A stretch of DNA of 44,620 nucleotides from a virus. Shown here piece by piece: positions 1 through 44,620 of this stretch; within the stretch, counting starts at the first letter, position 1, and the number at the start of each line of letters is the position of its first letter. A program made the position numbers and the translations under genes. The notes beneath the pieces are model-generated. The model searched no databases. It was not told the DNA's origin and saw only the letters and a program-made list of their open reading frames with translations. The stretch is taken from IMG/VR virus record IMGVR_UViG_3300044619_002245, positions 1 through 44,620 of that record. One strand, 5' to 3'.

Positions 1-7
1 ATCACCA

Positions 8-3000
8 TTAGTCGGCTAGAACTTCGCGGGGTGCGGCCGAGCGGCGGGCTTGGTTGTAAGCCGAGACGCGGTCGTTCTTCCCGCGGGAGCGAACCAAGTC
101 GATGCTTTGCTCACTGGCGTCATAGGGCTTGTAGATGCCCGTGGTCACCATCTTGAGGGTGTCCTTGCCAAGACCCCCGTCGCGCAGGATTGCCTTGGCG
201 CGTTGCACAGAAACCCCGAGGCGGATCGCCGCGAGGTAATCCTTGCGGATCGCGTCGATCAGGCTGCGGCGGGCCGCGTTGGAACGCTCGTAGCCGTCGA
301 TCACGTCGCCGGCCGAGCGGGTGCCTTGGCTGGTGAACTCGCGGTTGAAGAGGGCCGAGGCATCGCGCATCTCGCGCATGAAGCGGGAAGACTTGAACTG
401 GAGGGCCTGCTGGGCATCGACCGAGGAGACCCGCTGTCCGGCCACCACGCTGCCAATCTCGTTGAAGAGGTTGTAGGCGCGACCCGTCTCGCTCTCGATT
501 CCAAGGGCGGCTTTGCCGATCCTCTCGGCACTGTTGACCGTGCCAGGAACGAAAGGATCGTAGAAGATCTTGCGGGCCACGTTCAGACCGATGTTCGCTC
601 CGGTGTCTTGCGGGTTGTAGACTTGGCGTCCCGCCGCGTCACGGTTACGCATTACGTCCATGATCGCTCCGGCGAAGATTTGCTCGCTGGTGAAAGGATC
701 GAGAGCCTGGCGCACCATGCTCATCGTCCCTTGCAGAAGGATCTCGTCGGCGCTGTCGGCGTTGCGGAGCGATCGAGTGAAGGCGACCAGCGGCTTTTTG
801 AAATACTCGTAGGGATCGAGGAAGCTGATGTCGACGAAGTCGACCTCACCATTCTCTTTGCGGAAGAGGAGAAGCTGACTGTTCTTCTGCCAGTCAGGCA
901 GGAAGCGGCGAAGATCCTCTTCGTCCTCTCCGGAGATTCCCGCCATTGCCATAGCAGCAGAGCCGACAGCGGCGGGGAGAAACGCTGCGGTTGCCATGCC
1001 GCGAACACGCTTCCAGCCGATCGCTTCCAGTTCTTTGTTTCCGCTGGCGCGGCCTTCGGTGATTTCCTGATTGGCCAGCTTCATCAGATTGTAGGTCGTG
1101 CGGATAACCTCACTCGTGAAGGTCACAAACGGAGCGATGAAGGGGAACTTCTTGAGATCCTGCACGATGGCCGGAGCCAGCGAGTAGGTCCAGTGGATGT
1201 CGCGGGCGATCTCGGCGGCTTTCTCTTTGACCTTGTTGTCATCCCAGTCGGGATAGGCTTGGCGGTATTTGTCCTGCTCGGACTCGTAGATCATCACCTT
1301 GAACCAGTCGTCACCCGCCGAGTAAGTGCGCGTGGCAAAGTCGGCCACCTTCTTGAAAGGCTCGGCCACCTTGTTCCAGACGACATCGCCGAAGTCGGGG
1401 CTTCCGGCCTTGCGGCTGGCGGTCAGAAGGTCTTCAAGGAGTCCGGTCGTGATTGACTCACCAACAATGCCGCGGCGGATGTAGTCGTCGATCTTCACCC
1501 GCCACTCGGCGCGGCTCATGTTGCGGTATTTGTTGAACGTGTTGGCCAGCACTGTGTCAGTCGAGTTTCCGAAGCGGCGAGAGAAGTCACCGCTGGCGAT
1601 GTCGCGCAGACCCAAGTTGCCCGTGGCTACGAGGTTGAGGTAGTTGCCCAAGTAGTTGCGGATCTGCGAAGCCACCGATCCGACTGTCTTGGTCGCCATC
1701 GAGATACCCGTCAGCTTCATGGCCGAGCGCAGCCACCAGTAGTGCTCCTCAGTCGAGCCGACAGGGAACATCTTGAAGAGACCTTCGGCCAGCATCGGGT
1801 GGGCATACATGCCGCCGAGCGGGGCAAGCGTCGGGTTGTTCTCGGTCGAAATGCGGACGTAGCCGGGAGGATGACGGGTGTCGTCTGGATTGTTCTTCGC
1901 GCTCCAGAGCCAGCCTTCTTGGATACCCAAGTCGCGCAGTTCTTTGAGGAAGTTGTCGTTGGCGATGACGCTGGAGAGCTTCATCACCGTCTTGGCGTAG
2001 TTGACGCTCGGGTCTTCATAGCGTCCCCAGAGGGCTTGGATCTCCGGCGCGATGTTGCCGCGCTTGTAGAACATGCTGAGATTCTTCTGCCCTGGGACGC
2101 GGCCGGAGAGCACCTCGATCGTCGGGGCTTCTTGGCCCACGGCCAGATAGCCTTCGAGGATTCCCTCGACTTCCTCTTCGGTAATTGATGCGTTGGCCAT
2201 CGACTCGGCATCGGCTCGCGAAAGTGTCCGCCCCTCGGCTGCGGCATCGTCGATCAGTTCGGCGGCTTTGTTTCTAGCCAAGCTGACGTGGATATACTTG
2301 CGAGCCGCATCCATGACCTTGGCGTTTTTACGCACGCGATCAGACCACTGCGGGTCATCGAAGATGGCGTAGCTACGATTGAGATAAGTGCCGAGCGCCT
2401 CGTCGACGGTGATCGCCAAGTCGCCGTTGACCAGACCCTCGTTCGGCAGACGGCGCGAGAGTGACTCGATGTGCGCCGACATCTCGCGGATCGTCGCGGC
2501 CAATTCTTCAGGCAACTGGGCCAGGGCTTGAGGTTGCTTGGTCTGCTTGAAGTTGCGGCGGTTCTCGCGGATATACTGGTCACGCTTCTTGGCCGCTTGG
2601 TTAGTCTGCCCGCTGGCCCGCATCTGCTCGATCTCAAGTATCTGCTGCGAGGTCAGCGGGTTCTCCAAGTTACCCAAAGCCGTGTTGATCGTTTCGAGCG
2701 GCGGCGTCTCGCCCTTGTAAAACGTCTTCATCTGACGCTGCAAAAGGCGGGAGAGTTCTTGAATCACCGCGATATCAGCTTTGATCGCCATGCGGCTGGC
2801 GCGGTATTTGTCGCCGGCTTGTTTATCGAGAAGCTCGTCGACGGCAAACATGCCGCCTTGGGTGATCTTACCACCCGTCGGTGTGTTGCGTGTGGTCGAG
2901 CGCCAGACGCGACCGCGTGCCCTGCTCTGTGAAACCTGAACCGTGTCGCGTGCACCCTGATCCGTTGTTACGTTGTTATTACGGCGCTTCGTGCGATAGA

Positions 3001-6000
3001 CCAGCCGAGCGTAGTCGGCGTCATCTCCGAGCGCGTAACCGTTTTGCTTGAGCCATTTAACCCACTCGTCTTCAGACAATGTTTTCCATGCTTCGGTGAA
3101 CTCGTTCTCCTCGGCGGACGGGGTCTGTGGTTTGATCGTCTTGGTCTTCGCCGTCTTGACCGCCTTCTTCACCTCCGGAGGTTTCGGAGGGGTTTCTTTT
3201 TTGGTCTCAACCTTCTTTGGGGTCTCAGACTTCTTCTCCTCGACTTTCTTGGTTTCGACCTTTTTGGGGGGAGTCGGCTCGGCTTTCTTCTCGGGCTCGG
3301 CAGCTTGTTTGGCTTGAGCCTTCTGCTTCTTAGCCGCTTGCTTGCGCGCTTTGCGGGCCGGAGCCGTTTTGGGGTTTGAGTTCAGGCTGCTCCACTCAGC
3401 CAAGAAACGATTACGCTCCTCGGTTGTGCCGGCCAAATTCTCCTGCTCGATCCGCGCATCGATGAATGACTGGATCTCTGCCAGCTTGGCGAGTTCATCA
3501 GCCATCGCCGTGCGGCGGACTTCGGGGATCGTGTAGTCGCCCAAGTTGAGATCGGCTCCGGAGTTGGCGAAGGTGACCATCCAAGAATCCTTGAAGGCTT
3601 TGGCCAGAGGCGAGTTGGGATCGGCTTTGACTCCGGTAATGAACTGCACCAAGGCGTCCCAAGCGTTCCTCAAAGCCCCAAGCATGGTGACCTTGCCTTT
3701 GCCCTCACCGAACCCGAGGCGCACCATGAGATCGGCGAGTTCAGGGTTGCTCGATACTTCGACAACAAACTCATCCAGGTTCTCCAGCGAAGCCAGTGAG
3801 CGATCGGCATCCAGACCCAAAGCTGGGTCGGATAGATCCACAAGCTCTTTGGTGAGTCTTGCTACATCGGCATCGGTCGGCTGGTCAGGCACATTCAGTT
3901 TGCGGTCGCGGGCAGCGCGAATCACCGTCTCGCGGCGGATGCCTTCCAAGCGGTCGAGAGCTTCCTGCTCCACGCGGTTGAGTGGGATCCGGCGGGCGAC
4001 TTTCTCTTTGAGAACAACATGCTGAAGCTCGTGCAGCATCGTGTTGACTGCGCTGTCACGGTCATGGACGGCGTCCAAGTTGATTGAAATGTTGTAAGCC
4101 CCGCCGCTGCCAGTGGTCAGTCCGGCCCAAGAGGTATCAGGGCCGAAGCGTCCGATTTGAATCCCGACGTTGTTGAAGTTAAGCCCGCGGCGGGCCAGCT
4201 TCACAAACTCCCGTGCGCGGAGAGACACGTCACGCGGCATCGATCCGGACACGGCCACGCGATCCAAGAACGTGCTGGCATCCGCGAATGCGCCACTTCT
4301 CAACAGCGACCCCAAGTTGTCACGGGCGGCATTGACTGCGTCCCGGTTAGCTTGCTCGGTGGCAAGTTCGGCTGCGGCTCCGCGCAGCAAGTCCAAGCCC
4401 GAGCGGCGTGCTAAATCGGCAACAGATGCCGCGGTCGATCCGATTGCTACGCGATCAGCCGATGCCTCGGCAGGGTCGCGTTCGTTGAGGATGGCTTGCC
4501 GAGCACGATCAAGCTCGGCATCGGAAAGCGAAGTTAGCTCCGCGTCGGTTAGGCGGGCAAAGGACTGGACGAATCGTCGGGTAGTAGCTCGGGCTCTTGC
4601 TCGGACGGCTTGGGGGTCAAGAGGTGCTGGAACGCCAGATCCTCCATCACGCTGAACGGGGGCTGTCTGAACAGTTCCGGCTGCTCCTTGATCAGATCCG
4701 CCCACACGGTCTGATCCCCGCTGACCGCTCGTTCTTGCAGTTCCGCGGGCAACTGATCGAGAAGCTCCGGATAATACTTCTCCAGGGCTCGTCCGGCCAG
4801 CAGTGACAGCACCATCGGTGACGGCGGCGTCTCCTCCTCCTCTTGGGGCGTTAGGGTAGATGTCTTCATAGTTTAGTTCTCCTGATATAAATCGTTCAAT
4901 TTCAAGGGCTCGTCTACGTTGAGCCGCTTTGAGTCTACTCTTTTGACCATAAACTGTCTCCCCTTGTTCATTTTCCAAGAACGCTCGGTTCCTGAGAACA
5001 ACCTCTAGGTCTTCGTCAGCAAGCTGAAGGATGCGGTCGCGGCCTTCTTCTCTGGCTTCGATAGGGTCACCTTTTGGTTTGTTTGCTTTCTCTTCCTTTT
5101 TGGCAAGCTGCTCGAAAGGAGAATCTGAAACATCCTCAGTGCCGGATTTCTGGATGTCTCCTGCTTGGTCGCGTTGTCCGATAGCTTCTGGCGGCTTGGC
5201 TTTTGTGCCTTGCGGAGCTTGAGCCCCACGCTCGATTGGCGAATTGGCCGCGTCACGACGGATGGAACGCTTGGCCGAGAACGCTGCACGAGTGGCGATA
5301 CCGATAGGGTTGAACCGCCCGAGGCGGCGATAGCGATCGGCCACTTGGTTGATAGCGCGAACCACCTCACCCCGTTCCCGACCTTTAAGCCCGTCGGTAA
5401 ATTCTTTTTCGAGGATCGTCTTGGCTTTGTTGAGCATCCCCGCCGTGCCCTTTTCAATCCGGCCGAGGATTTGCTTCTCGATGTCTTCACGGGATTTTCC
5501 GGAGAGGGCCTGACCTTCCAAGAAATTCTCTAGGTCTTCAAAGGCTTGCTTCTGCACCTCGTTCGGGTTCTTGGTCAAGCTGCGCTGTGAAGTGCCAAGT
5601 TTCTCTAGCGACCGCTCGGGACTTTGTTGCCGCACGCTGCCGAGAGCTTTTCCCGTCAGACGATTGACCCGCGTTTGAGCCGAGCGAATTTCTTTCGATC
5701 CGCGCACATCACCATAAATCGAGGAGAGTGCTTTGTCCTTGGCTTGCGCCAGTTCTTCAGCCCGCAACTCGGCCAAGACTTCGGTTAGACGTTTAGCAAT
5801 TTGATCGCGACCTTCATTGCGGAAAGGCGCACCACGGCTGGAACGGGCAATCTTCTCGTAAGCCAAGACGATCTTGTCCTGGGCAATCTGCTGGGCCAAC
5901 CGCTTCTCTTCGTCGTTGAGACCCGAGTTCTCCAAGAAGTCCGTAGCTCGCTCAAAGTCATTTTGGTAAAAAGAGTTTTCGACTGGGTCGAGTTTCTCGA

Positions 6001-8647
6001 TATTGCCGGCCACGCGGCGAAGCTGCTCCTCCAGCGGACCGCCTTGCCTTGTCTGAGCACCTTGGCGACCGGCTTCACTGGCGGCGATACGCTCGGGCGA
6101 GTTGCGATAAATGTCGTCAAAAATCCATAGCCCCTGTTTGCGCGACTTGCTGCCCTTTGAGGTTAGTGGGCGATCCACTGAGAAGTCGGCTGGCGTTTTC
6201 CCACGGCGATAAGTGCGCCCCCACAAATTGACCGCCGTGACGATGTTCTTACGGCCACCTTTCTTGTTGCTGACCGACTCGACCTGGATGTCGGGGTTGA
6301 GATCAGCCAACTGGTCGTCCGGCACTTCGACCCCCAAGCCCTCGTTCATCTGGAAGACCGTCGTCAGCGGAGAATTGGTGAACTTGCCTTTGAACGTCGG
6401 GATGACTGTGCCCTTTTCGCCCTTCTTGTTAAACCACCTCACCAGAACGGGGATCGGCCCACTGCCCATCCGGTTGCTGATCGTCGTTTCTTGTGGAGCC
6501 CCCGCCCCCGTAAATGGAGATCCCAAGGCTTGCCCAGCGGAACGCTTGTCCGGATTCGTTCCGAGCAATTCACGCATCGTCTCCTCGAAGGGACTGACAA
6601 GTGGGCGCGTATCAGCATCAGGCTTCGCCAATGTGACGCGGTTGAACTGTTCTGGTCGTAATTCAATTCTCCCCTGCGCGGGTCCGATCGGGCCGCTGGC
6701 GCGGGGACTTAGTTTCGAGACATAGAAAATTGCGTTGCCGTTGTTACGCCGTCCGGCAAAAACCGCGGTGCTTTCGGTGAACCCCTCCTCACCAGGTTCA
6801 GCGCCGAGGGAGGCGATGCTGACGCGGCTTTTTCCCTTTTCCAAACCGTCGACAAACGACTTGGCTTCATCCGGCCCACGCCCAATGGCGCGACTCCAAT
6901 CGAGCATCCGTTGGTTTTCGCGTTCGCGGCGGGAGTTTTCCACGGCAATACGCCGTTCCATATACTTCAAAGCAAAGGGACTTTGGCGGCGGCGTTCTTC
7001 TTCGGTGTATGCATCATCGATAGTCCGCGCCGACTCTTCGGCGGACTTCACGGGAACATCGATACCGAGACCTTCCTCAAGCTCCCGAAGTTCCGCTGGA
7101 GTATCGAGTTGATCCTCTTCATCAATATCCTCCTCGGCAGCGTTCTGCTGTTCCGGCGGAGCATCTTCGAACTTGCCCTCGCTTATATCGCTTAGAGCAC
7201 TTTCAGCTTCATTGATGAGCCAAGCATTGTTCTCCCCCGCAGCGGCACGCAGCACCACGACGTTCGAGCCGTCTTCAAGAGTGTTGCGAGGAGCAGCAGG
7301 ATCCAAATCTTCCGGAGGGTTAATCGCCGCCCAGACACCGGAAGCACTTTTTCGCATTGTGATCCCATTAACATCGACAGGCTGAGACCACTGCCCAAGC
7401 AAAGCAGCGCCGGGTTCCGCTTGATCTTCTTGCTTTTCTCCGCGTTGAGGTAGCTCCCGCAGCTTTGCCGCCGTCTGCGGAGCCAGTGCTTCGATGACAC
7501 TACCAGCCCCACCGAGGCCAGCACCAACCGTTGCGCCAGCCGCAGCAGCGATCCGGCGCTCGCGCTCGGCTTCGGGAGTCCCGATTACTTCCTCGATCGT
7601 CCGGTTCGGATCGGCAGCACCGAGAGCGGCTTGCTCTAACCCCGTCTGCACATACTCAGTGCCACCTTCGAGACCCGCCGCAGCAGGGAGCCCGACACCC
7701 ACGCTGCGCCCCACGCGGCTTGGGAGTGACATCTCTGCCGCTCCGGCAGCAGCCCGTCCCGCCTTAGTGAAAGGCTTGAGAAATTTTCCGGCAATGAAGA
7801 CTTCACCCAGCGTATCGAGCGCGGCACCGGGAACCGCAAAAGCCGCCGCGGCTGCGGCGTCACCCTCACCCGTTTCTTGTGCGATCTGACCAAAGCTACC
7901 ACCGGCAATCTGTCCGAAGTTGGCAAGATAAGCCCCAGCGATTCCACCTTTAGTCGCGGCGGCTCCCTCGGACATGAGCACGCCTTGAGCCACCTTTTCC
8001 GCGACTTCTTTGCCGGCTTGTTTGGTAAGTTCCCCGCGAGCCGCGATCTCCGCTGCCTTGCTGGCGAACTCACGTCCAGCCATCCCCGCTGCGACACGCT
8101 TGCCAATCTCATTGGCGACGACTTTTTTCGCCACCGTCTTGGCCGCAAAGCCACCGATACCGCCGCCGATCGCCGAGACAAGAAGCTGGGGAAGCTGCTC
8201 GCCAATCAATCCAGCCGCATAAGTAGCCGCGTCCCCCGCGTCCTCGATCTCCTCAAAAGGATCCCTGACAGAAGCCTCGCTCTGCGCGGCCTCCTCCATC
8301 TTGCGGACGTAATTCTCCAGCCCGTATTCCTCGATTCCTTCCACCCCGAGGCTTTGTCCGATCATCCCGAGGAGCCCGTATCCAAGTGCTTGGGTCTGAT
8401 CGACGCCGCGGTCGATGCCGATGCCGAACTCTTCGCCGAGGGAGCGTTCAGGCGCGGGGTTTAATACAGCCCCCCTAATGGTCGCTCTTGAGAGAAAGTC
8501 TTCTACCGGAACGACTAAATCGTCGTCCTCTTGGACAGTGGTAGGGGGGCTAGTAGGCGTTGAAAGACGGTAGAAATCTTCGACAGGGACAACTACGTCC
8601 TCGGAAGTCTCGGTTGCTGCATCGTCCTCAAGGTCATACCAAGCCAT
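8..8647 (-). CDS. Giant internal/ejected virion protein (large polyvalent protein with zincin motif)
   Basis: 2879 residues, last gene of the late block. The N-terminal few hundred residues hold two short acidic repeats (VVPVEDF) and Gly/Ala-rich, partly hydrophobic stretches. A metallopeptidase motif HELQH lies at about residues 1539-1543. A Lys/Pro/Glu linker with repeated KKVETKK-like units covers about 1770-1845. The last ~580 residues (from about 2300) resemble, from memory, the large polyvalent protein-associated domain LPD38 found at the C terminus of phage ejected proteins. Known of the family: such proteins sit inside the capsid and enter the host with the DNA. Inferred: it is injected and its zincin domain cleaves a host or virion target. 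ATG start; stop TAA at 8-10. The product class is fairly secure from position and architecture; the exact domain assignments are not. Confidence 0.75.
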   Translation of the reverse strand: MAWYDLEDDAATETSEDVVVPVEDFYRLSTPTSPPTTVQEDDDLVVPVEDFLSRATIRGAVLNPAPERSLGEEFGIGIDRGVDQTQALGYGLLGMIGQSLGVEGIEEYGLENYVRKMEEAAQSEASVRDPFEEIEDAGDAATYAAGLIGEQLPQLLVSAIGGGIGGFAAKTVAKKVVANEIGKRVAAGMAGREFASKAAEIAARGELTKQAGKEVAEKVAQGVLMSEGAAATKGGIAGAYLANFGQIAGGSFGQIAQETGEGDAAAAAAFAVPGAALDTLGEVFIAGKFLKPFTKAGRAAAGAAEMSLPSRVGRSVGVGLPAAAGLEGGTEYVQTGLEQAALGAADPNRTIEEVIGTPEAERERRIAAAAGATVGAGLGGAGSVIEALAPQTAAKLRELPQRGEKQEDQAEPGAALLGQWSQPVDVNGITMRKSASGVWAAINPPEDLDPAAPRNTLEDGSNVVVLRAAAGENNAWLINEAESALSDISEGKFEDAPPEQQNAAEEDIDEEDQLDTPAELRELEEGLGIDVPVKSAEESARTIDDAYTEEERRRQSPFALKYMERRIAVENSRRERENQRMLDWSRAIGRGPDEAKSFVDGLEKGKSRVSIASLGAEPGEEGFTESTAVFAGRRNNGNAIFYVSKLSPRASGPIGPAQGRIELRPEQFNRVTLAKPDADTRPLVSPFEETMRELLGTNPDKRSAGQALGSPFTGAGAPQETTISNRMGSGPIPVLVRWFNKKGEKGTVIPTFKGKFTNSPLTTVFQMNEGLGVEVPDDQLADLNPDIQVESVSNKKGGRKNIVTAVNLWGRTYRRGKTPADFSVDRPLTSKGSKSRKQGLWIFDDIYRNSPERIAASEAGRQGAQTRQGGPLEEQLRRVAGNIEKLDPVENSFYQNDFERATDFLENSGLNDEEKRLAQQIAQDKIVLAYEKIARSSRGAPFRNEGRDQIAKRLTEVLAELRAEELAQAKDKALSSIYGDVRGSKEIRSAQTRVNRLTGKALGSVRQQSPERSLEKLGTSQRSLTKNPNEVQKQAFEDLENFLEGQALSGKSREDIEKQILGRIEKGTAGMLNKAKTILEKEFTDGLKGRERGEVVRAINQVADRYRRLGRFNPIGIATRAAFSAKRSIRRDAANSPIERGAQAPQGTKAKPPEAIGQRDQAGDIQKSGTEDVSDSPFEQLAKKEEKANKPKGDPIEAREEGRDRILQLADEDLEVVLRNRAFLENEQGETVYGQKSRLKAAQRRRALEIERFISGELNYEDIYPNAPRGGGDAAVTDGAVTAGRTSPGEVLSGASRSVARGTARTSGQRGSDRVGGSDQGAAGTVQTAPVQRDGGSGVPAPLDPQAVRARARATTRRFVQSFARLTDAELTSLSDAELDRARQAILNERDPAEASADRVAIGSTAASVADLARRSGLDLLRGAAAELATEQANRDAVNAARDNLGSLLRSGAFADASTFLDRVAVSGSMPRDVSLRAREFVKLARRGLNFNNVGIQIGRFGPDTSWAGLTTGSGGAYNISINLDAVHDRDSAVNTMLHELQHVVLKEKVARRIPLNRVEQEALDRLEGIRRETVIRAARDRKLNVPDQPTDADVARLTKELVDLSDPALGLDADRSLASLENLDEFVVEVSSNPELADLMVRLGFGEGKGKVTMLGALRNAWDALVQFITGVKADPNSPLAKAFKDSWMVTFANSGADLNLGDYTIPEVRRTAMADELAKLAEIQSFIDARIEQENLAGTTEERNRFLAEWSSLNSNPKTAPARKARKQAAKKQKAQAKQAAEPEKKAEPTPPKKVETKKVEEKKSETPKKVETKKETPPKPPEVKKAVKTAKTKTIKPQTPSAEENEFTEAWKTLSEDEWVKWLKQNGYALGDDADYARLVYRTKRRNNNVTTDQGARDTVQVSQSRARGRVWRSTTRNTPTGGKITQGGMFAVDELLDKQAGDKYRASRMAIKADIAVIQELSRLLQRQMKTFYKGETPPLETINTALGNLENPLTSQQILEIEQMRASGQTNQAAKKRDQYIRENRRNFKQTKQPQALAQLPEELAATIREMSAHIESLSRRLPNEGLVNGDLAITVDEALGTYLNRSYAIFDDPQWSDRVRKNAKVMDAARKYIHVSLARNKAAELIDDAAAEGRTLSRADAESMANASITEEEVEGILEGYLAVGQEAPTIEVLSGRVPGQKNLSMFYKRGNIAPEIQALWGRYEDPSVNYAKTVMKLSSVIANDNFLKELRDLGIQEGWLWSAKNNPDDTRHPPGYVRISTENNPTLAPLGGMYAHPMLAEGLFKMFPVGSTEEHYWWLRSAMKLTGISMATKTVGSVASQIRNYLGNYLNLVATGNLGLRDIASGDFSRRFGNSTDTVLANTFNKYRNMSRAEWRVKIDDYIRRGIVGESITTGLLEDLLTASRKAGSPDFGDVVWNKVAEPFKKVADFATRTYSAGDDWFKVMIYESEQDKYRQAYPDWDDNKVKEKAAEIARDIHWTYSLAPAIVQDLKKFPFIAPFVTFTSEVIRTTYNLMKLANQEITEGRASGNKELEAIGWKRVRGMATAAFLPAAVGSAAMAMAGISGEDEEDLRRFLPDWQKNSQLLLFRKENGEVDFVDISFLDPYEYFKKPLVAFTRSLRNADSADEILLQGTMSMVRQALDPFTSEQIFAGAIMDVMRNRDAAGRQVYNPQDTGANIGLNVARKIFYDPFVPGTVNSAERIGKAALGIESETGRAYNLFNEIGSVVAGQRVSSVDAQQALQFKSSRFMREMRDASALFNREFTSQGTRSAGDVIDGYERSNAARRSLIDAIRKDYLAAIRLGVSVQRAKAILRDGGLGKDTLKMVTTGIYKPYDASEQSIDLVRSRGKNDRVSAYNQARRSAAPREVLAD
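4549..4869 (-). CDS. Small acidic protein encoded out of frame inside the giant virion gene
   Basis: A 106-residue ORF in another frame of the same strand as the 8-8647 gene. It has a strong Shine-Dalgarno: AGGAGA at 4878-4883, 8 nt before the ATG at 4869. The product is Glu/Pro/Leu-rich with a natural composition (MKTSTLTPQEEEETPPSP at the start, a Leu-rich helical core, an acidic Pro/Ser tail), unlike the Arg/Ser-rich shadow ORFs elsewhere. In the host frame the same bases encode a low-complexity Gly/Ala/Arg/Ser/Thr linker, as expected where a second frame is under selection. Function unknown. Inferred: an independently translated companion of the ejection protein, or a small early-acting factor. 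Confidence 0.6.
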   Translation of the reverse strand: MKTSTLTPQEEEETPPSPMVLSLLAGRALEKYYPELLDQLPAELQERAVSGDQTVWADLIKEQPELFRQPPFSVMEDLAFQHLLTPKPSEQEPELLPDDSSSPLPA

Positions 8648-8686
8648 TAGTAAATGTAGCTGTTAAGATGTTATTACGCAACGCGA

Positions 8687-10126
8687 TCACTTGGAGTCTT
8701 CGTCTTCTTCGGACCCAGTCAACTCGTCCGTAAAGTCTTTGAACCAAGACCCTGAAATCGGCGTGGCAGTTCCAGGAACAAACAAAGAACTACCGACATC
8801 TTTCGTTGACTGGTAGAGAGCGGAAGCCGCGAGGTTGTTGGCTTTTCTCAAGCCTTCGACTGAACCGCGAACCATGTCTTTTGCTACCTTCGCAACGCCA
8901 CGACCACTGGCATCGTAGCCCCGTCCCTCCAGACCTAACATACTTCCCTCTTCCCCGCCTTCACTCGGAGCGACCGTCGGCATTTCATACTTAAATCCGC
9001 TGGCGGGAACTAGGTTCCCACTTTGAGAAATAACTAGAAGCCCAGGATATTTTTCCGCCAACTTTGAAACGCCTTTATTGATACCCGAAATGTTTACGAC
9101 CTCTTTCCCATCGGCGTCTTTTGTGACGAATCCCCGGAAAAATTCATTCATATTCAAAACAGTTCCTTCTTTAGAAGGAACCGCAGCGAGACGCGGGGCC
9201 AAACCAGCAAGTTTGTTCTGCCTCTCAGCCAACATAGAATTGATTTGATCGCGATCATACACTTGCCCATCCGGAGCAGTCCAACGACCGATCCTGCTTG
9301 CAGCTTGAAGTTGTGCGCTCTCATCAACCAAACTGAGCGCGACATTCAAGTCGTTCTCCGGTTCTGCAACCCCTGCCTTGACTAGTAATTGCTGCGCCTC
9401 TTTATCTCGTCCAAGCTCAGTCAGTCCTTTGGCTGCGTTGACCACGTCACTAATTTGTTTCACATCAAAGGATGGGGTTTCTGCCGCCACACCCCCCATC
9501 CAATCACTCGGCTGAACCCCTCGCTTTTCCGAAGCGGCTTTTTCGGCGATAGCTTGTGCTTCGGCCAAAGTAACCCCAAGCACGGGCGCATAGTTCTCGG
9601 CGAAGCCGCGGGTGTATTCGTTGACAAGGTTCTGCCGCATTTCTGATTTCATCGGGCCATCAGTGCGGATGGAAAAGTCCCGATAATCGTCGGCGAACAT
9701 TCTCCACGCTTGTTGCACCAACTCCGGCGGCAAGCCCTGGGGTTGGGCCGCTTCACTGACGCCAGAGGATTGCCGCTGGGCGATCTCCATCTCACGAGCT
9801 TGTTCTTGGCGGACGCCACTGGAGTCTGGAAGATCATCAAACAAAGTCCGGTTGGTTGGTGTCAAAAGATCTAGCGTTCCCGCATAATTTTTATCTGGGG
9901 CAGGAACATTGCCGATATTTGCTTGGGAGGTTGGCCCGGGCTCTACTGACGCAAGCGATCCTTCAGGTATTGACGCAAAAATTCCTTGAGCCGCCCGCGA
10001 ATTGTCGTCGACCGGCGTCATCTGCATCTGCTTCCAACGACCGCGTGCCTCGTCGTAGATATCGTCGATATCATCGCCTTGTTTGCGCCCGTATTCTTGG
10101 GCTACGAATTGTTCAAAAGCAGTCAT
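8687..10126 (-). CDS. Probable internal virion/ejection protein
   Basis: 479 residues, soluble and acidic, with no membrane segment and no motif I recognise. It sits between two other putative internal proteins and the giant ejected protein, the position of internal core proteins in podoviruses. Its ATG overlaps the stop of the upstream gene as TAATG (10124-10128), indicating translational coupling. The start MTAFEQFVAQEYGRKQGDDID and the Gln/Ala-rich helical middle fit a core or ejection protein. The C terminus is acidic (ends GSEEDEDSK). Function is inferred from position only. Confidence 0.6.
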   Translation of the reverse strand: MTAFEQFVAQEYGRKQGDDIDDIYDEARGRWKQMQMTPVDDNSRAAQGIFASIPEGSLASVEPGPTSQANIGNVPAPDKNYAGTLDLLTPTNRTLFDDLPDSSGVRQEQAREMEIAQRQSSGVSEAAQPQGLPPELVQQAWRMFADDYRDFSIRTDGPMKSEMRQNLVNEYTRGFAENYAPVLGVTLAEAQAIAEKAASEKRGVQPSDWMGGVAAETPSFDVKQISDVVNAAKGLTELGRDKEAQQLLVKAGVAEPENDLNVALSLVDESAQLQAASRIGRWTAPDGQVYDRDQINSMLAERQNKLAGLAPRLAAVPSKEGTVLNMNEFFRGFVTKDADGKEVVNISGINKGVSKLAEKYPGLLVISQSGNLVPASGFKYEMPTVAPSEGGEEGSMLGLEGRGYDASGRGVAKVAKDMVRGSVEGLRKANNLAASALYQSTKDVGSSLFVPGTATPISGSWFKDFTDELTGSEEDEDSK

Positions 10127-10590
10127 TAGTCCCCCGTAAGTCCGGTTCCTAGTTTTTTGCTGCCCCCGCCACCCGGCTTTAAGGCTCCGCTTTGGTAGGC
10201 TTGAATAAGACTTGCAACCCCGCCTCCGTAACGGCTGGATGGCGCAGCCGGTCCCGCAGTAGCTCCACTGGTCTGCCCACCACTAAGACCGCCCGATTTC
10301 AAAAATTGACGACGGGCATCGATTTCCTCATTCATCAGCTTGTAACGACTCGTGAGCATTTCCGAATCATAAGCAAGTTTTTTGAGATTGAACTCGGCCT
10401 CGGCCCGTTTCTGCGGGAGTAGAATTTGGGCAAGCTCCTGGTCCAAAGCCATCTTCTCGTTGGCACGGCGATTCTCTTGCGCGTTGTTAAAAGCCTCCAC
10501 AAACGTGGCCCCAGGATTCCAATTCCACGGCGGGGCCGCGGGTTCGAGGGCCATTTTTACGAGGTTCGGGTCTATGAAAGAGGATGCCAT
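10126..10590 (-). CDS. Small virion-associated protein, possibly internal
   Basis: 154 residues. The N-terminal half is predicted helical and charged (NNAQENRRANEKMALDQELA); the C-terminal half is Gly/Ser/Ala-rich. It ends in TAA overlapping the ATG of the next gene (TAATG) and begins 4 nt from the stop of the 607-residue upstream gene, so it belongs to the internal-protein operon. No family recognised. Similar small Ala/Gly-tailed helical proteins occur among podovirus ejection genes, but this is positional inference. Confidence 0.5.
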   Translation of the reverse strand: MASSFIDPNLVKMALEPAAPPWNWNPGATFVEAFNNAQENRRANEKMALDQELAQILLPQKRAEAEFNLKKLAYDSEMLTSRYKLMNEEIDARRQFLKSGGLSGGQTSGATAGPAAPSSRYGGGVASLIQAYQSGALKPGGGGSKKLGTGLTGD

Positions 10591-10593
10591 AAA

Positions 10594-12417
10594 TTAAGAC
10601 TTATTGAACCAAGCATTGTATTGAGGCCCGCCTTGCGCCGCCGGAGTAGACAGATACGATCCCCCACCAAAACTCCGCCCACCCATGTTACTCCAGTTCT
10701 GACTACCGAGGAACGAACCCGCCAAAGACGAACCTGCTTGGAGCGCGGAACCCCAAAGCTGGGCCGATTGCATCGCCCCCGCGTTACGTTGGGCCGCTGA
10801 GATTACGGGAAGGTTTGCCGCTGTCGCAGTGTTTCCGCTAATCAGGCCAGCTATAGCCTTCATAGCTTCTGTGTTGTATGCAGCCTCTGCATTCATAGCC
10901 GCAACAGCAGCGTCGGTTTTTCCCCCAAAAATATTGCTCTCAAGCCCAAGCCGCGTTTTATACACAGAGTCGGTCGCGCCCGTATTTGTTTTATAAATAT
11001 CACCTGCCACAGACAATCCCGTTGAGAATGTCTGCCCCGCGGTTCCGATGCTGGTATTGAATATGGTATCCGCCAACCCGAGTGTGTTGTTATAAATGTC
11101 CTGGGTTGCGCCCATCCGCATACCCGTGGCGCGGATGTTGGCGTCACGGGCGTTTGCATTCATAGTGGAAGCTAGAGTCATGTCTTGGCCGCGCAGCGTA
11201 TCGGCAACCCCCATGTTTGCTCCAAAAAGCCTGTCGAAGGTCTGCAACCTCTGCCCAGAGGCTTCCTGCACCGCGCCCAGACGCTGATTGCGGTCACTCT
11301 CAGCAACCCCAATTGTTGAGTTCAACAAAGCGTTTTGTCCGGCACGCATTTCGCCGAACATGTTGGTTGCGGTGTCCTGGACGCCTGCAACGCGGGTGTC
11401 GTAGTTGAGTTTGCGCTGTTGCTGGTTCATGTCGAAACCAGTCTTCATCAGATCAAGCGAAGTCAGACCCAAGTCACGGGCAGTCAGCCCACGCCCCATC
11501 TCGCTGGAAGCCCCGAACCCACCCTGCAAAGCACGCATCGCGCTGGAACGTGCCACGTTCGCTTGCATGTCAGCCGAGATCCGACCGCTCATCATCGCGG
11601 CGGCGTTTTCGTCGGCCAACGCGGAAAGCTCTAGCGCCCGAGGATCGGCTTCGGCTAGAAGCTGCTGGCGGGTCTGGAAGACGCTTTTGGAGAGAGCATC
11701 CAATGTGGATGTTGCATTTTCCGGAGAGATGAACTGCTCGAATTTCCCAAGCGCGGCGTCGGCTTTGGCTGTGAATTGATCGCCAAGCGACATCGACTCG
11801 GCTTTTGCCGCGTCTATTTCGGACAACGATTTTTCTTCGTAGTCCGTTTTTGTTTCCGCGACCCTCTCAAGAAATTTATTTTCGGCAACCGACTCGTCTT
11901 CGGCCAGTTTGGCATTCAAAGCATCCTCAAACGAGGAATAGCGGGAGATTTCTTCTCCCATGTCTTTAGCATAACCGGCATTAAGTTCCTCAACAGTTGT
12001 TACCAGAGTCCCGAGAGCTTTTTCAACGTCCCCGTTGAACGTATTGACTAAAGCACTTGCGCTGTTAATCAGATCTTCATTAAAGATGCCAAGGTTGTTC
12101 CAAAAAGTTTTAGTTTCTTCGTCTGACGCTGATCTGAGTTCGTTGGCGTATTTGTCGACTTTTTTTAGTGTCCCTGCTGTGATGCCGCTAACATTGTATT
12201 GAGAAATCGCCCCCTGGAGTTGGCCCAGCCCTTCAGCCAAGATGTCTTTGATTTGTTTGGTGTTGATGCCACCGCCACCTCCACCTCCATCCGGCATAAA
12301 TAGACCGCCAATAAATCCAGCACCCGCGCCTATGCCCGCTCCCCAAGGGCCACCTATTGAACCACCAATAGCGGCACCTGTTCCTGCTCCTGCTAAACCT
12401 CCTGTTAAATTAGCCAT
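10594..12417 (-). CDS. Internal virion/ejection protein with glycine-zipper N terminus
   Basis: 607 residues. Residues 1-50 are a Gly/Ala-rich glycine-zipper-like membrane-active segment (GAGTGAAIGGSIGGPWGAGIG) followed by a run of eight Gly. The rest is long, helical and Ala/Gln/Asn/Thr-rich with many MxxxGM-type repeats and no Cys. Known: T7-like and P22-like ejection proteins are helical and often carry glycine zippers that help form a transmembrane conduit. Inferred: part of the DNA ejection channel. Start: ATG 12417, 3 nt after a perfect GTAATAACCGCAT element. Confidence 0.65.
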   Translation of the reverse strand: MANLTGGLAGAGTGAAIGGSIGGPWGAGIGAGAGFIGGLFMPDGGGGGGGINTKQIKDILAEGLGQLQGAISQYNVSGITAGTLKKVDKYANELRSASDEETKTFWNNLGIFNEDLINSASALVNTFNGDVEKALGTLVTTVEELNAGYAKDMGEEISRYSSFEDALNAKLAEDESVAENKFLERVAETKTDYEEKSLSEIDAAKAESMSLGDQFTAKADAALGKFEQFISPENATSTLDALSKSVFQTRQQLLAEADPRALELSALADENAAAMMSGRISADMQANVARSSAMRALQGGFGASSEMGRGLTARDLGLTSLDLMKTGFDMNQQQRKLNYDTRVAGVQDTATNMFGEMRAGQNALLNSTIGVAESDRNQRLGAVQEASGQRLQTFDRLFGANMGVADTLRGQDMTLASTMNANARDANIRATGMRMGATQDIYNNTLGLADTIFNTSIGTAGQTFSTGLSVAGDIYKTNTGATDSVYKTRLGLESNIFGGKTDAAVAAMNAEAAYNTEAMKAIAGLISGNTATAANLPVISAAQRNAGAMQSAQLWGSALQAGSSLAGSFLGSQNWSNMGGRSFGGGSYLSTPAAQGGPQYNAWFNKS

Positions 12418-12437
12418 TGTATGCGGTTATTACTATA

Positions 12438-15092
12438 TCATCGAAACTGGAGAATGCGACGGGTGTGGGCAGCACCGCGGTTTCCTTGGAAACTTTGTTG
12501 GGCGATCTGGCCAGCCAACATCTCCTTGGCCTTCTCGATGTGCGGGGTGATTTGCTCGCCTCCGAGGAGGATACCCTTAGTCGCCTCGTAAATCGCTTGG
12601 TAGTTACGCAGATACATTCTCTCCGAGTCAGAGGCGTGGGGGATAAATCGGCGTTTGGCCAAAATCCGGACAACGGGGACTTCGGTCGGGAGGGTGATCC
12701 AGTATTTGCGTTTGAGGAGGTTGTCGGCCGGATCGATCCCCTCGCCGCGGTCCACCGCGCCCTCGCGCCAAGTATCATCAGTTTCGCGATATCCTGTCCC
12801 CCCGCGGATCCACTCATTGAGTCGATCGTGCACCGGCTTGGGATCGCCGTCGAAAGACATGAAAAGGATTGTTTCGACCTCGCGAGGCAGGAAGAACTCA
12901 CCTGTCGCCGAGACCGAAAGGGTATACTCGGCCACGGTGCCGACCCACTTGCCGGCAAACATCAGTTGCTCCTCGGCCGCGTTGACCATGCGTTTGACCG
13001 CGGAATCAGAGAGCTTGTAAGCCTCGGGCAGTTCCAGCCCGATCCGGCCCCAGTGGTAACCGAAGGTGTCGTTGGCTGAAGCCAAAAGAGCTTCACGGGT
13101 CGAGCGGCGGGCGGCTTCAATCGCCGTCATCACATCACGCTCGACAGCGGCCAAAGTTTGCTGCTTCAGGGCCGCGGCCACGTCAGGTTGTCCGGCCGAA
13201 GTCGCTAGGTAACTCTCTACCAACATCTTTTTCTGCTCATAAGTCGGGGTGGGAGCGGCACCATTGTAATCCTCACGGCGCTGAAGAAAGGCTTGGTGCG
13301 CCCCGATCTCGGTCGAAGCCTGGGACAGGTAAGTGGTCAGCCGCGCTGTTGGAACTGTGACCCCGTTGGGAAGTTCGTTATGCAAGCTGCCTTCTTCACC
13401 CGCAGCGGCACGACGTTCGGCTTCAACTTGGGCCATGAGGTCGCGCTCAATCAACGCTTGGCCTTCGGCTTTGAGCGCCGACGCGGCTTCGATTTGACCA
13501 GCCCCGGACGCGACATAGGACTCCACGAATTTTTTGCGAACTTCATATGTGAATGGATTGGGTTTGGTTCCGCTGGAATAGTTCTCACGACGGGCCAAGA
13601 AATCCCAGTGAGCGCCCGCTTCAGTGGCGGCTTGGCTCAAATACTGCGTCAGTCGGCTTGTCGCGATGCGAACACCTTCAGGCAACTCATTGTGGAGTCG
13701 GCCTTCTTCTCCCCCTGTCGCCCGACGTGCCGCTTCGACATTCTGCATCAGGTCGCGCTCGATCACCGAAAAGGCTTCGCCCTTGAGGGCAGTCGCCACC
13801 TCGACGGCGGCATTGGCCGTGGCGATATAGGACTCAACCAACTTTTTTCGAACCTCATAGGAGAACGGATTGGGTTTGCTGCCGCTGGAATAATCTTCTC
13901 TACGGGCCAAGAAATCCCAGTGAACCGCTGCTTCAGTGGCCGCTTGGGATAGATAGGTAGTCATTCGCAAAGTCGAAACACGCACACCTTCAGGTAGTTC
14001 GTTGTGCAGCTTGCCTTCTTCACCGCCCACCGCCCGACGTGTCGCCTCGACCTGGGTCATAAGATCTCTCTCTATGATCGAAAGGGCTTCGCCCTTGAGA
14101 GCGGTTGCCACGTCGACGGCAGCATTGGCCGTCGCGATATAGGACTCGACAAGTTTCTTTCTGACCTCAAACGGAAAAGGTGACGGCTTGCTTCCGGATG
14201 AGTAATCTTCGCGGCGGGCCAAGAAATCCCAGTGAACCGAGGCATCGGTCGCTGCTTGGTTAAGATACTGGGTCATCCTAGCAGTGGGAACTTTGACCCC
14301 CTCGGGCAGTTCGTTGTGGAGACGGCCTTCTTCTCCGCCGGTATCGCGACGGGTTTGTTCGACAAGCGCGGTCACGTTGCGATCGATCAACTCCAAGGCT
14401 TGCTGCTTGAGCCCGGTTCCGTCGCCGCCGTTGTCCGATATGATGAGCGACAGCGCGAGCAACCGAACCACTTCAATGGGCAGGAGTGCATTCAGCGCAT
14501 CGGAGTTGGTCGAGAGAGCCGAGAAAGCGAGCGGGACACGGGATTTGTCTTCGCGGCGGCTGACGAAATTGTGATGATCGATCGCCTGCTGGTAAGCCTG
14601 GTTTATGAAGCTCTTGATCCGGCTCTCAGGGAGGCGGTATTGGATTAGGGTCTCCAGCCCGATTCTACCAGCTAGACCTCCGAAAGTATTCTGGTTGGTC
14701 GCGGCTAATACATCAAACGCAGTCCGGCGCTCACGCTCGATTTCGTTGATGATGTTTCTTTCAATGTAAGAATACGCCTTGGTTTCGAGGCTGGTGGCCA
14801 GGTCAAGCTGGTTGTTCTCCTCGCGCCATAGCGCCAAGATCATGTTTTTGGTCGCGTCGATATTGTCGACGATCAGGTTTCCCGTGGCGGGATTTCCTGT
14901 TGTCCCGCCCGACTGCCAAGTCAGCGCCGTCCGCGCACTCTCTTCTCGGCGACTCAGGAAGTTGTAGTGGTCGACAAGCCTGCGCTGGGCTTCGTCGATT
15001 CTTTGGTCGATACGCGCCGTGTCGGTTGCCGCCACGCCGTTGTCGACGTAGGGAGCAAGCAAGGTTCTTGCTGATGTGTAAGCGACAGGCAT
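12438..15092 (-). CDS. Adaptor/tail tubular protein A-like, with tandem repeated domain
   Basis: 884 residues. The C-terminal ~200 residues (aromatic, with beta stretches and a NAAEEQLMFAGKWVG helix) look like the head-tail adaptor of T7-like phages (gp11 type). In front lie tandem copies of a ~104-residue helical unit. Four close copies start at residues 258, 362, 466 and 570, each with LHNELPxGV, a W/AxFLxRRE helix and a KKxxVESY helix. Two diverged copies lie in residues 1-257 (anchors LSRRE near 46 and VSRRE near 177). Normal adaptors are about 200 residues, so this one is greatly enlarged. The start ATG overlaps the stop of the upstream gene (TAATG). Function is inferred from position and the C-terminal part. 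Confidence 0.6.
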   Translation of the reverse strand: MPVAYTSARTLLAPYVDNGVAATDTARIDQRIDEAQRRLVDHYNFLSRREESARTALTWQSGGTTGNPATGNLIVDNIDATKNMILALWREENNQLDLATSLETKAYSYIERNIINEIERERRTAFDVLAATNQNTFGGLAGRIGLETLIQYRLPESRIKSFINQAYQQAIDHHNFVSRREDKSRVPLAFSALSTNSDALNALLPIEVVRLLALSLIISDNGGDGTGLKQQALELIDRNVTALVEQTRRDTGGEEGRLHNELPEGVKVPTARMTQYLNQAATDASVHWDFLARREDYSSGSKPSPFPFEVRKKLVESYIATANAAVDVATALKGEALSIIERDLMTQVEATRRAVGGEEGKLHNELPEGVRVSTLRMTTYLSQAATEAAVHWDFLARREDYSSGSKPNPFSYEVRKKLVESYIATANAAVEVATALKGEAFSVIERDLMQNVEAARRATGGEEGRLHNELPEGVRIATSRLTQYLSQAATEAGAHWDFLARRENYSSGTKPNPFTYEVRKKFVESYVASGAGQIEAASALKAEGQALIERDLMAQVEAERRAAAGEEGSLHNELPNGVTVPTARLTTYLSQASTEIGAHQAFLQRREDYNGAAPTPTYEQKKMLVESYLATSAGQPDVAAALKQQTLAAVERDVMTAIEAARRSTREALLASANDTFGYHWGRIGLELPEAYKLSDSAVKRMVNAAEEQLMFAGKWVGTVAEYTLSVSATGEFFLPREVETILFMSFDGDPKPVHDRLNEWIRGGTGYRETDDTWREGAVDRGEGIDPADNLLKRKYWITLPTEVPVVRILAKRRFIPHASDSERMYLRNYQAIYEATKGILLGGEQITPHIEKAKEMLAGQIAQQSFQGNRGAAHTRRILQFR
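13090..14321 (-). repeat. Four tandem coding repeats, 312 bp period
   Basis: The plus-strand string gggccaagaaatcccagtga recurs at about 13592, 13904 and 14216, a spacing of exactly 312 bp (104 codons). A fourth, more diverged copy lies downstream and is about three codons shorter. Nucleotide identity is visibly high among the first three copies, so the expansion looks recent. All copies stay in frame within the adaptor-like gene. Confidence 0.9.
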
Positions 15093-15517
15093 TAGTAGGC
15101 GACTGATCTAAATCCGACCCATGTGCTTGTTGATACCTTCTGCCAAGAATACATGATCCCCGCGACTAGCGAGGTCGGGGCTGTCGGAACTTCCGTCCCG
15201 ATCGGGTAAGTGACCGTCGCATTGACCGCGCTCCGGCAGAATACCGAGATGGTTTGCCCTATAACGCTGTTGGCATCGCTGGGGAAGTTGATCGTGAGTC
15301 CGGTGATCGCCGAACCGATATCCAGATAAATCAATTCGTCTTGCCCGCCCGCGTTAAAGGTAACTGTCCCGCCGCTGGCCGGCGTTGCCACGGTCACGGT
15401 CGGATAATTCTTTTTGACTTCTGGGGCAGTAAGATAGGCCGCAAATGTATCGAGCAACGATTGGGGGTCGTTGGGATACTTGGTTCCAGTGAGCAGTGTT
15501 CCTGGGATTAGTGCCAT
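15092..15517 (-). CDS. Small beta-rich structural protein
   Basis: 141 residues, rich in Thr/Val/Gly/Ser, with beta-strand-like alternation (TVTVATPASGGTVTFNAGG) and a C-terminal SWQKVSTSTWVGFRS. Its stop overlaps the ATG of the adaptor-like gene as TAATG. It lies 4 nt after the preceding beta-rich gene. The style is that of small head or tail fibre or decoration proteins. No named family recognised. Confidence 0.5.
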   Translation of the reverse strand: MALIPGTLLTGTKYPNDPQSLLDTFAAYLTAPEVKKNYPTVTVATPASGGTVTFNAGGQDELIYLDIGSAITGLTINFPSDANSVIGQTISVFCRSAVNATVTYPIGTEVPTAPTSLVAGIMYSWQKVSTSTWVGFRSVAY

Positions 15518-15521
15518 GATC

Positions 15522-16022
15522 TTATTTTACTTTCCAGAGCTTGATCGTCGTGCGTTGGTCGGCCCCTGCGGTGGCCAGGGTAAACACTGTTCCATCTGTT
15601 CCATTATCAATGGTGGCTGTAAATCCTGCGGCGAGCGCAGTTAATTCAAACGCGGTCGAAGCGGCAATTTTGAATTGGCCGTTTAACGTCGCGGGGTTAC
15701 TTGAGTTTGATGCTTTCCCCCCGGAACGACCTCGCGATATCCAAGTCCCAGCAGTTGTTCGTAACCCCAGCATAAGGACCGCTCCGTTAGCGTCAGCCCT
15801 GCGGTAATTGGCGCTGGCTTCAAAATAATACGTTCCGGCCGGAAGCGTGAATTGATTGCTGACGGGCGCACTCACCAGGTTACCCGTGTCTTGCACCTCG
15901 GTATCGATGCGTAGCGGAGTAATTGTGTTTATCGGGACTGAATCACCTCCGGTATTGGGCGCACAAACCCAAGCGAATTCAATGTATTCTGGGGCGTTGT
16001 TGTATAAGGCACTTAGGTTCAT
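15522..16022 (-). CDS. Head/tail fibre-like beta-sandwich protein
   Basis: About 166 residues. The pattern (FTLPAGTYYFEASANYRR, later GTWISRG and FELTALA) resembles the C1q/TNF-like jelly roll often found at tips of phage fibres. There are two possible starts. ATG 16037 would overlap the upstream gene by 19 nt. ATG 16022 has a GGAG nine bases upstream and is preferred here. The C terminus ends TTIKLWKVK, typical of such domains. Inferred: a virion surface protein. Confidence 0.55.
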   Translation of the reverse strand: MNLSALYNNAPEYIEFAWVCAPNTGGDSVPINTITPLRIDTEVQDTGNLVSAPVSNQFTLPAGTYYFEASANYRRADANGAVLMLGLRTTAGTWISRGRSGGKASNSSNPATLNGQFKIAASTAFELTALAAGFTATIDNGTDGTVFTLATAGADQRTTIKLWKVK

Positions 16023-17296
16023 ATATAAATTCTCCATCCTATTGTTGCACCTTCGTAGCGTAACACGAACTGCTTTCCTCCCGCTTGGTCGCAGACCAAG
16101 TTTTCGGCCAGTCCGTTGATTTTGTCAGACCCGCCACGGGCAATCGTGAGATTGTTGGTCGACCATTTGTCGTAATGGTCAGCAAATGTGACTTGGGTAT
16201 AGTTGGCCGGAGTCGTCGGGAGCGTGATGGTAAAAGCCGATGTGGTTGTGTCTGCCACAATCCGGTCGCCTGCTACCGCAGTATACGCCGCTGTCTTCGT
16301 CGACCACGCATTCAAGCCGACAGAACCGGCGAACTTGGCGTTGGTGATATTTCCATCCTTTATTTTTGAAGTCTCCACTGCATCGGTAGCCAAACCGGCA
16401 GCAGCCACTTGACCAAAGCCAAGAGATGTTCCACTGCGCCGGAGCACATCACCGTCGCTGGCGGCGACAATGTCTGCGGGATCGGCAGAAGCATTGGTGC
16501 CGTTACCTATGACCGAAAAGCCGGCGCTGTCGCGCAATTTGGCGTTGGTTACCGCGTTATCGGCGATTCCCCCAGTCGTTATCGAGCCAAACCCGAGGAC
16601 TCCTGAAGCTCGGCGTAAAACTTGATCGTCCGCAGAAGAAGAAATGTCCGCCACATTGCCGGAGGTATTGGCACTTCGGCCGACCACAGAGCAAGCGCCA
16701 CCAGTTCGAAGTTTGGCATCGGTCACCACATTGTTTTGAATCGTGGCCGCGGCGGTGACATTGGCACTTCCGTTGAAGTTGACGTTCCAAGCAATATCAC
16801 TGGTAGCGGCGATGTTTCTCGTCGTGACCAACTGAGTTGCAGTTGTAGAGTTGCCTGTGATTGTGGCATTGATCCCACCATTGGCAGTCAATGCACCGTT
16901 GACGGTCAAAGTGCCAGTGATTTGGTTTCCGGTTCCGGTAACGGTAAGAGTTCCAGTCGAGGTGGATCCGGTAGTCGATATTGCTTGGCTTCCGAAATTG
17001 GGATTGATCTTTGTTCCGTCAATCGCGGCGTTGGAAGCCACTTTCGCGTCGGTGATACTCGAGGCAGGAACTACATTGCTAAGTGTGAGGTCTTTGAGAG
17101 CCGAACCGTCACGGACCACGAGCACTTCAGAACCACTGGATGAAGCGGCAACGCCCTTGGCCGAAAAAACCCTCGCCGTAACTTGATCGACAGTGGCTTT
17201 GAGCACCGATCCACTCTGTTCGATGACTATTGTGTCGTTGCCGACCGATGAGGCAGCGTCCAAACCGGACGGCTTTTTGTTGGCGGTATAGGGCAT
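16019..17296 (-). CDS. Tail fibre protein with repetitive beta shaft
   Basis: 425 residues. The middle consists of short Thr/Ser/Gly/Asn repeats (VTDAKLRTGG, AVTNAKLRDS, VETSKIKDG, NITNAKFAG), the spaced 'D/NAKLR' pattern of trimeric phage fibre shafts. The C-terminal ~70 residues contain WSTNNLTIARGGS and end WRIYI, a domain shared with the fibre protein at 26526-28238 (FDTNNLTIARNGS). ATG 17296 follows an acGCGgtTATTAC-type junction element on the opposite reading. Likely a host-binding or appendage fibre. Confidence 0.65.
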   Translation of the reverse strand: MPYTANKKPSGLDAASSVGNDTIVIEQSGSVLKATVDQVTARVFSAKGVAASSSGSEVLVVRDGSALKDLTLSNVVPASSITDAKVASNAAIDGTKINPNFGSQAISTTGSTSTGTLTVTGTGNQITGTLTVNGALTANGGINATITGNSTTATQLVTTRNIAATSDIAWNVNFNGSANVTAAATIQNNVVTDAKLRTGGACSVVGRSANTSGNVADISSSADDQVLRRASGVLGFGSITTGGIADNAVTNAKLRDSAGFSVIGNGTNASADPADIVAASDGDVLRRSGTSLGFGQVAAAGLATDAVETSKIKDGNITNAKFAGSVGLNAWSTKTAAYTAVAGDRIVADTTTSAFTITLPTTPANYTQVTFADHYDKWSTNNLTIARGGSDKINGLAENLVCDQAGGKQFVLRYEGATIGWRIYI

Positions 17297-17316
17297 TGTC
17301 TTATTTTACGCGGTTA

Positions 17317-17475
17317 TTACTCGATCAGCAACTTGTTGCCGGAGTCATCGATTAAGAGGCCGTAAGGGGTCGGGTCTTGGATGAGAAGCTCGTAGCCTAC
17401 AGGCACAGAACTCCAAGAGTCCATCGCAGGAGAAAGATCGATGTCGATCGTCGGAATTTCTTGGGGGTCTGCCAT
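17317..17475 (-). CDS. Small acidic protein, 52 residues
   Basis: ATG at 17475 overlaps the TAA of the nozzle-like gene (TAATG). Stop TAA 17317-17319 lies in the GTAATAACCGCGT junction element. The product (starts MADPQEIPTIDIDLSPAM, ends DDSGNKLLIE) is acidic, with no membrane segment or known motif. The coupling to a tail gene and continuous reading frame support a real gene. Function unknown; a small tail accessory protein is a guess from position. Confidence 0.55.
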   Translation of the reverse strand: MADPQEIPTIDIDLSPAMDSWSSVPVGYELLIQDPTPYGLLIDDSGNKLLIE

Positions 17476-19787
17476 TAGAGAGTCCCCCCACCTACATTTT
17501 CCGTGAGCCGTGATCCGTGTAACATGAGCCGCCCGAGATGGGCTCGGCCGGTCCAGTTGACCCTAAGAGTGAAGTCGTGGCCGAGATATGCAGGGACGCT
17601 TGTGGCAATGTTAGCCGTCAAAGGAGGGGCTGGAAACCGGACTTGCGGAGCGTAACCCCTTTCCAGGTTAAATGGCTCGGTCGGAGTCGTAACGTAGCTC
17701 GGTATAAGAAACTCGGTCTCAAACTGCCGCTCAAAGGACTGCCAAGTTGTGAAGTTGGGGTAATCGTCGGGGCGATAGGCTAGTTCACACTCGAACGGAT
17801 AGTCCGATCCGCCTCCCAAATCGTCGAACCACAAATCGCAGCGGATCAATTTCTTGAGACCCATCGCATCGTTGAAATTGAAAGCTCTGGTTACAATACC
17901 CGCCGTAATACGGCGTTTGCCCTCGATAGGAGTGTCGTATTCGTCGTTCTTGGTGATCTCCCAAAGTTCGACTTTTCGTCCGGTGGCATCTTCATGGAAA
18001 CAAATGGCAAAGCATCGCGATTCACCGTCGAAGGTTCCTTGAACCAACTTCACGATACGGATTCCGGTCCACACGCCGTCGAACACTGCGGCGGATTTAC
18101 CGCGACCTACCGAAGAAGAATTGAAGTCCAAGACGGCGATTCCGTCGTAGATCGTCGGGATCGGTTGGGACGCGAAGGTGTCTGCTTCGGTTTGATTCGC
18201 CGCCCTTCTGGGAATTTGTCTTGGCAGGCAAGTTGTCAAAAGTCGGTTGTCAAAATAGACAAGGCTGACTTGGTCGAGCATCCATTGGGTGTCTTGCTTG
18301 AGGATGGGATCAATCTCTGCACTAATCGGAGTCTGGCCGTAGGTTCCAGCCTCGGCTCTGGCGTTGCGGTAGGTGCGGATGCCGTTGCCTTCACGGGAAC
18401 GGAAAAACAAATCCCCGTTGACCGGGATGATGCTGTCGCTGGTCGCGCCGATGTTGTCGAACAGCACGCGCTGGAATCCTTGGGTGTTTTTCCACTCTTC
18501 ACGGGGCGCAGAGACTTGGAAGGTTACCGCGCCACGCTCGCAAAAAGCGATCAAGTCACCCTGACCCGTCGCGGTGTCTTGCACGGGGAGAAAGACGAGT
18601 GCGGTAATGCGGCCGATTTTACCAGTGGGAGCGAAGTTACCGCCCTCGTTGAGGAATGTGATTTCGTTAAAACGAAGCACGTCTGCATCGGTTCCAGCGA
18701 CGAACTTTGTCGCAGTTCCCCCAGTGCCGGCGGTGGCCACTTCGACAGGGATCGTGAATGTCGTGGCAGTGAGAACCGTAGCTACGTAGGTTGAAGAAAT
18801 CACCGAGGTGTTTGCGTCGATCGTGACGAGGGCGCCCGTGGTAAAACCGTGTGGGGTAGCCGTGGTGATCACCGTCGGATTCGCTACCGAGGAACTGACG
18901 ATCTTCGATTCGGTCGTTGAACCACTGAAAACCAAGTCGCTCGCCGCGATTTCCGAACCTTCGTCGACCGCGACAAAAAGCCGTCCCTGACCGTAAGCCA
19001 TCTGCTTGCCGATTGGGATGCTGTTGCTCCAGTAGTAGCTGGCCCGGCGAACAACATACCCGTCATATATTCTCGGCTCATCTTTGCCTGTCTGGATGAC
19101 CAAGTATCTTTCTGCTTGGGTCATGTAGACGGGGACATCGACAGATATCCGGTCGCCCAAGTTGAGAAGTTTGCAGGAAGCGTCGTTGAAGTTGATCGCC
19201 AAGATATACCCATCGGCAACCACGATCAGTTGGCTCGTGTTGCCTTCTCGTGGGTCTTGATACACGGTCGATCCTTGGACGTAAGACGCTCCACGGATAT
19301 AGGCCACGAAGCGATCACGGCTCGTGCGGCCGTCGAAAAAATCGACCGGGTAGGTGTAGTCGACATCGCGGATCGCTGTAATTGCCGGACTGGCTGTCAC
19401 GGTTCCGGTAGCCGTGGACGCATAGGTGAATGTCGTTGTTCCTGTAACCGTGATGGTGAAAGTGCCATTAGCTCCGGCGACTGAGGCTCCTGCGATCGTG
19501 ACTTGGTCTCGGGTGGCATATCCGTGGTCGACCGAGGTTGTCACGGTTGCCGTCGTGCCGTTGAGGACTATCCCAGACACCGCTCGGCGCGGCTTCGGAT
19601 CTCGCCAATAAGTCGAAGGAATTTCCCGAAACCCTGGGCGTGTGCACGGGCCATTGCCCCCGCGAAAGGTGACATTGGTAGCATACCAAGCGGCTTCGCT
19701 TGGTGTCTGGGGCGGCTCCTTGGAGCCGTCCATTCCCGCCGGAAGGCCGCGGAAGCCGTCGATGAGACGCTCCGTATCGGCAATCAC
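17475..19787 (-). CDS. Tail nozzle/tubular protein B-like, with two inserted beta modules
   Basis: 770 residues, GTG start at 19787. Overall beta-rich with features seen in podovirus tail hub proteins: an N-terminal GFRGLPAGMDG, then propeller-like blocks (LIAFCERGAVTFQ, NGDLFFRSREGNGIRT, ending in a Leu/Arg-rich tail). Two similar inserted modules, about residues 66-125 (TTSVDHGYATRDQVTIAG) and 300-365 (TTATPHGFTTGALVTIDA), match a small 'HG(Y/F)xTGxxVTI' beta domain common in phage tail proteins. Length fits tail nozzle proteins (about 800 residues in T7). Inferred: the tail nozzle through which DNA leaves. Confidence 0.6.
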   Translation of the reverse strand: MIADTERLIDGFRGLPAGMDGSKEPPQTPSEAAWYATNVTFRGGNGPCTRPGFREIPSTYWRDPKPRRAVSGIVLNGTTATVTTSVDHGYATRDQVTIAGASVAGANGTFTITVTGTTTFTYASTATGTVTASPAITAIRDVDYTYPVDFFDGRTSRDRFVAYIRGASYVQGSTVYQDPREGNTSQLIVVADGYILAINFNDASCKLLNLGDRISVDVPVYMTQAERYLVIQTGKDEPRIYDGYVVRRASYYWSNSIPIGKQMAYGQGRLFVAVDEGSEIAASDLVFSGSTTESKIVSSSVANPTVITTATPHGFTTGALVTIDANTSVISSTYVATVLTATTFTIPVEVATAGTGGTATKFVAGTDADVLRFNEITFLNEGGNFAPTGKIGRITALVFLPVQDTATGQGDLIAFCERGAVTFQVSAPREEWKNTQGFQRVLFDNIGATSDSIIPVNGDLFFRSREGNGIRTYRNARAEAGTYGQTPISAEIDPILKQDTQWMLDQVSLVYFDNRLLTTCLPRQIPRRAANQTEADTFASQPIPTIYDGIAVLDFNSSSVGRGKSAAVFDGVWTGIRIVKLVQGTFDGESRCFAICFHEDATGRKVELWEITKNDEYDTPIEGKRRITAGIVTRAFNFNDAMGLKKLIRCDLWFDDLGGGSDYPFECELAYRPDDYPNFTTWQSFERQFETEFLIPSYVTTPTEPFNLERGYAPQVRFPAPPLTANIATSVPAYLGHDFTLRVNWTGRAHLGRLMLHGSRLTENVGGGTL

Positions 19788-19791
19788 GGGA

Positions 19792-20025
19792 TTATTCCTC
19801 CATCATTCCGCTGCGGATGGCTTCGTCAAAGCCCATCTCTTCGGCGGCTGCGGCGTCGGCTTCGGTCTCGGGGGATTCCTCGGAAGCACCTTCGACGGGG
19901 AGACCGTCAACGGCGACCAAGGTGAGTCCGTCAGATTCGAGGCGCAGGGTGGCAAGCGCGTCAAAGGTGGAGCCTTCGGTCACGCCATCGGGCGGAACCA
20001 TGCCTTCGGGAATAGGGAATTTCAT
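19792..20025 (-). CDS. Small acidic protein
   Basis: 77 residues, strongly acidic in the second half (EGASEESPETEADAAAAEE), with an N-terminal KFPIPEGMVPPDG. Its ATG overlaps the TGA of the upstream gene (ATGA, 20022-20025). Found between capsid and tail genes. Family not recognised; could be a small chaperone-like or decoration protein. Function not assignable. Confidence 0.5.
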   Translation of the reverse strand: MKFPIPEGMVPPDGVTEGSTFDALATLRLESDGLTLVAVDGLPVEGASEESPETEADAAAAEEMGFDEAIRSGMMEE

Positions 20026-20330
20026 AGTGTTTGGTTTCTTTGTTCAAGCCACGCCATCATCGGCGGGACAGAGTTTAATATAGCAGCATAAGCCGCCGCG
20101 ACCTCCGGAACTTCTTCGATCGCTTTCCAAAGTTCGTCGGTCGACATCTTAATCAAAAAGTTTTCGGGCGCGATTTGCTTGGTATCCGAGTTATAGGGCA
20201 AGAACTCAGCCTCCATTTTTCCTTGGTCTACGGTTTTGCTTTCCAGAAGAAGCCGCTTGATCCAGAGACTCGCAAACACCACCTCGGGGGTGGCGGGGAA
20301 GACAAGCGGGGTCGGTGAAGGGATGTTCAT
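20022..20330 (-). CDS. Small protein paralogous to the gene at 25230-25538
   Basis: 102 residues. It shares layout with the 25230-25538 product: an N-terminal TPxxxxPxPxxVFxxLxxxxL, a central Lys/Met region and a C-terminal EVAAAYAAILNSVPPMMAWL matching ELAAAFAAVLAAIPATQAYL. The two therefore descend from one gene. It ends ATGA-coupled to the next gene. It follows the MCP after a hairpin. Function unknown. Confidence 0.55.
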   Translation of the reverse strand: MNIPSPTPLVFPATPEVVFASLWIKRLLLESKTVDQGKMEAEFLPYNSDTKQIAPENFLIKMSTDELWKAIEEVPEVAAAYAAILNSVPPMMAWLEQRNQTL

Positions 20331-20352
20331 GCTACTTTTGGAGCCTCGCTGA

Positions 20353-20380
20353 CACCCTGGGAACCGAAGCTCCCAGGGTG
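20353..20380 (-). terminator. Hairpin just after the major capsid gene
   Basis: CACCCTGGGA (20353-20362) and TCCCAGGGTG (20371-20380) form a perfect 10-bp stem with an 8-nt loop. On the minus transcript no U-tract follows, so it may be a partial or Rho-independent-like pause, an RNA-end protector or a processing site rather than a full terminator. Confidence 0.5.
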
Positions 20381-20398
20381 GTGTGCGAAGCTACTTAA

Positions 20399-21574
20399 TT
20401 AGTAGCAAGCGACCAGATCGAGGGCGCGAGCGCAGCGTTTGTGGCGAACCACAAAGCCGAGGTCAGGACGCTCCACTTTCGGGCCGTAAGCGAACAGGGC
20501 GCGGAAGAAGCCGACGTTAGAATCGACGTTACAATTCCGGTCAGGGATGTTCCGGAAAACAAATTCTCCGGTCCAGCTATACTGAGGATTGTATTTCATC
20601 GGGCTAGTCGTCTTCGGCTTCGGAACAAGAACCTTCAACACGTCAGCGTGATAAATCACGGTGTCGGTGTATTCGGCATTCTTATACGCATCCGAAACTT
20701 CCCACTTGTCACCCTTCGTCGTCGGGGTCGACGCGAACGGCTCACGACGAACCCACGCACCGCCGACGAAGTCGTAACGGGGCGGGAACTCAACCGTGAA
20801 GAAGCGGAAGCCGCGATACACGCCGGACAGACCGGGCGCTCCGAGCATCGGGGACTGGGTCTCCGATCCTTCGAAAGCGTAACGGAAGTCGTCACGGGTG
20901 TTGGCGTCTTGACGCTTGAGGTCATGGAACGTGAAACGCTCGCCGACTGCCGCGTAGATGGGGGTCATCTCGTCGACACGGGCGAACGGATTGATGCCAC
21001 CGCCTGCGTAGCCCAACTGCTCGTAAATTGCCTCGAGGATACCCCAGGTCAATTTAGAAGTGGCGGGTGTGACAGGGAAGGTCGCACTACCGGACGGGAG
21101 GTTCGGGGCCGCGACCATTTTGGTGCCGCAAGCCGCGATATACTCGTCCTGATAAGCGTTGGTCCAAACCCATTTCGTGTTCTCGGAGAGGACGCGAACG
21201 ATGTTTTTGACCTGATCTTCGACCTGCCAAGCGAACTGAAGGTCGTCCAAACAGATGTCGGGCGAGTTCAGAGCCGCCTTTTTGAGGCTGGTCGAACGCA
21301 GGGTGATGCCGAAATTGTCGATCGACTGACCGGCAGTTTGGCAGGTGCCGCCCGCTTCGCCGTCCGAGGACTCCCACGAAGTGAAAGAAACCGGGCTGGA
21401 CGAGAGCGTGCGCTCATAGATGGGATACTGATATTCTGTCCCCTGACCGTCCATCCACTGTTCGCGGGGAAGGTATTTGAGGTAGAAATCACTGTTGATG
21501 ATGTTCTTGGAGACGTTGTTCCGGATAAGGCCGGCGTGCTCCACAAACAATGCTTCGATGTTATTGCAAGCCAT
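20399..21574 (-). CDS. Major capsid protein
   Basis: 391 residues, directly downstream of the scaffold gene, the canonical place for the HK97-fold capsid protein. A canonical ribosome site, AAGGAGAA, lies 11 nt before the ATG, the strongest in the late block. The gene is set apart by a hairpin on each side and a candidate promoter, fitting a need for high expression. The sequence has a N-terminal helical part (MACNNIEALFVEHAGLIRNN), a central domain with GSETQSPMLGAPGLSGVYRG and many aromatic residues; it ends RALDLVACY. Identification rests on order, size and expression signals; no family match could be run. Confidence 0.75.
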   Translation of the reverse strand: MACNNIEALFVEHAGLIRNNVSKNIINSDFYLKYLPREQWMDGQGTEYQYPIYERTLSSSPVSFTSWESSDGEAGGTCQTAGQSIDNFGITLRSTSLKKAALNSPDICLDDLQFAWQVEDQVKNIVRVLSENTKWVWTNAYQDEYIAACGTKMVAAPNLPSGSATFPVTPATSKLTWGILEAIYEQLGYAGGGINPFARVDEMTPIYAAVGERFTFHDLKRQDANTRDDFRYAFEGSETQSPMLGAPGLSGVYRGFRFFTVEFPPRYDFVGGAWVRREPFASTPTTKGDKWEVSDAYKNAEYTDTVIYHADVLKVLVPKPKTTSPMKYNPQYSWTGEFVFRNIPDRNCNVDSNVGFFRALFAYGPKVERPDLGFVVRHKRCARALDLVACY

Positions 21575-21610
21575 AGTGCTTGTTGTTCTCCTTATTTATG
21601 CGGTTATTAC

Positions 21611-21725
21611 CTCGCCTTAGTCGGAGACCGCACATGCGGAGCCGGACGGGGTGATGACCACGTTGTTCTCCCCGCCGCGGAACAGGCTTACACGCGAACC
21701 TAACTCTATTTGATTTCTACCGGAT
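21611..21725 (-). other. Cryptic or broken small coding stretch upstream of the capsid gene
   Basis: One minus frame reads about 38 codons to a TAA at 21617-21619. Its translation has natural composition (…QIELGSRVSLFRGGENN, then VVITPSGSACAVSD) but no ATG/GTG start before an in-frame TAG. Overlapping upstream, another frame ends …TFTGSGNHPVEIK then TAG. Either a leader peptide with an odd start, a gene broken by a frameshift, or chance. The rest of the 21611-21865 gap holds the candidate promoter and hairpin listed separately. Confidence 0.3.
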
Positions 21726-21753
21726 GATTGCCGCTACCCGTAAACGTGAGATT

Positions 21754-21781
21754 AAATTACGCCCGTTTAGGAGGTTGTCAA
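21754..21781 (-). promoter_or_regulatory. Candidate promoter for the major capsid gene
   Basis: On the minus strand TTGACA (21781-21776) is followed after 16 nt by TAATTT (21759-21754); a TTTAAT overlaps it. The -35 match is perfect, the -10 is weak. It lies between the hairpin after the scaffold gene and the capsid gene, where a dedicated promoter is expected. Confidence 0.45.
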
Positions 21782-21805
21782 ATTACGGGTTTATTATACA
21801 TGCAA

Positions 21806-21833
21806 AGGGAGGGGGCAAAATGTCCCCCTCCCT
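21806..21833 (-). terminator. GC-rich hairpin between scaffold and capsid genes
   Basis: AGGGAGGGGG (21806-21815) pairs perfectly with CCCCCTCCCT (21824-21833), a 10-bp stem with an 8-nt loop. On the minus strand only a short TTT follows, so termination would be partial. It sits 33 nt after the scaffold stop codon and just before the capsid promoter. Confidence 0.6.
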
Positions 21834-21865
21834 CGCGTCCGGTCACCGAAGTTTCCGGAGGGATT

Positions 21866-23146
21866 TTAAGCTAACCCCGACTTGATGGCCGAAAAGAAGT
21901 CGTCGAATTCCTTCTTCTCCTCTTGGCCGGTGCCGACGATCGGATCAGCCGCTCCCCCACCCGCGCCGGGCTTGGCCGACTGGTATTTGCCGAGGGTCTT
22001 ATTCAACTCCGCGGTCTTGCGGAAGAGGTTCTGAACAAGGCCGAACAAGAACGGAGCCGAAGCCGCACGCAAAGCCAACTCGGCCCGCGCTTGGTCATTC
22101 TCGGCGACATAGTCCCAGTTCAACCCCGTGGCGAACTTTTCGATCTCCCCGATCTGGGAGTTCCAGGCGTCATCGCCGTCCCTCCGTTTGAAGATCGGAG
22201 CCTTCTCGGTAACATCGCCCCACACCTTCTCCAGGGTGTTGCGATACTGCTTGCCACGCTGCTCGATGAACGCTTTCTGCTGTTCCTCGTGGTGAGCTTG
22301 GATTTTTTCCAAAGCCAGCTTCGCGTTGTTACGCACCTTGTTGGCGATCCCTTCGACCTTCTGCCACTCCTCGGCCATCTCGTAGAAACGGAACCGATCG
22401 CGGTCATTCATCCCACTGGCCATGTCGACCAGTAGCTCGGTCTGTTTCTCCGGATCAGCTTCAGCAAACGCCACTCGGGCATCAGCCTCGCGGAATTCAT
22501 ACTTCTTGGCGAAGGCTTCAAGCTGCTTGCTGATTCGATCACGGGGCACCGCGACCGCATCTTTGAACTCCTTGGTTGCCTCAACACGGGCGATTTGCAG
22601 TTCTTTCTCGTAAGCATCGACCGCCTCACGGAGAGCTTTGACCTCATCGGGAGCGACATCGGTCGACTTCTTCTCCACCTCGGCCAGCTTGGCTTCGAGT
22701 TCCTCGCGCTTGCGGCGCTCTTCTTTCAAAGCCTTGCGCTGCTCGGCCCAAGCGTTCTTCGCCTTCTCAGTCGCCGCGATATCCGCGGGCGGTTCCTCGT
22801 CGGAGTCGAGCTTGGGTTCAGCCTTCTTCGGTCCGCCCAAGAGTTCAGCCAAGGTGTCGGCATCGGCCGTGGCCGGAGCTTCTTCCTTGGTCGGCTCCGC
22901 AGCGGGTTCCGCTTTCGGGGCTTCGGGCGTTTCGGTTTTGGTCTCGGGAGCTTTGGGAGCTTCCGCCTTCGGGGCCTCGGTCACGGGAGCAGTGGGCTCC
23001 TTGCCGATGCTGTTAAACGCTTCGGACAGCGATCTCGCTGCGTCGAAGGTCATGGTGCCACCGGCTTCGGAGAGTTCCGGAGTCGTGGTTGTTTGGTTGT
23101 CTGACGCCGAGGCAGACGGGTTACTCGGCGTGGTTTCGGTTGTCAT
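21866..23146 (-). CDS. Capsid scaffolding protein
   Basis: 426 residues. The N-terminal ~110 residues are low-complexity Ala/Pro/Glu/Lys/Thr (APKAEAPKAPETKTETPEAP). A highly charged coiled-coil follows (RKALKEERRKREELEAKLAE and onward), with an acidic helical C terminus. These are hallmarks of scaffold proteins, which line the inside of the procapsid and leave before DNA packaging. The gene directly precedes the capsid protein. ATG start 7 nt after the preceding stop. There is no cleavage protease domain in it. Confidence 0.75.
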   Translation of the reverse strand: MTTETTPSNPSASASDNQTTTTPELSEAGGTMTFDAARSLSEAFNSIGKEPTAPVTEAPKAEAPKAPETKTETPEAPKAEPAAEPTKEEAPATADADTLAELLGGPKKAEPKLDSDEEPPADIAATEKAKNAWAEQRKALKEERRKREELEAKLAEVEKKSTDVAPDEVKALREAVDAYEKELQIARVEATKEFKDAVAVPRDRISKQLEAFAKKYEFREADARVAFAEADPEKQTELLVDMASGMNDRDRFRFYEMAEEWQKVEGIANKVRNNAKLALEKIQAHHEEQQKAFIEQRGKQYRNTLEKVWGDVTEKAPIFKRRDGDDAWNSQIGEIEKFATGLNWDYVAENDQARAELALRAASAPFLFGLVQNLFRKTAELNKTLGKYQSAKPGAGGGAADPIVGTGQEEKKEFDDFFSAIKSGLA

Positions 23147-23153
23147 GGAAAGT

Positions 23154-23441
23154 TTACTCGTCGACCAAGTTCGGCATCAGATCTTTGGTCGAGGGAACGA
23201 CCTTGATCGGGGTCGCCAAGGCTTCGAGGGAACGCAGCGCGTGGAAGAATCCCTCGCGGCGGGCGTTTTGCAGGGCGTTGAAAATTAGAAAGTCGACATC
23301 GCTCGGAACTGGCATTTCAGCCGGCTCTCCGAGATCGCGGAGCACTTCGAGGGCCGCTTGCACCGAGGGGTGGCGCATCACTTCGGCGAGTCCGCCTTGC
23401 AGGAGTTCGTTGCGGCGGAATGAGTTCAGGTTGTGTTTCAT
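23154..23441 (-). CDS. Conserved-looking small protein before the scaffold
   Basis: 95 residues, soluble and helical, starting MKHNLNSFRRNELLQGGLAE and ending KDLMPNLVDE. It starts 9 nt after a GTAATAACCCCGC junction element and ends 7 nt before the scaffold ATG, so it is in the same transcription unit. I do not recognise the family. Possibly a morphogenesis helper, from position only. Confidence 0.5.
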   Translation of the reverse strand: MKHNLNSFRRNELLQGGLAEVMRHPSVQAALEVLRDLGEPAEMPVPSDVDFLIFNALQNARREGFFHALRSLEALATPIKVVPSTKDLMPNLVDE

Positions 23442-23459
23442 AAAGTAGTTGCGGGGTTA

Positions 23460-23975
23460 TTACGCCTTGCTCGGATGAATCCGCAGATAGGCACGAGCCA
23501 GCGAGAGGTTGCGTTTTTTGAGCCAAACCCCGTCGCCCGTCTCCGAGTCGCGGGTGCCGCGGCCGTTGGTGTTGCCCTCGACCACATCGATCGTCCGAGC
23601 CCCTACCCCGACGACGATTCCCGTGTGGGAGAAGTCAAAGACGACGATGTCGCCCACCGCAGCCTTCGCCTTCTCTGGCAGCACGGTCACGGTGTTCGGG
23701 CGCTTCTCGGCCCACTCGATCAGCCCAAAAGCCCGCGCCGTTCTAGGACGCCACTTCTCGGGGGTCATCAGCTTCAGCCCGAGCCACTTCTTTGCTTCGG
23801 GATACCCAAGCCACTGCTGAAGACTCCAGCATACAAACGCACTACACCAAGGCCACGCGCCGGGCGCGAGATTGGTCGCCGCTTGATACACGCGGATCTT
23901 GGTCCCGCGGTTGTTGCCTCCGGATTCACGGACACCCACTTGGGACATCGCGACATCTGCCAGTTTTTCGATCAT
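23460..23975 (-). CDS. Endolysin with CHAP-type peptidase/amidase domain
   Basis: 171 residues. Cys44 in WPWCSAFVCW, His117 in FSHTGIVV and Glu133/Asn135 in EGNTN give the Cys-His-(Glu/Asn) arrangement of CHAP cell-wall hydrolases. It cleaves peptidoglycan at lysis. No signal peptide is seen, so it needs a holin, and holin-like genes lie just upstream. The ATG is 1 nt after the TAG of the 52-residue peptide gene. The stop TAA is inside a GTAATAACC junction element. Length fits single-domain phage endolysins. Confidence 0.85.
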   Translation of the reverse strand: MIEKLADVAMSQVGVRESGGNNRGTKIRVYQAATNLAPGAWPWCSAFVCWSLQQWLGYPEAKKWLGLKLMTPEKWRPRTARAFGLIEWAEKRPNTVTVLPEKAKAAVGDIVVFDFSHTGIVVGVGARTIDVVEGNTNGRGTRDSETGDGVWLKKRNLSLARAYLRIHPSKA

Positions 23976-23976
23976 C

Positions 23977-24135
23977 CTAGAATTTCGCTTCCCCTTTGAC
24001 TCCGATGTAAGGCTTTTTACCTGGTTTGATCTCTGGTCTTATCGACTGCAACAGCCGCAACCAGAACGGCCTTTTGTCTTCTTTTTGCTTCGGCTTTTGT
24101 TCGAAGATCGCTTCATGGATCTGGTGATCGGTCAC
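23977..24135 (-). CDS. 52-residue basic peptide in the lysis cassette
   Basis: GTG start at 24135 overlaps the TGA of the upstream holin-like gene as GTGA. TAG stop at 23977-23979 is 1 nt before the endolysin ATG. The product (starts MTDHQIHEAIFEQKPKQKED, ends KPYIGVKGEAKF) is strongly basic, with one short amphipathic stretch (PFWLRLLQSIRP) but no transmembrane segment or lipobox. Tight coupling on both sides supports expression. Role unknown; not a typical spanin. Confidence 0.6.
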   Translation of the reverse strand: MTDHQIHEAIFEQKPKQKEDKRPFWLRLLQSIRPEIKPGKKPYIGVKGEAKF

Positions 24136-24452
24136 TTCTCCACCGCAATAGCGCGGCGAACTTCGCTGTAAGTCACAGGCCCAGGAATGCCGTCTTGGTC
24201 GGTGTTGACCAACGCCTGAATTCGTTTGATACCGGGCGTCTGGGCCGCGTTCGTGGCGTAGTTCACTGCGGCCATGATCGCGGCCACGATAAAACCCACG
24301 ATCGCGGTCTGGTCGATTTGTCCGGCGAGACCGGCGTCGAAAGCAGCGACCTTGGCCACGAGCATGGCGACGAAGCCCGCGATGACGGGAGTGAGGATCC
24401 CTCCGGACTTCGAGACGAGGAACTTGAGCAGACTGAGTTTGAGCTTATCCAT
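24132..24452 (-). CDS. Holin-like membrane protein
   Basis: 106 residues from ATG 24452. Two hydrophobic segments are visible: about residues 20-40 (GGILTPVIAGFVAMLVAKVAA) and 50-70 (TAIVGFIVAAIMAAVNYAT). A soluble C terminus follows (DQDGIPGPVTYSEVRRAI). This layout, next to the endolysin, fits a small holin. Its TGA overlaps the GTG of the next gene. Confidence 0.65.
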   Translation of the reverse strand: MDKLKLSLLKFLVSKSGGILTPVIAGFVAMLVAKVAAFDAGLAGQIDQTAIVGFIVAAIMAAVNYATNAAQTPGIKRIQALVNTDQDGIPGPVTYSEVRRAIAVEK

Positions 24453-24453
24453 G

Positions 24454-24741
24454 TTATTTGTCCTCCAAGCGCATCCGCTGGACGGCGGATTCGATGGTGA
24501 AACGGAGCAGACTCTCCGTGGCCAAGACACCGATTGCCGTGGCCTCGTTGCGAAGACGGCCGACGGCGAATGCGCGTTTCTCCGCGCTCGTTTTGTCGCT
24601 CGCGGCTAGTTCGCGCACAATGGTCAGGGCCAGCGGCAAAAGCGCACTGGCACCTGAGACGAAGAGCGCCCGCAGGACAGGCGCGTAGAAGTTCCACACG
24701 GCGGAACCGACTCCCAACACTTTGGCGATGATGTTTTTCAT
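24454..24741 (-). CDS. Second holin-like/lysis membrane protein
   Basis: 95 residues from ATG 24741, which is 7 nt after a GTAATAACCACAT junction element. One strong hydrophobic stretch at about residues 24-44 (VLRALFVSGASALLPLALTI) precedes a charged helical C terminus (SAEKRAFAVGRLRNEATAIG). Could be a holin partner, antiholin or a membrane-anchored lysis accessory. Inferred from neighbours. Confidence 0.5.
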   Translation of the reverse strand: MKNIIAKVLGVGSAVWNFYAPVLRALFVSGASALLPLALTIVRELAASDKTSAEKRAFAVGRLRNEATAIGVLATESLLRFTIESAVQRMRLEDK

Positions 24742-24760
24742 AGAGGTTATGTGGTTATTA

Positions 24761-25048
24761 CTAGCGGTGCAGGAAAGCCGATCGCAACCCGTCCATGAGA
24801 AAAGCCCCCATCGCACCGACCGCCCCGGCGATCCCGTAAATCGTCGCTTTGGTTGATTCGAGGTGCTTGAGCCGATCGTCATGTTTTTCGAATGATCTCC
24901 GGAAGGACTCCTGGTGCTCCAAGATCAGGTCGACCTTGGTCTCCAGCCGCGCCAGTCTTTCACCATCGAAACTCATCGACAGCGATTCTTCCTTCCGTCG
25001 GCGAGAACCATCGGGGGCCAACATGTTGAGCGGGTCGGAGACATTCAT
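24761..25048 (-). CDS. Coiled-coil protein with C-terminal membrane segment, XhlA-like
   Basis: 95 residues. A charged coiled-coil (LARLETKVDLILEHQESF, then EKHDDRLKHLE) is followed by one hydrophobic segment (ATIYGIAGAVGAMGAFLMDG). This is the architecture of XhlA-type proteins that act with holins. Two ATG starts are possible: 25048, or a later Met at residue 25 of the ORF. The stop TAG begins the GTAATAACCACAT element before the holin-like gene. Confidence 0.55.
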   Translation of the reverse strand: MNVSDPLNMLAPDGSRRRKEESLSMSFDGERLARLETKVDLILEHQESFRRSFEKHDDRLKHLESTKATIYGIAGAVGAMGAFLMDGLRSAFLHR

Positions 25049-25066
25049 TGCTAATATGCTTCCGGA

Positions 25067-25237
25067 TCAAGACTCCTGCAACTTAGGCTCCTCGGTCGCG
25101 GTGAGTTGTTTTTCGATACTCATCGCCACCGGCAAGATGCCCGCTGCTGCGTTCAAGCCGCCCGCTTTGGTCGCAATGTCGAGACATTGCATGACGACCT
25201 TGGCCTCGGCTTCGGTGAGTGTGACGGACTTACTCAT
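25067..25237 (-). CDS. Small helical protein, 56 residues
   Basis: Start MSKSVTLTEAEAKVVMQCLD chosen at ATG 25237, which overlaps the 3' end of the preceding gene by 8 nt. The longer ORF upstream would intrude further into that gene. Helical, Ala/Leu-rich, no membrane segment or Cys pair. Function unknown; found at the edge of the lysis cassette. Confidence 0.5.
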   Translation of the reverse strand: MSKSVTLTEAEAKVVMQCLDIATKAGGLNAAAGILPVAMSIEKQLTATEEPKLQES

Positions 25238-25538
25238 TGGGAACCTCCTGCTGGCTGGCCAAGTAGGCTTGTGTCGCGGGAATCGCGGCAAGGACTGCGG
25301 CGAAAGCGGCGGCGAGTTCGGGAACCGCTGTAAGAATTTCGGGACTCAACGGCGCGGTCATCTTTTGGACGAGCGAGCCGTTGGCCAGTTCGCCGTCTGC
25401 GGTTGCGGGGAGCAACTCGACGGTGATGGAGCCAGAGTCCGTTGTCGGCTGAATAGCCGAGAGCGTATAGACATGGAGTTTATCGAACACCTTCGCAGGG
25501 ATGGGTTCGACGGTTATGGGTGTTGGGTTGGTTAACAT
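25230..25538 (-). CDS. Small protein paralogous to the gene at 20022-20330
   Basis: 102 residues from ATG 25538, 4 nt after the fibre gene. The start MLTNPTPITVEPIPAKVFDKL and C terminus PELAAAFAAVLAAIPATQAYL match the 20022-20330 product in layout. Function unknown. Each copy follows a structural gene (fibre here, capsid there). Confidence 0.55.
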   Translation of the reverse strand: MLTNPTPITVEPIPAKVFDKLHVYTLSAIQPTTDSGSITVELLPATADGELANGSLVQKMTAPLSPEILTAVPELAAAFAAVLAAIPATQAYLASQQEVPNE

Positions 25539-25542
25539 AAGA

Positions 25543-26517
25543 TTAGGCGGCAACGCACGGAACCTTGTAAGCCGTGCCAGCGGCGTCATAGAGGGTGAGC
25601 GTTTTGTCTGCCGTGATTGTTTCGGTGACGGCGTTGGCGTGAGTGCGTAGCTGACCTTGGAGCGGGCAGAAGTCGGAGTCGTTCGCAAGACGAGCTTGGA
25701 GGACGGTGCTGCTGCGTTTGAGCGCGGGGAAGCTGGCCGATACTCCGTGGAATTTAAGAAGGCCACTATGAACAATTACGTTCCCTGTTGAAAAAGGACG
25801 AAGACCTAGGGAGAGTCCGCTTTCGTCAGAAGCGTCATTTCTATTAGAAACAACAATATTTCCTATACTTAACTGTGTAGATGTAATTATAACTGCATCT
25901 GGTTGCAGCCGAATCCTTTCAGTTGCACCGACAAAGAAACGCACATTCCGCACAGTTCCCGTTCCTGCGGCTTCTGTTCCGATGTCAAGATTGTTGCTCG
26001 ACCAGCGCAGGAAACCGCGCTCGTAGTTGCTGGCGTCCGTGAAGGTGTTGTAGAGGCGGAAGGTTTGGGCGTTGGCCGCATTTCTCTGCTCGATGATTCC
26101 CGCGCCACCGCGCTCAAGGATGGTGTCCAACGATGAGCCGATTGCCAAATTCGTTGCGGCCAATAGCCCCGCCGTAGAACCTGTCCACACTGGTGCTGGA
26201 CTATAAAGGCCAGAATTTGAATGCTCGCTTAAATGCAGCGTTCCACCTCGCGTCATTCTCATTTTGCTCACGCCGCTAACTTGCAAATCAATAAGCGGCG
26301 AAGCCGTTGCGCTCGCGGTATTTGTCGCATTGAACCGAAGCCCAGTGAACGTCACCGCCGCATTGTTCCACGTTTGGCTCAAATCAAGCACAGGCGCGGA
26401 CGCCGTGAGGGTTCCGTTGTTAGCGGTGAGCGAGCCGAAGATCGCGTTGCTGGCCGCACCCAAGCCGAGATCGGTGGCGGTGATCGGAGCGGGGTAGTAT
26501 GTCGAAAGGTTGGCCAT
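25543..26517 (-). CDS. Tail fibre protein, paralogue of the larger fibre upstream
   Basis: 324 residues, Thr/Ser/Asn/Ala-rich beta shaft type. It shares blocks with 26526-28238: LTANNGTLTASAPVLDL, TWNNAA-TFTGLR, a RIYNT-TDAS-ERGFLRWS-like block and the FPALKRSSTVLQARLA tail module. It ends in LTLYDAAGTAYKVPCVAA. ATG 26517 follows the larger fibre gene by 8 nt. Likely part of the same or an alternative fibre; not a truncated pseudogene since both ends are intact. Confidence 0.65.
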   Translation of the reverse strand: MANLSTYYPAPITATDLGLGAASNAIFGSLTANNGTLTASAPVLDLSQTWNNAAVTFTGLRFNATNTASATASPLIDLQVSGVSKMRMTRGGTLHLSEHSNSGLYSPAPVWTGSTAGLLAATNLAIGSSLDTILERGGAGIIEQRNAANAQTFRLYNTFTDASNYERGFLRWSSNNLDIGTEAAGTGTVRNVRFFVGATERIRLQPDAVIITSTQLSIGNIVVSNRNDASDESGLSLGLRPFSTGNVIVHSGLLKFHGVSASFPALKRSSTVLQARLANDSDFCPLQGQLRTHANAVTETITADKTLTLYDAAGTAYKVPCVAA

Positions 26518-26525
26518 AGTCTATT

Positions 26526-28238
26526 TTACCACGTTGCGATGGCTGCGCGTTTCCATGTGTTTGCCGCCGTGCAGACGTAGATGTAGTCGGCGTCATAGCG
26601 GATATCGCCAGCCGTGCCTGTGGCTCCTGTCGTGGCGGGTGCTGTGCCTTGTGCGCGAAGCTGTGCGTCCATGACGCTGTAAGCCGAATCATCCGCGAGC
26701 CTAACTTGCAGTGCGGTGCTGCTACGTTTCAGCGCGGGGAAGCTGGTGGTGTCACCGCCGAAGTTAATCCTGTTGAAATCAGTCGTGTTGCTCTGAACGC
26801 GCAATATACCAGCACCAACACGATTAAGCTGTAAATCGCGTGTGCTGCTGTTTGTTGAGCCATCTGTCCATGCAACAAAGCGTCCGTTCGCAACTACAAC
26901 TCCAAGTCCGTTAAAAAGACCGCAATCGGATTGTGCCAACACTGCATTGGTTGCAGAAATGTTTCCAACTCCAGAGGAAATGGTGACTCTTGTCACCCCA
27001 TCCGTCTGGAACTCCAGCGCACGCGCCGTCCCGCCGCCCGATCCCTTCTCCGTGCCGATCTGGAGAATATTAGAACTCCACCGCAGGAACCCGCGCTCAA
27101 AATTCGATGCGTCCGTGTAGGTATTGTATATTCGGAAGGTTTGGGCTGCGGTTCCGTTGCGCTGGCCGAGGGTGTTCGCGGCATCGTCTCGTAGCAAAAT
27201 AAGGTCGCCAGCAGTAGTTCCGCTCGCAACGCCAAATTGAAGTGAACCAGAAATTCCTACAATGCTATCAAAGTTACACCCTACTCCACCACCAGTTCTG
27301 GTTCGTATATTCCACCCAAAACCAGAACCACCAACGCTTATGAGCGGAGCGGGAACGCTACCAGACGCATTTGCTGTAACTGTAAACCGATTGACGCCCC
27401 CTACTAATAGCTCAAGCAACCTGCTTGCCGATCCGCTTGTGGTGTTTGTTATATCAAGCCGCAAACCTGTAAACGTCGTCGCCGCATTATTCCAAGTCTG
27501 CGCCAAATCAAGCACAGGCGCACTCGCCGTGAGCGTGCCGTTGTTGGCCGTCAGGGTCGTGAATCTCCCCGTATTCGGAACCGAACTACCGATCGGATCA
27601 GGCGAAGCAAAGTTGGTCTTGTTGCCGAAATACGGAACCACTTTCCACCCCACCGTGGAACCAACATAGACCAGCGCGAAGGCGGCATCCTCGACATTGC
27701 AGTTCATATCCTCGGCCAAGGATTCGATGTTCGATCCGTTGCGGGCGATGGTGAGGTTGTTGGTGTCGAAGGTTCCCGCATAGTCGAGCACGGTGATCGT
27801 GTCGCCATTCGACGGGGTCGCGGGCAGGGTGAGCGTCCATGCTGCGCTGGTCGTGTCGGCGGCGACCTTTGCGCCATTGATGAGGGTCTGGGCCGTGGTG
27901 ACGACGGTGTAGTCGATCGGCTCGGCGGCGACATCGCTCGATCCCAAGGAAACATTCCCCGTCTGCCCATTGACCGAATTCACGGGGTAGTCGCCGCCGT
28001 ATTCCCAGTCGGTCGCCCGGACGCCGGTATTGTTCCTGCGAATCCAGATGCCTGCTTGTCGTCTGTTGACGAGCCAGACGCCGGTGGAACTTCTCACTAA
28101 GAAACTAGCCCCAACCGCCGGATCGCCGATCGTCTCAGGTAAGTCGGCAAAGGTCTCGACCTCGCCTTCAAAGACTACGGCACCGCTTGACCCCGTGATG
28201 TCGAGGTTTCCGGTAAAGGGGTTGAAGCTCCAAGCCAT
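26526..28238 (-). CDS. Tail fibre protein
   Basis: 570 residues. The N terminus MAWSFNPFTGNLDITGSSG is a common start of phage fibre/appendage proteins. Next come a collagen-like-free beta domain (FADLPETIGDPAVGASFLV, WLVNRRQAGIWIR), an NLTIARNGSNIES domain (about residues 155-215), a Thr/Asn-rich shaft and the FPALKRSSTALQVRLA module. The C terminus (GDIRYDADYIYVCTAANTWK) is the 'tip' seen in many phage fibres. It is coupled 1 nt after the preceding stop. Confidence 0.7.
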   Translation of the reverse strand: MAWSFNPFTGNLDITGSSGAVVFEGEVETFADLPETIGDPAVGASFLVRSSTGVWLVNRRQAGIWIRRNNTGVRATDWEYGGDYPVNSVNGQTGNVSLGSSDVAAEPIDYTVVTTAQTLINGAKVAADTTSAAWTLTLPATPSNGDTITVLDYAGTFDTNNLTIARNGSNIESLAEDMNCNVEDAAFALVYVGSTVGWKVVPYFGNKTNFASPDPIGSSVPNTGRFTTLTANNGTLTASAPVLDLAQTWNNAATTFTGLRLDITNTTSGSASRLLELLVGGVNRFTVTANASGSVPAPLISVGGSGFGWNIRTRTGGGVGCNFDSIVGISGSLQFGVASGTTAGDLILLRDDAANTLGQRNGTAAQTFRIYNTYTDASNFERGFLRWSSNILQIGTEKGSGGGTARALEFQTDGVTRVTISSGVGNISATNAVLAQSDCGLFNGLGVVVANGRFVAWTDGSTNSSTRDLQLNRVGAGILRVQSNTTDFNRINFGGDTTSFPALKRSSTALQVRLADDSAYSVMDAQLRAQGTAPATTGATGTAGDIRYDADYIYVCTAANTWKRAAIATW

Positions 28239-28239
28239 C

Positions 28240-28473
28240 TTAACTCTTTAGAACGCGGGTGAGATTGGTGCCGCTGTAGGAAAAGTTGCGGGTCTCGACG
28301 ACCGAGCCGTTGAGCTTATACTCGACCTTCGTCAGGTTGCTTCCGGCATAGGTCAGCGCAATGTCGTCCCAGGTCGGAGTATTCGAGTGCATGATGTCGT
28401 TGATCTTCTGCAACGACCGCTCGGTATAGTCCTCGCGCAGCGGGGTGTTTCCTTCTGGATAATAAGCGGGCAT
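28240..28473 (-). CDS. Small protein with RSLQKIN tag
   Basis: 77 residues. It begins MPAYYPEGNTPLREDYTERS and continues LQKIND. The 35502-36083 product has the same opening pattern (MPSYFPENNEP…DRSLQKIN), so the tag is shared. The rest is beta-like (LTKVEYKLNGSVVETRNFSY). The ATG directly abuts the junction element GTAATAACATG. Likely a virion protein with a common docking tag; inferred. Confidence 0.55.
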   Translation of the reverse strand: MPAYYPEGNTPLREDYTERSLQKINDIMHSNTPTWDDIALTYAGSNLTKVEYKLNGSVVETRNFSYSGTNLTRVLKS

Positions 28474-28477
28474 GTTA

Positions 28478-28690
28478 TTACTTAATACTCCGGTTCACGG
28501 ACCTCGGCAACACGGCCAGATTGCTGGAGTGGTTGCTCATTCCGTTTTTATGGTGCACGTCCTTGCCGTCGCCTTTGGAGACGCGGCCGGCCCGCTCCAT
28601 CTTGCGACGGGCGGCGTTACGCTGGGCACGACGCTTCTTCTGCTCGGGGGACGAGTGGTAAATGTATTCCTGGGCGTAGTCTCTTGGCAT
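28478..28690 (-). CDS. Small HNH-like protein
   Basis: 70 residues. A basic N-terminal helix (EQKKRRAQRNAARRKMERAG) is followed by DVHHKNG, N57-L58 and RSVNRSIK, the DxHHKxG…N…N layout of short HNH-type nucleases found beside portal/terminase genes. HNH proteins can assist terminase cleavage. The fold is only half-sized, so activity is uncertain. ATG start 3 nt after the portal stop; stop TAA is in a GTAATAA element. Confidence 0.65.
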   Translation of the reverse strand: MPRDYAQEYIYHSSPEQKKRRAQRNAARRKMERAGRVSKGDGKDVHHKNGMSNHSSNLAVLPRSVNRSIK

Positions 28691-28693
28691 AGG

Positions 28694-31006
28694 TCACATC
28701 GGTTGTGCCGGACCAATCTTCGCAGCGGTCTGGGCATCTTTGAGGGCGAGATCCTGCATGACCTTGGCCTGCTTGGTCTGCATGTCGACTTGGTGCTTCT
28801 CGATCTGCATCTGGAGCTTCGCTCTGCGTTCGGCCAAGTCGGCTTGGGCCTTCGGACTTAGCATCTGGGCATCGGCCAACTGACGCTCCATGTCGGCAAT
28901 CCTTGCTTGCTCGGCTTCGATCGCCCGGGCTTGCTCGGCCTCTTGGGCTTTGGCCTGCTGCTCGGCGGCGGCTTGCAACTCGTCGGCGAGTCGCTGACCG
29001 GAGGCATTCAACTGCTGGAACCTCTGACGCATGAGCCCGATCTGGTCTTGGCGGGCCACATCAGGAGCGAGCAACTGCAAGTGTTCGCCCAAGTGCGGCA
29101 ACATCGTCTGGTAAGCGGCGAGCGCGGCGGCAGGGTCGGCCTGACCTTGCGAGATCGCTTGGTCGAGACCATCGAGCGCCGTCAGGTGGCGGCTGGCGTG
29201 GATGAAGTGGTTCTCGCCGGAGGAGACGGGCAGCGCCGTGCCGGCCGACATCGTCGCATTCTCCAAGAGCGCGATCTTGTCGTCGATCGGTGTCCGCAAA
29301 GTCGTGGACGGCGACGGCAGATAGCGGTCGACCACTTCCTGCCCAAAGCGGGCGGCAATGCGGTCGCGCAAGAGATTGACCCGACCCATCTCATCCAAGG
29401 AACCGAAGATGGACATCGTCTCATCGATCGCCGCCGAGCGCATCCCAGGGCTTCCGTAACCAATGGCGCGAACGGGCTCGACCGTAGAGAAACGATGGAT
29501 CGCTTCGGTCGGCACTCCGCGGGCAATACAACGCTTCTTGAAGTCGACGGCGTCACGACCGCCGGGTTCATTAGCGGAATAATCACGCGACACTAAACGC
29601 CTGTATGCCTCACGAAGGAGACGTTTCCACGGGTGGTAGAATAGATTGATCGCTGCGGCCCCGAGCACGGCTTCTTGCTGGAGTTGCGCCCTGACCTCAT
29701 ACGCGGTGCGGGATTGGCCATCCGGCGTAACGGCACGCGATTGGTAACCGATCGTCCGGTTCTGCATGTTCATCGTCAGGTCGTTTAAGACCGGCATGAC
29801 ATTGCGGCTGTAATCGGGGATCGCCTTCTCGACGATCTTCAAGCCTGGAGGGAAGAGCGCGTAGGGGCCGTAGTAGGAAAGGGTCAGGTCTTCGAGGGCA
29901 CGGGAACCATTGTCGCCGGGCTGGACGATCAGGGCCGAGGAGAGCAACGCACCGTCGACCATCCCGCAGCGCAGACGATTCAAAAGCTGGATATGAGGAT
30001 AAACTTTATAGCCCAAACCTCTGATGCCGTGGTAGGTGCCGTTGCCGACGCCATAGCAAAAAGTAACGAAGCAATTCGTCGGGGCGGCGAAACGATTCGG
30101 GCGCTTGAAGAGGAAGTCCTCCTCCTTGGCGTTCTCGTCCGAGCCGATCGGATCCTTGAGAAACATGAGGTGGCTGACCTTGCCGTCAAACTCGCGCACC
30201 CACATGTGCACAACGTGGACTTTCTTGCCGCGGCTGTTGCCGTAAAGAAGGTCGTTATTTTTAAGTTCGACCTCCAGCTTCTCCCACTCGCCGGCCTCTT
30301 GGAACGAACTGTCGCGGCAAGCGCGGATCAACGCCTGCTTCACCATCTTGACGTTCCACCCCAGGTCTTTGGCCACGGCGGGGTCTTCGATGAATTTGTA
30401 AAGCTGGTGGGCTTGGTATTCGCGATCAACCGTGGCGACCTCGATCTCCCACTCGGAAGCGCGTGTTCCACGTGGCAACCGGAACTCGGAGAGCCCGGCC
30501 ACACGCCAACGCCAATCAACCTCGTCCTCAAAATAACAAACCCCGACGCCGTGCGAGACAAACTGGTCGGCAAGCATCTGGTGATTGAACTCGAACTCCT
30601 GCCACTCCTTCAGAGTCTTGGTGAACTCTTCGGCCAGGATGCGCTCCCACTCGGACTTCTGCTCTGGGCTTCCGTAATCAATGGAGATGCGGGCCAAGAC
30701 ATCAACGGACGAGGTGAGGTCGTAGTATCCGGCAAGGGCTTGTTCTTTCAGGGCGGCAGCTTCGCCGAAGTCGAGATTGGTGCGCTCGCCTTGCCCCATC
30801 TCGATCAGGTCTTGCTGATTGAAAGGAGCAGCACCATTGAACATCGCGTCGACCAGAGCGCGGTTTTTGCTGGAGCCTTGGTCGCTGTCCTTGATCGCTT
30901 TGTAGATGGAGCGGGCGCTGTTTACATTGTCCACGCGCATCTTGGGGGCGCGGCCGTTCTCTTCAAGGCCAAGGAGTTCGAGGGGGGCTAGTTCGGAATT
31001 TGTCAT
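28694..31006 (-). CDS. Portal protein
   Basis: 770 residues, acidic, with the length and mixed alpha/beta pattern of large podovirus portals (P22 is 725). The N-terminal half has SSVDVLARISIDYGSPEQKS and a VCYFEDEVDWRWRVA strand block. The C-terminal ~100 residues are a Gln/Ala coiled coil (AEQQAKAQEAEQARAIEAEQ and onward), as in portal barrels. It starts ATGA-coupled to the glycosyltransferase gene. It forms the DNA gate at the capsid vertex. Identification from size, order and composition. Confidence 0.7.
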   Translation of the reverse strand: MTNSELAPLELLGLEENGRAPKMRVDNVNSARSIYKAIKDSDQGSSKNRALVDAMFNGAAPFNQQDLIEMGQGERTNLDFGEAAALKEQALAGYYDLTSSVDVLARISIDYGSPEQKSEWERILAEEFTKTLKEWQEFEFNHQMLADQFVSHGVGVCYFEDEVDWRWRVAGLSEFRLPRGTRASEWEIEVATVDREYQAHQLYKFIEDPAVAKDLGWNVKMVKQALIRACRDSSFQEAGEWEKLEVELKNNDLLYGNSRGKKVHVVHMWVREFDGKVSHLMFLKDPIGSDENAKEEDFLFKRPNRFAAPTNCFVTFCYGVGNGTYHGIRGLGYKVYPHIQLLNRLRCGMVDGALLSSALIVQPGDNGSRALEDLTLSYYGPYALFPPGLKIVEKAIPDYSRNVMPVLNDLTMNMQNRTIGYQSRAVTPDGQSRTAYEVRAQLQQEAVLGAAAINLFYHPWKRLLREAYRRLVSRDYSANEPGGRDAVDFKKRCIARGVPTEAIHRFSTVEPVRAIGYGSPGMRSAAIDETMSIFGSLDEMGRVNLLRDRIAARFGQEVVDRYLPSPSTTLRTPIDDKIALLENATMSAGTALPVSSGENHFIHASRHLTALDGLDQAISQGQADPAAALAAYQTMLPHLGEHLQLLAPDVARQDQIGLMRQRFQQLNASGQRLADELQAAAEQQAKAQEAEQARAIEAEQARIADMERQLADAQMLSPKAQADLAERRAKLQMQIEKHQVDMQTKQAKVMQDLALKDAQTAAKIGPAQPM

Positions 31007-31758
31007 TTTTGCAGGGCTTCGATAAGTGAGCCGTCTTTACAACCGTGGACGACGGCGGCGTTGGTCGGCACAGGGCCGTAGACCGATTTGTCGTCGATCG
31101 GATCGCAGTAGATGCGGCCGTCTTCATCGATCTCGTAGTTCTTGGTGCGCCAGTTGTTGTGAATAAGTTTCGAGACCGCGGTGTTCGGGCGCATCTCGTG
31201 GCGGAGGTAAACGTCGAAGGGCTCGACGTTCGGGCCGTCGTCGGTGCGGACATAGCTCCACAAGAGCGAGCGGTTATGGAAATCGGCCGGATAAACACAG
31301 GTCCCGATGACATGCTCGCCGTCGACTTTGACGAATTCACCGGTCTTGCGATCCAGCATCCGGGTCACTTGGATGGCTCCGAGGAAGGGTTTTTGGGCTT
31401 GGTTGTATTCAGTCTCAACCGCATCAAGCCAATCCTCGCGGATCGGCGTGCAATCGGCCTCGAACCAATACCAAGTGTCCTTGTTCCCGCTGTGCTGGAG
31501 GTGGCGCACGGTCCGCGCCCAAAGATGGTTGGCACTCTGGGGCCAGCCGAGTTCACACTCGGAATCCGGGACAAAGAGGGCGGCTTCGGCGAAAAGCGGG
31601 GCCAACTGCTCTTTGAGCGCGGCGGCTTCGTCCTTCGTATTGTAGGCTCCGACCACCAGCAGCTTGTGCCGGCCGAGGTTACCCAAAAGGGCCATGTGCC
31701 CGGCCAGCTTGGTGGCGAGCTTGAGGTCGACTTGGGAAACGGGCAGGACGAGGAGCAT
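31003..31758 (-). CDS. GT-A type glycosyltransferase
   Basis: 251 residues, starting MLLVLPVSQVDLKLATKLAG at ATG 31758, 4 nt after a perfect GTAATAACCGCAT element; the longer ORF lacks support. Known GT-A features: N-terminal strand, then YWFEADCTPI (E100-A101-D102, DxD-like metal/nucleotide-sugar site) and a late FDVYLRHEM with VVHGCKDGSL. No membrane segment. It would transfer a sugar to a virion, host surface or DNA-base target; the acceptor cannot be read from sequence. TGA overlaps the portal ATG. Confidence 0.65.
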   Translation of the reverse strand: MLLVLPVSQVDLKLATKLAGHMALLGNLGRHKLLVVGAYNTKDEAAALKEQLAPLFAEAALFVPDSECELGWPQSANHLWARTVRHLQHSGNKDTWYWFEADCTPIREDWLDAVETEYNQAQKPFLGAIQVTRMLDRKTGEFVKVDGEHVIGTCVYPADFHNRSLLWSYVRTDDGPNVEPFDVYLRHEMRPNTAVSKLIHNNWRTKNYEIDEDGRIYCDPIDDKSVYGPVPTNAAVVHGCKDGSLIEALQK

Positions 31759-31771
31759 GTTTATGCGGTTA

Positions 31772-32164
31772 TTACTGTAACACAGAGTCGAGCAAATCCC
31801 AATTATCCGGCTGACGGTGCAGCCGCGGCGTGTAGTTAATTTTCTTCCTCTTCCTGATCTCGTCAAATCGCCAGAAGACAAATTTCTGCCGATCGGGTAA
31901 CCACGCGGCAAGAATCTGGAAGTCCCCGCGGGCATAAATCTTCTTGTTCTTCGAACCTCGGCTGGTGCTCACCCCGTAGGCATCGCGCCTTGGATAATAA
32001 GTCGCCGTCTTTATCTGAATACACGCCGGACGCTTCTTAGGGCGCAGGATCACGATGTCCGTGGCATGGGCATGTCCGATCGGCAGATAAACTTTGTAGC
32101 CGCGTCCGTCGGCTTCAAAAATAAATCTTACCTCGGCCGAGGTGCCTTTTTCGCAGTCAGTCAT
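31772..32164 (-). CDS. PD-(D/E)XK-superfamily nuclease with QxK active site
   Basis: 130 residues. E11 (KGTSAEVRF), D36 (HATDIVIL) and Q50-I-K52 (CIQIKTATYY) give a restriction-endonuclease fold with Gln in place of the usual acid, as reported for the I-Ssp6803I homing endonuclease family (recalled). It lies between two glycosyltransferases. ATG overlaps the upstream TGA (ATGA). It could be a homing-type nuclease, a resolvase or a DNA-modification partner. Fold is fairly sure, role is not. Confidence 0.6.
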   Translation of the reverse strand: MTDCEKGTSAEVRFIFEADGRGYKVYLPIGHAHATDIVILRPKKRPACIQIKTATYYPRRDAYGVSTSRGSKNKKIYARGDFQILAAWLPDRQKFVFWRFDEIRKRKKINYTPRLHRQPDNWDLLDSVLQ

Positions 32165-33135
32165 GCAGCAACGGCTTGGACCAACGGGGCCACTTTGCCG
32201 AAGATTTCAAAAGTCGAGTTGCGCCGGACGAGATGGGGAATGCGGAGCGCGTTCTGCCGATCGACCTCTTGCGCGGCTTCATCCTCGGAGAGGTAACGGT
32301 CGAGCTTGTAGAGGTGACGGGTCGCGAGTCGGTGGCTTTTGAACGTCGCCCGCTCTCCATTCCGGCGCGAGATCACTTGCCATCCGCCCGGTGGGAGCGC
32401 GTTACGATCGACATCCGGTGGAGGATGGAACGGCGGAATGTCGAAGTGGGATATCCCACCGTCGAAACAGTAAGTGCCGTCCTTGCGCGGGTAGAGACAG
32501 TCCGGCGTCCAAAGGCATGTCTCTTGGATGAAGGGCACCCCGAGGCCAATCGCCAGCGCCATAGGACTGGACTGGTTTCCGATGAAAAGATCGGCCCCCG
32601 CAATCAGTTTGGCCAGTTCGAGGTAATCGTGGGTGATCGCGTATTCCGCATGGACCTTGGTCACACGACGCAGTTCCTCGACTTCTTGCGGCATCCCGAC
32701 AAAGAGCATCTTCATGACGAGGGCCTCGCCGATTGTATCCCACCGAAAATACGGATTGTGGTAGCGCGGGCTGCGGTGACAGACGACCCGCCCCCGTGCC
32801 CGCGCCGAGGGGGAAACTTTGAGCCAAGGATCAGGCACCGCGTTCGCATTGACCCAATCGCTTTGCAGTTCCATCAAGCTGACCCCGTAGATCAGCCCAC
32901 CATTACGAAAGGTGGAGAAGTTGACGCAGTGCTCGTTGGCCGGCGCATCCCCGTGAATCACCTTGCCGACATAGTCCTGGGCTTCGAGGAGTGGACGCAA
33001 CACCGCCGCCCGCTGTTCGGTCATCTTCGCCGTCCAAGGCCGCGAGTTGAGATAAAGATCCCCGCGCCCGAGTTCCCTCATCGAGGGCAGCGCATAGAGG
33101 ACATCCCCCAAGTCTCCGGAGTGGAAATAGTTCAC
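32161..33135 (-). CDS. GT-B type glycosyltransferase, heptosyltransferase-like (GT9-like)
   Basis: About 324 residues. GTG at 33135, in a GTGA overlap with the upstream stop, is the likely start; a TTG at 33141 is also possible. N-terminal HSGDLGDVLYALPSMREL is the GDxxxxxP loop of GT9-like enzymes. AKLIAGADLFIGNQSSPMAL, then GLGVPFIQE, is the C-terminal nucleotide-sugar binding site. It transfers a sugar, possibly to host LPS or a virion protein. Inferred cassette partner of the GT-A enzyme 2 genes away. Confidence 0.65.
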   Translation of the reverse strand: MNYFHSGDLGDVLYALPSMRELGRGDLYLNSRPWTAKMTEQRAAVLRPLLEAQDYVGKVIHGDAPANEHCVNFSTFRNGGLIYGVSLMELQSDWVNANAVPDPWLKVSPSARARGRVVCHRSPRYHNPYFRWDTIGEALVMKMLFVGMPQEVEELRRVTKVHAEYAITHDYLELAKLIAGADLFIGNQSSPMALAIGLGVPFIQETCLWTPDCLYPRKDGTYCFDGGISHFDIPPFHPPPDVDRNALPPGGWQVISRRNGERATFKSHRLATRHLYKLDRYLSEDEAAQEVDRQNALRIPHLVRRNSTFEIFGKVAPLVQAVAA

Positions 33136-33317
33136 GACCAATCGTCGTTGGTTTCTTCGCGTGTTTCGGCCTCGTCCTCTTGGAACATGGTGTCCTCCTT
33201 CGAGAGCACCTCGGTCACCGCATCAACCGCCTGTAACCAGTCGGGAGCCGTCAGCGAAATCATCCGCAGCGGTGGTGCATTCTTGCGAAGCTCTTCGACT
33301 GTGACGCGATACGACAT
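33132..33317 (-). CDS. Small acidic protein
   Basis: 61 residues, ending in an acidic tail (EEDETREETNDDWS-like) after an amphipathic helix (APDWLQAVDAVTEVL). The ATG at 33317 follows the TATAATAACCGCACA variant of the junction element by only 2 nt. Its TGA overlaps the GTG of the GT-B gene. Function unknown. Confidence 0.5.
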   Translation of the reverse strand: MSYRVTVEELRKNAPPLRMISLTAPDWLQAVDAVTEVLSKEDTMFQEDEAETREETNDDWS

Positions 33318-33345
33318 TGTGCGGTTATTATACCGCGAGACTACT

Positions 33346-33621
33346 TTACAACCAAACGCGGCGTTGCTGCGTCGGCGTGACGCTGTAGTCCGCCGCCGGA
33401 TCGGGCCGGTCGTCGGTCACGCGGAGGTTGAGGTGCCAGCCGTCCAGCAGCGTGCTGACCGGATTCTCGGGGTCGGTCATGTCGGTGTCCACCAGCACAC
33501 CCACCGGATCGAGGGCGAAGCCGGTGCCGCTGGTCTTCCAGCCGTTCTCGGCATCATAGTATTCGGCCAGCGCGGTTTGCGCCGTGGCCTCGTCGGGGAA
33601 TTTGTAGAGAAAGTCCTTCAT
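33346..33621 (-). CDS. Small phage protein
   Basis: 91 residues, aromatic-rich, starting MKDFLYKFPDEATAQTALAE and ending TPTQQRRVWL. The TALAEYYD helix and W-rich C-terminal part suggest a small tail or fibre-associated protein. It begins 1 nt after the upstream stop, with no SD. Family not recognised. Confidence 0.45.
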   Translation of the reverse strand: MKDFLYKFPDEATAQTALAEYYDAENGWKTSGTGFALDPVGVLVDTDMTDPENPVSTLLDGWHLNLRVTDDRPDPAADYSVTPTQQRRVWL

Positions 33622-33622
33622 G

Positions 33623-35497
33623 TTACGTCGTGAGTTGTTGGAGCAAACTGTTGCTCAATCGGCGGGGCCAGTAGGCGATCTTGCGGATGTGGCCGTTAAT
33701 GTGAGCTGAGACAAATTGCCCAATATAAAGATGCGTCAATACGCTAGGCATTGCTCCAGATGTGTCATCCGTTCCTAGCGATCCATTTCTGCACGCAATA
33801 AAATCATTTGTTTTACAGCCTGCTATCAGTTTAATAATGTCTGAAGCAGACGGTGATGCACCGATTGTTGAATTAAATACATTTGATCCTGCTGTAGTGA
33901 CACTTGCTTGCGGTATTAGACCGCTTCCATTGCCAACCAAAGACACTCTATTGCCTAAAGTGTTGTCATCGATGTCTACGATAACTCTGCTTGAGGTCGC
34001 GGTCTTTGCTCCCAAATACTCCGCAAACAACGTCCCCTCACTCTGATTATAGAAGCTGGAGATCGGCGTGACGACCGCACTGTCCGCGCTGCGGGTGGCG
34101 GCGGCGGTGGTCGTCGGGATGTAGGACGTGGCGAAGGCGCCTTGCTCAAGCTGCGGGGCGGCTATGCGGAGGGTGATGCCATCAACTGATCCGCCGATTT
34201 GACTGCCGTTGGTGTAGGCAACGCTAATTAGACCATTCGCCCTTTCGACCGAGGCGCTTGTGAATGGGTGGGAAACGCTTCTTCTTTGTGTGTTAAGAGC
34301 GGAAGATGTTGGGACGAAAGAAAAACTATTGTTTTGACCAGATATGGCTGCCCCTGCTGCTGTCAGTCCTGATACAGTATTGCGTATAGTTGTATTTGTA
34401 ACTTGCCCAGATTGTAGTTTTACATACGACGAAAATGTCCATGATTGGCCGTTAGATGCTGACACTTGCGTAAGCAAGTCTGGGTTGATGTATACAAACT
34501 CAGTTCCAGTTGGAGTTCCGCTTATTTTAACATCGACATACGCAAGACCAGATTCGGTTCCGGTGCCGATTAGTTCAATAACAACTCCGTGACTTGTAAC
34601 TGTAAAAAGCCCAGGCCAGTTCCAATGCGTCGGAGCAACCCCGCCACTCCCAATGACCCCATTGGTCGAACCACCAGCCTGCGAGTTGCGGATGCTGTTG
34701 GTTCTGGCCTCCTCAATAAGAAGCCCCAAGCTGCTGCCGCCGGAATGGTCGAAGCGGGGCCCGAAATACGCCGTGCCAGTCGTCGGGTTGTACTCTGTGG
34801 CGGTGGAACCGATCTCCAACTGCGGGGCGGCGATGCGGAGGGTTAGGTCGATGGCTGTGGCGTTGTCAATGGTCGAATCAAAGCGCATCCAAACGCGGCT
34901 TGTTGTGCCTACACTAAGTGTTCTTGTTACAGCAAATCGATAAAGCGATGACGATGCCGTGGATAAACTAATTGACGATGTCTCTACGATTGCGGGATCT
35001 CTGCCAACTATTTGCAGAATAGGATTATTCACATTTGTGAAGTTCCCCGCTGTGAGCGCAACGTAAGCCGACGCTGTCCAAGTCTGGCCAGAAGAGGCGA
35101 CAACTTGTGCTGTCGATTCAAAGCCAAAATTGGCAAACCCCAAAGATCCAGACGTATTGGTTCCGCTAATTTTAATGTCGATGTAATTAAATCCGCCAGT
35201 TGTTCCGGTTCCAGCAACCTCGATCGACACTCCTGTAGGCATACTGCTCGTCCAATTCGTCGGCATCACCCCACCGCTCCCAATCACCCCAACAGTCGCC
35301 CCAGTCGCCTCCGAATTCCGAATGTGGTTGTTCGGCGCAAACCGCAGCGTGCCAGTCGCGTCGAAATACGTCGCGTTGCTGCCTCGCGTGAAGGTGATCG
35401 CGGGGCCGACACCATGATCCAGCGTCTTCAAGCCCGCGAAGTCCCTCGAAAATGAGGGCCTCGTCGGTGAAGGAGTTTTACGGAAAGGTAGTGGCAC
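33623..35497 (-). CDS. Two-module receptor-binding/fibre protein, LamG-like
   Basis: 624 residues, GTG start at 35497 with AGGA 4-5 nt upstream. Two related modules follow one another: IRNSEATGATVGVIGSGGV (about 60) and IRNSQAGGSTNGVIGSGGV (about 269), each ending LRIAAPQLE(I/Q)G near 245 and 455. The C terminus AHINGHIRKIAYWPRRLSNS is a common ending of concanavalin-like (LamG) phage proteins. Inferred: binds host carbohydrate; a depolymerase function cannot be seen. Confidence 0.65.
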   Translation of the reverse strand: MPLPFRKTPSPTRPSFSRDFAGLKTLDHGVGPAITFTRGSNATYFDATGTLRFAPNNHIRNSEATGATVGVIGSGGVMPTNWTSSMPTGVSIEVAGTGTTGGFNYIDIKISGTNTSGSLGFANFGFESTAQVVASSGQTWTASAYVALTAGNFTNVNNPILQIVGRDPAIVETSSISLSTASSSLYRFAVTRTLSVGTTSRVWMRFDSTIDNATAIDLTLRIAAPQLEIGSTATEYNPTTGTAYFGPRFDHSGGSSLGLLIEEARTNSIRNSQAGGSTNGVIGSGGVAPTHWNWPGLFTVTSHGVVIELIGTGTESGLAYVDVKISGTPTGTEFVYINPDLLTQVSASNGQSWTFSSYVKLQSGQVTNTTIRNTVSGLTAAGAAISGQNNSFSFVPTSSALNTQRRSVSHPFTSASVERANGLISVAYTNGSQIGGSVDGITLRIAAPQLEQGAFATSYIPTTTAAATRSADSAVVTPISSFYNQSEGTLFAEYLGAKTATSSRVIVDIDDNTLGNRVSLVGNGSGLIPQASVTTAGSNVFNSTIGASPSASDIIKLIAGCKTNDFIACRNGSLGTDDTSGAMPSVLTHLYIGQFVSAHINGHIRKIAYWPRRLSNSLLQQLTT

Positions 35498-35501
35498 CGT
35501 C

Positions 35502-36083
35502 CTAAACGGGGGCCTCTAGCTGCAAGGAAAGGCGGACCCGGATGTCGCTGGCTGAAGAAAATGTCGGTGTGCCACCCGTTGTGGCCGCGACAAAAAGAGT
35601 GTTGGACGTAAGCTCAAACGGAATCACCAGACCACTGGACTCGCCGAACTTACAACCACCTAGGTCGGTGCCAGTCGTCACGGTCGCCGTGCCGATGATC
35701 TCGAAAGCACCGTCGTCGGTAATCGAGGGGGCCGCATTGACCGTGCCGAAGTTGGCGTTACTGCGAAGGAAGTAGAGCGTAATCGTCTGGCTGGCCTCGT
35801 CGTCGCGGTCGACAATACTCGCCGAGAGAATCGTGCCGCGGGTCGCCGCTGCCGTATCGGCCACGGTGACAGCAGTCGTGTTGAAAAGCACATCGCCGGC
35901 CGCATAAGCGGAGGTGTCGACTACGGGAGTGAAGCGAACGATTTTAGTCCGGAAGTTCGTGATAAGTATTCCGCCGGCCGTGGAACTGATGCCGGAGTTC
36001 AGAAGACTGTTGATCTTCTGAAGAGAACGATCGGACGAGTCCATCGGCTTGGGCTCGTTGTTTTCAGGAAAGTAAGAGGGCAT
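35502..36083 (-). CDS. Virion protein with RSLQKIN tag and beta domain
   Basis: 193 residues. The N-terminal tag MPSYFPENNEPKPMDSSDRS, then LQKIN, is shared with 28240-28473. The remainder is beta-rich (ITNFRTKIVRFTPVV; GTAYF-free, ends IRVRLSLQLEAPV). Lies between the terminase and the receptor-binding protein. Possibly a capsid or tail accessory protein. ATG start; TAG stop 4 nt before the next GTG. Confidence 0.5.
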   Translation of the reverse strand: MPSYFPENNEPKPMDSSDRSLQKINSLLNSGISSTAGGILITNFRTKIVRFTPVVDTSAYAAGDVLFNTTAVTVADTAAATRGTILSASIVDRDDEASQTITLYFLRSNANFGTVNAAPSITDDGAFEIIGTATVTTGTDLGGCKFGESSGLVIPFELTSNTLFVAATTGGTPTFSSASDIRVRLSLQLEAPV

Positions 36084-36115
36084 AGGTTATGGTATTACGG
36101 GGTTAAGATAACGCA

Positions 36116-37888
36116 TTATGCGCTAGTCAACAAATAGCCCGACCGCCGCGGGGCATACTTCGAAGTCATCGTCGACTTCCAACTGCTCATCCCGCGGCGA
36201 CTCCCACCAGTCTCTTGCGGAGGACGCAGCCCGAACCGCTCGCGGACAACATCGAGCATGACGAAGGCGGCGTCGGCCACGTCGGGCGATCGGCCGATCC
36301 TGGCCTTCATATCGGTTTTCGACTCGACGACCACCTTCATCGATCCGGACTTCCGCGTGTCGTAGTTCCGGCTGGTCATCTCCCGAGCCAGATCCGGACC
36401 AATCCCTCGAAGTTGACCATTCTGCAAAAACTCCTTCGCGCCGAACCAAAGCTCGGTCACGCGGTTGACGTATTTATCTTGGGCCGCGGTCGCATCGTAA
36501 GCCGAAAGCGATCGCCCCGAGGGAGCCCCGCCGAAATGGACGCGCAGGAACTCGTTCGACCCGCATACGGTGGCCAAGGCATCGCAAAAGGGAACACCAC
36601 CGCCTGTCACGTCCACGCCGATGTTGCGCCACGGCACTCCAGCCTTGGTCACCATGTCCTTGATCTTGCGTGCGATCTGGAAGGTGCGCGGCTCGGGGTT
36701 GCTCGCCTCCTCGTCGAGGTAGTGGAACTCGTCGAACGAAACCTGATCGACCCCATCTTTGTTCTGGCCAAACGAGCCCAAATAAATGACACACCTATCC
36801 CCGCCGCTCACAAAAGAGGGGTCGATGCCGACAATACGTTCGGTTCGGCCCCTCCAAATCGGCTTTTGATCGGCCTGGAATCGGATGATCTCGGCCTCGG
36901 AATAGATCGCTTTGCTAACCGCCTGCGGTGGCCAGAACCCCCGATAGTCGCGCCAGAAGATCGGGTTGTCCTCACCGAGTCGTTCACGCGCCTCATCGAT
37001 CTTTTCCCACTTCTGGATCGGCCATTTGTTCTCACCGGCCAAGTAGTTCGGATTCTTGAGGGCATCGAGGTGCAGACAGACCCCACCCAGCTTGGTTTCC
37101 CACTTCTCATCATTGACCGTAATGCTCCCCCACCCGTTGATCGGCTCGACGAAGCGGCCGAACGGGTCGTAGTAGGAGACAGGGTTCGCCGCCGCGCAGA
37201 TGTGGAGAAACGGGTTGTTCGAGAGGTTGGACATCGCCGTGTCGAGGAAGGCATGACCCAACTCGCTCAACTCGTCAGCCGCGACGATGACCCGCGGAGC
37301 CTTCATGCCTCGCATTTTGCCGGTCACTTCCGAGGTCTTTTTCGCCTCGGCCGGAATCAAATACACCCCCGCCTGCTCCATCCTCTCCCCGTTCCGGATC
37401 GTGTAGATGGCCGGAGTCGGAGTATCGGCGAGTTTGCCTGGGGCCACGGGCTTGACGCACGGCCAGTAACGCTGGATGGCACCCCAGACCCGCTTCTTGG
37501 CATCACGGATGCTCGTGGAGGTGACCAATGAGAGCGTGTGGAACGGCGCGGCCATCCAATTCAGGAGAGCCCAGATCGCCATGAATTCCGACTTGCCGGA
37601 CGAACCGCAGCCTGCGAAACCGACGAACTTATTGTGACAGCACTCGTAGAGCATATCGTCCGCCCACGGATGCCAGATAAAGTTCTCGGTTTTCTTATTG
37701 AAGAAAATCTGGGCCGCGTTTTTGAAATGCTCTTCGATCGGCAACATCTCCGGCGACCGCCGGTCACGGTTCACAAAGCAGTAGAGTTCGATCGCCCAAT
37801 CGGCCGTTCCGGGCACAAAATAGACCCCGTATTTCAGTCGGTATCCGACCGGAGGAGTCGGGGCATCGGAGGCAAAAATCGGGGTCAT
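36116..37888 (-). CDS. terL: Terminase large subunit
   Basis: 590 residues. Packaging ATPase: Walker A FAGCGSSGKS (K99), Walker B VIVAADEL (D205-E206). RNase H-like nuclease: D356 (RIVGIDPSF), D426 (IGVDVTGG) and D536/D539 (SPDVADA), with the usual E-rich loop before it (SKTDMKARIGRSPDVADA). It cuts the concatemer and pumps DNA into the procapsid. First gene of the late block. No SD is seen before the ATG. No small subunit gene was recognised in the window. Confidence 0.92.
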   Translation of the reverse strand: MTPIFASDAPTPPVGYRLKYGVYFVPGTADWAIELYCFVNRDRRSPEMLPIEEHFKNAAQIFFNKKTENFIWHPWADDMLYECCHNKFVGFAGCGSSGKSEFMAIWALLNWMAAPFHTLSLVTSTSIRDAKKRVWGAIQRYWPCVKPVAPGKLADTPTPAIYTIRNGERMEQAGVYLIPAEAKKTSEVTGKMRGMKAPRVIVAADELSELGHAFLDTAMSNLSNNPFLHICAAANPVSYYDPFGRFVEPINGWGSITVNDEKWETKLGGVCLHLDALKNPNYLAGENKWPIQKWEKIDEARERLGEDNPIFWRDYRGFWPPQAVSKAIYSEAEIIRFQADQKPIWRGRTERIVGIDPSFVSGGDRCVIYLGSFGQNKDGVDQVSFDEFHYLDEEASNPEPRTFQIARKIKDMVTKAGVPWRNIGVDVTGGGVPFCDALATVCGSNEFLRVHFGGAPSGRSLSAYDATAAQDKYVNRVTELWFGAKEFLQNGQLRGIGPDLAREMTSRNYDTRKSGSMKVVVESKTDMKARIGRSPDVADAAFVMLDVVRERFGLRPPQETGGSRRGMSSWKSTMTSKYAPRRSGYLLTSA

Positions 37889-37936
37889 TTTGGAAATTTT
37901 ACTGCTACAGAGTTACACAAGCGGACACAATCGTTT

Positions 37937-37965
37937 TTGATAATTTGCAGTCACTTGATTTGCAA
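37937..37965 (-). promoter_or_regulatory. Candidate promoter for the late block
   Basis: On the minus strand TTGCAA (37965-37960), 17 nt spacer, TATCAA (37942-37937), each 4 of 6 matches to sigma70 consensus. It lies 49 nt before the terminase ATG. A weak, possibly activated promoter. Confidence 0.35.
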
Positions 37966-38026
37966 TAACTTACGATGAGCGTTCTACGGGTTCGAATTTA
38001 CGGGTTTAAGGGATTATTTAACTTCT

Positions 38027-38044
38027 GTAAGTCACTCGACTTAC
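38027..38044. promoter_or_regulatory. Perfect inverted repeat, operator-like
   Basis: GTAAGTC (38027-38033), ACTC spacer, GACTTAC (38038-38044): 7-bp arms with a 4-nt spacer. It is 5 nt before the candidate integrase -35 box. No U-run follows on the plus strand, so an operator is more likely than a terminator. Confidence 0.45.
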
Positions 38045-38048
38045 TCTT

Positions 38049-38076
38049 TTGGCAGCAAAGTTACGTCCGTTATCAT
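38049..38076 (+). promoter_or_regulatory. Candidate integrase promoter
   Basis: TTGGCA (38049-38054), 16 nt, TATCAT (38071-38076), close to sigma70 consensus. It lies 71 nt before the integrase ATG and next to the inverted repeat. Confidence 0.4.
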
Positions 38077-38147
38077 TTTCGTTATTATTATGCTGTTATG
38101 AAAAATTTTGAACATTTTGACACAAAATCCAGTCACAACTAACAGCC

Positions 38148-39374
38148 ATGAAAATCGAAATCACTGACACACGAAACGAAGGCGCAGTCGTCCGACTTAA
38201 CGGGGCTCGGGCTCATGTCGCCAAGGTCCGCAATGGAGCCTACCGCCAGTTCCTCATCCGGTGGAAGGTGGGGCGGAAGACGATGCGGCGAGTCTTTGCC
38301 AAACGAGACAAAGCGATAGAGGAGGCTCAAAGGATCGTCACTGACCTGTCCAGCGCCCTCGGCGAAAAAACAACCATTCATCCAGAAGACAATCTATTCC
38401 TTCGGGAGTGTTTACGCAAAGCGGGCGGGAAAAGTCGGCTCCTTGAAGCCGTGGAACAATACGTCGCCAAGAACCCGATCGGGGCTGGGCGTAAGACGGT
38501 GAAAGAAGTATCCATCGAGTTCGTCGAAGCGATGCGCGAACGGCAAAAGTTGAAGGGGCTTTCGAAATCCTACCTCAACGGACTCTCGACCGACTCAAAC
38601 CACATCCGACGTTGGATCGGCCATCGGCAACTCAACAGCGTGACCCATGAGCAGTTTCAAGAGTATATCAGCAAGGGCGAGTGGTCGCCGTTTACCTACC
38701 GAAACCTAGTGCGTCACTGGCAGATGATGGAGAAGTTTGCCAAGAAAAAGGGCTACCTCGGTAAGGACGCCGACTCAATCACAGCGGACTTGGCTCTCCC
38801 CTCCCTCGACCGCAGAGTGGTGCCGATCTTCAAGCCTTGGGAGTTGATGCACCTTCTCCTGATCGCAAAGCCGGACGAGATCCCCTACATCGCGACGATG
38901 GCATTCGCCGGCTCGCGTCGGGCCGAGTTCCAGCGGATGACTGCTGCACAACTCCGATTCGACGAGCACCACGCGGTCATCGACGAGACAATCGCCAAGA
39001 CTGCGGCCCGCAGGACTCTGGACATAACCGACCAGATGAAAGCCTGGCTCGCGGTCGCCGAGATCCCAGAAGAAGGTCGCCTGACCAGTCATCGCCGGGT
39101 GGCAGCACTCAGCCGCAACAAAGCCCGGCTCTCTGCCGTAGGGATCGAGTGGAAGACCAACGTCCTCCGGCACTCTTTCTGCACCTACCACTATGCCAAA
39201 TACCGCAACGCCAACGAGACCTCTTACCTCGCGGGGAACAGCCCGAAGACCCTGCAAAAGCACTACCGCGGCCTCGTGACCACCGCGGAAGCCGACGAAT
39301 GGTTTAATATCAATCCAATATCAGTGCGGGCTTATGCAGAGGAAAATGGCTTGTCACCCCTCATAAAATGGTGA
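38148..39374 (+). CDS. int: Tyrosine recombinase/integrase
   Basis: 408 residues. The N-terminal half has arm-binding and SAM-like core-binding parts. Catalytic residues: R257 (AGSRRAE), K284 (TIAKT), R341-H342 (NVLRHSF), Y373 (KHYRGL). Two canonical sites are changed: Asn338 at the first HxxR position and Asn364 at the H/W position (AGNSP). Known: these are variable sites; my recollection is that PVC-group integrases often carry Asn. It would insert the phage into the host chromosome, so the phage is temperate. ATG start. Confidence 0.92.
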   Translation: MKIEITDTRNEGAVVRLNGARAHVAKVRNGAYRQFLIRWKVGRKTMRRVFAKRDKAIEEAQRIVTDLSSALGEKTTIHPEDNLFLRECLRKAGGKSRLLEAVEQYVAKNPIGAGRKTVKEVSIEFVEAMRERQKLKGLSKSYLNGLSTDSNHIRRWIGHRQLNSVTHEQFQEYISKGEWSPFTYRNLVRHWQMMEKFAKKKGYLGKDADSITADLALPSLDRRVVPIFKPWELMHLLLIAKPDEIPYIATMAFAGSRRAEFQRMTAAQLRFDEHHAVIDETIAKTAARRTLDITDQMKAWLAVAEIPEEGRLTSHRRVAALSRNKARLSAVGIEWKTNVLRHSFCTYHYAKYRNANETSYLAGNSPKTLQKHYRGLVTTAEADEWFNINPISVRAYAEENGLSPLIKW

Positions 39375-39425
39375 ACAACCACATACTACTAGTGTCTAAT
39401 GCTTCAAGAAAGGAAACCAACAACC

Positions 39426-39734
39426 ATGACCACCACCACAAAACACGGTCAACTCAAAGCAGGCACGGAACGTGTCAGCTACGTGGAAAGTAAAAAGACA
39501 TCCTCTGCACTGAGGATTTTGGCTGCTGCCAAGCAGACCAATGTCTCTTCACTTATCCGCGAAGCGACCGCTGCGTATCTGACGAAGGAAGACCCAGACA
39601 AAACGCTGTCCCGCGTTGCCGAGGAATTGGCCGTTTACAAAGCCGATACCAAAGAAGAACGTGCCGCTGACAGCCTCGACCCAGAAATGCAGAAAACCAT
39701 CGCTTCCCTTCTGCGGAAACACCGCAAAGGGTGA
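39426..39734 (+). CDS. Small regulatory-like protein
   Basis: 102 residues from ATG 39426, with AAGAAAGGAAA 10 nt upstream; a Met at 39399 would extend it without an SD. The middle (SSALRILAAAKQTNVSSLIREATAAYL) looks like a ribbon-helix-helix second and third helix (VSSLIREA). The C terminus is Lys/Glu-rich. Inferred DNA-binding repressor or antitoxin. It is followed by an intrinsic terminator. Confidence 0.6.
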   Translation: MTTTTKHGQLKAGTERVSYVESKKTSSALRILAAAKQTNVSSLIREATAAYLTKEDPDKTLSRVAEELAVYKADTKEERAADSLDPEMQKTIASLLRKHRKG

Positions 39735-39740
39735 CACGGT

Positions 39741-39772
39741 GCCGCGGGGGTGGGACCCCGCGGCTTCTTTTT
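39741..39772 (+). terminator. Intrinsic terminator
   Basis: GCCGCGGGG (39741-39749), loop GTGGGA, CCCCGCGGC (39756-39764), then TTCTTTTT. A 9-bp all-GC stem with a T-rich tail, 6 nt after the stop of 39426-39734. It ends the integrase/first-regulator unit. Confidence 0.9.
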
Positions 39773-39819
39773 CACTACGCCATATTAACCATAACAACTA
39801 CACAGGTAGCCCATAAACA

Positions 39820-39984
39820 ATGACATTAGACCTCACCAATAACCTGAAATCCGAACTCGACGAAGCGGCTCACTACTGCTCGGTTCCTCCCGAGAAACTT
39901 GCCTCTCTATTTGTCGAGGACGGATTGCGGCTGTATCGTGACAGCCGAGATGAACTCAGAGACAGTATCGACCGAGAAGACTAA
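39820..39984 (+). CDS. Small antitoxin-like protein, 54 residues
   Basis: ATG 39820 to TAA 39982-39984. The product (MTLDLTNNLKSELDEAAHYC to the acidic DSRDELRDSIDRED) has an N-terminal strand followed by a helix, as in RHH or other small DNA-binding proteins. No SD is seen. It overlaps the next gene, in another frame, by 35 nt. Function unknown. Confidence 0.5.
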   Translation: MTLDLTNNLKSELDEAAHYCSVPPEKLASLFVEDGLRLYRDSRDELRDSIDRED

Positions 39985-40126
39985 CAACCTGCGTAACCCA
40001 AAGCTCATACGCAGCTTCGCCAGCGACCCCGAACTCGAAGACCGCCTGAAAAAGGAGTCTGAGAGTTCGGGGCGCTCTATGAGTTCGGTCATCCGACTGG
40101 CGCTGCGTAAATTCTTCGGGTTGTAA
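39950..40126 (+). CDS. Ribbon-helix-helix (Arc/CopG-like) protein
   Basis: 58 residues from ATG 39950 (MNSETVSTEKTNNLRNPKL). The C-terminal part SDPELEDRLKKESESSGRSM, then SVIRLALRKFF, is the helix-turn-helix of RHH proteins (GRSMSSVIRLAL). Arc-type dimeric repressors of this size are common in phages. The longer 75-residue ORF begins inside the previous gene. The TAA starts a GTAATAACACC junction element. Confidence 0.6.
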   Translation: MNSETVSTEKTNNLRNPKLIRSFASDPELEDRLKKESESSGRSMSSVIRLALRKFFGL

Positions 40127-40136
40127 TAACACCATA

Positions 40137-40424
40137 ATGACTTCCATGATTCTGGAGTGCGAGTCGTTCACTGCGACTCCGCTCGAAAGCGGGAAGCTAC
40201 GCCTGGAGATCAAAGCTCCGGTCGAGCGGCCCAAAGAAACACTCGGTCCCCGTGAGGCGGCAGAGCGTCTCAGCGCCGTCTTCGGCCGGACAGTGCAGAA
40301 GCACTCACTCGGCTACTGGCGCAAACGCGGCCTCCCCTACACCCAAGTCGGGGACAAGAAATTCATCTACCACGATGTCGCCATCACCCGCTGGGCGCAG
40401 GGGCTCGGAACTTCGATCCTGTGA
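40137..40424 (+). CDS. Excisionase/MerR-like HTH protein
   Basis: 95 residues (a later ATG at 40146 is possible). LGPREAAERLSAVFGRTVQK, then HSLGYWRKRGLPYTQVGDKK, is a MerR-type winged-helix pattern as in phage excisionases and DNA-binding regulators. Found a few genes after int, so an Xis-like role is plausible, but replication control is possible. Stop TGA overlaps the GTG of the next gene. Confidence 0.6.
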   Translation: MTSMILECESFTATPLESGKLRLEIKAPVERPKETLGPREAAERLSAVFGRTVQKHSLGYWRKRGLPYTQVGDKKFIYHDVAITRWAQGLGTSIL

Positions 40425-40882
40425 ACTCCAGGCAAAAAGGAAAACGTGTCGAGCGGCTCTGGCGCGATCAACTGCGCGAAGCAGGGTTTCTCAAAGCCTT
40501 CCGCGGACAGCAGTATTGCGGTGCGGCCGGCGATGCCGATGTCGTCTGCCCTGAGTTGCCGACGATCCACTTCGAAGTGAAAGGCGTGCAGAACCTGAAC
40601 GTCCTCGCTGCGATGAAGCAGGCGATCGCCGACAGTGCGAAAAGTGGCCGGACGCCGACAGTCGCCCACAAAAAGAACGGCGAGCCGTGGCTTGTGACCA
40701 TGCTCGCCGATGACTGGCTGCGTCTCGTTAAGGACTCTGACTGGGTTAGTCCAGCAGATCCCCAAACGTCTCCCGCCACAAAGCAGAGCGTGAACTACGA
40801 CGTGGTGCCTCATCGCACAGCGACCTTAGTCGACTGCCCGACGAGTAGTAATAGTTGTTCCCCTGCCGCTGGACATACGTGA
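40421..40882 (+). CDS. Holliday junction resolvase-like PD-(D/E)XK nuclease
   Basis: 153 residues, GTG start in a GTGA overlap. E11 (GKRVERLW), D38/D40 (GAAGDADVV) and E52-V-K54 (HFEVKG) form the PD-(D/E)XK site; residues 1-110 fit an Hjc/RecU-like resolvase. The last ~45 residues are low in structure and overlap an antisense gene (40746-40982), which may mark a fusion or lost stop. Resolves branched DNA in recombination-dependent replication. Confidence 0.65.
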   Translation: MNSRQKGKRVERLWRDQLREAGFLKAFRGQQYCGAAGDADVVCPELPTIHFEVKGVQNLNVLAAMKQAIADSAKSGRTPTVAHKKNGEPWLVTMLADDWLRLVKDSDWVSPADPQTSPATKQSVNYDVVPHRTATLVDCPTSSNSCSPAAGHT

Positions 40883-40982
40883 TGCCGTTCGGGGTATCTA
40901 GGTCGATCAGGTAAAAGCCATCCGCCCAAGCGGTTCCGCCAAGCAGGATAGCTACGATTAGTGAGTTAATAATTTTCATCAT
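40746..40982 (-). CDS. Predicted secreted small protein, antisense to the resolvase-like gene
   Basis: 78 residues. N terminus MMKIINSLIVAILLGGTAWA is a textbook signal peptide (basic start, hydrophobic core, AWA cleavage site), followed by DGFYLIDLDTPNGITYVQRQ and a Tyr/Ser-rich part. The start has two ATGs (40982 or 40979). It overlaps 137 nt of the resolvase-like gene on the other strand and starts 16 nt from the helicase start. An only-signal-peptide gene in the early block suggests a superinfection-exclusion or lysogenic-conversion factor; inferred. Confidence 0.55.
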   Translation of the reverse strand: MMKIINSLIVAILLGGTAWADGFYLIDLDTPNGITYVQRQGNNYYYSSGSRLRSLCDEAPRRSSRSALWRETFGDLLD

Positions 40983-40998
40983 ACATTAGACGTTGCAC

Positions 40999-43401
40999 AT
41001 GCAGACAGCGTTCAAACTCTTCCCATACCAAGAGAAAGCTGTAACCGAACACCTCCGGATTTTGGACTCGGTCGGGGCGTCACTCGACGGAACCGGGTGC
41101 GGTGGCGGCAAAACCGTCATCGCAAGTGCTGTGGCTGCTAGGTATGCGCTCACAGTGGGAGTTGTCGCGCCGAAGTCTGTCTTGGCCAAGTGGGCGAACA
41201 CCCTACAAGCATTCGGGGTTAAACCGCTCTTTGTCCTCAACCCCGAAAAGCTACGGAACGGGAACACTGCTTGGCTCAAAAAAGTATCCAAAGGAGGAAA
41301 GAAGGTCAGCTTCGAGTGGCAACTCCGCGAAAAGTGCCTCCTCATCTTCGATGAGGCCCACATGTTCGGAGCCTTCAACTCCCAGAACGGCAAGATGCTC
41401 GAAGCCGCGGCAGGGAACCATGCGGTCTTGATGCTCTCGGCCACCGCCGCGGAGTCGCCGCTCAAGATGAAGGCGATCGGGGTCAACCTCCGGCTGTTCA
41501 CAGGCGGCTTCTTTTGGAAGTGGGTCCGCGACATGGGAGCCGAGGAAGGACGCTGGGGCGGTCTCGAATGGAATCCCCGCCGGCCGGAGAACAAAGAACG
41601 GATGGAAAGGTTGCATCATTCGGTATTCGCGAACCGCGGATATCGGGTATCTGAGGAGGAGCTACGCGAGCAGTTGCCGGATCTCATGCTCTCAGATGAG
41701 CCCCTGTGGCTCTCCGACAAAGACCGCGCTACCGTAAAGGCTCTCTATGATGAAATGGCTGATCCGGATGATCCTGGGGGCGTCAAAAATCTCCGCCAGC
41801 GACAAGCCCTTGAAACGGTCAAAGTCCCGTATCTGGTGGAGCGAGCCCAGGAGATCGTTCAGGCGGGAGGTTCGGCGGTCCTCTTCTTAAATTTCCATGA
41901 ATCAATCGACCAAGCACGCAAACTCCTCGAAGGCGCGGGTGTCATCGATGGGCGGGAAACCGCAAAAGCCAGAGCGGAAACCCAGCGTCGATTCCAAGAG
42001 AACGAACTCCGGTGTGTCATCGTCCAGATCGCGGCGGGCGGACAGTCCATCGACCTTCACGACCTGGTCGGAGAGTTCCCACGAGTTGCACTTATTTGTC
42101 CGCAATTCTCCGGACTCGTTGAGGAGCAGGCTCTTGGACGAATTCGACGAGTTGGGGCCAAGTCTCGGGCACTGGCTTTAAGACTCTACGCACCAGGCAC
42201 GGTCGAACAAGGTGCGCTCAAATTGACCGAGGAAAAACGGGAAAACGTAGGAATTTTGAATGCAGGAAAAATTATTTTGAACAATGGGGTGAACACCCAT
42301 GTCTCATCTTCCATGTCAGTCTTAATCCCACACACCAATGAGCAAGTGCACAGTGAGCACTCCCCCTCCTCGCTCAAGGAAAAGGCCAAGTGCCCGGGAT
42401 TTCGCAACGACCAAACCAGAGACAAATCCGCCGCCAACCGCGGTGTTTTGGGCCACCTAGCCGTCGAGAAAGAGAACCTCGATGTCATACCACCCGACGA
42501 CCCAAAGCTGCGGGAGGCGGCGGAACTTTGTCTGAAATACCTCAAAACTCTGCCAGCCGGAGAAGTGTTGCGCGAAAGACGCTACCCGATGCTCGACCAA
42601 TTCGGGCACATCGACCACATCATCCTGCACGGCAAGAACGCGGAACTGGTCGACTACAAATTTGCTTACGGTGAATACGTTGCCGATTCACCGCAATTCT
42701 GGGCCTACTGCATAGGCATTTGGGACGCCCACAACGACGTGGAGAACATCACTGTTCACGTCCTTCTACCCTTTCGAGGGGTCATCGACCGCGAGACGTT
42801 TTCTCGGGAAAAAGACTACGATCGCTTATCAGCGCAAACTGCCGCCATCATCGCTTCGGCGAGGCGGGATGACCCCTCGACCTATTTAACCGGCGCACAT
42901 TGTGCGTGGTGCGCGAAGCAAGCGACCTGCCCGAAACTCTCGTCGCTCGCCCTGACGATTGCTTCCAACTACAAGGCTGACGAACTCGTATTACCTGAGC
43001 CTTACGACCCGGCGAACATCACCGATCCGCACGTCATGGCTTTCGCCAAGAAGGCCGCGCCGATTATGAAGTCGTGGGCCGAGAAGGTTGACGCCGCAGC
43101 CCTCGATATGCGCCTCAACCAAGGAATCGAGATTCCTGGATTTGAACTGGCCGAGCGCAACCTCCCTTTCAAGGTGACCGACGCCCAAGCTGCTTGGGAA
43201 GTGGTCAAAGCGAAAATCACTCCAGAGGCATTTGCCGCCTGCGCCGAGGTCTCAATCGGGGCATTAGAGAAAGCCATCGCTCGAACCGCCAAGCGCGGCG
43301 AGATGGCCAAGGCAAAAGAACAACTTCGGGACGCACTGGTTGACGCCAATGCGGCCCGCTCCGAGGGGAGCTATAACTACCTCAAAAAGATAAAACAGTA
43401 A
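40999..43401 (+). CDS. DEAH helicase fused to a Cas4-like nuclease
   Basis: 800 residues from ATG 40999 (TTG 40993 would add two). SF2 helicase: Walker A GTGCGGGKT (K38), DEAH 118-121, motif III SAT 147-149, motif VI QALGRIRRVG (R381, R383, R384). From about 440 a separate nuclease region begins: H486, D539, D552-x-K554 (ELVDYK) and Cys at 465, 635, 638, 644, the Fe-S cysteines of Cas4/AddB-type nucleases. Known phage versions often keep the nuclease separate, so the fusion is notable. Inferred role: DNA end processing in replication/recombination. Confidence 0.75.
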   Translation: MQTAFKLFPYQEKAVTEHLRILDSVGASLDGTGCGGGKTVIASAVAARYALTVGVVAPKSVLAKWANTLQAFGVKPLFVLNPEKLRNGNTAWLKKVSKGGKKVSFEWQLREKCLLIFDEAHMFGAFNSQNGKMLEAAAGNHAVLMLSATAAESPLKMKAIGVNLRLFTGGFFWKWVRDMGAEEGRWGGLEWNPRRPENKERMERLHHSVFANRGYRVSEEELREQLPDLMLSDEPLWLSDKDRATVKALYDEMADPDDPGGVKNLRQRQALETVKVPYLVERAQEIVQAGGSAVLFLNFHESIDQARKLLEGAGVIDGRETAKARAETQRRFQENELRCVIVQIAAGGQSIDLHDLVGEFPRVALICPQFSGLVEEQALGRIRRVGAKSRALALRLYAPGTVEQGALKLTEEKRENVGILNAGKIILNNGVNTHVSSSMSVLIPHTNEQVHSEHSPSSLKEKAKCPGFRNDQTRDKSAANRGVLGHLAVEKENLDVIPPDDPKLREAAELCLKYLKTLPAGEVLRERRYPMLDQFGHIDHIILHGKNAELVDYKFAYGEYVADSPQFWAYCIGIWDAHNDVENITVHVLLPFRGVIDRETFSREKDYDRLSAQTAAIIASARRDDPSTYLTGAHCAWCAKQATCPKLSSLALTIASNYKADELVLPEPYDPANITDPHVMAFAKKAAPIMKSWAEKVDAAALDMRLNQGIEIPGFELAERNLPFKVTDAQAAWEVVKAKITPEAFAACAEVSIGALEKAIARTAKRGEMAKAKEQLRDALVDANAARSEGSYNYLKKIKQ

Positions 43402-43427
43402 TAATCACCTAAAGCAATAATACCAAT

Positions 43428-44177
43428 ATGGGAAAAGTATCGTTCGATGAAATCGAAGTGACTCCGGTCGAAACCGCGATTGTCGCTCAACCTGAATCCA
43501 GTCTGGCCGTTCCCCTCATCACCGACCCCTCCAAGGGTTTGGTCGGCGAGTGGACCGCGGCCGACATCCGTCTCCCCCGCCTCAACCTCGTGAACAAGTC
43601 CGGAGACCTCTCCAACAACTTCACGCCCGGTTGCTGGGTGATCCAGAAGGAACATCAGATCTCCAACGTGACCAAAGACAACAAGGAGAAGGGTGAGCCG
43701 ATCACGGTCATCGGTGCACGGATGGCGAAGCAGTATCAGGAGAACATTCCTTATGACGAGCGCGAGACGACTCCGACCAGGGTGCTCGACACCGCCGCCG
43801 AAGTCCGCGCCGAAAAAGGCTTTATCTCGCGCAAGCGCGGGGTCGGCAACTTCTCGGAAATCGCGCACATCGAGTTCTTTGTCCAAGCTCCCGAAGGTTT
43901 GAGCGAGGACGCCGCCGCGCTCTTCTTCTACACCTTCGGCGACCATAAGTATGCCCGCGTCATCTACACCGCGAGCAGCACTTCGTTCTCCGCGGTCGCC
44001 GTCACAATGGCTTCTGCGCTGAAGGGTCACCTAGCCAAGACCGGCCTCATCGGCGGGTTCTGGCATCTCGGTTCGGTCCTGACCAAGGATACGAAGAATT
44101 CGTGGTGGTCTCCGACTCTCCGCTCCGCGGGGCTCGTCGAGGACTCGGTTCGTGAGGAAATCGCAGCACTAATCTAA
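43428..44177 (+). CDS. Probable DNA metabolism protein next to the helicase-nuclease
   Basis: 249 residues, soluble. DIRLPRLNLVNKSGDLSNNF and FTPGCWVIQKEHQIS, then repeated beta/aromatic segments (HIEFFVQAPE, ARVIYTASSTSF). I do not recognise a family firmly; it sits where phage single-strand-binding or annealing proteins often lie. Its stop overlaps the next ATG (TAATG). Function uncertain. Confidence 0.5.
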   Translation: MGKVSFDEIEVTPVETAIVAQPESSLAVPLITDPSKGLVGEWTAADIRLPRLNLVNKSGDLSNNFTPGCWVIQKEHQISNVTKDNKEKGEPITVIGARMAKQYQENIPYDERETTPTRVLDTAAEVRAEKGFISRKRGVGNFSEIAHIEFFVQAPEGLSEDAAALFFYTFGDHKYARVIYTASSTSFSAVAVTMASALKGHLAKTGLIGGFWHLGSVLTKDTKNSWWSPTLRSAGLVEDSVREEIAALI

Positions 44178-44368
44178 TGGGCTTCGACAACTACCGATTC
44201 CGCAACCGCAAGGAGCTTCAGGAGGAGAACTACTTCTACCTCGCTGGCCCTTACAGTTGGAGCGAAGAGCAAATGGTCGAGCGCGTCGTGGCTGACGCCA
44301 AGCGCGTGCACCGGAAAATCGCATTCAGCGGTGACCGCGACCGCGTGGAGGTCTGGCAACAACGCTAA
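44177..44368 (+). CDS. Small protein of early block
   Basis: 63 residues, ATG in a TAATG overlap with the upstream stop. Charged and aromatic (MGFDNYRFRNRKELQEENYF, later HRKIAFSGDRDRVEVWQQR). Not recognised. Coupling to 43428-44177 suggests a shared role. Confidence 0.5.
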   Translation: MGFDNYRFRNRKELQEENYFYLAGPYSWSEEQMVERVVADAKRVHRKIAFSGDRDRVEVWQQR

Positions 44369-44374
44369 ACAATC

Positions 44375-44451
44375 TCCCCGGCGGGGGCTCTTATGTGGGC
44401 GTGTGGTGCGTCCACCCGGCAATTCGCCGGCCTTTCTCCCTCCGCCGGGGA
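44375..44451 (+). ncRNA. Structured intergenic RNA candidate, three-way junction
   Basis: Outer stem TCCCCGGCGG (44375-44384) with CCGCCGGGGA (44442-44451), 10 bp. Hairpin 1: GTGGGCG (44395-44401) with CGTCCAC (44409-44415), 7 bp including one G-U, loop of 7. Hairpin 2: CCGGC (44416-44420) with GCCGG (44426-44430), loop AATTC. It lies between the stop at 44368 and the ATG at 44466. No T-loop or CCA, so not a tRNA. Could be a leader regulator, attenuator or ncRNA; pairs are inferred from complementarity. Confidence 0.5.
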
Positions 44452-44465
44452 CCACTTTCAAAATT

Positions 44466-44620
44466 ATGGATTCAAATACTGAAGTTCTAACTTACGACCC
44501 GAAAGCGTTCGAACTGGACGCCGAAGGGTATATCGAAAAAACCGCCGAGACTCTCGGCATCAAGACCGAGATGGGCCGTAAAGCCTTCCGGGCTTTCTGT
44601 CAGGCTGCTGTTCTCCTCGA
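44466..44620 (+). CDS. Partial CDS at window edge
   Basis: ATG 44466 (MDSNTEVLTYDPKAFELDAE, then GYIEKTAETLGIKTEMGRKA) runs open to the end of the window, at least 51 residues. It follows the structured RNA candidate by 14 nt. Acidic helical N terminus; family not recognisable from this part. Gene not completed within the window. Confidence 0.5.
   Translation, partial: MDSNTEVLTYDPKAFELDAEGYIEKTAETLGIKTEMGRKAFRAFCQAAVLL

Follow-up and report, generated by a model that had tools for sequence, protein, structure and literature searches.

A probable out-of-frame gene inside a giant virion-protein gene of a phage

The DNA analyzed here (the window) is the whole 44,620-nucleotide stretch of IMG/VR virus record IMGVR_UViG_3300044619_002245. 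Its minus strand carries a giant gene, and within that gene a second ORF lies in another frame directly before a conserved domain. The features of the locus are as follows; related contigs are denoted by L numbers.

8-8647, minus strand: giant virion-protein gene, 2,879 aa, containing the nested gene
4549-4869, minus strand: putative nested gene of 106 codons and a stop codon, running from ATG to TAA in frame +1 of the giant gene
4878-4883, minus strand: AGGAGA Shine-Dalgarno (SD)-like site, 8 nt from the nested ATG at 4869; identical in the six nearest contigs
4540-4927, minus strand: stretch over which the window and L002 scarcely differ at host-frame synonymous sites, beginning about 20 codons 5' of the nested ATG
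3548-4552, minus strand: conserved domain of the giant protein immediately following the overlap, called metallopeptidase-like from its HExxH motif; limits approximate
4019-4033, minus strand: HELQH (HExxH) motif, giant-gene codons 1539-1543; LDEFVVEV, about 85 codons on, contains a candidate third metal ligand

A first-pass annotation of this DNA had reported a 106-codon same-strand ORF with an AGGAGA 8 nt before its ATG, an acidic product and a low-complexity linker in the host frame. All four are present: the ORF lies in the +1 frame of 8-8647, its start region reads AGGAGA-ACTAAACT-ATG with the hexamer at 4883-4878, the 106-residue product of roughly 12-kDa has a calculated pI of 4.2 and a charge of about -13, and the host frame is rich in G, A, R and S over the overlap.

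The C-terminal region of the giant protein matches PHROG 22602, 'virion structural protein' (E = 8.7e-30), and phage structural proteins including a homologue in Cellulophaga phage phi18:3 that was annotated from virion MS/MS; tail-protein and terminase genes are also present in the window. From the PHROG 22602 and phi18:3 matches, the earlier label of a giant ejected protein is plausible. An HExxH motif occurs in the downstream domain of 16 of 16 giant genes carrying the nested ORF, followed in many by an LDEFVVEV-like motif. Because no Pfam model reaches its cut-off in this domain, the term metallopeptidase is taken from the motif. The domain resembles the zincin-like metallopeptidase domain of polyvalent proteins, which occur in phages and conjugative elements (Iyer et al. 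2017, PMC5512222), and the host protein is like them in being very long, encoded amid virion genes and equipped with an HExxH domain. A further similarity is a distant relative that carries an ADP-ribosyltransferase annotation and has a DdrB-like ParB gene beside it. Polyvalent proteins are thought to be injected along with phage DNA, some with self-processing (PMC5512222). The word 'overlapping' is absent from the main text of that study, and we found no nested gene described there.

The ORF and its SD-like site are of little weight by themselves. Of 2,000 synonymous reshufflings of the giant gene, 477 (24%) produced a +1 opening at least as long as the nested ORF, an upstream anti-SD match as strong as that of the nested ORF precedes 6 of the 99 ATGs of the window's giant gene, and most giant genes of the group contain at least one additional ATG-started +1 ORF of at least 85 codons. 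Thus, given the shuffles and the ATG counts, the two features together do not exceed chance, and length and openness, not being significant in synonymous shuffles, were rejected as evidence for a gene.

Viral contigs were searched with the nested protein and then with the C-terminal region of the giant protein, and the nested protein or its profile was compared with the sequences found. Six contigs matched the nested protein at 90-99% identity; the giant C-terminal search added L015, L018-L021, L063 and L125-L129. The nested ORF is thereby encoded in 17 uncultivated-phage contigs of several lineages besides the window (18 in total), which represent 16 distinct giant genes including the window's own, the giant proteins of L002-L004 being identical. 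All 16 have the ORF in the +1 frame, starting with ATG and ending just 5' of the same downstream domain, and identity to the window's nested protein drops to 25-29% in the most distant carriers. The frame is unbroken by stops in every one of the 16, contrary to the breakage that had been named as counterevidence. In L001 and L006 one codon is deleted from an acidic run, a change that preserves both reading frames.

Outside this group there was no sign of the nested ORF in 55 more distant non-redundant giant genes (at least 1,500 codons, not all complete; about 26-31% identical at the C terminus). L058, whose distant giant gene has an HExxH domain related to this one, allowed no test of co-occurrence, its contig ending near the expected site. 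No stand-alone copy of the nested protein was found in the annotated phages or the bacterial and archaeal genomes searched, and in the collections searched the protein never occurs without its HExxH domain and linker. The carriers all form one related group, and this strict pairing is also expected from shared descent alone. Two weak candidates elsewhere were set aside: a GDQTVW-motif match in an apparent portal protein of L014, an isolated 23-residue match judged to be chance, and HTVC027P gp86, which adjoins the giant gene of that phage (E = 0.29) and seems to be a different, membrane-anchored protein.

Evidence that the frame is under selection comes from synonymous sites of the host frame. 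As the first-pass annotation had suggested, constraint was measured on aligned relatives, here as the share of conserved host amino acids encoded by a different codon in the overlap versus 250 codons on each side (Fisher test). Between the window and L002, 3 of 93 such codons differed in the overlap versus 152 of 352 in the flanks (0.03 versus 0.43, p = 7e-16), a strong extra constraint; between the window and L005 the counts were 6/96 versus 167/356 (0.06 versus 0.47, p 3e-15). The dip was repeated in two other lineages, by L015-L021 (6/56 versus 131/307; 0.11 versus 0.43, p 2e-6) and by L126-L127 (12/65 versus 106/201; 0.18 versus 0.53, p 8e-7). The lowest-divergence 80-codon window of the entire gene fell inside the overlap for four of five pairs, the exception being L126-L127. 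At synonymous sites, then, the linker does not vary freely, the other outcome that had been raised against dual coding. L018-L019 and L127-L129 were too close, with too few changes, for the synonymous test.

Synonymous divergence could also be depressed by a DNA signal or RNA element at this site, or by local recombination, with the +1 ORF incidental. Such explanations would accommodate the reach of the low divergence from about 20 codons before the ATG (4869-4927) to about 10-15 codons beyond the stop, and a low-divergence stretch near the N terminus of L126-L127 indicates that local homogenization may happen. Several results oppose them. Over the overlap, host amino acids still diverge by about 11% (9-13% across the window's clade, where synonymous sites differ by 3-6%); recombination would lower both, and recent recombination is therefore not the sole cause of the dip. 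RNA structure near the nested start is nothing unusual (z = 0.1). Substitutions track codon position in the nested frame: the bulk of the differences in the window's clade sits at host codon position 1 (third position in the nested frame), and in 9 of 9 pairs nonsynonymous changes of the nested frame fall below the expectation for random placement (per-pair chance 0.006 to 0.21, the pairs not all being independent). The nested protein moreover aligns across lineages at 25-55% identity without stops. This frame-specific pattern largely refutes all of these explanations, and we consider them exceedingly improbable.

Three local observations accompany these measurements. The constraint over 4869-4927 (minus strand) exceeds what an SD site needs, and nested coding does not account for it. 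At about codons 80-220 of the L126 giant gene (L126:1055-12376), synonymous divergence from L127 is below that of the overlap, reflecting recent exchange or some other constraint. L018:4893-5219 and L019:5376-5696 share 67% host identity in the overlap and 96% in the flanks, where local recombination or fast evolution is possible.

Comparison of the two frames on the same DNA indicated which of them dominates. For four distant relatives, nested versus host-frame alignment scores were 238 versus 200, 219 versus 188, 146 versus 108 and 153 versus 86; the maximum nested-frame score among codon-shuffled nulls was 90, and in none of about 40 other alignment windows per pair did the +1 frame beat the host frame. 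In 10 of 11 genomes (all but L125), codons of the overlap match the usage expected of the nested frame more closely than that of the host frame, opposite to what the remainder of the gene shows. Read in the nested frame the overlap has the codon usage of a gene, and read in the host frame an abnormal one, so that the host linker appears to be the passive partner; the earlier proposal that its low complexity is a residue of dual coding gains support from the same contrast. We read the nested gene as the constrained one and the linker as its passenger. The host frame over the overlap would need only to stay open and to encode a flexible linker joining two parts of the giant protein.

Collectively, these comparisons of related sequences lead us to assign a probability of roughly 0.93 to the reading that 4549-4869 is a true coding gene lying out of frame within the giant virion-protein gene; very probably, then, one DNA segment specifies two proteins here. 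Internal initiation is the simplest reading of how the frame is entered, and the most likely one: ribosomes would start at the nested ATG on the giant gene's mRNA, aided in the window's clade by the SD site, and yield a roughly 12-kDa acidic helical protein. A +1 frameshift during translation of the giant gene, with the ORF as the end of a shortened giant protein, is a second conceivable route, since the host is a giant virion gene and 16-44 open codons precede the ATG in some members. In the window and L125, however, the frame is open for one codon only 5' of the ATG, leaving frameshift entry little room and requiring a shift at or after the start; furthermore, every member retains an ATG, and within the window's clade the SD at 8 nt does not vary. 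We judge the frameshift route highly improbable. A strong SD is confined to the window's clade, and L015, L063, L125-L127 and L129 have no SD-like match at the start. SD strength was accordingly rejected as family-wide evidence, and in the members without an SD, initiation would be SD-independent or coupled.

An AlphaFold2 model of the nested protein (pLDDT 72.5) predicts six short helices in a bundle with disordered ends. Residues G51, D52, P64 and D77 are invariant, and E65, F67 and A79 are also highly conserved. The first-pass annotation had proposed a search of phage protein collections, with a divided outcome: homologues exist in the 17 uncultivated-phage contigs, and no significant match was found in Pfam, PHROGs, NCBIfam, PDB sequences or annotated phages. 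Matches to SDHAF2 sequences in the PDB (E about 0.1) were disregarded, and fold searches of the PDB and BFVD with the model gave best E values of about 1.6-2.6, which are meaningless. Given the lack of a fold match and the moderate confidence of the model, the position of the gene is what remains to suggest a function.

That position points toward the giant protein, because the nested gene would be translated from its message and always lies directly before the HExxH domain. We tentatively suggest, at about even odds, that the nested protein acts on the giant protein as a co-translational chaperone or packaging partner, or regulates the metallopeptidase-like domain next to it. It would then be a partner, presumably made late, of the giant virion protein or of that domain. 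The more specific proposal of a protein dedicated to inhibiting or chaperoning the metallopeptidase-like domain whose coding sequence follows its own is rather unlikely. If true, an injected protease and its safeguard would occupy two frames of a single DNA segment, where recombination could not easily part them. A real nested protein might instead have nothing to do with the giant protein and serve as a late anti-host or anti-defense factor, for example an acidic DNA mimic. The low pI (4.2) and charge of about -13 would suit such a role, as would the quick variation between L018 and L019 (67% host identity in the overlap versus 96% in the flanks), which is as in arms-race proteins; many anti-host functions have also been found on polyvalent phage proteins (PMC5512222). 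The invariant or nearly invariant core residues, by contrast, suggest a fixed fold or partner, and in the collections searched the protein is always found with one HExxH domain and linker and never alone. An unrelated anti-host factor is thus a possible but doubtful alternative to a role on the giant protein.

Three known systems offer comparisons. In phage lambda, the spanin gene Rz wholly contains Rz1, a small same-strand, +1-frame gene with internal initiation that encodes a lysis lipoprotein. The arrangement here is alike in its same-strand +1 nesting and proposed internal start, whereas the nested protein is acidic and predicted helical, has no recognizable lipoprotein signal and is encoded inside a giant virion gene. 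The lambda C and Nu3 genes also yield a small protein from inside a gene with a peptidase part, as proposed here for a peptidase-like one; an internal start in C produces the assembly protein Nu3, which is in frame and forms the C-terminal part of C, whereas here the frames differ and the products share no sequence. Genes B, E and K of phiX174 are overlapping genes with out-of-frame dual coding and double constraint in a tiny ssDNA genome under size pressure; the out-of-frame dual coding is shared, but the present case is a tailed phage whose related contigs reach about 73 kb. Literature searches found no description of a nested gene of this kind.

Gene finders discard long same-strand overlaps, and nested genes of tailed phages are rarely seen with such comparative support. 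The nested gene contributes a protein family that none of the databases checked contains, and it indicates that a hidden gene can carry the low-complexity linker of a giant phage protein as its passenger. Synonymous dips over linkers would make a cheap scan for further genes of this type.

Two minor observations concern genes outside the overlap. In L043:1-11334 (Pseudoalteromonas phage vB_Pun_Y3), the homologue of the giant C-terminal region is a separate gene, 8251-11334, annotated as an ADP-ribosyltransferase and adjoining a 10-kb gene annotated as DdrB-like ParB; the giant protein is perhaps split there. In the window, the minus-strand genes at 16019-17296 and 26526-28238 both match PHROG families 31104 and 4302 and may share a tail-fibre-like module.
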